Of a stretch of DNA of 36,350 nucleotides, positions 1 to 36,350 are shown one piece after another. How positions within the stretch are numbered: position 1 is the first letter of the stretch; every line of letters begins with the position of its first letter. Location: assembly GCA_030651175.1 (NCBI GenBank), contig JAUSCR010000175.1:1-36350 (forward strand). The letters are read 5' to 3'. Source of the DNA: Dehalococcoidia bacterium. Its GTDB lineage: Bacteria; Chloroflexota; Dehalococcoidia; Lucifugimonadales; SHYF01. The translations under genes were made by a program, and so were the position numbers. The notes below the pieces were generated by a model, which ran no database searches, had not been told where the DNA came from, and was given only the letters and a program-made list of their open reading frames with translations.

Positions 1-1
1 C

Positions 2-481
2 GAGTACCCCCAGCTTGGCGGCAACTACCAGGTGTACCACTACACTGAGTTCATGGCAGAGCTAATAGAGCAGGGGCGGCTGAAGCCAATCAAGCCAGTG
101 AACATAGAGATGACATACCACGACTCGTGCTACCTGGGCCGCCACAACCGGGTTTTCGAAGCGCCAAGGATCATTGCCAAGGCCATCCCCGGCCTGACGC
201 TCCACGAGATGGAGAAGAAGCGCGAGGACGGCTTCTGCTGCGGCGCTGGCGGCGGCCACATGTGGATGGATGACAGCGGAGGCCGGCGCATCAACCATAT
301 GCGGACGGAGCAGTTCCTGGAGACCAAGGGCGACACCCTGGGCGTCTCCTGCCCCTTCTGCCTCCAGATGTTTGTAGAAGGCATTGCTACCAAGGGTGCT
401 CAGGAGACCAAGCAGGCCAGGGACCTGGCGGAGATATTGGCGGAGAGCGTAGGCGTTGGGGAGGGGGATACACAGGCCTGA
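2..481 (+). CDS. Fe-S oxidoreductase, C-terminal part (CCG domain; HdrD/GlpC-like)
   Basis: The reading frame is open to the window edge, so this is only the C-terminal ~159 residues of a longer protein; the GTG at 32 is internal. What remains is a cysteine-rich CCG domain of the heterodisulfide reductase/GlpC/LutA superfamily: a 'YHDSCYLGRHN' segment, then 'GFCCGAGGG' with the paired cysteines, then 'SCPFCLQMF'. These cysteines bind an Fe-S cluster or zinc in the family. Such proteins usually move electrons between a flavoprotein dehydrogenase and quinone or another Fe-S carrier. The missing N-terminal part would be expected to carry 4Fe-4S ferredoxin motifs and perhaps a membrane domain. 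The partner dehydrogenase is not in the window, so the substrate is unknown. Confidence 0.85.
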   Translation, partial: EYPQLGGNYQVYHYTEFMAELIEQGRLKPIKPVNIEMTYHDSCYLGRHNRVFEAPRIIAKAIPGLTLHEMEKKREDGFCCGAGGGHMWMDDSGGRRINHMRTEQFLETKGDTLGVSCPFCLQMFVEGIATKGAQETKQARDLAEILAESVGVGEGDTQA

Positions 482-489
482 TACACGCT

Positions 490-594
490 TGTCATTCTGA
501 GGAAGTCCCGATGCCATCGGGACGGCCGAAGAATCTGGAGTGGCGGGGAGAATTCCCTCCGCACCAGATTCTTCGCCTGTAGCTCAGAATGACA
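490..594. repeat. Palindromic intergenic repeat, family A copy 1
   Basis: Perfect 12-bp terminal inverted repeats (TGTCATTCTGAG at 490-501, CTCAGAATGACA at 583-594) enclose a second inverted pair, GAAGAATCTGG and CCAGATTCTTC, and a small CCCGAT/ATCGGG hairpin. The element lies between two convergent genes. Related copies are at 20768-20874 and 31327-31440. No coding capacity. It looks like a non-autonomous transposable (MITE-like) or REP-like element and may also act as a bidirectional terminator. Confidence 0.8.
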
Positions 595-652
595 ACATGG
601 AGAGTGGGGGACAGTAGCACACAGGCCTGACTGACCCCACCATCTCGCCGCT

Positions 653-1843
653 CTACCCAATACCTCCGCTGGACTTGAGCGACTCAATCTCTTCACGGCT
701 ATACCCCAGCTCTTTCAGTATCTCAGCGGTGTGCTCGCCCAGGACAGGCACAGGGCGGCGCAGCCATGAGTTATCGGTGTGCTCAGACATTTTGAACGGC
801 CTGCCGTTGGCCGTAATGGGGCCTAAGCCAGGCTGCTCGAACTGGATGATCATCTTGTTGGCGACCACCTGGGTATCGTTATCCACCTCATCGGCCTCTA
901 TCTCTTTGACCACGCTGGCGAAGCGGTTGCTCCCCTTGAACATGGCCTCCCACTCCGCTGCGGGCCTGGTCGCAAAATGGCGCGCAAGTATACCTTGAAG
1001 CTCTGCCACACGCCGCTCGCGTTTTTCCAGGGTGTCGAATGCGGGATCAGTGAGAAGCTTGTCCAGCCCCACAGCCCTGGTAAACTCTTCCCACCGCGGG
1101 CCGATGTTGATGCTCTGAGAAAGCAGTTGCCTGCCGTCACTGCAGATGTACTGATTGGGCAGGCCGGTAGCCCTGCTGGGAAATCTTTCACTGCTACCGG
1201 TGCGGCGCGTCATCTGTACGGAGTGCAAGGCCAGGCCAGCTTGCAGCAGGTTGATCTCTATCTTCTGGCCTCGGCCAGTGTGTTCCCTCTCGTACAACGC
1301 CAGCATCACAGAGTATGCAATCAGCATTCCCGCCGCCATATCGAAGTGGTAGAGGGCAGTGTAGGAAGGAAATTGGCCGCCGACTGGCCGGCGACCGGCT
1401 ATGTCCCCCACTCTGGCTTGAATGGTGATGTCGGCGCCGGGGAGATTGGCGTCTGGGCCCTCCTCTCCGTAGCCGGTGAGAGATGCGTAGACAAGCTTGG
1501 GGTTCATGCCGGCCACGGCTTCGTAGCTGAGCCCTCGCCGGCGGCGGGCGTCCACACGCGTGTTTGTTACCAACACGTCTGCCCATTTGATGAGGCGATA
1601 GGCAACCTCCAACCCGGCAGGCTTGGTTATGTCCGCCACTATGGATCGTTTGTTCCGGTTGAAGGACAGGGTGGTTATGCTGGTGCCGCCGTAGTTTGGC
1701 GCTGAACTGCGGGTGGAGTCTCCATCAGGAGGCTCGACTTTGATTACATCGGCTCCCTGGTCCGCAAGAAGCATTCCCGCGAATGGCGCGGCAAGGGCCT
1801 GTGAGAAATCCACGACTTTGATGTTGGACAACGGCAGGGCCAT
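653..1843 (-). CDS. Class III CoA-transferase (CaiB/BaiF family)
   Basis: 396-residue protein of the CaiB/BaiF (family III) CoA-transferases, which move CoA between carboxylic acids. The N-terminal 'IKVVDFSQALAAPFAGMLLADQGADVIKVEPP' region (broken here only by ordinary family variation) is the Rossmann-like CoA-binding start of the family. The aspartate in 'YHFDMAAG' matches the position of the catalytic Asp that forms the acyl anhydride. The downstream 'YEREHTGRGQ' stretch is also typical. I chose the ATG at 1843 because GGAGGAGA stands 5 bases upstream; an in-frame extension to 1915 lacks a site and adds no family sequence. The substrate cannot be read from the sequence. The gene follows a solute-binding lipoprotein on the same strand, and a second paralogue lies just beyond, so import and CoA activation of an organic acid is a possible theme. 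Confidence 0.9.
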   Translation of the reverse strand: MALPLSNIKVVDFSQALAAPFAGMLLADQGADVIKVEPPDGDSTRSSAPNYGGTSITTLSFNRNKRSIVADITKPAGLEVAYRLIKWADVLVTNTRVDARRRRGLSYEAVAGMNPKLVYASLTGYGEEGPDANLPGADITIQARVGDIAGRRPVGGQFPSYTALYHFDMAAGMLIAYSVMLALYEREHTGRGQKIEINLLQAGLALHSVQMTRRTGSSERFPSRATGLPNQYICSDGRQLLSQSINIGPRWEEFTRAVGLDKLLTDPAFDTLEKRERRVAELQGILARHFATRPAAEWEAMFKGSNRFASVVKEIEADEVDNDTQVVANKMIIQFEQPGLGPITANGRPFKMSEHTDNSWLRRPVPVLGEHTAEILKELGYSREEIESLKSSGGIG

Positions 1844-1892
1844 ACGAATCTCCTCCAGGCGGGAAAAGTCAAACCCCAAGCCCATGAAATGG

Positions 1893-1950
1893 CTGGGCGG
1901 CCCACATGTTGGCACGTCCGTTGACGCGACTCAGTGCCAGGGCCGCCCAG
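1893..1950. terminator. Long interrupted hairpin between lipoprotein gene and CoA-transferase gene
   Basis: CTGGGCGGCCC (1893-1903) pairs with GGGCCGCCCAG (1940-1950), and TGGCAC (1910-1915) pairs with GTGCCA (1934-1939), giving a long stem with a one-sided 6-base bulge (ACATGT). It lies 55 bases after the stop of the minus-strand solute-binding protein gene. There is no T-tract, so termination or mRNA 3'-end stabilisation is an inference. Confidence 0.45.
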
Positions 1951-2004
1951 ATACAAGTCAGACAATCAAGCTATGGCTGTCAGACGCCGTTCTCAGGCCT
2001 CCCT

Positions 2005-3723
2005 CTACTTCGCCAGCCAATAGGTTTCGGCGCGGTGGGTGGCTACTGCATATATAGTGCGCCCGGGATTGAAGCCATGGACCTTGCTGGCGTACCAGTA
2101 CACACGGTTGCCGTCCACAAATGTGAGGATGGGCAAGTCTTGGTACACAATGTCCTCGATCTGGAAGAACAACTGTTTTCGCTTGATGGGGTCAGTCTCT
2201 GCCGACATCACGGGGTAAAGTCTTTCGACCTCTGCGTTCTCATAATACTGCAGATTGCGTGCGCCGGCCTTTAGGAAGTAGCCGGACACGAGCTCATCCG
2301 GGTCGTCGAGGGCCAGGCAGGACCGGTAGTTGTGCGCCGTGTATTTGCCCGCGGCCCAGAGCTGCTGCGCATCAGGCGGGTTCGCCACTATCTGGGAAGT
2401 GATGCCAATGGTTTTCAGGTTTCGCTGTATGACCTCTCCCCCGCCAAAAGTAAAATCGGTGGAGCTGGACATCAACGCGAACTTATCTATTCCGTTGGGG
2501 TACCCAGCCTCGGCCAGCAGCTGCTTGCCCTTTAGTTGTTCCGCCTTCTTGTTGGCGCCCGTCCCGTAGCCTTCCATCACATCCCAGATCTCATTTGCTT
2601 GGCGTCCCCACTGGGTGCCTGCGGGGAAGTGCGCCGCCACCACGTAATCGCCGGAGTACCTGACATTGCCGTATTCGGTCCGGTCTATTGCCAGGTTTAT
2701 GGCGTGGCGGACCTTGCTGTCCTTGAGCAGCGGGTCGTTAAGGTTAAGGTAAAGGTTCCCAGGAATGCACCACTGCGGCGTTTCTAATGAGCCCATCTGG
2801 TCAGCCTTGGCCATCCTGTTCAACTGGGGCCAGAACTGGAAGGGCGGCGAGTCAATGGCCACGTACAGGTCTATTTTGCCGACCAGCAATGCTGTGGTGC
2901 CAGATCCTGTGTCGGCAAATGTCTGGTCCTTGACAGAGTCCAGATAGGGCAGTCCCTTCTTGAAATAGTTGGGATTGCGTTCGAAGATAACATGGCTGTC
3001 TTGGACAGACTCCTTCACGTAGAAGGGGCCTGAGATGTACTTGTTGTTGGGGCCCAGAGGCGGGGCGGAGAGATCGGCCCGCTTGGTTCCTTCGGGTAGG
3101 ATGGCCGCGAAGGCAAGGGCCAGCGCCTGAGGGACCACAGCGGACGGCCGCGATAGACGGATTATGAAGGTGCGGTCGTCAGGGGTCTCTAGGGCGGTAA
3201 TATACTCTTTTACAAATCCCATCCTTGCGTTGACTACTTTATCTACCTGACCCATGAGCTTCTCCAGGCTGTACTTCATGTCCTTGGAGGTAATGGGTTT
3301 GCCATCTCCGAACTTGATGTCATCCCGAAGCGAGAAGACCATGGTCTTTCCGCCGTCCTCCAGAGACCATTTCGTGCAAAGGTCGCATTCAACCTTGCCT
3401 CCTCCTCCAGGTTGGTTCAGCAACGTCATGTATATCTTTGCCAGTCCCTGCCCAGTGGGGGTGGAATGTTGCGTCATGTCCCAGTGGGGGAAGGAGAGGG
3501 CGCCGGTATACTGCGTTAGGGTGCCTCCCCTTTGGGGCACGCCTCCAACTGGTGTAGCTGTGGGTGTGGCAACAGCGGTGGGCGTTGGCACTGCCACAGG
3601 GGCTGATGTGGGTGTCGGCGCCGGTTTCTCTGCAGCGCCGCAGGCCAGAGCAATCAGCAGCAGAGGCAGCACGACTGCCGCCCACGGGAACAGCCACCGA
3701 CGATGCTTAGCAGGATTCTTCAT
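2005..3723 (-). CDS. ABC transporter solute-binding lipoprotein, family 5 (oligopeptide/DppA type)
   Basis: 572-residue extracellular substrate-binding protein of the SBP_bac_5 (DppA/OppA) family. It starts with a basic stretch, a hydrophobic core and a lipobox ending 'LIALAC', so the Cys should be lipidated by Lgt, which is encoded in this window. A Thr/Pro/Val-rich linker of roughly 45 residues follows, then the binding domain beginning near 'PQRGGTLTQYTG'. The ATG at 3723 has GGAGGGAG just upstream; the ORF runs nine codons further back without a site. Family members bind peptides, but also nickel, sugars or other organics, and the ligand is not evident here. No permease or ATPase genes are adjacent, so it is an orphan binding protein. 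It is flanked by two CoA-transferases. A good sigma-70-type promoter lies upstream. Confidence 0.9.
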   Translation of the reverse strand: MKNPAKHRRWLFPWAAVVLPLLLIALACGAAEKPAPTPTSAPVAVPTPTAVATPTATPVGGVPQRGGTLTQYTGALSFPHWDMTQHSTPTGQGLAKIYMTLLNQPGGGGKVECDLCTKWSLEDGGKTMVFSLRDDIKFGDGKPITSKDMKYSLEKLMGQVDKVVNARMGFVKEYITALETPDDRTFIIRLSRPSAVVPQALALAFAAILPEGTKRADLSAPPLGPNNKYISGPFYVKESVQDSHVIFERNPNYFKKGLPYLDSVKDQTFADTGSGTTALLVGKIDLYVAIDSPPFQFWPQLNRMAKADQMGSLETPQWCIPGNLYLNLNDPLLKDSKVRHAINLAIDRTEYGNVRYSGDYVVAAHFPAGTQWGRQANEIWDVMEGYGTGANKKAEQLKGKQLLAEAGYPNGIDKFALMSSSTDFTFGGGEVIQRNLKTIGITSQIVANPPDAQQLWAAGKYTAHNYRSCLALDDPDELVSGYFLKAGARNLQYYENAEVERLYPVMSAETDPIKRKQLFFQIEDIVYQDLPILTFVDGNRVYWYASKVHGFNPGRTIYAVATHRAETYWLAK

Positions 3724-3816
3724 GGTCTCCCTCCAATATGGTGATACCAACGAACTCTTGGGCGCGGGCGCCTGGCAGGGTGGTAGGATGGGGCGGGCCT
3801 TGCCAAGCGCGCCTGC

Positions 3817-3845
3817 ACTATAGCTATAAGGCGAGTTGTTGTCAA
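3817..3845 (-). promoter_or_regulatory. Sigma-70-type promoter for the solute-binding lipoprotein
   Basis: Read on the minus strand, TTGACA (3840-3845) and TATAGT (3817-3822) are separated by exactly 17 bases. This is a near-consensus -35/-10 pair about 90 bases upstream of the start codon at 3723. The rest of the divergent intergenic space (3724-4034) shows no other clear signal. Confidence 0.7.
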
Positions 3846-4034
3846 TCCATTTGCCAAGAGAATGTTGGTGACGAAAGTCGTCGCATTGGGCCTATACAGA
3901 CACGGACTTCAATAGCTGTCTGGGGGAGCGCCAATACGCAGGCGAGTTTCCAGCGATTTACATCTGGACAGCGGGTAGCCGTGAAAGTATGATGCCTCCG
4001 TGTGCAAGTTTTAGAGTTGTGTGAAGAGAGGTGA

Positions 4035-5207
4035 ATGACCATGACACTAGCATTGGAAGGGATCAAAGTCATAGAGATGGGCACGTTCGGTCCGGCGGGC
4101 TTCGCGTCTGGCTGGCTGGGAGACATGGGAGCGGATGTCATAATGGTGGAATCCCCCTCCAACAGAGCAATGTCGACTGACTGGCGCGAAGGCGGGCGGA
4201 CCAGGGCTGTGCATTGCCGCAACAAGCGAAGCATAGTCTTGGACCTGAAGACGGGAGAAGCCCGCACCATCCTCCACCAGTTGGCCAAGACGACTGATGT
4301 GCTGATAGAAGCTAACCGTCCAGGCATAGCCAAGCGCTTGGGCTTCGACTACGAGACACTCTCCGCTATCAACCCACGCATCATCGTCTGTTCTGTGACA
4401 GGCTACGGGCAGAGCGGCCCCTATGCGCAGATTCCAGGCCACGGCCTGGTTTGGGAAGCTACCGCTGGCTGGCTCCGAATGCACGGGCAAGGCTATGGGA
4501 ACACGGGCGGCGACTATACGGGACGCCCCTGGCTGAACTATTTCAACCTTCCAGACATGAAGGGCTCTTCCAACACGATGGTCTCTATCCTTTTGGCACT
4601 GTATGCTCGGGAAAAGGTGGGGGTTGGCCAGTACCTGGACCTGGCCCTGTTTGATGGCGTCATAGCCGTGAAGGACGCTCCGGTACCCTCGGAAGGCGAT
4701 GGCGCTTTCACTCATGTTAGGCCGTCCTGGAATGTATATGAATGCAAAGATGGCAAGTATATCGCCTTTGCAGCGGGGGAAGAGGTCCAGTGGCGCAACC
4801 TGTGCGAGGCCATAGGCCAGCCAGCGTTGGCCAAAGAACGTGGTGCTTCGGAGCAACGAGGGCAGGAGATAATCCAGATATTCAATAAGACATTCAAGAC
4901 CAGGACCAGGGACGAGTGGTTTGCGCAGATAAGTAAAGTGGATACAGAGGTCGCCAAAGTCAACACCATAGACGAGGCCAGAGACGACCCGCAGGTAAAG
5001 ACACGGGGCATGCACGTAGAAGTAGTCGGCGACGGTGGCCAGCGCGAGATCCAATACGGCAATCCGTTCAGACTGAGCAAGACTCCGGGGAGGGCCGTTC
5101 ATAGGCGCGCGCCCAAGGCTGGCGAACACACGGACCAGCTACTATCTGGGCTCGGCTACGCACCTGCGGACATCCGGCGACTTCGCCAGGCCGGCGCCGT
5201 GAAATAG
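4035..5207 (+). CDS. Class III CoA-transferase (CaiB/BaiF family), second copy
   Basis: 390-residue family III CoA-transferase, clearly diverged from the one at 653-1843. The N-terminal 'IKVIEMGTFGPAGFASGWLGDMGADVI' stretch matches the family start, 'RNKRSIVLDLK' is the conserved second block, and 'FNLPDMKGSS' carries the probable catalytic Asp. 'YAREKVGVGQYLDLALFDG' follows. Two in-frame ATGs are possible, at 4035 and 4041; the GAGAGGTG site ending at 4033 is better spaced for 4041. It is divergent from the solute-binding lipoprotein gene and ends at a strong palindrome. The substrate acid is unknown. The pair may handle the two directions of one acid/CoA exchange or two different acids. Confidence 0.9.
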   Translation: MTMTLALEGIKVIEMGTFGPAGFASGWLGDMGADVIMVESPSNRAMSTDWREGGRTRAVHCRNKRSIVLDLKTGEARTILHQLAKTTDVLIEANRPGIAKRLGFDYETLSAINPRIIVCSVTGYGQSGPYAQIPGHGLVWEATAGWLRMHGQGYGNTGGDYTGRPWLNYFNLPDMKGSSNTMVSILLALYAREKVGVGQYLDLALFDGVIAVKDAPVPSEGDGAFTHVRPSWNVYECKDGKYIAFAAGEEVQWRNLCEAIGQPALAKERGASEQRGQEIIQIFNKTFKTRTRDEWFAQISKVDTEVAKVNTIDEARDDPQVKTRGMHVEVVGDGGQREIQYGNPFRLSKTPGRAVHRRAPKAGEHTDQLLSGLGYAPADIRRLRQAGAVK

Positions 5208-5231
5208 CTGGGTGATGGAAAACTCCGTCCA

Positions 5232-5259
5232 CCAGAGGCCCGACTAGTCGGGCCTCTGG
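5232..5259. terminator. Perfect palindrome between convergent genes
   Basis: Two 14-base arms (CCAGAGGCCCGACT and its reverse complement) form a perfect 28-base palindrome between the ends of the CoA-transferase gene (+) and typA (-). It probably acts as a terminator in both directions, though no long T-tract follows on either strand. Confidence 0.6.
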
Positions 5260-5308
5260 ACTTCCCTATTGCAGCGCCTATTAGCTCTGGTCCAGAGGAT
5301 GGCTGCCG

Positions 5309-7141
5309 CTACTGAGCGACCAGTGCGTTGCTTCTGTCCCGGCCCAGCCGGTGGCGCGCATCGTTTGCTAGGACACGCTTCCGTATTCGGAGATTCTTGG
5401 GCGTTACCTCTAGTACCTCGTCGTCAACTATGAAGTCCAGAGCCTCCTCCAAGCTCATCAGTAGGGGAGGCGTGAGGTGGATAGTGAAGTCCGAGGTGGA
5501 CGCCCGGACATTGGTCATCTTCTTCTCTTTGCAGACGTTCACCACCATGTCCTTGTCTCTGGAATGCACCCCCACCACCATTCCTTCGTACACGGGGGTT
5601 CCAGGTGCGACGAAAGTCATCCCTCGCTGCTGAGCGTTGTTCAACCCGTATGTCACCGCGATGCCAGTCTCGGCGGCCACCATTGTGCCTGTGCGCGTGC
5701 TTTTCACCTGGCCCTTAAGCGGCTCATATCCGGTGAAAGTGCTGTTCATCACACCGTTGCCCTGGGTTGCTTTGAGGAAGAAGCTGCGGAAGCCAATGAG
5801 TCCACGGGTAGGTATCTTGAACTCCATGTGCACGTGTCCCTGGCCGTCGCTGCGCATGTCCTTCATCTGGGCCAGCCGGGCCGCCAGTTCCTCTGTCAGC
5901 GTTCCAATGGCGTCGTCGCTGATTTCCAGGAATAGTTGCTCATAAGACTCCAGCTTCTGTCCGTTGACGACCTTGATGATGGCTTCCGGCTTGGAGACCT
6001 GGAACTCAGAACCCTCGCGCCGCATGGTCTCAATGAGGATGGCCAGATGCAACTCCCCGCGTCCGGCTACCAGGAAGGTGTCGGCTGTGTCCGTATCCTG
6101 GACCCGCAGGCTTACGTTGGTCTGTAGCTCGTTTGTCAGCCTTCGCCGGAGCTGCCGCGATGTCAGACATTGACCGTCCTGCCCGGCAAATGGAGAGCTG
6201 CTCACGCCGAACGTTATCTGGACAGTTGGCTCGCCTATATCTATTCTGGGAAGCGCCTCAGGCTGTCCTGCCGTCGCCACTGTGTCGCCGATGGCGACCT
6301 CCTCCAGGCCGGCCAGCGCTATGATCTCTCCGGCCTCCGCCTCCGTTACCTCCAGCCTGGACAGGCCTTCGAAAACGTAGAGCCTGGTCACCTTATGGAG
6401 CGTTGTGGTGCCATCCAGGCCAATCCGTACTACTTGATCCCCCAGGGATACGCGACCCCGGGCAATGCGCCCAACGCCGATCTGCCCCAGGTGGCTGTCG
6501 TAACTAATGGCGGCCACAAGCAGTTGGAATCCTCCCTCGGCGTCGCCCACGGGCGCGGGCACATACTCCAGAATGGCGTCGAAGAGAGGCGCCATGCTCT
6601 TGGGCGTGTCCCCCAGTTGGCGCAGGGCGTAGCCGACCTTGGCTGCGGAGTATAGGATTGGAAAGTCTAGCTGCGATGCGTCTGTAACCATCTCCAGGAA
6701 CAGGTCCTGGACCATCTCGGCAACCCACTGTGGCCGGGCCTGGGGCCGGTCTATCTTGTTGATGACAACGATTGGCTTCAGCCGTTTTTCAAAGGCCTGT
6801 TTGAGCACAAAGCGCGTCTGGGGCATGGGGCCGTCAACGGCGTCCACCACCAGCAGACAGCCGTCCGCCATGTTCAGCACGCGTTCCACCTCGCCACTGA
6901 AGTCGGCGTGGCCGGGCGTGTCAATGATGTTGATCTTGACGTCTTTATACGTGATTGCCGTGTTCTTGGACAGGATTGTGATGCCCTTTTCCCGCTCCAG
7001 GGCGTTGCTGTCCATGATAAGGTCGCCTACCTGCTGGTTCTCCCGGAAGACGTGGCTTTGCTTGAGCATTGCGTCAACCAGCGTCGTCTTGCCGTGGTCA
7101 ACGTGGGCGATGATAGCTATATTTCTGATGTTTTGAGGCAT
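5309..7141 (-). CDS. typA: Ribosome-associated GTPase TypA/BipA
   Basis: 610 residues, the usual length for TypA/BipA. This translational GTPase binds the 70S ribosome and helps 50S assembly and growth under stress and cold. The G domain is complete: P-loop 'AHVDHGKTT' at about residues 12-20, '[16 protein letters not shown]' (G3), and 'NKID' (G4). EF-G-like domains II, III and V follow, then the TypA-specific C-terminal domain with '[12 protein letters not shown]' near the end. It starts at the ATG at 7141 with the conserved '[15 protein letters not shown]' beginning. A rho-independent-type hairpin sits only about 20 bases upstream on the same strand, so its own promoter must be close or read-through from the tRNA must occur. 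Confidence 0.96.
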
Positions 7142-7161
7142 GGCTCACTTTCAAATCAGCT

Positions 7162-7186
7162 AAAAAGCTGGCCTGGATAGGCCAGC
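7162..7186 (-). terminator. Intrinsic terminator after tRNA-His
   Basis: On the minus strand, GCTGGCCT-ATCC-AGGCCAGC is followed directly by TTTTT. This is an 8-bp GC-rich stem with a 4-base loop and a U-tract, a good intrinsic terminator. It lies between tRNA-His and typA on the same strand, so it should end the tRNA transcript, or attenuate read-through into typA. Confidence 0.7.
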
Positions 7187-7317
7187 TACTACATGTAATT
7201 GTAGCACAAATGTAGCACAAGCGCTGCCACGAAGCGGGGCGACTTGCCCATTACCTGGCACTGGAGTCTTTTGAGGAGTCGTGGAAAGCAGGCAATGAGA
7301 TGTGGCCGGGGAAGGGT

Positions 7318-7395
7318 TGGGGTGAGCGGAGGGATTTGAACCCTCGATCTCCTGGGCCACAGCCAGGCGCCTTAGACCACTTGGCTACGCTCACC
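7318..7395 (-). tRNA. tRNA-His (GTG anticodon)
   Basis: A full cloverleaf reads on the minus strand. The acceptor stem is GTGAGCG/CGCTCAC with an extra encoded G at position -1 opposite C73, the identity mark of tRNA-His. The anticodon arm is CCTGG-CTGTGGC-CCAGG with anticodon GTG, and the T arm is GAGGG-TTCAAAT-CCCTC. The CCA end is encoded (7318-7320). The D stem has three pairs plus an A13-A22 mismatch. Confidence 0.95.
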
Positions 7396-7396
7396 A

Positions 7397-7734
7397 CGCA
7401 CAGTCGCGACGTACCGCTGGCCCTTGGCAGAGATCCGCCGTGGGCCGAAGGTAGCCACGAGAATAGTAGCACCTGCCCATAGCTGGGTCAACGCATCCGG
7501 CGTTGGACTTGCGTTTCCGTTAGCTTCGGGTCTGTCGGCGCTGTCCCTTTGTGCGCGGATGAAATTGTGTAGGTGCGTCCTGGCTTGCCCTTTGTATGCG
7601 CCAGCTATGACTATCTTCAATCGGTTGAGGTTGTAGTGTCAACAAGGCTAATATAGCCTGGGCAGCAGGGTGTGATATTCCTCTGCCGCACTGGTCCATC
7701 CAGCGATCAATTAGCAGGCAAAGAATAGCTAAGG
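7397..7734. other. Gene-free stretch between tRNA-His and the DUF502 gene
   Basis: About 340 bases with no convincing gene. Short ORFs on both strands start at non-ATG codons or overlap the tRNA and show no family features. It presumably contains the promoters for tRNA-His (minus) and the DUF502 gene (plus), but I see no clear -35/-10 pair. Confidence 0.5.
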
Positions 7735-8382
7735 GTGGTGAAGAACATGCAAAGAGAAGTCAGGCCAGGATTAGGGAAGAGGGTAAGGGCTCATTTTCGA
7801 AGGACCATAATTACAGGGTTGCTGCTGTTGGTGCCGGTGGTGCTCACATATCTAGTTCTGAGGCTGCTGTTCAACTTCCTGGATGGCATTCTTCAGCCGG
7901 TGTTCCGTGCCCTTGGTCGAGGCGAGTTGCCTGGGGTGGGACTCGTCAGCCTGGTAGCGCTGATCTATATAGCTGGGCTCTTCGGCGCTAACTTCCTTGG
8001 GAAGCGGCTGGTGAGCTTTGGACAGGCCACGTTGCTAAGAATGCCGGTAATCGGTTCGGTCTACTCCTCGGCCAGACAGCTAATAGAGTCTTTCTCTGGC
8101 GGCTCATCCACTGGGTTCAAGCGAGTGGTCCTCATCGAGTATCCCGGGCCCGGCCTCTGGTCAGTGGGTTTCCTGACGAGCGTCACAACAGACGAAAACG
8201 GCAAGTCTATGGGTCTGATATATATCCCTACGGCGCCCACTCCCCAATCCGGCTGGGTGGCTTTGGTCCCAGTAGAGAATATCTACGACACCGACCTTAC
8301 CGTGCCGGTTGCCATGCGCCTGGTGCTGTCAGGAGGGATAGTGACTCCAGGACAGATCAAAAAAAAGGCGCTGGCGTTGTAA
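7735..8382 (+). CDS. DUF502 family membrane protein
   Basis: 215-residue protein matching the DUF502 family. A basic N-terminus is followed by a transmembrane helix (about residues 24-46, 'TGLLLLVPVVLTYLVL') and a second hydrophobic segment ('VGLVSLVALIYIAGLFGANFLG'). After that come the family's conserved 'RMPVIGSVYSSARQLIE' and the C-terminal soluble domain with 'VLIEYPGPGLWSVGFLT' and 'IYIPTAPTPQSGWVALVP'. The function of the family is unknown; the domain is membrane-associated. GTG at 7735 or ATG at 7747 could start translation; AAGGGTGG at 7731-7738 favours the ATG. It lies 26 bases before the RNase P RNA on the same strand. Confidence 0.9.
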   Translation: MVKNMQREVRPGLGKRVRAHFRRTIITGLLLLVPVVLTYLVLRLLFNFLDGILQPVFRALGRGELPGVGLVSLVALIYIAGLFGANFLGKRLVSFGQATLLRMPVIGSVYSSARQLIESFSGGSSTGFKRVVLIEYPGPGLWSVGFLTSVTTDENGKSMGLIYIPTAPTPQSGWVALVPVENIYDTDLTVPVAMRLVLSGGIVTPGQIKKKALAL

Positions 8383-8408
8383 AGAGTTGACTGTGGTACA
8401 CTAGTGCT

Positions 8409-8782
8409 GGGCCAGGGTAGCTGGGCGGCCGCCCCGATGAGCGAAAGCGAATCGGGGAGGAAAGTCCGAGCTCCACCGGGCAGGGTGCTGGGTAACGCCC
8501 AGGCGGGGCAACCCGACAGATAGTGCCACAGAAACATACCACCTCGATGAGCGACAGCAAATCGGGGCAAGGGTGAAATCGTGAGGTAAGAGCTCACGGC
8601 CTCAGCGGTGACGTTTGGGGCGGGAAAACCTCACCTGGAGCAAGGCCGAATAGGGGGACATAGGGTGCCCGGCCTGTCCCCGGGTTGGCCGCACGATCCC
8701 GATGGTAACATCGGGGCTAGAGAGATGGTCGCCATCCCGACTTGTCGGGATACAGAACTCGGCTTACAGGCTGCCCTGGCCC
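8409..8782 (+). ncRNA. rnpB: RNase P RNA, bacterial
   Basis: Catalytic RNA of RNase P, which matures tRNA 5' ends. P1 is clear: GGGCCAGGG (8409-8417) pairs with CCCTGGCCC (8774-8782). The universally conserved GAGGAAAGTCCG (about 8456-8467), ACAGAAACATACC, AGAGCTCACGG, and the 3' block 'ATGGTCGCC ... ACAGAACTCGGCTTACAGG' are all present in order. Length (~374 nt) fits the bacterial ancestral type. A TACACT -10-like box at 8397-8402 fits a transcript starting near 8409, though its -35 is weak. After P1 comes CCTTTTCTT, which could complete a terminator. ORFs predicted through this region are spurious. Confidence 0.96.
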
Positions 8783-8834
8783 CTTTTCTTGCACGTGGAA
8801 GCCTTCCTTGCGGCAGCCGCCAGCGGTTACGCGG

Positions 8835-9320
8835 TCAAGACGCCCGCCCTTTAGTAGGTTTGATCACCATCACAGGGATGCCGGAATCGCGTATCACCCG
8901 GTCGGCAACGCTTCCGAAGACCAAACGTCCCAATCCGGAGCGCCCGTGGCTAGATATAACTATTCCGTCAATACGCTTCTCCCGCGCACATTGGATGATC
9001 ACTTCAGCAGCGGCGCCCTCCCGCACCTCCCACTCTGCCTGGATCCCCTCCGCCTGAATCTTTCTGGCCGCCTCTGTCAGGTAGGCGCGTGCCTCTTCTA
9101 GCTGGAGTTCCACAACCTTGTCCATGGAAGAAACGTCAATGGGTGGCACACCCTGCATGCCGGAGGCGCTGGCAAAGCTGGCGGCAGCCAGTTGCTGGGC
9201 CGTGGGGATCACACGCACTAGAAATATGATTCCTGAAAAGCGCGAAGCTAACTTTTTGGCATGAGGGAGCGCCTCTTCAGCCAGGGGAGAGCCGTCCAGA
9301 GGCACCAGAATACGTTCCAT
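8835..9320 (-). CDS. Universal stress protein (UspA family, ATP-binding type)
   Basis: 161-residue single-domain Usp. It begins 'MERILVPLDGSPLAEEALPHA', the usual first strand and loop, and ends with 'SSHGRSGLGRLVFGSVADRV', which contains the G-2x-G-9x-G(S/T) ATP-binding signature of the MJ0577-like subgroup. An internal Ala/Ser/Met-rich loop of about 30 residues is a common insertion. Such proteins support survival in energy or oxidative stress; the exact partner is unknown. A ribosome binding site (GGAGG) precedes the ATG at 9320. The gene is convergent with rnpB and divergent from the biotin ligase gene. Confidence 0.93.
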   Translation of the reverse strand: MERILVPLDGSPLAEEALPHAKKLASRFSGIIFLVRVIPTAQQLAAASFASASGMQGVPPIDVSSMDKVVELQLEEARAYLTEAARKIQAEGIQAEWEVREGAAAEVIIQCAREKRIDGIVISSHGRSGLGRLVFGSVADRVIRDSGIPVMVIKPTKGRAS

Positions 9321-9435
9321 GAAAACACCTCCATCATTCGTCCATTCCGCAAACCGCCACGGTAGTATATCATTGTATTGGAGACTATGATTTGTTTCTT
9401 GTCGCCTCCCTCAGCCAGTTTATCATCGCACCGCC

Positions 9436-10233
9436 TTGAGCGCCCGACGTAAGACTCCTCCGGCTCTGAAGGTGGAGGCTATCGCAGCCTCCCTGCATAG
9501 CTCTGCCATTGGCCATCGCATTCTGTATCTCCCAGTGGTCACTTCCACCATGGACATTGCCCGTCAGGAGGCGGAGCGAGGTGCTCCCGAGGGCACTGTG
9601 GTGGTGGCCGAGGAGCAAACCGCTGGAAGAGCGCGCTTCGGCAGACAGTGGCTGTCTACACCCAATCAGAACCTCGCCTTCTCCGTGCTCCTGTACCCCA
9701 GCCGCAGGACATCCACCAGGCTTAGCACCGTGACTCCGGTTGCGGTCTTGCGGGCCATAACAAAGGTTACCGGTCTATCCGCCACTCTAAAATGGCCCAA
9801 CGACGTAAGGCTTGGGGAGAAGAAGGTCTGCGGCATTCTCATAGAGGCCGCCTTCCAGGACTCGCAGGTGCGCCATGCCATCCTGGGAATAGGCATAAAC
9901 GTCAACTTCAACCCCGCCGAGGACCCGCAGGCCGGTTTCGCCGCCACAAGCCTGGCAGCTGAGCTTGGGAAGCCTGTGTCTAGGGAAGAGCTTCTCCAGG
10001 CGATTCTGACGGAACTGGGCCTGGCCTACACGCACCTGCGTGAGTGGGACCGCGTGTGGGACGAATGGCGATCCTCCCTGGAGACCCTGGGCAGACAGGT
10101 GCAGGTGCGCTGGGGGGAGCACCTGGAGGAAGGCGTGGCGGAGGACGTGGACAGCGAAGGCAATCTTCTCTTGCGGCGCGCCGATGGCACTCTGGTTGCT
10201 CTAGCCGCGGGTGAAGTCACCTTTCAGTTGTGA
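9436..10233 (+). CDS. birA: Biotin--[acetyl-CoA-carboxylase] ligase, monofunctional
   Basis: 265-residue biotin protein ligase, which makes biotinyl-5'-AMP and attaches biotin to a lysine of biotin-carrier proteins. Catalytic motifs are 'VVTSTMDIA' (~34-42), 'EEQTAGRARFGRQW' (~59-72, the biotinyl-AMP loop; GRA where many members have GRG), 'LKWPNDV' (~118-124), and 'ILGIGINVNF'. A C-terminal SH3-like domain ends the protein. There is no N-terminal winged helix, so it is not a repressor like E. coli BirA. The proposed start is a TTG at 9436; no ATG precedes the catalytic domain and no strong ribosome binding site is visible, so the exact start is uncertain. Confidence 0.93.
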   Translation: MSARRKTPPALKVEAIAASLHSSAIGHRILYLPVVTSTMDIARQEAERGAPEGTVVVAEEQTAGRARFGRQWLSTPNQNLAFSVLLYPSRRTSTRLSTVTPVAVLRAITKVTGLSATLKWPNDVRLGEKKVCGILIEAAFQDSQVRHAILGIGINVNFNPAEDPQAGFAATSLAAELGKPVSREELLQAILTELGLAYTHLREWDRVWDEWRSSLETLGRQVQVRWGEHLEEGVAEDVDSEGNLLLRRADGTLVALAAGEVTFQL

Positions 10234-10257
10234 ACAAAGGCGCTATGGGCCTTGGCC

Positions 10258-10617
10258 CTACCGCAGGACGAACATGAGCACGACCAGGATAATAGCCACC
10301 ACCCCTATTGCTATTCCAATCCGTCGCAGCTCCGGGGCAGAGTACGTTTCGATAGGCGGTAGTTGCGGAGTCCTGCTACGTTGACGCGCCGCGGAAGCGG
10401 AGGCAAAGCGCTGAAACTCCTGGGGTTGAGCCTCCTGACCTGACGCAGGCGCATAACGCTGTCCCTCTACCAATGCGCCACCATCACCGCCAGGCCCAGT
10501 AGCTTGGGTTGCCGGTCTGGTCGCAGGAACACCAGCGGGGCCGTGAACCCGCTCGCGCTTTGCCCGTCCGCTAAGCTGGGCCTGCCGCACTGCAACTCGT
10601 CGGGATTTCTTTGGCAT
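10258..10617 (-). CDS. Small tail-anchored protein of unknown function
   Basis: 119 residues: a very basic N-terminus ('MPKKSRRVAVRQAQLSGRAKRER'-like composition), a Gly/Ala/Gln-rich low-complexity middle, and one C-terminal transmembrane helix ('IGIAIGVVAIILVVLMFVL') that nearly reaches the end. This is a tail-anchored topology with most of the protein in the cytoplasm. AGGAG stands 8 bases before the ATG, supporting a real gene. No family recognised. It is convergent with the biotin ligase gene, 24 bases away. Confidence 0.7.
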   Translation of the reverse strand: MPKKSRRVAVRQAQLSGRAKRERVHGPAGVPATRPATQATGPGGDGGALVEGQRYAPASGQEAQPQEFQRFASASAARQRSRTPQLPPIETYSAPELRRIGIAIGVVAIILVVLMFVLR

Positions 10618-10695
10618 GGTCTTCGCTCCTGGCTATCCATGAGACGGTGCGCCACCGGCGCTGGCGTCTCCCTTTGGCTTAGGCGGCCTCCGTTA

Positions 10696-10856
10696 CTAGC
10701 AGGGTGATGAACCCCGACATGCCGGGGCAACCATCCCCCTGCCCCCCTTCCTTGCCAGGAAGGGGGGTGAAAGGAAATCTGGGGGATACCCCCAGACCCC
10801 CACCAGAGTCCCGACAGGTCGGGACTCTGTGCTCCCATTTTTCAGCAGCCTGCTAG
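10696..10856. repeat. CTAG-bounded palindromic element, family C copy 1
   Basis: Begins CTAGCAGGGTGATGAA and ends TTTTTCAGCAGCCTGCTAG, so the ends are imperfect inverted repeats capped by CTAG. Inside are several hairpins: CCCCGACATGCCGGGG, CCCCCTTCC..GGAAGGGGGG, CTGGGGGATACCCCCAG and GAGTCCCGAC..GTCGGGACTC. The right-hand CTAG contains the TAG stop of the kinase-like gene (10853-10855). Non-coding. Confidence 0.75.
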
Positions 10857-11533
10857 GATACCGCTTGAACAATGATACTGGCTGCCCGCTCACTATCCAA
10901 GGCGTGGGTGTTCAATATCATGTGAAAGTTGGCCGGGTCGTCGGCGGAAACCCTAAAGAACTTCTTGAAGAAGACCACTCTGGCTCTCTCGGCCTCGTTC
11001 ACGCTTCGCTCTGCCTCCTGCAATGAAACGCCCTCCCGCTCCGCCATGACTTTGATCCGTGACTCCACGGTGGACACCAGCCCCACATGAAACGCATCCG
11101 GGTACCCTTTGAGTATAAGGTTGCTGGCCCGGCCGATGATGACGGCGTTACCCGCTCTGGCCAGCTCTTGGATCACGGCCCGGGTGGCTTCGATGAACTG
11201 CTCGTCTCTCACCTGGTCCGCGCGGGTGATAGGCTCCTTCACCGCGTCCTGGTACTCCTGGCCTAGGACTACGCCAATGCCACCCCCAAAGTACGGGTCG
11301 CTGCCGACGGCTGAGCGTTCCACCAGGGTTTGCAGAAAGCGAGCGATCCGCTCGTTGCGGGTCAGGGAACGCTGCTCCCTTTCAACCAACGCCTCCACCG
11401 TGGCGCTCAGCCGCTTGGCGGCTTCCGCCAAGATCAGACGGTCAACGTAGTCCAAATGCAGCCTCTTGGCTACCTCCGCCCCGATCTCTTGTCCTCCGGC
11501 GCCAATCTGCCCGTTGATGGTGATTACCGTCAT
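10853..11533 (-). CDS. Cytidylate kinase-like family protein
   Basis: 226 residues, matching the cytidylate-kinase-like family (Cytidylate_kin2). It starts 'MTVITINGQIGAGGQEIGAEVAKRL', where the P-loop is the family's degenerate GxxGxGGxEI form without the usual Lys. 'LDYVDRLILAEAAKRL' and 'NAVIIGRASNLIL' are the next conserved blocks. The family is thought to phosphorylate nucleotides, but activity is rarely shown. I chose the ATG at 11533 because GGGAGGTGG lies just upstream; the ORF extends to 11584 without support. The stop codon is supplied by the end of a repeat element. Confidence 0.85.
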   Translation of the reverse strand: MTVITINGQIGAGGQEIGAEVAKRLHLDYVDRLILAEAAKRLSATVEALVEREQRSLTRNERIARFLQTLVERSAVGSDPYFGGGIGVVLGQEYQDAVKEPITRADQVRDEQFIEATRAVIQELARAGNAVIIGRASNLILKGYPDAFHVGLVSTVESRIKVMAEREGVSLQEAERSVNEAERARVVFFKKFFRVSADDPANFHMILNTHALDSERAASIIVQAVS

Positions 11534-11651
11534 ACCGTTCCACCTCCCTGCAAAGCTGCCACCATGCTGAGTCTCCCTCGGCAATGGCCCTACGTGCTGC
11601 CGGCTTGCCGCTTCCTACGGCGATGCGCATGGCGCCTCCGTGACGCAGGAT

Positions 11652-12566
11652 TCAGGCCCTGGGATGGGCGCGCTCATACTCCTGTCTGATCCGGTCGGTG
11701 GTGAGGTGAGTATAAACCTGCGTGGTAGCAATGCTGGCGTGGCCCAGCAACTCCTGGACGTTCCGCAGGGACGCTCCCCCCGCCAGGAGGTGCGTTGCGA
11801 AGCTGTGGCGTAGCGTGTGGGGCGTAATGGAGGAGTTGAGTCCCGCCTTCCGAGCATACCCTTTCAGGATAAGCCAGAAGCCCTGGCGAGTGAGCCTTTC
11901 GCCCCGGCGATTGAGGAACATGGCAGGTTCTTCTTTCTGCCCAGGCTGCAACAGCTTGGGCCGCGCCTGCTGAACCCAGGTGCGCACTGCAGCTACCGCT
12001 TTGCGGTGCAGAGGCACCACCCGCTCCTTGGAGCCTTTCCCAAGGCAGCGCACGTAACCCTCGGCCAGGTTAACGTCCCGTAGATTTAGGTTCATCATTT
12101 CGCTGACCCGCAGCCCGCTGGCGTATAACAGCTCCAGCATGGCCATGTCACGCACACCATCAGGGGTTGTAACACGCCCAGGCTCCTCCAGCAGACGCTG
12201 CACCTCCTCCACTGAAAGGAGCTTGGGAAGGCTCCGTCCTATCCTGGGCGATGAGAGTTGCTCGGTGGGGTCATCAGAGATTTGGCCCTCTTCCGCCAGG
12301 TAGCCGAAGAAGGACTTGATGGAGGCAACTTTCCGCGCCACAGTGGTGGCCGAGTAGCCCCTTTCATAGAGGCCTGCCACGTAGTTGCCAAGTAGCTTTA
12401 GGTCTACCTGGGCCCAGTCGGAGGCCCGGTGTCCATCTCCGTGGGCGCCAGCGACGTACTCTGTGAGCTGAGTCAGGTCGTTGCGGTACGCCGCAACAGT
12501 ATGGGGCGAGGCCCCCTTTTCCACCGTCAGGTGACTAAGAAAGGCCCTGGGGCTCTCTTCAAGCAT
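11652..12566 (-). CDS. xerD: Tyrosine recombinase XerC/XerD
   Basis: 304 residues, the normal length for chromosomal XerC/D recombinases, which resolve chromosome dimers at dif near the terminus. The N-terminal SAM-like core-binding domain (~5-95) is followed by the catalytic domain with all six expected residues: R153 (ASGLRVSE), K180 (GKGSKERVVP), H250 and R253 (HTLRHSFATHLL), H276 (LLGHASIATTQ) and nucleophile Y285 (VYTH). ATG at 12566 is preferred, with AGGTG 6 bases upstream; GTG at 12575 is an alternative. Absence of nearby integrase cargo or att sites favours a housekeeping Xer over a phage integrase. XerC versus XerD cannot be decided from sequence alone. Confidence 0.92.
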   Translation of the reverse strand: MLEESPRAFLSHLTVEKGASPHTVAAYRNDLTQLTEYVAGAHGDGHRASDWAQVDLKLLGNYVAGLYERGYSATTVARKVASIKSFFGYLAEEGQISDDPTEQLSSPRIGRSLPKLLSVEEVQRLLEEPGRVTTPDGVRDMAMLELLYASGLRVSEMMNLNLRDVNLAEGYVRCLGKGSKERVVPLHRKAVAAVRTWVQQARPKLLQPGQKEEPAMFLNRRGERLTRQGFWLILKGYARKAGLNSSITPHTLRHSFATHLLAGGASLRNVQELLGHASIATTQVYTHLTTDRIRQEYERAHPRA

Positions 12567-12654
12567 CCTGTTCACCTATGTCAAGTAGATGCCCCCATTT
12601 TAGCACATGCCTGGGAAGGCCGTGGTGTGTGGGCAGACGTGCTGGTTGACACCG

Positions 12655-12714
12655 CCCGCTCATTTACTTCGATAGTTCGACAGTCTCACTACAGGCAAGT
12701 TCAGAATGAGCGGG
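12655..12714. repeat. Inverted repeat, family D copy 1
   Basis: CCCGCTCAT and ATGAGCGGG form the ends, with inner CTTCGA.AG...TTCAGA-like sequence. A shorter, better-conserved copy is at 14260-14296. It lies between the divergent xerD and lgt genes. Confidence 0.65.
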
Positions 12715-12734
12715 ATGGTATCCGGCTTCGGGAG

Positions 12735-12851
12735 AGTCCAGGGAGGGCAAAGCCCTTCCTGGCAGGGGCACTGGGGGTGTCCCCCAGCTTCTTTCCCTTC
12801 CCCCTCTCCCGCCCGAGGCGGGAGAGGGGGACACAGGGGGTGAGGGTTGTC
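12735..12851. repeat. Composite palindromic repeat, family C copy 2
   Basis: Contains GGGAGGGCAAAGCCCTTCC, CTGGGGGTGTCCCCCAG, and a 13-bp perfect hairpin (CCCCTCTCCCGCC at 12801-12813, GGCGGGAGAGGGG at 12817-12829). The same modules recur in other intergenic spaces of the window. Non-coding; it lies in the leader region of lgt. Confidence 0.65.
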
Positions 12852-12917
12852 AGACAGTTCAGTTGACACCTGCTCACGCTGGCAACTAGAATCTAGTGAG
12901 TTCCCAGGAGGTTTACA

Positions 12918-13874
12918 TTGATACGTATTGGCATAGACCCCATGATCTTCCAGGCAGGTGTATTCGCCCTGAGTTGGCATGGGTTTTTTACTTTTGTGGG
13001 CGTTGTAGCCGCAGTGGTGCTGGTGGCATGGTGGGCGCGCCGTGAGCACATAGACCCTGACATAGTCTACTCAGTGGCTGTCTGGGCGGTCCTCAGTGGA
13101 ATAGTGGGCGCTAAGATAGTGCATGTCATTGACTATTGGGACGTGTACAGCCAAAACCCCATGCAGATATTCAGCCGCGCGGGGATCGCTTTGTACGGGG
13201 CCCTTCTGTTTGGCTTCCTGGGTGGGGCGGCATACATCTTGGTCCGCAAGCTCCTGGGACGCATCTACGCGGGAGAGATGTGGCCTTGGTTCAAGAAACT
13301 GGTGGGGCCGGGCATCAGGGACGGGTACCTGAAGGGGACGATGTACGCCAAGTTCAAGGATTTCTCCATCGGCCACCTGGCGGATGTGACAGCGCCGGCC
13401 TTGCTCATTGCTCAGACCATTGGCCGCATTGGTGACATAATCAACGGGGAGCATGTGGCCAGACTTACCAGCCGGCCGTGGGGGTTTGTGTACAGTCACC
13501 CGGATAGCCCATCCTACCAAGCGTTCGGGCTGAACGCCAGCCATCCCGCCATCGCCTACGAGATGCTCTGGAACACGGTGGTGCTGGGCATCATCTGGAA
13601 GCTGAGGGGAAGGCTGGCGCCTCCTGGGATGCTCTTTGCTCTGTACCTGATGCTCTACTCCCTGGGGCGGTTCTTCATCCAGTTCCTGCGTATTGTACCT
13701 GGGTCGCCTGTAGGCTCGAACAAGGTCTGGTTCGCTGGCCTTTCGGAAGCCCACATAATCGCGCTGATAGTCATGGCAGTCACAGTGCCACTGCTGGCAT
13801 ACAAGGCCCGCTGGGTGCGGCGTGCGCCGGCCGCCTCTGCGGCAGCAGAGCGAAGGGCGAAATCCCGGGGCTAG
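12918..13874 (+). CDS. lgt: Prolipoprotein diacylglyceryl transferase
   Basis: 318-residue multi-spanning membrane enzyme. It transfers diacylglycerol from phosphatidylglycerol to the lipobox Cys of prolipoproteins such as the solute-binding protein in this window. Family features include the N-terminal 'FALSWHGFFTFVG', 'SRAGIALYGALL', the Lgt signature region 'AQTIGRIGDIINGEHVA' (~165-181), and C-terminal 'LGRFFIQFLRI'. TTG at 12918 is well supported by AGGAGG 6 bases upstream. Compared with typical Lgt there are about 35-40 extra residues (~112-150), rich in Lys and aromatic residues, between the 'ALYGALL' helix and the signature. The stop codon TAG overlaps the left end of a repeat element. 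Confidence 0.93.
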   Translation: MIRIGIDPMIFQAGVFALSWHGFFTFVGVVAAVVLVAWWARREHIDPDIVYSVAVWAVLSGIVGAKIVHVIDYWDVYSQNPMQIFSRAGIALYGALLFGFLGGAAYILVRKLLGRIYAGEMWPWFKKLVGPGIRDGYLKGTMYAKFKDFSIGHLADVTAPALLIAQTIGRIGDIINGEHVARLTSRPWGFVYSHPDSPSYQAFGLNASHPAIAYEMLWNTVVLGIIWKLRGRLAPPGMLFALYLMLYSLGRFFIQFLRIVPGSPVGSNKVWFAGLSEAHIIALIVMAVTVPLLAYKARWVRRAPAASAAAERRAKSRG

Positions 13875-14084
13875 TGTCCTGTCATGCTAATCCGTTGAAA
13901 AAGTAGACTCGGTGAGCAGGCTTTTGCGCTGCTTTCCCACAGATACTTCATCCCCCTTCTCCTGCAGGAGAAGGGGGATGAGAAACAGAGACCAGGGGAC
14001 ACCCCTGCTACCCCGGCAGGGGGCACAGCCCCCTGCACCCCCAAGGGTAGATTTGCCCAACGAACTTCAGATTCGGGACACTAG
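13871..14084. repeat. CTAG-bounded MITE-like element with GTGTCC/GGACAC ends
   Basis: Starts CTAGTGTCCTG and ends CGGGACACTAG, giving inverted ends with CTAG on both sides. Inside are a perfect hairpin of the CCCCCTTCTCCTGCAGGAG type near 13951-13978 and a GGGGGCACAGCCCCC hairpin. The same outer ends occur at 35804-35993 and, on one side, at about 30178-30192. The left CTAG contains the lgt stop codon. Non-coding. Confidence 0.75.
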
Positions 14085-14230
14085 CAGGTTGCGGAAAAAG
14101 GGGGAGCGCAGAGGGGCAAAGCCCCTTTGCCGGGAGTATGAGGGTGTCCCTCAGATATAAATTCTTCCCCCTTCCTGGCCAGGAAGGGGATTAGGGGGAT
14201 GGTCGAAAGGATTTTTCAGCGCCTGCCAGT
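14085..14230. repeat. Palindromic repeat, family C copy 3
   Basis: Directly abuts the previous element and shares its CTAG. Begins CAGGTTGCGGAAAAAGG and ends TTTTTCAGCGCCTGCCAG as inverted ends. Inner modules are GGGGCAAAGCCCC, GAGGGTGTCCCTC and CCCTTCCTGGCCAGGAAGGGG. Non-coding. Confidence 0.7.
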
Positions 14231-14259
14231 TAACCGCGAACGGAGTATGGCGTAATGTT

Positions 14260-14296
14260 CCCGCTCATTTCCTTCGACAGGCTCAGGATGAGCGGG
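14260..14296. repeat. Inverted repeat, family D copy 2
   Basis: CCCGCTCAT (14260-14268) and ATGAGCGGG (14288-14296) flank CTTCGACAGGCTCAG. It lies just downstream of recJ and could serve as its terminator. Compare 12655-12714. Confidence 0.7.
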
Positions 14297-14323
14297 CCGT
14301 TCTGGAAACCAGCGACACGGGAT

Positions 14324-16081
14324 TCACCCCGTCGCCCGCATATCCACCACGTTGAGGCGGAGGGTCTCCTGTCCGTTCCAACGGTCCATAGCTAAGGTAT
14401 AGACCACATCCACTGACTGGGCATTCGCAGGCAGGCTGCCGCTCTGCCGGAAGGCCACTGCGTCCCAGCCAACGCCCTTGTCCCGGAGCTTCATACGCAG
14501 GTGCTCTCCGTTCCCACCCATGGTGCGAGCGTCCACCACCTGCACGTTGCGACTTAGAAACACGGGCGCAGGGTTGCCCGCCCCAAAGGGGGCCAGCCCC
14601 TGGATGAGTCGGTAGATGTCCCGGGGCAATCCACCCAAGGGCAGCTCCATGTCTATGTCCCGATGTGGCTGCAACGCCTCTTCTCCCAGGGTCTCGCGGG
14701 CCAGGGCTACCAGAGAGCGGCGCAAGAGCGGCAGCTTCTCGGTGGCCACCGAGAAGCCAGCAGCCTGTGGGTGCCCTCCGTAGCGTATGAAACCACCAAT
14801 GGCGGGCGCTACCTGGTGCAGAGCAGCGCCGATGTCAAACTCAGGAATGCTCCGGCAGCTACCGCGACAGACGTCCTGACCAAGGCTGAGCACCACCGCT
14901 GGGCGGGAGAACTCCTCCACCAGCCTTCCCGCCACCAGGCCAATGATGCCAGGGGAGAAAGAGGGATCGCCCACCATGAGGAGTGGCGCCATCTCTACCA
15001 GGGTGCGCGTCTTCTCCAGCGCCTCGCCGGTCAGCCGCTGGCGTTCCCGATTCTGCTCCTCCAGGATGGCCGCCAGAGCCGCAGCCTTCTCCTCCGACTC
15101 CTCTACCAGAAGGTCATAGCTGACGCTGGCGTGGCCCATTCGCCCGGCAGCGTTCAGGCGTGGAGCCAGTATCCAGGCTATGGTTTCGGAGTCCACGGCA
15201 CGGCCTTCCATCCTGGCGGAGCGCAGCAAGGCCCTCAGACCTGCCATAGACGACTGGCCCATCTCCCGCGCTCCATGGCGGACGATGGAGCGGTTCTCAT
15301 CCAGCAGGGGCGCAACGTCCGCCACCGTCCCCAGGGCCGCCAGGGACAGAAGCGTACGTCCCGAACTGGTGTCGGGACCGGCGTCTTGCCTTCCCATGGA
15401 GTGGTAGAGCGCCTGGGCCAGCTTCAAGGCCAGGCCGGCGCCGGTCAGGTTGGGAAATGGGTATTGGGAGTTGGGAAGCCTGGGGTCCACCACGGCGCAA
15501 GCCGGAGGAGGCCCCTCTGGCACCAGGTGGTGATCGGTGACAATTGTATCCATGCCGAGCTCGGCGGCGGCTGCGATTTCGTCATAGGAGGTTACACCGC
15601 AGTCCACCGTCACTATAAGGTCAACCCCCCAGCCAGCCAGGGTACGCACCGCAGGAAGGGTGAGGCCGTGGCCCTCCTCCCGGTGGGGGATGTACGGAAG
15701 TATCTCGCACCCCAGGGGCTTCAAAGCTCGGGCCAGAATGGCTGTGGCTGTCACGCCGTCCACGTCAAAGTCGCCAAAAACGGCGACTTTTTCTCTCAGC
15801 TCCAGCGCCCGGCGGAGGCGTTGCACCGCGGCGGCCATGCCGGGCAGCGCTAGCGGATCGTGGCTGACCGGCTCCGTGGAGAGAAAGGTCTGGGCCTGGT
15901 GCGCGTCGGCAACGCCACGGTTGTAGAGAAGCTGAGCTAGCAGCGGATGGTATCCGGCCCTGCCCAGAGCCGAACGTATCTCGGTGGGAACGGGTGGCCG
16001 GACACGCCACGCCCTTTGCCCGCTTGTGACCAGGGGGGTACTTTCCGGGGTCAAGCTACTAGATGCCGTTTCAAAACCCAT
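14324..16081 (-). CDS. recJ: Single-stranded-DNA-specific exonuclease RecJ
   Basis: 585-residue 5'-3' ssDNA exonuclease of recombination and mismatch repair. DHH-family motifs are in order: 'FGDFDVDG' (102-109, motif I with the metal-binding aspartates), 'VTVDCG' (157-162), 'TDHH' (182-185), 'GRMGHAS' (313-319), and the DHHA1 motif 'RYGGHPQAAGF' (433-443). The C-terminal OB-fold completes it. Length is normal. The start is the ATG at 16081; no strong ribosome binding site is visible, and an in-frame later start would still keep the whole DHH domain. The upstream PLD/zinc-ribbon gene ends 80 bases before it on the same strand. Confidence 0.95.
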   Translation of the reverse strand: MGFETASSSLTPESTPLVTSGQRAWRVRPPVPTEIRSALGRAGYHPLLAQLLYNRGVADAHQAQTFLSTEPVSHDPLALPGMAAAVQRLRRALELREKVAVFGDFDVDGVTATAILARALKPLGCEILPYIPHREEGHGLTLPAVRTLAGWGVDLIVTVDCGVTSYDEIAAAAELGMDTIVTDHHLVPEGPPPACAVVDPRLPNSQYPFPNLTGAGLALKLAQALYHSMGRQDAGPDTSSGRTLLSLAALGTVADVAPLLDENRSIVRHGAREMGQSSMAGLRALLRSARMEGRAVDSETIAWILAPRLNAAGRMGHASVSYDLLVEESEEKAAALAAILEEQNRERQRLTGEALEKTRTLVEMAPLLMVGDPSFSPGIIGLVAGRLVEEFSRPAVVLSLGQDVCRGSCRSIPEFDIGAALHQVAPAIGGFIRYGGHPQAAGFSVATEKLPLLRRSLVALARETLGEEALQPHRDIDMELPLGGLPRDIYRLIQGLAPFGAGNPAPVFLSRNVQVVDARTMGGNGEHLRMKLRDKGVGWDAVAFRQSGSLPANAQSVDVVYTLAMDRWNGQETLRLNVVDMRATG

Positions 16082-16161
16082 TTAGGCGTTTCGCCAGCAC
16101 CACAACTCCACCCTTTGAACGCAAGCCGCTGCAAGGCAGTACCACTGCGGTAACGTCCATC

Positions 16162-16866
16162 CTATTGGAGGGGGAATTCCAGCGTATCCTTGTTGGTCTT
16201 GTAGCAGTCATAGCAGCTTGGCTTGACGAGAGTCGACTTGTTTGGTTTGCCACATATATGGCAGAACTTCTCTTCGTACTCATCATTCTTGAACTTCCTC
16301 CACTCTTTGTAGCAATTTGGGCAGTAGGGAACCATGGGATTCAGCTTTAATTCGGTGTGGCAACGGACGCAGAATCCAGCCCCGCTGTTTACCTTTGCTG
16401 TTGCCTCAGGGTTCTTGGGCACCTGGGCAACGGTGATCTGCACTTCCTCGCTGATTCGCACCAACCGCATTGCCTCTGTATAGAGACTGTCGTAAAGCTC
16501 AGCGTCGGCACCCTTTTCCAGGTAGATCCCCATTTCGTTGTTGTTGATCTGCGAAAAATCATAGAGGTTCATCGAAGTGACGATAGCTTCCTTCTCGTTC
16601 AAGTAACACTTGGCGTGAAGATTCTGGAGGTAGCTGGTACGAACGCTGCGCAGCGATCTCAGCCAGTTATGTTCCGAAGGCTCCAGATCGTTCTTTCCAA
16701 ATACGATTCGAATGTCTAACTTCATGCGATCCTTATCTGCAATCGATTGCTTCAACCGTTCGCTGATTCTCAGGTAAGGACTGATCAACACCAGCTTCTC
16801 CGCCGAGCCGTTGATGAGCTGTTGGAGATGGTATGACACGCCCGTTGTATCCAAGAACTTGGCCAT
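16162..16866 (-). CDS. PLD-like protein with two zinc ribbons
   Basis: 234 residues. The N-terminal half is a phospholipase D-like domain with a single HKD-type motif: H84-x-K86 in 'NLHAKCYLN', then Ser98 and Asn100 in 'VTSMNLYDFS'. One HKD copy implies a dimer for activity, as in Nuc-type nucleases. The C-terminal part has four CxxC pairs (C166/C169, C182/C185, C202/C205, C218/C221), arranged as two zinc ribbons. PLD domains of this form are often nucleases and the ribbons could bind nucleic acid, but neither function is shown here. ATG 16866 has AAGGAG 9 bases upstream; the open frame up to 17049 is unsupported. The gene looks visibly less GC-rich than its neighbours, suggesting transfer. 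Confidence 0.8.
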   Translation of the reverse strand: MAKFLDTTGVSYHLQQLINGSAEKLVLISPYLRISERLKQSIADKDRMKLDIRIVFGKNDLEPSEHNWLRSLRSVRTSYLQNLHAKCYLNEKEAIVTSMNLYDFSQINNNEMGIYLEKGADAELYDSLYTEAMRLVRISEEVQITVAQVPKNPEATAKVNSGAGFCVRCHTELKLNPMVPYCPNCYKEWRKFKNDEYEEKFCHICGKPNKSTLVKPSCYDCYKTNKDTLEFPLQ

Positions 16867-17182
16867 GGAATTACACTCCTTCCAATACTTGATTCGTTCA
16901 CAACAAGCCTGGGACGCGCTAGAATGAGGTGGACCCCATCCGTTGGACAGGAGAGGGGCCACGTCAAAAGCGGAGCCTGTTGCATCAGCGCGCTGTGACG
17001 GCTGAACAGAGCCGATGCGATTGTAACAGGTTTTGTTGGACACCGACATACGTGGCGGACATGCACACCTCGGCCGGGGTTCGGTTGCCGAGGGCCTAGT
17101 GAGGCCGTGGTCTCTTAGTATGCAATTGGTTGCTGGATAGGACTCAGAAGGCTCACCTTGAGTAGCAGCCTTGGCAAAGGCG
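16867..17182. other. Gene-free stretch between fabF and the PLD/zinc-ribbon gene
   Basis: About 315 bases. An in-frame extension of the downstream ORF enters it, but has no ribosome binding site and odd composition. I see a TACAAT -10-like box on the minus strand near 17020 without a good -35 and no other clear signal. Confidence 0.45.
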
Positions 17183-18430
17183 CTAGCCCAGGTCTGAGAC
17201 CGTGCGGAAGATCAAGGAGGAGTTGTGCCCTCCGAACCCGAAGGCGTTGCTCATCACGGCACGAAGCTGCACCTGCCTGGCGACGTTGGGGGTATAGTCC
17301 AGGTCGCATTCCGGGTCAGGGCGCTCCAGGTTGATGGTAGGGGGGGCGATGCCTTTCTGGAGGGCCACCACGCTGATAGCTGCCTCCACGGCTGCGCCTG
17401 CACCAAGCAGGTGCCCGGTCATTGACTTGGTGGAGCTGATAGGGATGCGGTACGCGTGCTGGCCGAACACTGACTTGAGGGCCATTGTTTCAAACTTGTC
17501 GTTCAACGGCGTGGAGGTGCCGTGAGCGTTGATGTAGCTGATGTCTTGGGGCGATAGCCCCGCCGCTTTGAGCGACAGCCGCATGGCGCGCGCTGCGCCT
17601 TCGCCCTCCGGCGCCGGCTGCGTCACGTGAAAGGCATCTGAGCTGGCGCCGTACCCCACAAGCTCCGCCAGGACGTTCGCGTCCCTGCGGCGTACGCTCT
17701 CCAGGCTCTCCAGCACCAGGATGCCCGCGCCCTCGCCCATCACGAACCCATCTCTATCCGCATCGAAGGGCCGGCTGGCATGTTTCGGGTCGTCGTTGCG
17801 GCGGGATAGCGCCTGGCACGCGTTGAACCCCGCCACGGCTACGGGACAGATGGGTGCTTCGGCTCCTCCTGCGACGGCCACATCCACATCCCCCCGCCGG
17901 ATCATGTTCCACGCCTCGCCAATAGCTTCGGCGCCGCTGGAGCAGGAGGAGACTGTGCAAAAATTCGGCCCTTTGATGCCAAATGCCATGGAGACCTGCC
18001 CGGAAGCCATGTCGGCCAGCATCATTGGAATCAGGAAGGGGCTGACGCGCGTGGCGCCACGCTCCTTTAGCACTTGGAACTGCTCGGAGAGGGTGGTAAT
18101 TCCACCGATTCCGCTGCCGACGATGGCAGCCGCTCGAGTGGGGTCCATTTTCGCCAGGTCCAACTCGGCCTGCCACAACGCCTCCTGGACCGCCACCATG
18201 GCGAACTGGGCAAACCGGTCAAGATGCCGGGCCTTCTTCTTGTCTATGTACTCTGCGGGATCAAACCCCTTCACCTCCGCTGCGAAGCGAGTCTCAAACC
18301 CTTCGGTATCGAAGGCAGAAATGTGGTCAACGCCTGAGATGCCTTGGATGAGGCTGTTCCATGTGGAGGCGGTATCCAGGCCCAGGGGAGTTACCATCCC
18401 CACACCGGTAACAAATACGCGATTAGTCAC
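17183..18430 (-). CDS. fabF: 3-oxoacyl-[acyl-carrier-protein] synthase II
   Basis: 415 residues, the usual FabF length. It condenses malonyl-ACP with acyl-ACP in fatty acid elongation. The catalytic triad falls exactly at the E. coli FabF positions: C163 ('SSCSSGAEAIG'), H303 ('NAHGTSTPLND') and H340 ('SMTGHLLGAGAAVE'). 'FVTGVGMVTPLG' starts the thiolase fold and 'NAFGFGGHNSSLIF' ends it. The segment around the nucleophile is Ser-rich (SSCSS) where many members have TACA/TGT. GTG at 18430 is chosen, with GGGAGGAA 5 bases upstream. No acpP, fabD or fabG is adjacent, so it is separated from the usual fab cluster. Confidence 0.95.
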   Translation of the reverse strand: MTNRVFVTGVGMVTPLGLDTASTWNSLIQGISGVDHISAFDTEGFETRFAAEVKGFDPAEYIDKKKARHLDRFAQFAMVAVQEALWQAELDLAKMDPTRAAAIVGSGIGGITTLSEQFQVLKERGATRVSPFLIPMMLADMASGQVSMAFGIKGPNFCTVSSCSSGAEAIGEAWNMIRRGDVDVAVAGGAEAPICPVAVAGFNACQALSRRNDDPKHASRPFDADRDGFVMGEGAGILVLESLESVRRRDANVLAELVGYGASSDAFHVTQPAPEGEGAARAMRLSLKAAGLSPQDISYINAHGTSTPLNDKFETMALKSVFGQHAYRIPISSTKSMTGHLLGAGAAVEAAISVVALQKGIAPPTINLERPDPECDLDYTPNVARQVQLRAVMSNAFGFGGHNSSLIFRTVSDLG

Positions 18431-18539
18431 TCTGGTTCCTCCCGGATGAAGTGTCGTGGCCTAGAAGCGGGATACTAACGGGACTTGTGCCCACCCGCTC
18501 TTCAGGCCATCCTGAATGGCTGCGGTAACTTCCGTCAAG

Positions 18540-20594
18540 TCAACGGGACGGGGAGATTCCTGACCGCCTGGGAGGAGATAGGGTGTCCAGGCGGCCCTTG
18601 AAATCGTTCATGGCAACGGCGATGGAATCTCCCATCTCCCCCAGCTTTGTGGAAACGGACTCGCTCAACTCGCTTATGCGTGTGGAGAGAGAGCCCTCCA
18701 ATTCGCCCTTCCGGGAAGCTGCGGTCTCCATTAGCTCTGTCAGGCCCGTAGAAGCCGAAGCGCGCAACTCACCGAGCTTGACAGAAACCGACTTGCTCAA
18801 CTCATCAACCTTGGATGCCAGGGACACCTGCAACTCTTCCCTGGTAGTTGATAAAGAGGCCCGAATGTCACCAATCCTGCTGGATAGGGTGTCGCTCAAC
18901 TCATCCATTTTCACGGAGAGGGTCTCTTCCAGGTTGTTAACCCTGGCTGTGATGGCGTTTCTCATCTCCGCTGACCGGGACACGCCAGGAGCGGCCGTTT
19001 GGCCAAACCTGGCGGAGACAGAGTTTGAGAGATCTCTCAGGGAGGAGAACACCGATTCTTTGGTCTGTTGTAGGGTGGAGAAAACGGTTTCCTCCAGTTG
19101 CCCAATTCTAGGCTCTGCTAACTCCTTGGCAGGACTTATGGAGATGGGCGCCATGCTTTCCATGCGGCGCTGCTCAATCACCCCGTCATAGGCCCGGCTG
19201 CGGAACATTCGGAAGATCCGCTCATACATCTTGTCCACAGGATGGAGCTTGCTGGTGTATTTGGCATACACCTCTTGGGCCTCTTGCATGCCCCACCGCT
19301 TGTCCTGAAACATGAACTCCCGGCCTGTGTACAGGTGGTAGGGCCTCATCTTGCCCTCGGGCAGAAGGGAACCATCCTCGTCCAGTGGAACCAGATTCCA
19401 GTTCACAGTCGCTGGCAGCGGCGTGAGCCAGTTGGCCGTCTGATACCGGCTGACAGTCTTGACCCAGTCGGCCATCTCCATGATGCCAGCTTCGGTGTCG
19501 TATGGGAGGCCGATTATGGTCATAGCTGTGACTATGAACCCCATCTTGTTCAATGTCACCAGGTCGCGGTGCACCTGGGTGGGATCCTGGCGTTTCCTTA
19601 CAATTTTCAAGTTTTCGGCGCTGCTGGACTCCACGCCCAAGTACAACATCTCTATATTCGCTTGCCGCATGGCCTGAGCCAGCTCAGGGTCCTGCCCAAC
19701 CTCTGCGCGGGTCTGGCAGATCATCCACATGTCTTCGGAATGCCCGTTCCAGCTCTTGAGGCGGGCAAGCCGTTCGTCCCGGAACTTGGTGGCCCTTAGA
19801 GGTGGAGGATGCAGGTCGTCGGAGATAAACACGCTAAACCGCCCGTCCTTGGCTGTGTATATCTTGCCATCCTCCGCCAGCTTCTGTATCTGGGCCAAAC
19901 GGAGGAGCTCCGTCTCCCGCGAGACCATGCGATACCCCAGGAACTGCTGGATTACCTGGCAGAAGGTGCACTTCTCAGTGCAACCGCGAACTGTCTCCAA
20001 GACTCCCGCCGCCAGCGGATTGCGAGGCGTCAGGTCCCGCATGGAATCAAAGTCAGGCAACTGAACGTAGTCAGCAGGAATCAGGCCACGCTTTTCCGTG
20101 TGTACGAATTTCCCGCTGTCCAGGAAAGCGATGCCGGGAACCTTGTGGAGTTGGGCTGTGAGGTTCTGGCCCGTGTACTTGACCATTACGTCGCAAAGCT
20201 GGCCCACCACGTCCTCGCCCTCCCGTATAACCACAACGTCCACTTTGCCGTAACGCAGGGCCTCTTCCGCCAGCGGGCTCATGTGAGGGCCGCCGCCTAT
20301 GATCTTGAGGTCGGGTTGGTGTTCTCGGGCCGCACGCGTTATCTCGTAGGCTCTGGGCGCTTCGTTGATGAGGGCGGTAACCATGAGGATGTCAACGTCA
20401 TCCAGGTCTTTCCCTGGGTCTATGTTCCCGTTGCGGTCCTCGTACCAGATATCGCGGTCGTAGAGGAACTCGCCCTGCCACTGCTTGAGAGCGCCGGAGA
20501 TATACAGGGGCCCCTGCCTGGGAATAGCCACGTACTCAAAGTTGCCGCCGGTGGACTTGGGGGCCACCAGCATTACGTTTCTTGTTCGGGACAC
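18540..20594 (-). CDS. B12-binding-fold radical SAM protein with a C-terminal hendecad-repeat tail
   Basis: About 684 residues if started at the GTG at 20594 (AAAGGA 8 bases upstream); an upstream GTG at 20684 would add 30. The N-terminal domain looks like a cobalamin-binding Rossmann fold ('RNVMLVAPKS', 'LKIIGGGPH', 'VVVIREGE'), though no DxHxxG motif is seen. The radical SAM core follows with C205-x3-C209-x2-C212 ('RGCTEKCTFCQ') binding the 4Fe-4S cluster. 'MLYLGVESS' and 'TIIGLPYDT' are typical later strands. From about residue 497 to 672, sixteen consecutive 11-residue units run without a break, for example MDELSDTLSSR, VDELSKSVSVK and ISELSESVSTK. Such hendecads form right-handed coiled coils or amphipathic membrane-binding helices. 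The substrate is unknown. Confidence 0.88.
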   Translation of the reverse strand: MSRTRNVMLVAPKSTGGNFEYVAIPRQGPLYISGALKQWQGEFLYDRDIWYEDRNGNIDPGKDLDDVDILMVTALINEAPRAYEITRAAREHQPDLKIIGGGPHMSPLAEEALRYGKVDVVVIREGEDVVGQLCDVMVKYTGQNLTAQLHKVPGIAFLDSGKFVHTEKRGLIPADYVQLPDFDSMRDLTPRNPLAAGVLETVRGCTEKCTFCQVIQQFLGYRMVSRETELLRLAQIQKLAEDGKIYTAKDGRFSVFISDDLHPPPLRATKFRDERLARLKSWNGHSEDMWMICQTRAEVGQDPELAQAMRQANIEMLYLGVESSSAENLKIVRKRQDPTQVHRDLVTLNKMGFIVTAMTIIGLPYDTEAGIMEMADWVKTVSRYQTANWLTPLPATVNWNLVPLDEDGSLLPEGKMRPYHLYTGREFMFQDKRWGMQEAQEVYAKYTSKLHPVDKMYERIFRMFRSRAYDGVIEQRRMESMAPISISPAKELAEPRIGQLEETVFSTLQQTKESVFSSLRDLSNSVSARFGQTAAPGVSRSAEMRNAITARVNNLEETLSVKMDELSDTLSSRIGDIRASLSTTREELQVSLASKVDELSKSVSVKLGELRASASTGLTELMETAASRKGELEGSLSTRISELSESVSTKLGEMGDSIAVAMNDFKGRLDTLSPPRRSGISPSR

Positions 20595-20758
20595 TGGATT
20601 TTCCTTTTGGGAGTTCCGTACCAGGTATGCCAGTCGTAGGTAGGAGATGTTCCTGGCGTTCGGTAGAGATAGCGCATTATACACCTAAGCGGCAAGAAAA
20701 TGGAATAAATACGGCTAGCAGCTAGCCGTTAGCTTGGCATAAGGTGGAACTCAGGAAC

Positions 20759-20890
20759 TATCTCAGATGTCACCCTGAGTCCCGACACGTCGGGACTCAG
20801 GGTCTGGGGTGGTGGTGGGTACCCCTCCCCAGATTCTTCGTCGTCCCGACTCATCGGGACTCCTCAGAATGACAAAGGCGTTTTGAGATA
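20759..20890. repeat. Palindromic element, family A copy 2 (inverted relative to copy 3)
   Basis: Outer ends TATCTCA (20759-20765) and TGAGATA (20884-20890). The inner core has TGTCACCCTGAG at 20768 and CTCAGAATGACA at 20863-20874, with CCCGAC..GTCGGG hairpins. Over roughly 70 bases its right half is almost identical, in inverse orientation, to the element at 31318-31449. It lies in the divergent space between the radical SAM and MFS genes. Confidence 0.8.
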
Positions 20891-20974
20891 CTTTCTTGGC
20901 GACGAAGAAGATGACTGTGGCGTTTGGTAAAACTTATGGTTTTTGCCCACCATACAGAGCTATGATGTATTTCC

Positions 20975-22327
20975 ATGTTGAACCACCGTCTCATCAAGCG
21001 TATCGAGCGTGCCCTGAAGCTATCTACGTTGGAAGGTATGGCCTATGGAGGTGTGCAGGGCACTGGAGAGCACTTTGCCAACCCCTATGCCGTGGCCCTG
21101 GGGGCCTCCAATACCCAGCTTGCGGTGCTTGCGTCTGGGTCGAGCTTCCTGGGATCTCTGGCCCAGTCCGTTGCTCCTGCCCTGGTGAGGCTCGTGGGAA
21201 GTCGCAAGAGGGTAGTGGTGCTGTTCGCGTGGATTAGCGGCCTGGTGTGGCTCCCCGTGATCGCCGTGGGATACCTGCCAGGGGGCAACGTTGTTCCGTG
21301 GCTTATCGCGTGTCTTGCCCTTTACGCTGTGGTCAGCTCAGTTATTTCCCCGGCGTGGGGCAGCATCATGGCCCAGGTAGTGCCTGACCGCATCAGGGGG
21401 CGCTACTTCGGCCGCCGCAGCCGCTGGTCCACCCTCGCTAACATGTTGAGCTTCCTGGTGGCAGGAGGCTTGCTTTACTTGCTGCGCGACCGTGGCTTGC
21501 TGGGATTCGCCCTGGTGTTTGGCATGGCGTTCCTTTTCCGCATGATATCCGCCGGCTTGCTGACCACTCTGGAGGAGATCCCGACGGACTCCGAAGGCGA
21601 CCAGCGAGATGGCCTGAACGCCTTTCTTCGCCAGCTATGGAGCACTAACCTGGGCAGGGTGATGCTCTACCTGTTTTCTGTGAACTTTGTGGTGAACCTG
21701 GCAGGGCCGTTCTTTGTGCCCTACATGCTGCGAAATCTGAATATGAACTACCTGGTCTTCACCATACTGGAGATGGCTTCCATTCTGGCGGCCCTCTGGT
21801 CCGTTACCCACTGGGGAGCCGCCGCAGACCGGGCTGGAAACCGGCGGATGCTTAGATTGGCCGGAGTCCTTATAGGCGTTTTCCCACTGCTGTGGCTAAT
21901 ATCTACAAATATCGTCTATTTGGGCTTCGTGCAGTTTTACGGCGGCCTGGCATGGGCCGGCTTCAATCTTGTGGCCACCAACTTTATATACGACGCCACC
22001 AACGCGCGCAATCGTACAACATTTCTTGCTTACTTCAGCGCCGGCTCGGCGGTGGCCACCAGTCTGGGCGCATTGGCAGGGGGTCTGCTCATAGGGCATC
22101 TACCCGTTTTCATGGGATCAGCTATCCTCACCATGTTCCTTGTCTCAGGCATCCTGCGTCTGGTTGTGGCGGGCCTCTTCCTTCCGCGCATCAATGAAGT
22201 ACGCCGGGTGAGTTCCATCCCTTCCGTGGAGGTGTTTCACATAATGCTTGGTGGCAGGGTTGTACACAGGCCAGCGGCGCTGGGCAGGATTCACCATCAT
22301 TTCCACTGGCGAAGAGAGGAGCCGTAG
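20975..22327 (+). CDS. Major facilitator superfamily transporter
   Basis: 450-residue integral membrane protein with about 10-12 hydrophobic helices. The loop 'VPDRIRGRYFGRRSRW' after 'SPAWGSIMAQV' is the MFS signature between helices 4 and 5 in this subgroup, where RG-R-FG-R replaces the classic motif A. A second basic loop, 'GAAADRAGNRRML', in the second half corresponds to the motif A repeat. The substrate is not predictable. The C-terminal ~45 residues are soluble and His/Arg-rich ('GRIHHHFHWRREEP'). ATG 20975 is used; there is no strong ribosome binding site. A shorter form starting at 'MAYGGVQ' is possible but would cut the first helix. Confidence 0.85.
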   Translation: MLNHRLIKRIERALKLSTLEGMAYGGVQGTGEHFANPYAVALGASNTQLAVLASGSSFLGSLAQSVAPALVRLVGSRKRVVVLFAWISGLVWLPVIAVGYLPGGNVVPWLIACLALYAVVSSVISPAWGSIMAQVVPDRIRGRYFGRRSRWSTLANMLSFLVAGGLLYLLRDRGLLGFALVFGMAFLFRMISAGLLTTLEEIPTDSEGDQRDGLNAFLRQLWSTNLGRVMLYLFSVNFVVNLAGPFFVPYMLRNLNMNYLVFTILEMASILAALWSVTHWGAAADRAGNRRMLRLAGVLIGVFPLLWLISTNIVYLGFVQFYGGLAWAGFNLVATNFIYDATNARNRTTFLAYFSAGSAVATSLGALAGGLLIGHLPVFMGSAILTMFLVSGILRLVVAGLFLPRINEVRRVSSIPSVEVFHIMLGGRVVHRPAALGRIHHHFHWRREEP

Positions 22328-22376
22328 GCGCCAGCCCTTCGAAGGGCTGCTAACAGGGTGAGGAGAACTACCTTCG

Positions 22377-22517
22377 ACCATCCCCCTGACCCCCTTCCTG
22401 GCCAGGAAGGGGGTGGAGAAAAATACTGGGGGTGTCCCCCAGTGCCCCCGCCAAAGGGGCTTTGCCCCTCTGGACTCCCCTTTTTGGGCGGACTGCTGGC
22501 ACCTGGCCTGCTAGCCG
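22377..22517. repeat. Palindromic repeat, family C copy 4
   Basis: Contains CCCCCTTCCTGGCCAGGAAG-type palindrome, CTGGGGGTGTCCCCCAG and AGGGGCTTTGCCCCT, the same modules as at 10.7, 12.7, 14.1 and 29.0 kb. It ends near GGCCTGCTAGCC at about 22505-22516, similar to the CAGCCTGCTAG end of copy 1. It lies between the convergent MFS and recombinase genes and touches the latter's 3' end. Confidence 0.65.
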
Positions 22518-23911
22518 GTGATGCCCTGGCGCACCACGACTTTCGCCTCGCCGTCGCCAACTACGATGCGCTGCACCCATAGCTGTAGCAGTTGCTGTTG
22601 GATCTCCGGCCCCAGCTTCTCCCAGCGGGCGGTGTCCAGGATGGCGCTCCCGTCCGCCGCCTCGTCCGGCCCGGATGGTGCGAGGCCATGTCCCATGCCC
22701 TGCTCCTGTCCCGGCGAAGAGGGGCCAAGCTCGCTGAGAAGAGATCGCAGGCGACGGAGCGGGATAGCGCCGTCGGCGGCCTGCCGCAGGTATTTCAGGT
22801 AAAGTCGCCTCTGGCGTATTTGACTCCGCTGGTTATCGGCAGAAGTTGCGCTGTCCGGCGCTTCCTGCTGGCGTGGAGGTAGCGTTGCGGTGACCTGAAG
22901 CTGCTGGCGAAGCTGGTTAAGCACCGCCTCCTCCAGCAATGGGGCACGCCAGGTGTGGTACGTGCATACGCTCTGGTTAATGCGGGAGTGGCACTGATAG
23001 TAACGGTAGACGCCCTGCACGCGCTGGCCGTCCTTCCTCCTCCATGACTGGCGGCGTGTGACCCCGGCCATTCGGTTCCCGCACTGGGCGCAGTAGGCCA
23101 AGCCGGACAAAAGGAATGGCTGCACCAGCCCCTTGTGTCGGTTGGGGGTGCGGGCCTGCATCAGGTCATGGACTCGGCGGAAAGCCTCCGGAGTCACCAG
23201 GGGTGGATGGTTTCTGGGCACACGCAGTCCAAACCGTTGGTATGTGCCTGTGTACGAGCGATTTCGGAGAATGTCACGGATGGTGACAAGACTCCAGTTG
23301 CCGCCACGTCGGGTATGTAAACCTTCCTGGTTCAGGTGGCGCGCTATGTTGCGCAACCCCAGGTCTTGCTCCAGGTACAGGCGGTAGATAAGGCGCACCA
23401 CCTCCGCCTCCTGAGTCACCTCCTCCAGCTTCTTCCCATTTCCGATGCGATAGCCATAGGGTGGTTTCCCCAGTCCTTCGCCTCGGATAGCTTTGGATTG
23501 CATGGCATCCAGGATGCGCTGGCGGCGTTCCGCCCCCGGCCCGGTCGCTTGCAGGGTGCGGGCCACGGCCTGGAAAGCATCGGGTTGTCCCTGCATTGTG
23601 GAGGCCACTCGGAAGCCAAGGGCATCAATGGCCAGGACGGTCTCCAGAGCCTCCTCAGGGGTGGAACCCAGGTGAGATGGGTTCGTAACCAGGACCAGAA
23701 AGGTGCCGCGCTGCTCCCTGAGGTGCTGAAGCAACCTGCCGAGCGCCGGGCGGCCTCCCTGGGCGTTGCTGCTGGATTCCGGGAAGGTGTCGGAAAGGGT
23801 GTGGCCCTCCCGCTGGCAGAATTGGGAAAGCTGTCTTTGCTGGCTCGCTCGGGAGGCTGGCAAGCCTGGAGGCGCTTCCGGGTCGAACTGAAAGTAACCC
23901 AGGGCTCGCAT
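22511..23911 (-). CDS. Serine-recombinase family protein with a degenerate catalytic domain
   Basis: 466 residues in large serine recombinase order: resolvase-like N-terminal domain (~1-140), recombinase domain (~145-260, 'GKPPYGYRIGNGK', 'GGNWSLVTIRDILRNRSYTG') and a zinc-ribbon domain ('LLSGLAYCAQCGNRM' and 'YYQCHSR...VCTYH', ~270-320). A C-terminal helical region follows. The catalytic start that normally reads Y-x-R-V-S is here 'YFQFDPE', so the nucleophilic Ser and its Arg are missing. The usual D-R-L-S/A-R motif reads 'NPSHLGS'. The fold-level pattern ('RQLSQFCQREGH', 'RPALGRLLQHL', 'LVLV') remains. This suggests a DNA-binding protein that no longer recombines. It follows the zinc-ribbon protein gene by 3 bases, so the two probably form one transcript. 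Confidence 0.82.
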   Translation of the reverse strand: MRALGYFQFDPEAPPGLPASRASQQRQLSQFCQREGHTLSDTFPESSSNAQGGRPALGRLLQHLREQRGTFLVLVTNPSHLGSTPEEALETVLAIDALGFRVASTMQGQPDAFQAVARTLQATGPGAERRQRILDAMQSKAIRGEGLGKPPYGYRIGNGKKLEEVTQEAEVVRLIYRLYLEQDLGLRNIARHLNQEGLHTRRGGNWSLVTIRDILRNRSYTGTYQRFGLRVPRNHPPLVTPEAFRRVHDLMQARTPNRHKGLVQPFLLSGLAYCAQCGNRMAGVTRRQSWRRKDGQRVQGVYRYYQCHSRINQSVCTYHTWRAPLLEEAVLNQLRQQLQVTATLPPRQQEAPDSATSADNQRSQIRQRRLYLKYLRQAADGAIPLRRLRSLLSELGPSSPGQEQGMGHGLAPSGPDEAADGSAILDTARWEKLGPEIQQQLLQLWVQRIVVGDGEAKVVVRQGITG

Positions 23912-23914
23912 AGG

Positions 23915-24655
23915 TTAGCCCGCGTACAGGATGCGGCCGCAGCTACTGCAAGTGACTGGTTCTTGAGAAGTCCGTACTCGTTGTAGCTCGCTGTTCGGTA
24001 ACGTGAGGCGGCAGCCCATGCACATTCCGCGTTCTACCTTCGCCAAGGCCACTCCCTGGCGGGCCTTCCGCACCTGTTCGTACTGGGCTAGAAGGGCAGG
24101 GGCGATGCCCACTGTCACTTGGTGACGATTTGCCGATAGAGCCTGCAACCGCTGGGTCAGGGTGGCCTGCTCTTTGGCCAATGTGGCGATGGTGTCAGCC
24201 CGCGTCTTCTCCGTTTGCTCAAGGTCAGTGCGCGACGTGGCCAGCCCTGCCTCGGCCTCGTCCAGGGCCAGCATTAGGTTCAGCAGCTTTTCCTCCTCCT
24301 CGCTCGCCTGGGACTTGGCAAACTGGAGTTCGGCATGAAGGGCCTCCAGCTCTTTAGCGTTTCGGATAGAGCCTCCGTAGAGCCGTTGGTCAAGGCCCTT
24401 TGCCTTGTCCTGTAGCTCCTGGACTCCCTGGGACTGACTGGCGTGCTGTTTTCGGAGTTGAAGCGCCATCGCCTCTCTTTCGGATAGGTCGGCCCTAGCC
24501 TTCACCACGGCGCTGTCGTCCGCAAGGCGCGCTTCCACCGACGCGAGGTCGGTCTGATAGCGGCCAATTTGTAAGTCCAGTTCCTGTAGGTCGAAAAGTT
24601 GACGAAGGTTTGCCAGGGGTGCCACCTCGTTTACAGCATTGAGTCTCAGGAGCAT
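23915..24655 (-). CDS. C4-type zinc-ribbon coiled-coil protein (CT398/zf-RING_7 family)
   Basis: 246 residues from the ATG at 24655 (an upstream extension to 24712 is possible). Most of the protein is a long antiparallel-type coiled coil ('LQELDLQIGRYQTDLASVE' onward). The C-terminus is a zinc ribbon with 'RGMCMGCRLTLP' and 'VTCSSCGRILY', four cysteines in two CxxC pairs. This matches the widespread CT398-like family, of which the role is uncertain. Family members have been linked to flagellar, secretion or RNA-related systems in different taxa. It precedes the recombinase-like gene by 3 bases, an operon arrangement. Confidence 0.87.
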   Translation of the reverse strand: MLLRLNAVNEVAPLANLRQLFDLQELDLQIGRYQTDLASVEARLADDSAVVKARADLSEREAMALQLRKQHASQSQGVQELQDKAKGLDQRLYGGSIRNAKELEALHAELQFAKSQASEEEEKLLNLMLALDEAEAGLATSRTDLEQTEKTRADTIATLAKEQATLTQRLQALSANRHQVTVGIAPALLAQYEQVRKARQGVALAKVERGMCMGCRLTLPNSELQRVRTSQEPVTCSSCGRILYAG

Positions 24656-24700
24656 CCTAGACAGGGGTGGGAACCTTGTCAAGGAACAGGGCGGTCTCTC

Positions 24701-24758
24701 GTAGGGGCGCAAGGCTCCGACGGAAGTCCCGCACGGAGTCGGGACCTTGCGCCCCTAC
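24701..24758. repeat. Inverted repeat with 14-base arms at the end of the glycerophosphodiesterase gene
   Basis: GTAGGGGCGCAAGG (24701-24714) and CCTTGCGCCCCTAC (24745-24758) are perfect arms around a GGCTCCGACGG/ACGGAGTC-containing loop. The right arm contains the TAG stop of the minus-strand glycerophosphodiesterase gene (24755-24757). Could act as terminator. Looks like another mobile palindrome family. Confidence 0.75.
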
Positions 24759-25519
24759 TTTCCTTGCTGCCGGGCCGACAACACATCTCTGGCCCGTTTA
24801 GGAAAGTCGGTGACTATGCCATCCACTCCCAGGTCTGCCATCCGCCGGATGTCCTCCGGGGCGTTGGCAGTCCACGGGAATAGCAGGAGGCCGGCGGCGT
24901 GGGAGTCCCGCACTGTATCGGCTCGCAGGTAGTGGAACAAGGGGTGCAGGACTGTGGCGTAGGCCGCAGCTGCAAGCGCAATTGGGTCTACAGGGTCGGC
25001 CACATAGCACACTCCAGTTAGCAGGCTGGGTTCGCGGGCCTTGATGCGCTGGATACAGAGGTGATCGAAGGAGAACACCTCGTGCTCCTCCAAGACGCCG
25101 TACCGCTCCAGCACGCCGGTAACGGACGCCTCTATGCCCTTATGCCGATGGGGTTCATTCTTGATCTCTATAGCCAGGGCTATGCGTCCCTTGGCCCAAG
25201 AGACCACCTCATCCAGCGTTGGAATCCGCTCCCCCGCGAACCTTGGGCCGAACCAGGAACCCGCATCCAGCCTGCGCAGCTCAGCCAGTGTCTTTTCCCA
25301 GACCGGGCCTGTGCCGTTGGTGGTGCGGGCCAGAGTGGGGTCGTGGATGATTACGGGATGGCCGTCCGCCGACATTTGCACATCCAGCTCTATGGCCTGG
25401 GCGCCCTGCTCCACGGCCAGCGAGAATGCCGCCAGCGTATTTTCAGGTGCGCCGCTCGATGCACCCCGGTGGGCTATGATCAGGGGCCTGGTCGGATCCA
25501 GCAGGTCGGTGAAAGGCAC
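24755..25519 (-). CDS. Glycerophosphodiester phosphodiesterase
   Basis: 254-residue cytoplasmic GDPD-family enzyme, which hydrolyses glycerophosphodiesters to glycerol-3-phosphate and an alcohol. The active site is intact: 'IIAHRGASSGAPENTLAAF' (~14-32) with the His-Arg and Glu-Asn pair, 'IELDVQMSADGHPVIIHD' (~43-60) with the metal-binding Glu/Asp and second His, 'LAIEIKNE', and the C-terminal 'GVDGIVTDFP'. No signal peptide, unlike periplasmic GlpQ. GTG at 25519 is the start, with AAGGAG about 8 bases upstream. A TATAAT box lies about 40 bases upstream of the start. The stop is within an inverted repeat. Confidence 0.93.
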   Translation of the reverse strand: MPFTDLLDPTRPLIIAHRGASSGAPENTLAAFSLAVEQGAQAIELDVQMSADGHPVIIHDPTLARTTNGTGPVWEKTLAELRRLDAGSWFGPRFAGERIPTLDEVVSWAKGRIALAIEIKNEPHRHKGIEASVTGVLERYGVLEEHEVFSFDHLCIQRIKAREPSLLTGVCYVADPVDPIALAAAAYATVLHPLFHYLRADTVRDSHAAGLLLFPWTANAPEDIRRMADLGVDGIVTDFPKRARDVLSARQQGK

Positions 25520-25558
25520 AGACGATGCTCCTTACGCGGTCCGATATGATACAGATGG

Positions 25559-25564
25559 ATTATA
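25559..25564 (-). promoter_or_regulatory. Possible -10 box of the glycerophosphodiesterase gene
   Basis: Perfect TATAAT on the minus strand about 40 bases upstream of the GTG start. The -35 region is poor (ACTTGC at a 16-base spacing), so this is a tentative call. Confidence 0.4.
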
Positions 25565-25681
25565 CCGTGGATTGAGGGCCGCAAGTGTAGAATGGGGTAG
25601 CGGAGTGGTAACGGGAATCATAAAGAGATGACCAGTGCAAGGGTTCTTGAAAAGTGGCAGAAGCTAGAGAGGGAGTAAGAA

Positions 25682-26980
25682 ATGTATCTCTGGAAAGTAG
25701 TTCTTGGGATTATGATTACCGTTGCTGTTCTTTCACTGACCTATGGAGTAGCTAACAAGATTAACGGACTGCAACAGCGACTAACGTTAACTGAGGGCAT
25801 ACTAGAAGGCAAGGTGGGGGACATTAGGGCATTGCAAGCAACTTTGGATGGCAAGAATCTCCAGATTGGACAGCTTGAGGTGTCAGAAGCGGGGCTTAAG
25901 GAGCAACTAGGTGCACTGCAGGTAAAGCATACGACTCTCTTGCAAGAGAAGGCTGATCTGGAGGTCACAGCCCTGGGCCTAAAGACGCTATCACTAGACT
26001 TGCAAGAAAAACTGGTCTCCAAGGGAAAGGAATATGATGCCTTACAAGGGACTTATGGCGTCCTCTCAACCGCAAATAAGGCACTGCAGGTAGAGCATAC
26101 TACTCTCTTGCAAGAGAAGGCTGGTCTGGAGGTAACGGTTCTGGGACTAAAGACCATATCACTAGACTTGCAAGGAAAACTGGACTCCAAGGGAAAGGAA
26201 TATGATGTCTTGTCCTCTGCAGTCGGAACTTTGGAAGGAGTAAAGTCCCAAGTAAGTGGGCTTCAGCAACAAGTGCAGTCTCTGAACGGGGATATAGCAC
26301 GCTTGCAGGCTGCAAGAGCTCCCCTAATTGTAGAGTCCAACAGAGGCTCCTTTGCTTGCACTGGGAGTATGGAGCCGAAGATTACCTGTCTTGACGAAGC
26401 TACTTGGCTGTCTAACTTCCGACCGCAAGAAGTAATAGTAGGAACAGTCGTCTCCTTTACTCCCACTGCAGAGTGTAAGCTGTCGAGTACTCGTGTAGCG
26501 CATAGAGTTACGACAATAAGGGTAGAAGCAGGGACTATCTACTACCGGACGAAAGGTGATGCCAATTCTAGTGACGATGGCTGCTGGATACCTAGTTCCA
26601 GCGTAAATGGCTACATCATAACCCTCTACAAGAATACCAAGTTAGAGAATGCTCCTATAAGAGATAGAATCAATGCCTTGAAGGTAACTATGGACTGGGC
26701 TGAGGCTGCCTATGATGCAGCTCATCAAATCTATGAACAAAAGAAGGTGTCTTACGACTTGAAGTTGGCCGCCTACCAGACCTATGTAACACTTTACTGC
26801 CCAGGTAATACCTGTCCTGTCCAGTATTATTCTACCGCCAAGAGCTTGTTCGATGAACTAGAAACACTTCGATTAGCTGTAACTGCGGCTTCTATAGCAA
26901 ATAATACAGGCTTGGCCCAGTACAATACAGCCTACAATAGTTACTGGGCAGCGATAGAGGCGGAAAGAAGCAGGTTGTAA
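25682..26980 (+). CDS. Membrane-anchored coiled coil carrying a SipW-type signal-peptidase-like domain
   Basis: 432 residues. One N-terminal transmembrane segment (~5-25, 'VVLGIMITVAVLSLTYGVA') is followed by about 180 residues of coiled coil with an internal 56-residue duplication. A domain resembling S26B/SipW signal peptidase then starts near residue 220. The 'TGSMEP' motif places the nucleophile at S229, 'RVAHRVT' gives H274 (SipW-type enzymes use His instead of Lys), and 'TKGDANSSDDG' gives D293. A second helical region (~325-432) closes the protein. Known S26B enzymes have their membrane anchors directly beside the catalytic domain; here the domain is held off the membrane by a stalk. 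GC content is visibly lower than in neighbours. The proteolytic role is inferred from the motifs. A 48-residue miniprotein gene follows 44 bases downstream. Confidence 0.75.
   Translation: MYLWKVVLGIMITVAVLSLTYGVANKINGLQQRLTLTEGILEGKVGDIRALQATLDGKNLQIGQLEVSEAGLKEQLGALQVKHTTLLQEKADLEVTALGLKTLSLDLQEKLVSKGKEYDALQGTYGVLSTANKALQVEHTTLLQEKAGLEVTVLGLKTISLDLQGKLDSKGKEYDVLSSAVGTLEGVKSQVSGLQQQVQSLNGDIARLQAARAPLIVESNRGSFACTGSMEPKITCLDEATWLSNFRPQEVIVGTVVSFTPTAECKLSSTRVAHRVTTIRVEAGTIYYRTKGDANSSDDGCWIPSSSVNGYIITLYKNTKLENAPIRDRINALKVTMDWAEAAYDAAHQIYEQKKVSYDLKLAAYQTYVTLYCPGNTCPVQYYSTAKSLFDELETLRLAVTAASIANNTGLAQYNTAYNSYWAAIEAERSRL
25916..26206 (+). repeat. 168-base internal direct duplication
   Basis: Two copies start at 25916 and 26084, both with CTGCAGGTA and the CTCTCTTGCAAGAGAAGGCT block, and share about 120 highly similar bases each (period 168 bases, 56 codons). 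The protein repeat is 'HTTLLQEKA..LEVT.LGLKT.SLDLQ' ending 'SKGKEYD'. High nucleotide identity suggests a recent duplication that lengthened the coiled-coil stalk. Confidence 0.85.
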
Positions 26981-27024
26981 AGGGTAGGGTGGGGGTGAAG
27001 TTGAAAGGTGTAGTATGAGCGGTG

Positions 27025-27171
27025 ATGCGTAGACTACGAAGGTACTACCTCACCAACATGTGGGTGCCTCTACCGCTCCCGACCAAGCTGCGGCTTGTTG
27101 TGAGGAACGTATGGCTGCGAGTGTACCGCCGGCAGCTTTGCTGTGGGCACCCCGGCGAGCCAGGGTGTTGA
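27025..27171 (+). CDS. Small Arg-rich protein ending in a CCGHPGEPGC motif
   Basis: 48-residue ORF. The N-terminal part is very basic and amphipathic ('MRRLRRYYLTNMWVPLPLP', 'RLVVRNVWLRVYRRQ') and the tail is C-C-G-H-P-G-E-P-G-C. Three cysteines, a histidine and a Gly/Pro frame in so short a tail suggest a metal site or a processed/secreted peptide. I am not able to name a family with certainty, although short proteins with a C-terminal CG-x-PGC-like tail seem familiar from Chloroflexota. It sits 44 bases after the coiled-coil peptidase-like gene on the same strand. The ribosome binding site is weak (GAGCGGTG). Two hairpins follow. Confidence 0.55.
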   Translation: MRRLRRYYLTNMWVPLPLPTKLRLVVRNVWLRVYRRQLCCGHPGEPGC

Positions 27172-27185
27172 GAGGCTGAAGAAGG

Positions 27186-27201
27186 CCCCTCGGTTGAGGG
27201 G
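27186..27201. terminator. Short hairpin after the miniprotein gene
   Basis: CCCCTC-GGTT-GAGGGG, 15 bases past the stop. No T-tract, so a terminator role is tentative. Confidence 0.35.
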
Positions 27202-27241
27202 TAAAGGCAACCGCAGTAGCGAAGTGTAAATCGTAGTGAAA

Positions 27242-27263
27242 GGGCGGGGCGAAAGCCCCGCCC
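27242..27263. terminator. Very stable GAAA-tetraloop hairpin between convergent genes
   Basis: GGGCGGGGC-GAAA-GCCCCGCCC: 9 GC-only pairs capped by a GNRA tetraloop, between the miniprotein gene (+) and the DUF5667 gene (-). Probably limits read-through or protects 3' ends; no T-tract. Confidence 0.5.
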
Positions 27264-27330
27264 CAGACCCCAGGCGCGACGGAAGTGCCCGTCGAGCGGC
27301 ACGCCCGGAGCCGTCTTAGTGTTCGGAGCG

Positions 27331-28254
27331 TTACTTGGTATCTCCCTGCGATGTATCTTCCTCTGCCAGCCACTTGACTGCCTGAAGCATGGCCTGATAC
27401 TTCTGCCGGGTGGCCTGCTGCGCCGCTTCCAGCCCTTTCCTGGCAGGCTCCGGCGACTTCCTCATCTGTTCCTGGAATACCTTGTCTTGAACTTTTTGCT
27501 CAATCTCCAGGCGTCGTTGCAGCGCCTGCAAGCTGCGCTTGTCCGCAACGTCTAGCTTCAGAAGCTTCATCTCATCTATAAGCTCCTGCGGCGGGGCGTT
27601 CAGCTCTGGTCCTGGCGCAACCTGGGTCACAGTGACGGGGAGACCCGGTAGCGCGTTGTCCTGCACCTGTTGCAACTGCTGCTCCGCCTCTATGGCCAGC
27701 CGGTCGGCGCGCTTCGTGTCTCCTCTGGCGGCTACCACAGCCAACTCTTGGGACCGGCGGCTGGCCAAGCTGGCGTGTAGCTGCGCCTTGGCTTGATTGT
27801 TGAACGTGGTGGTCAGCCTGACCTGCTCCACGGCCCGCTTTACCTGATATAGTGGCTGGCCGGGCACGCTCTCGGAGGAGGCGGCAACCATGCCCGTGCC
27901 ACCCACCACCACCAACAGAGCGACTGCCGCCGCCGTTGCCACAGCCCACCGGCGTGGCCCAACTAGCAACTGCGCGGACACGCCAACCAGAAGTCCCCAG
28001 ACGCTCCGCCTTGGCCTGGCATTGCGCTGCCGCAGGGCGGTTTGCAACGCCAGCCGCGCTCTATCCTTGGCGCTAGAGTTGGATGTGAAGTCCAGGGTTC
28101 GCCTGGTCTCCAGGGCTGTTGTGAGAAGCGGCCTCAACTGAGCGGCGTGCTGGGGATAGCGCTGAAGGCACGATTCCACGGTGGCCCCTTCCTGGATGAC
28201 ATTGTCCAGGCATTGGTCCAGTACCTGTGTGAACTCTTCCTGTTGCCTCTTCAT
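27331..28254 (-). CDS. DUF5667 membrane protein, probable partner of the ECF sigma factor
   Basis: 307 residues. The N-terminal ~90 residues are a cytoplasmic helical region ('LDQCLDNVIQEGATVESCLQRYP', 'LRPLLTTAL'). One transmembrane helix lies near 103-126 ('VATAAAVALLVVVGGTGMVAAS'). The DUF5667 domain follows outside ('SVPGQPLYQVKRAVEQVRL', 'LHASLASRRSQEL'), with a long helical C-terminus. Its ATG overlaps the end of the sigma factor gene by four bases, so they are translationally coupled. The arrangement of a cytoplasmic segment, one membrane helix and an external domain is that of an anti-sigma factor. That role is an inference. Confidence 0.85.
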   Translation of the reverse strand: MKRQQEEFTQVLDQCLDNVIQEGATVESCLQRYPQHAAQLRPLLTTALETRRTLDFTSNSSAKDRARLALQTALRQRNARPRRSVWGLLVGVSAQLLVGPRRWAVATAAAVALLVVVGGTGMVAASSESVPGQPLYQVKRAVEQVRLTTTFNNQAKAQLHASLASRRSQELAVVAARGDTKRADRLAIEAEQQLQQVQDNALPGLPVTVTQVAPGPELNAPPQELIDEMKLLKLDVADKRSLQALQRRLEIEQKVQDKVFQEQMRKSPEPARKGLEAAQQATRQKYQAMLQAVKWLAEEDTSQGDTK

Positions 28255-28820
28255 GGCCGCCGTTCCTCTGCCTCTAAACTTACCTCTACACTCCCCTGGT
28301 TCTTGGAGTCCAGGACACGTCGCATTGCCTTCAGAGCGCTGCTTTGCAGCTCGCGCACGGCTCCGTTGCTGCGTTTCATCACAGCTGCCGCCTCCGTTGA
28401 GGTGAGTCCACCAAAGAAACGCAGAGATACAATCTCCCTCTGGCCAGGGGTCAACGTCTCCATGACTTTCATAAGCTCCTCTCGCTGGAGGGTCTGAAGG
28501 ACCTCTGCCTCTGGGTTATCTGTTGAGGCGACGAAGTCCGCATCTTCCAGAGGAGAGCTCTTCCTGTGAGAGTTGCTGCGCAGGTGGTCCACGGCCAGGT
28601 TGTGGGCGATACGGAACAGCCAAGCCTGTATTGGGATACCCCGCCATTGGAAGGTGTCAATTTTCTCCACCGCTCGCAGGAAGACCTCGGACGCCAGGTC
28701 CTCCGCCAGGTCCCGGCTGCCGGTTCTAACCGCAATGTAGCGGACCACGCGTTCATAGTTCGCCTCGAAGAGGTCGGACAGGGCGGCTGCGCCCTGCCTT
28801 TCCTGGTCTGACCCTTGCAT
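28251..28820 (-). CDS. ECF-type RNA polymerase sigma factor
   Basis: 189 residues, sigma-70 family, ECF group: region 2 (~18-82, 'LFEANYERVVRYIAVRTGSRD', 'LASEVFLRAVEKIDTF', 'WLFRIAHNLAVDHLR') binds core polymerase and the -10, and region 4 (~120-172, 'LTPGQREIVSLRFFGGLTSTEAAAVM', 'SNGAVRELQSSALKAMRR') reads the -35. It has no region 3 or region 1.1. It directly precedes and overlaps the DUF5667 gene (28251-28254), the usual order of sigma and anti-sigma. The start codon is the ATG at 28820. The regulon is unknown; the gas vesicle cluster 1.7 kb away is one candidate only by proximity. Confidence 0.93.
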   Translation of the reverse strand: MQGSDQERQGAAALSDLFEANYERVVRYIAVRTGSRDLAEDLASEVFLRAVEKIDTFQWRGIPIQAWLFRIAHNLAVDHLRSNSHRKSSPLEDADFVASTDNPEAEVLQTLQREELMKVMETLTPGQREIVSLRFFGGLTSTEAAAVMKRSNGAVRELQSSALKAMRRVLDSKNQGSVEVSLEAEERRP

Positions 28821-28960
28821 GAGTTCCTCGCCATTCCTTCTGAATGAAGGTGGTAATTTACTCGCTTATGATAACGTAAAAGAGGGGGAAGGCGTCAGCA
28901 GTGGGGTTCGTTTGCTTCTATGCTGTTGCGAATGGTCCTGGCGCTAGCATGCTGCGGGAA

Positions 28961-29106
28961 TAGTGGAGTCCAGGGGGGGCGTAGCCCCGGAGCCTGCCCT
29001 GAGCGAAGCCGAAGGGACGTGGGAACTGGGGGGTGTCCCCCCAGACCTTTTCTTTTCTACCCCATTCCTCGCCCCAGTCCTCGAGGGGGATGGTCGAAAG
29101 AGTTTT
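28961..29106. repeat. Palindromic repeat, family C copy 5
   Basis: Has GGAGTCCAGGGGGGGCGTAGCC-like start, a GCCTGCCCTGAGCGAAGC/CGAAGGG module, CTGGGGGGTGTCCCCCCAG and a GGGGGATGGTCGAAAG end. Same modules as other family C copies. Gene-free stretch between the sigma factor (start 28820) and the response regulator (stop 29117); ORFs drawn across it are spurious. Confidence 0.6.
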
Positions 29107-29116
29107 GCATCATCTG

Positions 29117-29782
29117 CTACGGCGCCAGGCCCATCCGGACGCCCGCTATGGCGGCGTTGATCCTGTCTGAGACGCCCAGCTTGCCAAAGAGGCTCTGCAC
29201 GTGCTTCTTGACCGTCACCTCGGCCAGGTTAAGCTGGGCGCTGATGGCCCTGTTTCCGGACCCCTGGGCCAGCAGCTTGAATACATCCATCTCCCGGGTG
29301 GTGAGCCGGCCAGCCATGGAGGAATCGGCCGGGTTGCGCCCGTCCTTCGGCGACTGGAGAAGGCCTTCAATAGCCTGGCGCAGCAGCCCGCTGCGCACCA
29401 CTATGGTCCCGCCATCTGCCACCGCCTTGACCGAATGGCAGAGCAGCTCCTGAGAGACGTCTATGGTCAGGTAGCCTGCCGCCCCAGCACGAAGAGCCTC
29501 CACCACGTACATCTCGCTTTCTAACATGGTGACCATGATTACGCATGTGGTGGGGTGCGCTCTTTTTATCTCGCGGGTCGCCTCAATGCCGCCGATACCG
29601 GGCATACGAGTATCCATTAGGACTACCTGTGGATCCAGCTCGTTCACTTTCAAGATGGCGTCTTCTCCCGTGCAGGCCTCGCCCATAACCTCGATGTCAG
29701 CGTCCTCGGCGAGCATGGCACAGAGCCCTTTCCTGATCGCCATATGGTCATCCACCACCAGGACTGTCGTTTTCTTTTCCAT
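29117..29782 (-). CDS. NarL/LuxR-type response regulator with an atypical receiver
   Basis: 221 residues: receiver domain (~1-125) and a LuxR-type helix-turn-helix (~155-217, 'LTTREMDVFKLLAQGSGNRAISAQLNLAEVTVKKHVQSLFGKLGV'). In the receiver, D11/D12 ('VVDDH'), the phospho-acceptor D57 ('VLMDTRMPG') and T85 are present. The Lys found in nearly all active receivers ('GYL-x-K-D') is Ile107 in 'AGAAGYLTID'. That may alter phosphorylation or its read-out. ATG 29782 has AAGG upstream; the frame extends to 29833 without support. No sensor kinase is nearby. It is divergent from the gas vesicle cluster and could regulate it, but nothing in the sequence proves this. Confidence 0.9.
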   Translation of the reverse strand: MEKKTTVLVVDDHMAIRKGLCAMLAEDADIEVMGEACTGEDAILKVNELDPQVVLMDTRMPGIGGIEATREIKRAHPTTCVIMVTMLESEMYVVEALRAGAAGYLTIDVSQELLCHSVKAVADGGTIVVRSGLLRQAIEGLLQSPKDGRNPADSSMAGRLTTREMDVFKLLAQGSGNRAISAQLNLAEVTVKKHVQSLFGKLGVSDRINAAIAGVRMGLAP

Positions 29783-29939
29783 TTGTATGGCCTTCGTGAT
29801 TGTTGACCTGCTAAGGGAAGCTGTAGTTCCCAAAGTGGCAGGGTGGATAGAGAACTCGCCATCAGTTTCGTTCTCTTATGGGTTCAGCGCAAGCGGTGGA
29901 GCATAAGGGTTCCGTTAAGAAAGGCCTGCCAGCAAGACT

Positions 29940-30045
29940 TCCTTCTCCCCTTGCGGGAGAAGGCTAGAGCCTGTCCTGAGTATGCCGAAGGAATGAGGGG
30001 TGTTTCACCCTCACCCTCTCCCATCAAGGGAGAGGGTTATTGGGA
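29940..30045. repeat. Palindromic repeat, family C-related copy
   Basis: CCTTCTCCCCTTGCGGGAGAAGG hairpin-like pair, a GCCTGTCCTGAG..CCGAAGG module, GAGGGGTGTTTCACCCTC, and CCCTCTCCCATCAAGGGAGAGGG. Non-coding, in the 700-base space before gvpA. Confidence 0.6.
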
Positions 30046-30055
30046 TAGCTTCAAT

Positions 30056-30192
30056 TGTCATTGCGAGGAGTCCCGACGTGTCGGGATGACGAAGCAATCT
30101 GGAGGGGTGGACCCCGCCGCCAGATTGCCACGGCCCTCCTTCGTTGGGCCTCGCAATGACTTTGGCGGCGAACTTCTGGGACACTACACTGG
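30056..30192. repeat. Palindromic element, family B copy 1
   Basis: TGTCATTGCGAGG at 30056 and CCTCGCAATGAC ending 30160 are the inner ends; GCAATCTGG/CCAGATTGC is the inner pair, and CCCGAC..GTCGGG a small hairpin. To the right comes GGGACACTACACTGG (30178-30192), matching the outer end of copy 2 at 35980-35993. The left outer end is not recognisable. Confidence 0.75.
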
Positions 30193-30486
30193 ATGATTTT
30201 TGGGTTTCGATGTCATTCTAAGTCCTCCCAGGAAGGACTTAGCGGGACACTTTCCGCCATCCAAGAGACTTTTTGTGCAAGGCTGGCGGCAGGCAAAGAA
30301 TGTGGGGGTATCCCTGGGATGCATCCTACGGGATGCTCAAAGTGTATACCACGGTATGTTGTTCACCCGCTTGGCCCGTGTCAGGATGAATGCGTGCTTC
30401 CCGGCCAGAATCTCTACTGGAGACAGGGGGAGCGAGGGCCAAATAGGGGCAAGGTGAGGCCACCGGAAGAAGGAGGAATAGAAGAT
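30193..30486. promoter_or_regulatory. Leader region of gvpA
   Basis: About 290 bases without a gene. It contains a hairpin (CTAAGTCCT at 30218-30226, AGGACTTAG at 30234-30242) and a short palindrome GGATGCATCC (30318-30327) with a nearby second GGGATGC. No convincing -35/-10 or sigma-54 site is visible. The gvpA promoter must lie here, or further up in the repeats. Confidence 0.4.
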
Positions 30487-30696
30487 ATGGCAGTGGAAAA
30501 AAGCATGGCATCAACCAGTTTGGCAGAGGTGATAGACCGCATCCTGGACAAGGGTGTGGTTGTGGACGCCTGGGTGCGGATCAGCCTGGTGGGCATCGAG
30601 ATACTGGCCATCGAGGCCAGGGTCGTTGTCGCCGGCGTTGACACATTCCTCAAGTACGCCGAGGCCGTGGGCCTGACAGCCGCGGCAGCCGCCTAG
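30487..30696 (+). CDS. gvpA: Gas vesicle structural protein GvpA
   Basis: 69 residues, the expected size for the main shell protein, which packs into ribs of the hollow gas vesicle. The sequence is classic GvpA: '[29 protein letters not shown]' followed by '[24 protein letters not shown]' with the helix-strand-strand-helix fold. It differs from many only in its short Ala-rich tail. AGGAGGA lies 8 bases upstream of the ATG. It is the first gene of the cluster, followed by a 186-base gap, so it may be transcribed most strongly. Confidence 0.97.
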
Positions 30697-30882
30697 GCAG
30701 CCGGCTCGTAACGCTCTGGGTGACCTTCCAGGAGTGGCCCAGCCAGCCAGCCGCCCTTTCCGGGCAAAGCATTTGAAAATACCGGTGGCGCACCCAAGGT
30801 TACGCTGGCGAGGTCATTAGCCTGGCGAGGTCACCTGGAGCCTCGATCTCTAGCAAAAGTAAGTAATAAGAAGGAGGAGACC

Positions 30883-31269
30883 ATGTCATTACAAGCAGAG
30901 ATGCACAGTCTTGTGGGGCAGATTAGTAGCGCCAGGGAGACGCGGAGGTCGTCCCTGTCTTCCATGCGACAAGGGGTTGGTGGACAACTTCATCAGTTGC
31001 ACCAGAGCCGCCAACGCATGGCTCGGGACCTGCGCTCCAACCTGAGCAGGATCAGGCCTAGCCTGCACCAGGGAGAGCAGCAGCGCAGCGCAGGGGTCCA
31101 GCGCCAAATGGGGGAGATCGCCCACAGCAGAGCCGAAGGGCAGGCAGTGTGGCGGACCTTCATTGGTACCCGGCACGGGGAAAAGATCGGAGGGCCAGCG
31201 CCCTCCACTGCTCAGCCACAGGAAGGGGCGGCGCCTGGCGGACACCGGGCGAAGTCTCGGGGGAAGTAG
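30883..31269 (+). CDS. Gas-vesicle-cluster helical protein, possible GvpC-like
   Basis: 128 residues, very polar and basic, rich in Arg, Gln, Ser and Gly with almost no hydrophobic core. Predicted to be one long helix for about 90 residues ('MSLQAEMHSLVGQISSARETRR', 'LHQLHQSRQRMARDLRSNLSRI'), then a Pro/Gly-rich tail. Position directly after gvpA and the Gln/Arg-rich helical style recall GvpC, the outer-surface strengthening protein, but the 33-residue GvpC repeats are not evident, so this is only a hypothesis. The start is firm: AAGGAGGAG lies just before the ATG. An alternative is an assembly scaffold. Confidence 0.75.
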   Translation: MSLQAEMHSLVGQISSARETRRSSLSSMRQGVGGQLHQLHQSRQRMARDLRSNLSRIRPSLHQGEQQRSAGVQRQMGEIAHSRAEGQAVWRTFIGTRHGEKIGGPAPSTAQPQEGAAPGGHRAKSRGK

Positions 31270-31317
31270 GCACGAGGTGGCCAGGGTGGAGAGGCCTGGG
31301 CGGCGCTACTTAGGATC

Positions 31318-31449
31318 TATCTCAAAACGCCTTTGTCATTCTGAGAAGTCCCGATTCATCGGGACGACGAAGAATCTGGGGAGGGGTATTCCCCGCCACC
31401 CCAGACCCTTCGCCCCGACAAGTCGGGACTCAGGGTGACATTTGAGAAA
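31318..31449. repeat. Palindromic element, family A copy 3, inside the gas vesicle cluster
   Basis: Outer ends TATCTCA (31318-31324) and TGAGAAA (31443-31449). The inner core has TTGTCATTCTGAG and CTCAGGGTGACA ends and CCCGAT..ATCGGG and CCCGAC..GTCGGG hairpins. The left ~70 bases are nearly identical to the inverse of 20820-20890. It separates the GvpC-like gene from gvpN and might reduce read-through. Confidence 0.8.
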
Positions 31450-31550
31450 GTTTCTTGGCCCGGCAATCGGAAGTGCGGAGCTTGGGGGGCCTTGGACAAG
31501 GTACCTTGGCCCCACGGGCATCGGCCAAACCAAAGGAGGGTGGTAATCAC

Positions 31551-32480
31551 ATGGTATTAGATGGAATGACGACTGTATTGCAGCCACGGCCGCTGCCCAA
31601 CTTCGTTGTAACACCATTCCTTCAGGATGTGGTGGACCGTGCCCTCACCTACATCGCCGCTGGTTTCCCCATCCATTTCCGGGGAGCTTCGGGCTCTGGC
31701 AAGACCACGCTGGCCATGCACATCGCCAGCTTGATAGGTCGCCCCGTGGTGATGATCCACGGAGACGAGGAGTTTTCCACTTCCGACCTGGTGGGCGGCG
31801 AGCATGGCTATCGCACGCGAAAGGTAATAGACAACTTCATCTCCACTGTCCTGAAGACGGAGGAGGACTCCAGCCGCCAGTGGGTAGACAACCGCCTGAC
31901 CGTGGCTTGCCGGTACGGTTTCACCCTCGTTTACGACGAGTTCACTCGTTCCCGCCCGGAAGCCAACAATTCCCTTCTGCCGGTGCTTCAAGAGAGGATG
32001 CTGGATCTTCCATCCGCCAGGAACGGCGACGGCTATCTCCATGTCCATCCGGACTTCACCGCCATCTTCACCAGCAATCCTGAGGAGTACGCGGGCATCT
32101 ACCGGAGTCAGGATGCTCTTCGCGACCGGATGGTCACTATGGACATGGAGCAGTTCGATGAGGAGACGGAGATACAGATTACCCAGGCCAAGGCCGGCGT
32201 CGAGCGGGCAGCGGCGGCAAAGATAGTTGGCATCGTCCGTGGCCTGAGGGAATCGGGAGTATGTGAGTTCGCTCCCACGATAAGGGGCTGCATCATGGTG
32301 GCCAGGGCTATGAGGGTACGGAACGGCTCTATTGCTCCAGGAGATGGGATGTTCAGGCAAATCTGCCAGGACATCCTGGCGTCCGAGTCCTCCAGGGGAG
32401 GCAGCAAGACCCAAACGTTCCAGGTCAAATCGGCGCTCAATGGGCTAATAGACGCCGCTGAGGTCAGCGGCGCTTGGTAG
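31551..32480 (+). CDS. gvpN: Gas vesicle AAA ATPase GvpN
   Basis: 309 residues. GvpN is an MoxR-like AAA+ ATPase needed for full-size vesicles. Walker A is 'GASGSGKT' (45-52), Walker B is the 'FTLVYDEFTRS' stretch, and 'FTAIFTSNPEEYAG' is the sensor-1 region. 'GEHGYRTRKVIDNFI' is typical of the GvpN group. The ATG at 31551 has AAAGGAGGG about 10 bases upstream; a longer frame back to 31455 starts inside the repeat and is rejected. The TAG stop is the start of a family C remnant (TAGCCTGCTGAAAAA). Confidence 0.96.
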   Translation: MVLDGMTTVLQPRPLPNFVVTPFLQDVVDRALTYIAAGFPIHFRGASGSGKTTLAMHIASLIGRPVVMIHGDEEFSTSDLVGGEHGYRTRKVIDNFISTVLKTEEDSSRQWVDNRLTVACRYGFTLVYDEFTRSRPEANNSLLPVLQERMLDLPSARNGDGYLHVHPDFTAIFTSNPEEYAGIYRSQDALRDRMVTMDMEQFDEETEIQITQAKAGVERAAAAKIVGIVRGLRESGVCEFAPTIRGCIMVARAMRVRNGSIAPGDGMFRQICQDILASESSRGGSKTQTFQVKSALNGLIDAAEVSGAW

Positions 32481-32572
32481 CCTGCTGAAAAAAAGGAGTC
32501 CATAGGGGCATAGCCACGGAGCCTGCCCTGAACGAAGTGAAGGGGTGGGGGTCAGGGGGATGGGCGAAGGAA
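32478..32572. repeat. Family C repeat remnant after gvpN
   Basis: Starts TAGCCTGCTGAAAAA, containing the gvpN stop, then GGAGTCCATAGGGGCATAGCC, GCCTGCCCTGAACGAAG and GGGGGTCAGGGGGATGGGCGAA. It matches one half of the copies at 10.7 and 29.0 kb. Confidence 0.55.
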
Positions 32573-32586
32573 AAGGAAGGTGCTTT

Positions 32587-32934
32587 GTGAAAAGTGTTGT
32601 AGACGTCAAAGGACTGGGGGACATCAGGACCGCCATATCCACCCGCTCGCGTTCCGCCTCGCGGCACAAGGGGACTCCCTACCTGGAGATCATGTCGCTG
32701 GGGATGCAGAAGCTGCGGCTCAGTTCAGAGCAGGAGAGGCTGGCCGAGCGCGTGGAAAGAGTGGATGCCCGGCTGGGCGAACTCCGATGTGCCCTGCAAG
32801 AGCGGCTGACCATGGTGGCTGAGGAATCACCCGCGGGGTCCAATCCTCAGCCTAGGCCCGCAGGCATACCACGCTCTACTGAGCAAGGCCCAGCTAGAAG
32901 CCGTCCCTGGAAGACGATGGCGGTTGAGTACTAG
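32587..32934 (+). CDS. Small coiled-coil protein of the gas vesicle cluster
   Basis: 115 residues from the GTG at 32587, which has AAGGAAGGTG just upstream; the frame reaches back to 32545 inside a repeat. A basic N-terminus ('RTAISTRSRSASRHKG') is followed by 'TPYLEIMSLGMQKLRLSSEQERLAERVERVDARLGELRCALQERL' (~35-80, described in pieces: a continuous heptad helix), then a Pro-rich disordered tail. I cannot assign a known gvp letter. The position between gvpN and gvpF/L suggests an accessory role in vesicle assembly or surface coating. The next gene starts one base after its stop. Confidence 0.7.
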   Translation: MKSVVDVKGLGDIRTAISTRSRSASRHKGTPYLEIMSLGMQKLRLSSEQERLAERVERVDARLGELRCALQERLTMVAEESPAGSNPQPRPAGIPRSTEQGPARSRPWKTMAVEY

Positions 32935-32935
32935 G

Positions 32936-33349
32936 ATGGCGGCACCAACCAGAAAGGCACCGGCCATTCCAGCACATCGGCTGGTTGACACTGCTCCTTC
33001 CTGGGCGACCCAGCCCATAGGACGAGCTCTTGGCAGGCAAGTAGCGAGCCACGCCGCCGGGCAGGTGGCTGCATCCTCTCCTAGCCTCATGACGGGCCAG
33101 GGGGGTCTGGCGGGACGCCTCGCCTCGAACCAGATGGACTGGGTGGCCTTTGCCTTGAAGCCCGAAACCCTCATCCCTTCGCGGCGAGCCGGGCAAAGAG
33201 AGGTGGTTGCCAATGCTCGGCGGCTGATAGCCCGTGAGCGTGCCAGAATGCGGCGAGGGATATATGGGGGTTTCTCAGGCCGCCCTGGGGAGCGGGTGAA
33301 TCGGTTCGGAAGGCAGAAGGGGCCAGGGCTACACGACTCTGGGAGGTGA
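32936..33349 (+). CDS. Basic protein of unknown function in the gas vesicle cluster
   Basis: 137 residues, strongly basic, with a Pro/Ala-rich N-terminus ('APTRKAPAIPAHRLVD'), a central 'NQMDWVAFALKPETLIP' segment and an Arg-rich helix ('VVANARRLIARERARMRRG'). No known domain recognised. It is kept as a gene because it fills the gap exactly: its ATG begins one base after the stop of the previous gene, and its TGA overlaps the beginning of the next. No ribosome binding site of its own is visible, so translational coupling is likely. It may also be a chance ORF with good spacing. Confidence 0.5.
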   Translation: MAAPTRKAPAIPAHRLVDTAPSWATQPIGRALGRQVASHAAGQVAASSPSLMTGQGGLAGRLASNQMDWVAFALKPETLIPSRRAGQREVVANARRLIARERARMRRGIYGGFSGRPGERVNRFGRQKGPGLHDSGR

Positions 33350-33354
33350 CACCC

Positions 33355-34443
33355 TTGGCGCGCATTTATCTTTACGGGATCATAGAGGGCACAGAGGACG
33401 CCGACCTCGACATATCAGGTGTGGACGGTGCTGGCCCCGTGCGCATCGTCGTGGGCGATGGCCTGGGAGGCGTGGTAAGCGATTACACGGGCAAACCTGT
33501 ATCGGAAATGCCCAAAGAAGAGCTTGTGAGGTGCCTGCTACGCCACCAGGAGGCCATAGAGCGCGTCATGCAGAGGTATACGGTTCTGCCTGTGAAGTTC
33601 GGTACTCTCCTGGGAAGCGTGGATGAGGTACGCGCACTGCTCACCCAGAGACGCTTGCAGCTTGAAGATGCCCTGGCGTCCATCAGAGGTATGGTGGAGA
33701 TTGATGTGGCGGCTACCTGGGATACCGCCCGCGTCCTGCAAGAGATTGGCCGTGAGGAGGAGGTGTCCCGCGCGAGGAAGGACTTCTCCCGCGGTGGCTC
33801 CCCTACCAAGGCCCAGCAGATCCAACTTGGCCAGATGGTGAAGGCATCCATGGACAGGCGCCGGTCTGTCTACAGGGATCGAATGGTCGCCTTGCTGGTG
33901 CCTGCGGCGGTGCAGATGTTAGACAACGCCCTTATCTCAGACCAACTGGTAATGAACGTGGCTTTCTTGGTGTGGCGCGCCCGTGAGCGGGAGTTCGATG
34001 CTGCAGTCCAGAGGTTGGACGGCCTCTTTGGGAACGAGATTACATTTCGAATGGTTGGCCCTATGCCGCCCTACAGTTTCAGCACTGTGGAGGTAACTCG
34101 CCTAACCCCGGAGCAGATAACAAATGCGCGGCAGGCCCTTGGGCTGGAAGGGACAATCTCCGTGGAGGCTGTCAGAAGGGCGTACCGGTCGCTGGCTGCC
34201 GAGGCTCAACGGGACCTGGCCACTGACAGCGCTTTTGCCCAGGACACTCTGGTTAGGCTGCGGCAAGCCTCGGAGCTACTGCTGCAATGCTGCTCACCAC
34301 ACAACGGATCTGTGCCGGGCAATGGTAGCGACACATCTGGCAGGTGGGAGGGGGACGGCCTTTTCGTGGTCGCGGTAAAGAGGTCAGATAGCAGGGAAAT
34401 CGAGCCGGCGCGCTTCGGTGGCCTTGGGGGGCACGGGCAATGA
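33355..34443 (+). CDS. gvpL: GvpF/GvpL family protein with a C-terminal J-domain-like extension
   Basis: 362 residues from TTG 33355 (GGGAGG lies 8 bases upstream; GTG at 33346 overlaps that site and is less likely). The first ~245 residues form a complete GvpF/L protein: 'RIYLYGIIEG', 'HQEAIERVMQRYTVLPVKFGT', 'LISDQLVMNVAFLV' and 'RMVGPMPPYSF'. GvpF/L proteins assist shell assembly. The next segment (~258-312), 'ARQALGLEGTISVEAVRRAYRSL' onward, resembles a J-domain helix I-III pattern. The HPD triad that would activate Hsp70 reads Q-R-D, so if it is a J domain it is inactive for that. A disordered tail ends the protein. Overlaps the next gvpF by four bases (ATGA). Confidence 0.9.
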   Translation: MARIYLYGIIEGTEDADLDISGVDGAGPVRIVVGDGLGGVVSDYTGKPVSEMPKEELVRCLLRHQEAIERVMQRYTVLPVKFGTLLGSVDEVRALLTQRRLQLEDALASIRGMVEIDVAATWDTARVLQEIGREEEVSRARKDFSRGGSPTKAQQIQLGQMVKASMDRRRSVYRDRMVALLVPAAVQMLDNALISDQLVMNVAFLVWRAREREFDAAVQRLDGLFGNEITFRMVGPMPPYSFSTVEVTRLTPEQITNARQALGLEGTISVEAVRRAYRSLAAEAQRDLATDSAFAQDTLVRLRQASELLLQCCSPHNGSVPGNGSDTSGRWEGDGLFVVAVKRSDSREIEPARFGGLGGHGQ

Positions 34444-35216
34444 CATCGCTTCCAGGCCAGTACCTTTACGGCGTTGTCCGGTGCTCCGCGGAGCGCACCT
34501 TTGGAGATGTTGCGCCCATTGGAGACCCTCAGGGTCCAGTCCATACCGTTCCTTGTAATGGCCTGGCTGTCGTGGTCAGTAACACTCCAGTGGGAGAGTA
34601 CGAGATCACCCGTGCCAACATGATGGCCCACCAGCGCGTCCTGGAGAGGGTCATGTTGGAGTACACGGTGTTGCCCGTGCGGTTCGGGACTGTTGCGCAG
34701 GATCCTTGCCCCAGTAAGCTGGTCCGAAAGCTATTGGCGGCCCGGTCTGGGGAGTTCGGACGGCTCCTGGCAGAGATGGACGGGATGGCGGAGCTGGGGC
34801 TCAAGGCCCTGTGGCGGGACGAAAAGGCCATCTTCCAGGAGATTGTGGGGCAAAACGGGGCCATACGGCAGCTTCGCGACTCCCTGGAGGGGAAGCCATC
34901 CCAGGCAACCCATTTTCAGAGAATCCGCCTGGGTGAGCTGGTCAAGGGTGCCATGGATCAAAAGAGGGCCACGGAGGCGCAGGGCATCCTTGCCCCGCTG
35001 CGGCAAATTGCTGTTCGGGCCGTGGAGAATCAGCTTATCGCAGACAGAATTGTCGCCAACGCTGCCTTTCTGGTGGATAGGAGGCGGGAGGAGGAGTTTG
35101 ACCAGGCGGTCGCCAAACTGGATCGAGGGCTGGGACACCGGATGGTTTTCAAATACGTTGGGCCTGTTCCTCCCTATAACTTTGTCAACCTCACTGTCAA
35201 CTGGTCGGAGCTATGA
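34440..35216 (+). CDS. gvpF: GvpF/GvpL family gas vesicle protein
   Basis: 258 residues, the normal length for a GvpF/L protein. 'GQYLYGVVRC' begins the N-terminal domain, 'HQRVLERVMLEYTVLPVRFGTVA' is the family's most conserved stretch, and 'HRMVFKYVGPVPPYNFVNL' ends the C-terminal domain. GvpF contacts GvpA during nucleation in better-known systems. It is a paralogue of the preceding gene but lacks the J-like extension. It overlaps that gene (ATGA) and precedes gvpG by only 10 bases. Confidence 0.95.
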   Translation: MTSLPGQYLYGVVRCSAERTFGDVAPIGDPQGPVHTVPCNGLAVVVSNTPVGEYEITRANMMAHQRVLERVMLEYTVLPVRFGTVAQDPCPSKLVRKLLAARSGEFGRLLAEMDGMAELGLKALWRDEKAIFQEIVGQNGAIRQLRDSLEGKPSQATHFQRIRLGELVKGAMDQKRATEAQGILAPLRQIAVRAVENQLIADRIVANAAFLVDRRREEEFDQAVAKLDRGLGHRMVFKYVGPVPPYNFVNLTVNWSEL

Positions 35217-35226
35217 AGGAGGATCA

Positions 35227-35466
35227 GTGGGATTCTTCACAAGTCTGCTGACGCTGCCGGTGATGGGAGGCCCACTGCTGGTGGGCTGGGTGGCCAGAAC
35301 TATAGCCGAGGAGACACAGCGCCAGTCCCTGGACGAAGGCCCTCTGCGATTCCGGCTTCTTCAGCTTCAAGAGCTGTATGACGCCGGTGAGTTGAGTGAT
35401 GAGGAGTACGACAGCCAGGAAAGGGCGTTGCTGGAACACCTTAACGCCATCCGAGAAGTGAAGTAA
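35227..35466 (+). CDS. gvpG: Gas vesicle protein GvpG
   Basis: 79 residues, matching the short GvpG family: 'GFFTSLLTLPVMGGPLLVGWVARTI' N-terminal part followed by an acidic helical hairpin, 'LRFRLLQLQELYDAGELSDEEYD', then 'ERALLEHLNAI'. GvpG is an accessory assembly protein that works with GvpF/L. The start is GTG at 35227 with AAGGAGG just upstream, overlapping the end of gvpF. Longer frames to 34693 are antiframe reading of gvpF. Confidence 0.9.
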   Translation: MGFFTSLLTLPVMGGPLLVGWVARTIAEETQRQSLDEGPLRFRLLQLQELYDAGELSDEEYDSQERALLEHLNAIREVK

Positions 35467-35478
35467 GGAGAGTGCGCA

Positions 35479-35790
35479 ATGAGAGAGGGCAGTGTACCCA
35501 CACGTGAGGTCGGGAGTTCACCCATGGAGCTGGCACAAATCCTTGCGCTGGCCAAGAAGCACTTGGGAGACATGACCGGGTTGAAGCCAGTGACTGTAAC
35601 TCAGGTATTCAAAGATGAGGACGGATGGCATGTTGGGGTGGAGATGCTAGAGATGTCCAGGATCCCTCCGGCCAGCGACATTCTTGGCAGCTACGACGTT
35701 ACCCTCTCAGAGGAGGGTGAGGTGGTACGAATGGACAGGAGAGGCACGCGGCTGCGGGGGGAGTCCAGGCAGAACGGGAATGGGAGCTAG
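35479..35790 (+). CDS. gvpO: Gas vesicle protein GvpO
   Basis: 103 residues, GvpO family. The conserved core is 'AKKHLGDMTGLKPVTVTQVFKDEDGWHVGVEMLEMSRIP', then 'DILGSYDVTLSEEGEVVRMDRRGTR' (compact alpha/beta). GvpO is needed for vesicle formation in haloarchaea and Streptomyces-type clusters; the mechanism is not settled. The ATG at 35479 follows AAGGAGAG. gvpG lies 12 bases upstream on the same strand. Confidence 0.93.
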   Translation: MREGSVPTREVGSSPMELAQILALAKKHLGDMTGLKPVTVTQVFKDEDGWHVGVEMLEMSRIPPASDILGSYDVTLSEEGEVVRMDRRGTRLRGESRQNGNGS

Positions 35791-35803
35791 CCGCCAGTGC
35801 ATG

Positions 35804-35993
35804 CTAGTGTCCTGCCTTCTAAGTTCACCGCGAATGTCATTGCGAGGCCCGATGGTTCGAAGGCCTCACCACAGGCTCCGGAGGGCCGTGGCAATCTGGC
35901 GGCAGGAATGCACCCTTCCTCCAGATTGCTTCGTCGGCTGCTGCCTCCTCGCAATGACAATCTCTGGAGCGTATTTCAAGGACACCACACTAG
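35804..35993. repeat. CTAG-bounded MITE-like element, family B copy 2, inside the gas vesicle cluster
   Basis: Starts CTAGTGTCCTG and ends AAGGACACCACACTAG; CTAG stands at both ends. Nested within is the inner palindrome TGTCATTGCGAGG (35835) to CCTCGCAATGACA (35959), with GGCAATCTGG/CCAGATTGC. It lies between gvpO and the gvpJ-like gene. Non-coding. Confidence 0.8.
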
Positions 35994-36040
35994 ATAGGGT
36001 GGGCATAGGCCCAAGCAGATGGAAAAGGAGGGCGGCACAG

Positions 36041-36322
36041 ATGACTTTGCAGCATGGCGGAAACACCGCCGGGACCCTGGCCGATGTCATAGACAAGATT
36101 CTGGACAAGGGTCTGATCATAAACGCTGACATTAAGGTATTGGTGGTCGGTGTCGAGCTGCTGGATATCAGGATCAGGGCTGCCGTGGCATCCTTTGAGA
36201 CAGCGGCCAAATACGGGCTGGAGTTCCCTTCCGGGACCAAGCTGCCGGCCTGGGCTGGCCAGGCTACGGCGCCGGCGTTCCACACTAACGGGACTCATCC
36301 GATTCCTCAGGCGGTAGGTTAG
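36041..36322 (+). CDS. gvpJ: GvpA/J/M-family minor gas vesicle protein, GvpJ-like
   Basis: 93 residues. It shares the GvpA-type core ('LADVIDKILDKGLIINADIKVLVVGVELLDIRIRAAVASFETAAKYGL') but differs from GvpA in the way GvpJ/M proteins do: 'IRIRAAVASFE' instead of '[11 protein letters not shown]', and a longer Pro/Ala-rich tail. GvpJ/M proteins are minor components at the vesicle tips or nucleation points. Assignment to J rather than M is tentative. AAAAGGAGGGCGG precedes the ATG at 36041. The window ends 28 bases after its stop, so further gvp genes (gvpK, gvpS) may follow. Confidence 0.88.
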   Translation: MTLQHGGNTAGTLADVIDKILDKGLIINADIKVLVVGVELLDIRIRAAVASFETAAKYGLEFPSGTKLPAWAGQATAPAFHTNGTHPIPQAVG

Positions 36323-36350
36323 GCTTGGGAAGGTTGCTTGTCTATCAGGC

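Follow-up and report, generated by a model that had tools for sequence, protein, structure and literature searches.

A probable four-unit, apolipoprotein-like helical tail on a cobalamin-dependent radical SAM enzyme of Dehalococcoidia

The DNA analyzed here (the window) is a stretch of 36,350 nucleotides from a Dehalococcoidia bacterium of the order Lucifugimonadales (assembly GCA_030651175.1, contig JAUSCR010000175.1). It contains a gene for a B12-binding radical SAM protein with a long, repetitive C-terminal tail, with fabF as the next gene downstream (Table 1). The gene probably starts at the GTG at 20594, since the corresponding codon of the congener L066 is ATG and the bases upstream are rich in A and G; this start gives a protein of 684 amino acids. 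Elsewhere in the window, a 432-residue open reading frame at 25682-26980 (+) combines a coiled-coil-like stretch with a signal-peptidase-like stretch (TIGR02228, 41.4 bits against a cut-off of 51.85). In addition, a gene for a large serine recombinase (PF07508, PF00239) at 22511-24712 (-) adjoins one for a CT398-like coiled-coil and zinc-ribbon protein.

Table 1. Features of the tailed radical SAM locus and the evidence for each.
Feature	Position	Strand	Basis
Full ORF of tailed radical SAM protein, from first possible start	18540-20684	-	714 codons
Tailed B12-binding radical SAM protein gene	18540..20594	-	684 aa from GTG start
B12-binding domain, ORF residues 96-160	20205..20399	-	PF02310, 44.2 bits vs cut-off 32.1
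Radical SAM domain, ORF residues 230-408	19461..19997	-	PF04055, 53.1 bits vs cut-off 29.5
Cluster-binding motif CTEKCTFC (CxxxCxxC), ORF residues 235-242	19959..19982	-	Sequence
Tail of sixteen hendecads, ORF residues 527-702	18579..19106	-	Translation, lag and period analysis
44-residue unit 1 (residues 527-570), Pro-Gly break at end	18975..19106	-	Lag-44 similarity; predicted helix and break
44-residue unit 2 (residues 571-614)	18843..18974	-	Model, lag 44, unit stacking
44-residue unit 3 (residues 615-658)	18711..18842	-	Model, lag 44, unit stacking
44-residue unit 4 (residues 659-702)	18579..18710	-	Model, lag 44, unit stacking
fabF, beta-ketoacyl-ACP synthase II; next gene downstream of enzyme	17183..18430	-	TIGR03150, 622.4 bits vs cut-off 493.75

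As judged from its sequence domains, this Dehalococcoidia protein is a cobalamin-dependent radical SAM enzyme. An N-terminal B12-binding domain precedes a radical SAM domain with the CxxxCxxC motif, the three cysteines of which are invariant across 39 orthologues. An AlphaFold2 model built on these orthologues matches the solved enzymes AprD4 (Z 26.9), CysS (25.5), and MgmA (24.9). None of the NCBIfam profiles compared with the protein reached its family cut-off.

The tail splits into sixteen 11-residue units, as claimed in a preliminary description of this DNA, its coordinates translating on the minus strand to the residues given in Table 1. Residue identity within the tail is highest at lags of 11 (0.242) and 22 (0.234), the remaining lags up to 24 giving values of 0.025-0.119. 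Hydrophobic power in the tail is greatest at a period of 3.66 (power 22.3), compared with maxima of only 5.0 and 7.3, at other periods, for two segments of the core. When all 214 residues past the core are considered, the 11/3 period has a power of 21.1 and the 7/2 period one of 0.8; the maximum was not reached in any of 200 shuffles. These values rule out a relaxed heptad spacing, which had been named as the outcome that would speak against hendecads. The residues that characterize the hendecad (L/I/V/M at position 1, E at 3, L at 4, S at 7, L/V at 8, S at 9, and R/K at 11) agree with the consensus proposed earlier, and positions 1, 4, and 8 are hydrophobic in 42 of 48 cases. A period near 3.67 with hydrophobic a, d, and h positions is that of hendecad coiled coils. 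The array had also been called uninterrupted, which holds for its spacing but not for its pattern, as hendecad 4 (FGQTAAPGVSR) contains Pro-Gly and has no hydrophobic residue at position 4 or 8. Tandem Repeats Finder detected no tandem DNA repeat inside 18579-19106, and the repeat is therefore visible at the protein level only.

The tail is probably organized as four 44-residue units, each of four hendecads, rather than as one rod of sixteen. A lag of 44 is the strongest in the tail of the congener L066 (z 10.5); in the window's own tail, a lag of 22 is strongest (10.4), with 8.8 at lag 44. The AlphaFold model contains four tail helices, at model residues 488-531, 539-580, 585-626, and 632-671 (add 30 for ORF numbering), in which block-mean pLDDT is mostly 82-92 and drops at the breaks. 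Five single-chain four-helix designs (5vjs, 6z0c, 5vju, 8d9o, and 8d9p) match model residues 485-676 in alignments of 182-185 residues, at Z 15.4-15.9 and rmsd 5.4-6.2; scores below about 13 may mean little when helical bundles are compared, and these matches exceed 13 at high rmsd. The four helices are predicted to pack against each other in a soluble bundle. When single chains are modelled, amphipathic repeats tend to be folded back onto themselves. An alignment of eight long tails contains 22 internal prolines at 13 distinct positions; 16 of the prolines, and 9 of the positions, fall within four residues of predicted loops, compared with 23% expected. This agreement is support rather than proof, as the aligned rows are related and were included in the model's alignment. 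The hendecad array of the preliminary description is thus probably better described as four helical units of 44 residues, favored by the model, the lag of 44, and the units of relatives. The architecture as a whole, a four-unit helical tail on a B12 radical SAM core, is fairly well supported.

Matches in further genomes rule out that the tail is an oddity of one genome. With a threshold of E 1e-60, the core was matched in 64 of the 250 genomes searched in the order. In a sample of the class, there were matches in 13 of 393 genomes, three of which (the window's own included) belong to the order and one of which is a distant outgroup (G321/L137). The single match among 400 genomes sampled across the phylum was the window's own. 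We examined 73 loci, namely the window and 72 others, leaving out G225, which is cut by a contig end; 71 are informative once the outgroup L137 and L074, also cut by a contig end, are set aside. Tails of 56-216 residues past the core are present in 63 loci, comprising all 62 informative loci in the order and L128, which is labelled as the same class. The eight other class members (L129-L136) have only 11-21 residues past the core. With regard to its constancy, then, the tail is retained in close orthologues, though with variable length, while tail-less orthologues occur in other lineages of the class; its loss from all close orthologues, the other outcome that had been named against the proposal, did not appear. 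A single change of the tail label suffices on a tree built from 39 core sequences, the separating branch being poorly supported (10). A dominant period of 3.3-4.0 was detected at p <=0.05 against 200 shuffles in 53 of the 63 tails; it was absent at this threshold from L069, L079, L081, L082, L084, L097, L098, L107, L113, and L128. Two further loci deserve mention. At L127:3116-4279 (-) (G184), the enzyme reading frame has an in-frame TGA, and the tail portion is retained. L022 (G006:C1:3123237-3123689) is a 359-residue open frame that matches the tail only (22% identity, E 6e-4) and may perhaps encode a stand-alone helical repeat protein.

Sequence comparison shows that relatives keep four units while unit length shifts to 26 or 29 residues. 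The 47 tails of family f41 have their strongest identity lag at 29, and 29 of these tails have pairs of prolines 29 or 58 residues apart. When units are stacked, L118 and L125 each yield four of 29 and L072 four of 26. L102 also gives four of 26 when stacked by eye, with an automatic estimate of 3.3 copies. The exception is f14, the tails of which are short, with about three units (in L098, approximately three of 18 residues). In addition, L070 appears to lack most of unit 1 in the alignment of long tails. Among eight tails compared unit by unit, those of f41 share 53-69% identity with their counterparts in another f41 genome and 31-33% with non-matching units. For L072, the units are 44% identical among themselves and at most 25% identical to units of any other lineage tested, so at least one lineage acquired four units by its own amplification. 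A second model, of f41 (L118 and 42 others), also has four tail helices (485-512, 518-537, 541-561, and 569-602), though block-mean pLDDT is as low as 39-75. Comparison of the f41 model with known structures listed no helical bundle, which, given the low confidence of its tail, is no sign of a different fold. This recurrence of four units with changing unit length is the most unexpected part of the analysis.

Comparison with the congener L066 indicates that the tail evolves faster than the core, yet under constraint. Identity is 93.6% in the core and 80.1% in the tail, with dN and dS of 0.033 and 0.382 for the core and 0.108 and 0.577 for the tail. All 42 hydrophobic residues at hendecad positions 1, 4, and 8 are still hydrophobic in the congener, and 94% of residues at positions 7 and 9, mostly serine, are kept. 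Variation is greatest at outward positions, among them 5, 10, and 11.

Several properties of the tail recall lipid-binding proteins. Its best Pfam match is the apolipoprotein family PF01442 (E 2.9e-15), and its best sequence matches in the PDB are apoA-IV and apoA-I. Like PF01442 proteins, it has tandem amphipathic helices, 11-residue periodicity, and proline or glycine breaks. By Pfam score, however, the tail does not qualify for PF01442, with 56.9 bits against a gathering cut-off of 90, which is reached neither by the whole protein (52.5) nor by the best relative (L067, 69.5). Its composition is 36% hydrophobic, 2% aromatic, and 26% charged, with a net charge of -6. Its hydrophobic moment, calculated for the whole tail and not with Heliquest, is 0.33; Table 1 of PMC5889406 prints 0.39, 0.30, 0.35, and 0.257 for apolipoprotein A-I, alpha-synuclein, Plin3, and Plin4, respectively. 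The amphipathicity falls in the range given there for lipid-binding 11-mer helices, which the tail also resembles in composition, and the apolipoprotein-like character put forward in the preliminary description is upheld as a resemblance. Moment and composition would permit lipid binding; as a test, they could not tell lipid-binding from coiled-coil helices.

The genetic neighborhood offers a possible link to lipids, in line with the lipid substrate hinted at in the preliminary description. Among tailed-type loci with room of 1,500 bases or more, a same-strand fabF follows the enzyme gene in 61 of 62, and RecJ is encoded further downstream in 49 of the 56 that have 4,000 bases. Half of the eight tail-less loci also have fabF downstream, and the other half do not. 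A FabF orthologue is present in all 18 chosen genomes of the order without an enzyme match (56-67% identity), adjoining RecJ in 16 of them. FabF as a gene dedicated to the enzyme is therefore ruled out, FabF-RecJ being a general neighborhood that hosts the enzyme, and the link to fatty acids is suggestive only. A connection of the enzyme to acyl chemistry is plausible, not specific. The window's genome encodes a second FabF (50% identity) on a different contig. The sole tailed locus with room but no downstream fabF, L072 (G024), is also the one with freshly amplified 26-residue units, and has a trypsin-PDZ protease gene upstream. A gene for a luciferase-like monooxygenase (PF00296) lies just upstream of the enzyme gene at L076:5562-6560 (+) and in relatives; members of its sequence cluster are found in 41 of the 73 loci, with 39 of the 41 copies on the same strand.

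Our best explanation, held tentatively, is that the tail is an amphitropic, apolipoprotein-like four-helix module through which a B12 radical SAM enzyme reaches lipid or acyl substrates. Exchangeable apolipoproteins are closed in solution and meet lipid surfaces through hydrophobic stripes. By analogy, the tail would form a closed helical bundle in solution, which would open on, or dock to, a membrane or lipid surface through its own hydrophobic stripes. In this way a lipid or acyl chain made with the neighboring FabF pathway could undergo radical chemistry at an unactivated carbon (methylation, cyclisation, or coupling), a step we infer from the fabF neighbor and the general chemistry of B12 radical SAM enzymes. 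Some observations run against the lipid reading: the net negative charge is unfavorable for anionic membranes, the hydrophobic stripe is narrow, as in coiled coils, the PF01442 score is below cut-off, the f41 tail model has low confidence and no listed bundle match, FabF is a general protein that also occurs without the enzyme, and half of the tail-less orthologues lack a downstream fabF. The f14 tails of about three units and the apparent loss of unit 1 in L070 count against a four-helix reading.

The tail might instead be an oligomerisation or scaffold domain with no lipid role, in which hendecads from different chains associate, either in a coiled coil (right-handed or straight) or in a bundle between chains. 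Hendecad coiled coils have a hydrophobic a-d-h stripe, which the hydrophobic positions 1, 4, and 8 match, and the narrowness of this stripe, its polar, serine-rich flanks, and its conservation would be explained. We nevertheless consider this somewhat unlikely, as the unit breaks and the f41 prolines exactly 29 residues apart are ill-suited to a continuous rod, and four units of changing length fit an intramolecular bundle better. Less probable still is that the tail serves, instead of binding lipid, as a lid or as a docking site for protein, whether FabF, acyl carrier protein, or the active site of the enzyme itself. While the conserved fabF adjacency is in keeping with such a role and a helical bundle is able to offer a binding face, the tail is not needed for a link that four of the eight tail-less orthologues share, and its outward positions are the most variable. 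A low-complexity extension that drifts neutrally and has no function itself, to which the faster divergence, variable length, and absence from other class members might point, is very improbable, already being disfavored by a substitution pattern in which the hydrophobic positions are kept and dN is well below dS, and by the presence of the tail in every informative member of the order.

The amphitropic reading can be taken further, though this fuller version is rather doubtful. The tail would be a bacterial apolipoprotein-like exchangeable module of four helices, built into a B12 radical enzyme as its lipid anchor or gate, and the enzyme would modify acyl chains in an uncultured Dehalococcoidia lineage, with helix length changed by whole turns and at least one lineage re-amplified to four units. 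If true, an unassigned radical SAM family present in about a quarter of the genomes surveyed in the order would provide a handle for seeking a modified acyl lipid. With their units of 26, 29, or 44 residues on a shared enzyme core, the helical modules form a natural series for studying how helix length and number set membrane association. The tail would also be a bacterial parallel to apolipoproteins, CCT-alpha, and viperin.

A literature search of titles and the starts of abstracts found no description of such a tail on any radical SAM enzyme. The solved enzymes AprD4, CysS, MgmA, OxsB, and TsrM share the B12-binding and radical SAM domains and CxxxCxxC with this protein (model Z 23-27); the four long helical repeats are extra here, and no NCBIfam cut-off is reached. 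HpnJ, HpnR, BchE, and the ladderane-linked TIGR04072 family, which are B12 radical SAM enzymes that act in lipid or pigment pathways, give partial profile matches here, scoring 59.1, 51, 74, and 27.9 bits, all far below the respective cut-offs of 577.6, 650, 481.35, and 360. The exchangeable apolipoproteins (apoA-I, apoA-IV, and apoE; PF01442) resemble the tail in their tandem amphipathic helices with an 11-residue period and, in f41, in proline punctuation. In contrast to these, the tail is bacterial, fused to an enzyme, and below the Pfam cut-off, and the likeness may be convergent. Viperin is not known to have a B12 domain. It is a radical SAM enzyme that, according to PMC9279394, an amphipathic helix targets to lipid droplets and the membrane of the ER; this helix is a short N-terminal extension, and the product of viperin is a nucleotide. 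Finally, CCT-alpha (phosphocholine cytidylyltransferase) is listed in Table 1 of PMC5889406 with a 59-residue amphipathic 11-mer-repeat helix that meets membranes and lipid droplets; it is a different enzyme, with one helix where the tail described here has four units.

Follow-up and report, generated by a model that had tools for sequence, protein, structure and literature searches.

A putative coiled-coil-stalked, S26B-like peptidase family in one order of Dehalococcoidia

The 36,350-nucleotide stretch of Dehalococcoidia DNA analysed here (hereafter the window) carries a gene, at positions 25682 to 26980 of the + strand, whose product appears to combine an S26B-like signal peptidase domain with a membrane anchor and a long coiled-coil stalk. 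We propose that this protein is a serine peptidase with the S26B fold that, although tethered to the membrane, acts at a distance from it on exported surface proteins, a reading to which we assign a probability of about 60%. The proposal builds on features read from the sequence, namely the domains, the invariant catalytic residues, the loss of membrane-facing hydrophobicity and, in a sister clade, the association with proteins that carry a common N-terminal tag. A sequence-only reading of the same DNA had already described the structure correctly; we find that it applies more widely than to one gene, and we correct both the aspartate assigned to the catalytic triad and the candidate substrate. 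A literature search found nothing on stalked signal peptidases.

The window gene and its stalk

The gene is an uninterrupted open reading frame of 432 aa plus stop (ATG at 25682, TAA at 26978–26980), present in a single copy in the window's genome. The N-terminal membrane helix, long coiled coil and S26B/SipW-type domain reported for it earlier are real, with reading frame, hydropathy, periodicity and homology in agreement. The anchor is a hydrophobic helix at about residues 7–25 (25700–25756, +), with a hydropathy of 2.24 over 19 residues. The coiled coil, previously put at about 180 residues, was measured as residues 28–213 (25763–26320, +), a stretch of about 186 residues delimited by the lack of proline, the periodicity, the modelled helices and the repeats found in the family. 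It contains zero prolines and shows a hydrophobic period of 3.5 residues, which was equalled in 11 of 1000 shuffles. In the structure model, helices are predicted at residues 2–95, 101–177 and 187–215, parted by low-confidence breaks at 96–100 and 178–186.

A direct-repeat search detected an internal duplication within the stalk, with two copies of 131 nt (25913–26043 and 26081–26211, both +) lying 168 nt apart (56 aa, 8 heptads) and sharing 90% identity; Tandem Repeats Finder reported no repeats in the window gene. Across the family, the strongest self-repeats of the stalks are mostly multiples of seven (56, 21, 14 and 7 residues), with some members deviating. Given that the length changes largely by whole heptads, the stalk can be read as a spacer.

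Beyond the S26B-like domain lies a C-terminal helical tail of about 110 residues that the earlier description did not include (residues 321–432; 26642–26977, +). It contains Cys373 and Cys378 and is modelled as two long helices with pLDDT mostly above 80, and a tail of similar size is found in most full-length relatives.

A congeneric genome (G147) holds an ortholog of the window gene (L001/L047) at the syntenic position and in the same gene order. In the pairwise comparison with L001, dN/dS was 0.255 for the whole gene, with values of 0.321 for the stalk and 0.119 for the S26 domain, and on these values the gene appears to be under purifying selection, most strongly in the S26 domain. The lower GC content pointed out before was also recovered (47.1% in the gene versus 59% in the window), but the nearest relatives are likewise GC-low for their loci (46.8, 49.5 and 55.9%), so that it is best regarded as a clade feature. 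A recent foreign origin, as the low GC might suggest, is not supported, considering these same-clade relatives and the synteny in G147, and a viral origin was rejected, with no relative found in viral contigs.

An S26B-like domain without membrane-facing hydrophobicity

The S26B-like domain comprises residues 214–320 (26321–26641, +), as indicated by matches to TIGR02228, to the SipW model and to SEC11 profiles and by the structure model. The isolated domain matched TIGR02228, the archaeal-type signal peptidase I model, with an E-value of 5e-11 and 42.7 bits, under the equivalog cut-off of 51.85, and the SipW model NF046067 with an E-value of 5.6e-6 and 26 bits, under its curated 190-bit equivalog cut-off; both models were matched by all nine family members scanned. 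In a PDB profile search, the family profile matched human SEC11C (E 1.5e-7) and SEC11A (E 3.4e-6). On the basis of this homology (TIGR02228, SipW and SEC11C), the domain is assigned to S26B, with scores that do not reach the equivalog cut-offs. Single-sequence PDB matches to ABC transporters look like chance, the alignments lying around the LDEAT...HR stretch of those ATPases, and a Pfam scan of the window protein returned chance coiled-coil matches only.

The domain was modelled with AlphaFold from a 9-sequence alignment (mean pLDDT 75, pTM 0.67); one of the five models was good (75 versus 51 and below), and pLDDT is <50 around the serine. A Foldseek search with the full-length model was uninformative because long helices (colicins) and tudor domains took up most of its matches; it was rerun with the domain alone. 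Staphylococcus aureus SpsB then occupied PDB ranks 1–4 with a probability of 1.00 and E-values above 0.01 (every Foldseek match stayed above 0.001), and LexA and Streptococcus pyogenes SipA appeared lower among the matches. Since SpsB tops this list, the comparison with S26 peptidases that had been suggested earlier came out in favour of an S26 fold, and the domain is predicted, from a model of modest quality, to have the signal-peptidase fold.

The catalytic boxes of S26B (SGSMxP, HR and GD..D, with His, not Lys) are present in the window protein. In an alignment of about 25 family members with the S26B pair of the window's own genome and with SEC11A, four residues are invariant. These are Ser229 in CTGSMEP (26366–26368), the predicted nucleophile; His274 in AHRV (26501–26503), the predicted general base; Asp293 in KGD (26558–26560), which matches the first of the Asp residues in SEC11A TKGDNNAVDD; and Asp299 (26576–26578), at +6 from Asp293 as in SEC11A. 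All four are on the + strand, and their positions, like those of Cys226, Cys236, Cys265 and Cys301, were taken from the translation. The spacing of TKGDANSSDD in the window protein is that of the SEC11A segment, and the PDB profile match, which is independent of the SEC11A letters in that alignment, gave the same register. We take the SEC11A triad to be Ser56, His96 and Asp122; Asp122 aligns with Asp299, and Asp116 with Asp293. Given this Sec11 spacing, Asp299 is more likely than Asp293 to be the triad aspartate, so that from the layout originally proposed Ser229 and His274 are retained, invariant and aligned, whereas Asp293 probably cedes its place. In mutagenesis studies of Sec11-type enzymes, one Ser, one His and two Asp proved important in yeast and a single Asp essential in Haloferax (PMC2913515).

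Cys226 and Cys236 (26357–26389, +) flank the active-site serine; every family member aligned has both, and standard S26B peptidases have neither. Cys265 and Cys301 (26474–26584, +), a probable second disulfide, are both kept in the window-type clades and both missing in the tag-linked clade described below. Being present together or absent together, they fit a bonded pair in an exported protein, and the pairing of the cysteines supports, but does not prove, an outside (oxidising) location of the domain.

The search for the same fusion elsewhere that the sequence-only reading had recommended was productive. The same order of parts was found on eight contigs; within the order, about 15 genomes have it, with up to six copies in one of them (G161). 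A few further loci occur in other genomes of the class and one (L004) in a bin labelled Acidimicrobiaceae, an occurrence that may reflect a transfer or a mistake in binning. In a 400-genome sample of the phylum, a single-sequence search at 1e-8 gave no further match. As judged from these searches, the putative stalked peptidase is a family of one Dehalococcoidia order plus a few relatives. The anchor is mostly a membrane helix, with a lipoprotein-like start in L050, L066 and L023, and the stalks of complete genes are 144–283 residues long. In L066 (9078–10418), the lipoprotein-like start is followed by a Pro/Thr-rich linker replacing the coiled coil, so the type of stalk appears to be exchangeable. 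An unstalked Cys-type relative in G161 (L053) adjoins a stalked paralog and is possibly an intermediate.

With the known S26B peptidases (Sec11, archaeal signal peptidase I and SipW; TIGR02228 and NF046067) the family shares the homologous domain, the Ser-His-Asp layout with two conserved Asp and the N-terminal anchor. It differs from them in placing the active site 144–283 residues from the anchor, versus 2–17 in ordinary S26B, in the extra Cys pairs around the serine and in having a helical tail instead of the C-terminal hydrophobic segment. Membrane-facing hydrophobic segments are missing altogether. Over the 22 residues before the GSM box, mean hydropathy is -0.24 in the stalk family, whereas eight ordinary S26B proteins from this order average +1.60, and the hydropathy of the best C-terminal 19-mer is 0.51 versus 1.74, with one of the eight controls also lacking such a segment. 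In the human signal peptidase complex, the h-region of the signal peptide is held by TM1 and the C-terminal segment of Sec11A (PMC13385932); in the stalk family these elements are either displaced or missing. The stalk family departs from the arrangement in which the catalytic domain sits at the membrane with a hydrophobic pre-serine segment and an adjacent anchor. We regard the loss of these hydrophobic elements as the strongest sequence evidence that the domain is probably not a membrane-surface signal peptidase, and its occurrence across the family strengthens the earlier suggestion of an active site away from the membrane surface.

Tag proteins of a sister clade and the solitary window gene

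When flanking open reading frames were compared all-against-all, without any motif, one recurrent partner family was identified beside peptidase genes, in genomes G004, G047, G175 and G176. The partners are large secreted proteins encoded adjacent to or downstream of the peptidase gene and on its strand. Their bodies differ (FN3, LRR or SWM repeats), and their N-termini share a common leader and the motif F-x-LP-x-x-LE[EQ]GR-x-PP ('LPxxLEEGRxPP') and nothing else. The leaders are ordinary, ending in A-x-A-like sites directly before the motif, and the tag is positioned about 12–20 residues past the leader. A scan of the tag against NCBIfam gave weak single-member matches only. On contig C21 of G176 (L062/L102), ten same-strand tag proteins surround one stalk-peptidase gene, with FN3 or LRR bodies where examined.

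A profile of the N-terminal tag was built from nine seeds taken from these four genomes, in which matches to the seeds themselves arise by construction. Among the independent finds, G176 contributes five more copies, each on the contig that bears its only peptidase gene, and G047 and G175 one extra copy each. At L004, a tag gene lies about 10 bp downstream of the peptidase. Genome G685, inferred to be that of peptidase locus L006, which has no adjacent partner, contains three copies, and the fragmented genome G223 contains one copy and no detected peptidase. The tag is carried by 5 of 250 genomes of the order. Each of the six genomes with a peptidase of the tag-linked clade has it, and it hardly occurs elsewhere; the six tag-linked peptidases form a single clade with 100/100 support. 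These data suggest dedicated surface-protein processing in that clade, with the tag proteins as likely candidate substrates of its peptidase.

The window gene belongs to a clade distinct from the tag-linked one and stands alone. It has no neighbouring TasA/camelysin-like or other dedicated substrate gene of the SipW operon type, and a profile search detected no tag proteins in the window's genome. Conserved neighbours of the window-type paralogs and those of G161, G162 and G164 reflect general synteny between close genomes only. The co-conserved neighbour that the sequence-only reading had proposed to look for was not found for the window clade, partners being present in the sister clade only. 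Considering the different clade, the solitary gene and the tag-free genome, the sister-clade substrate must not be transferred to the window gene.

The sequence-only reading had instead offered as a substrate the 48-aa Cys/Gly/Pro miniprotein encoded just downstream (27025–27171, +), which ends in CCGHPGEPGC. We reject this candidate and place the miniprotein outside the system, since the motif occurs in 4 of 59 genomes, is absent from G147, which keeps the peptidase, and, in genomes other than the window's own, lies at unrelated places away from the peptidase. The open reading frames with CCGHPGEPGC are possibly a small-protein family. Besides the stalked gene, the window's genome contains three LepB-type and two ordinary S26B genes. 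As these five other signal peptidases cover housekeeping, the stalked protein appears to be an addition to normal signal-peptide processing.

Proposed action and alternative explanations

In the mechanism that we propose, the N-terminal helix would anchor the protein with the remainder outside the cell, and the coiled-coil stalk, its roughly 186 residues spanning no more than about 28 nm when straight, would lift the domain outward. The disulfide-stabilised domain would cut exported proteins through Ser229, His274 and Asp299, with Asp293 assisting. Since the bilayer-gripping hydrophobic elements have been lost, its substrates are probably surface proteins that present extended peptides, not nascent signal peptides; in the sister clade, they may be the co-encoded FN3, LRR and other tag-bearing surface proteins. 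The tag, 12–20 residues past the leader, would lie out of reach of an upright 28-nm stalk as long as the leader is in the membrane. Either an ordinary signal peptidase would remove the leader first, the tag then being handled at the surface, or the stalk would bend; the low-confidence breaks in the model are compatible with both. Known signal peptidases owe a large part of their specificity to the grip in which they hold the signal peptide at the membrane. If the proposal is true, the catalytic residues were kept and this grip was discarded, the S26 fold being reused as a reach-out surface protease, and, with the tag-linked clade, this would provide a first handle on surface-protein maturation in uncultured Dehalococcoidia.

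Tentatively, the family might represent a new sorting system. An S26B peptidase released from the membrane and carried by a coiled coil of adjustable length would recognize the N-terminal F-x-LP-x-x-LEEGR-x-PP tag of otherwise unrelated surface proteins and trim or attach these at a fixed height above the membrane; the solitary window gene would then have targets that are encoded elsewhere and bear a different tag. In the LPXTG/sortase and exosortase/PEP-CTERM systems, diverse surface proteins carry one short sorting tag and are processed by a dedicated enzyme. The sister-clade tag differs from theirs in being N-terminal, and its putative enzyme is an unrelated S26B peptidase; the likeness is one of logic only. 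SipW of Bacillus and Clostridium perfringens offers a further parallel, being an S26B enzyme dedicated to, and required by, the surface or matrix proteins TasA/TapA or BsaA that are encoded alongside it (PMC7395162). SipW, however, is the signal peptidase of its partners. Those of the sister-clade peptidases are FN3/LRR proteins marked by another N-terminal motif, and no partner is encoded beside the window gene.

The protein could also be a working signal peptidase if the three stalk helices form a hairpin, returning the domain to the membrane, where the signal peptides of selected proteins would be cut. Although the low-confidence breaks between the modelled helices and the A-x-A-like ends of the tag-protein leaders would suit this, we consider it unlikely, as the pre-serine and C-terminal hydrophobic elements are gone across the family, stalk length shifts by one block at a time (56 aa for the window gene), which would unbalance a hairpin, and the genome has five other signal peptidases. 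Alternatively, the domain may be no protease and instead bind peptides as a scaffold, or assist the assembly of surface proteins. S. pyogenes SipA is a precedent, having the fold and the cleft but no catalytic residues, and pilus polymerisation requires it (PMC4049620). The length of the stalk and the helical tail also resemble what a scaffold would have. Both SipA and, in our proposal, the stalk family use a signal-peptidase fold in the making of surface proteins, but SipA-like scaffolds have lost the catalytic residues, while in the stalk family Ser, His and both Asp never vary and dN/dS is lowest in the S26 domain (0.119), which makes a scaffold improbable. LexA belongs to the same superfamily and is among the Foldseek matches, and the flexible breaks near residues 96–100 and 178–186 might serve as sites if the domain cut its own stalk or tail and was released. 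Such self-cleavage is very improbable, given that no site is conserved in the stalk, which is the most length-variable part, and that the catalytic layout is the His-type of S26B, not the Ser-Lys of LexA.

These three explanations compete with the off-membrane peptidase that we prefer, with which a further one, concerning the sister clade, is compatible as far as the window gene goes. The tag proteins may be merely co-encoded surface components, or be processed by another enzyme, and we give this considerable weight, if somewhat short of even odds. The restriction of the association to one clade, the tag in G223 with no detected peptidase and the window-type paralogs without tag neighbours would all be expected from it, but it leaves aside that one tag is common to unrelated bodies (FN3, LRR and SWM) and nearly confined to the genomes of that clade.

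Several other loci deserve mention in their own right. On contig C177 of the window's genome (L067, 6701–9694), the two ordinary S26B genes stand in tandem and adjoin a gene for a protein with a TasA-like N-terminus (RTMALLTDSVPVAGNTVTTSAAF). Within the window, positions 18540–20684 (-) encode a B12-binding radical-SAM-type protein whose C-terminal about 170 residues consist of repeated amphipathic helices (SLSTRISELSESVSTKLGEM-like). A few kb past the stalk-peptidase gene, gas-vesicle genes were recognized by eye at 30193–32480, with a GvpA-like protein read from a start codon inside the open reading frame 30193–30696 and a GvpN-like AAA+ protein at 31455–32480.
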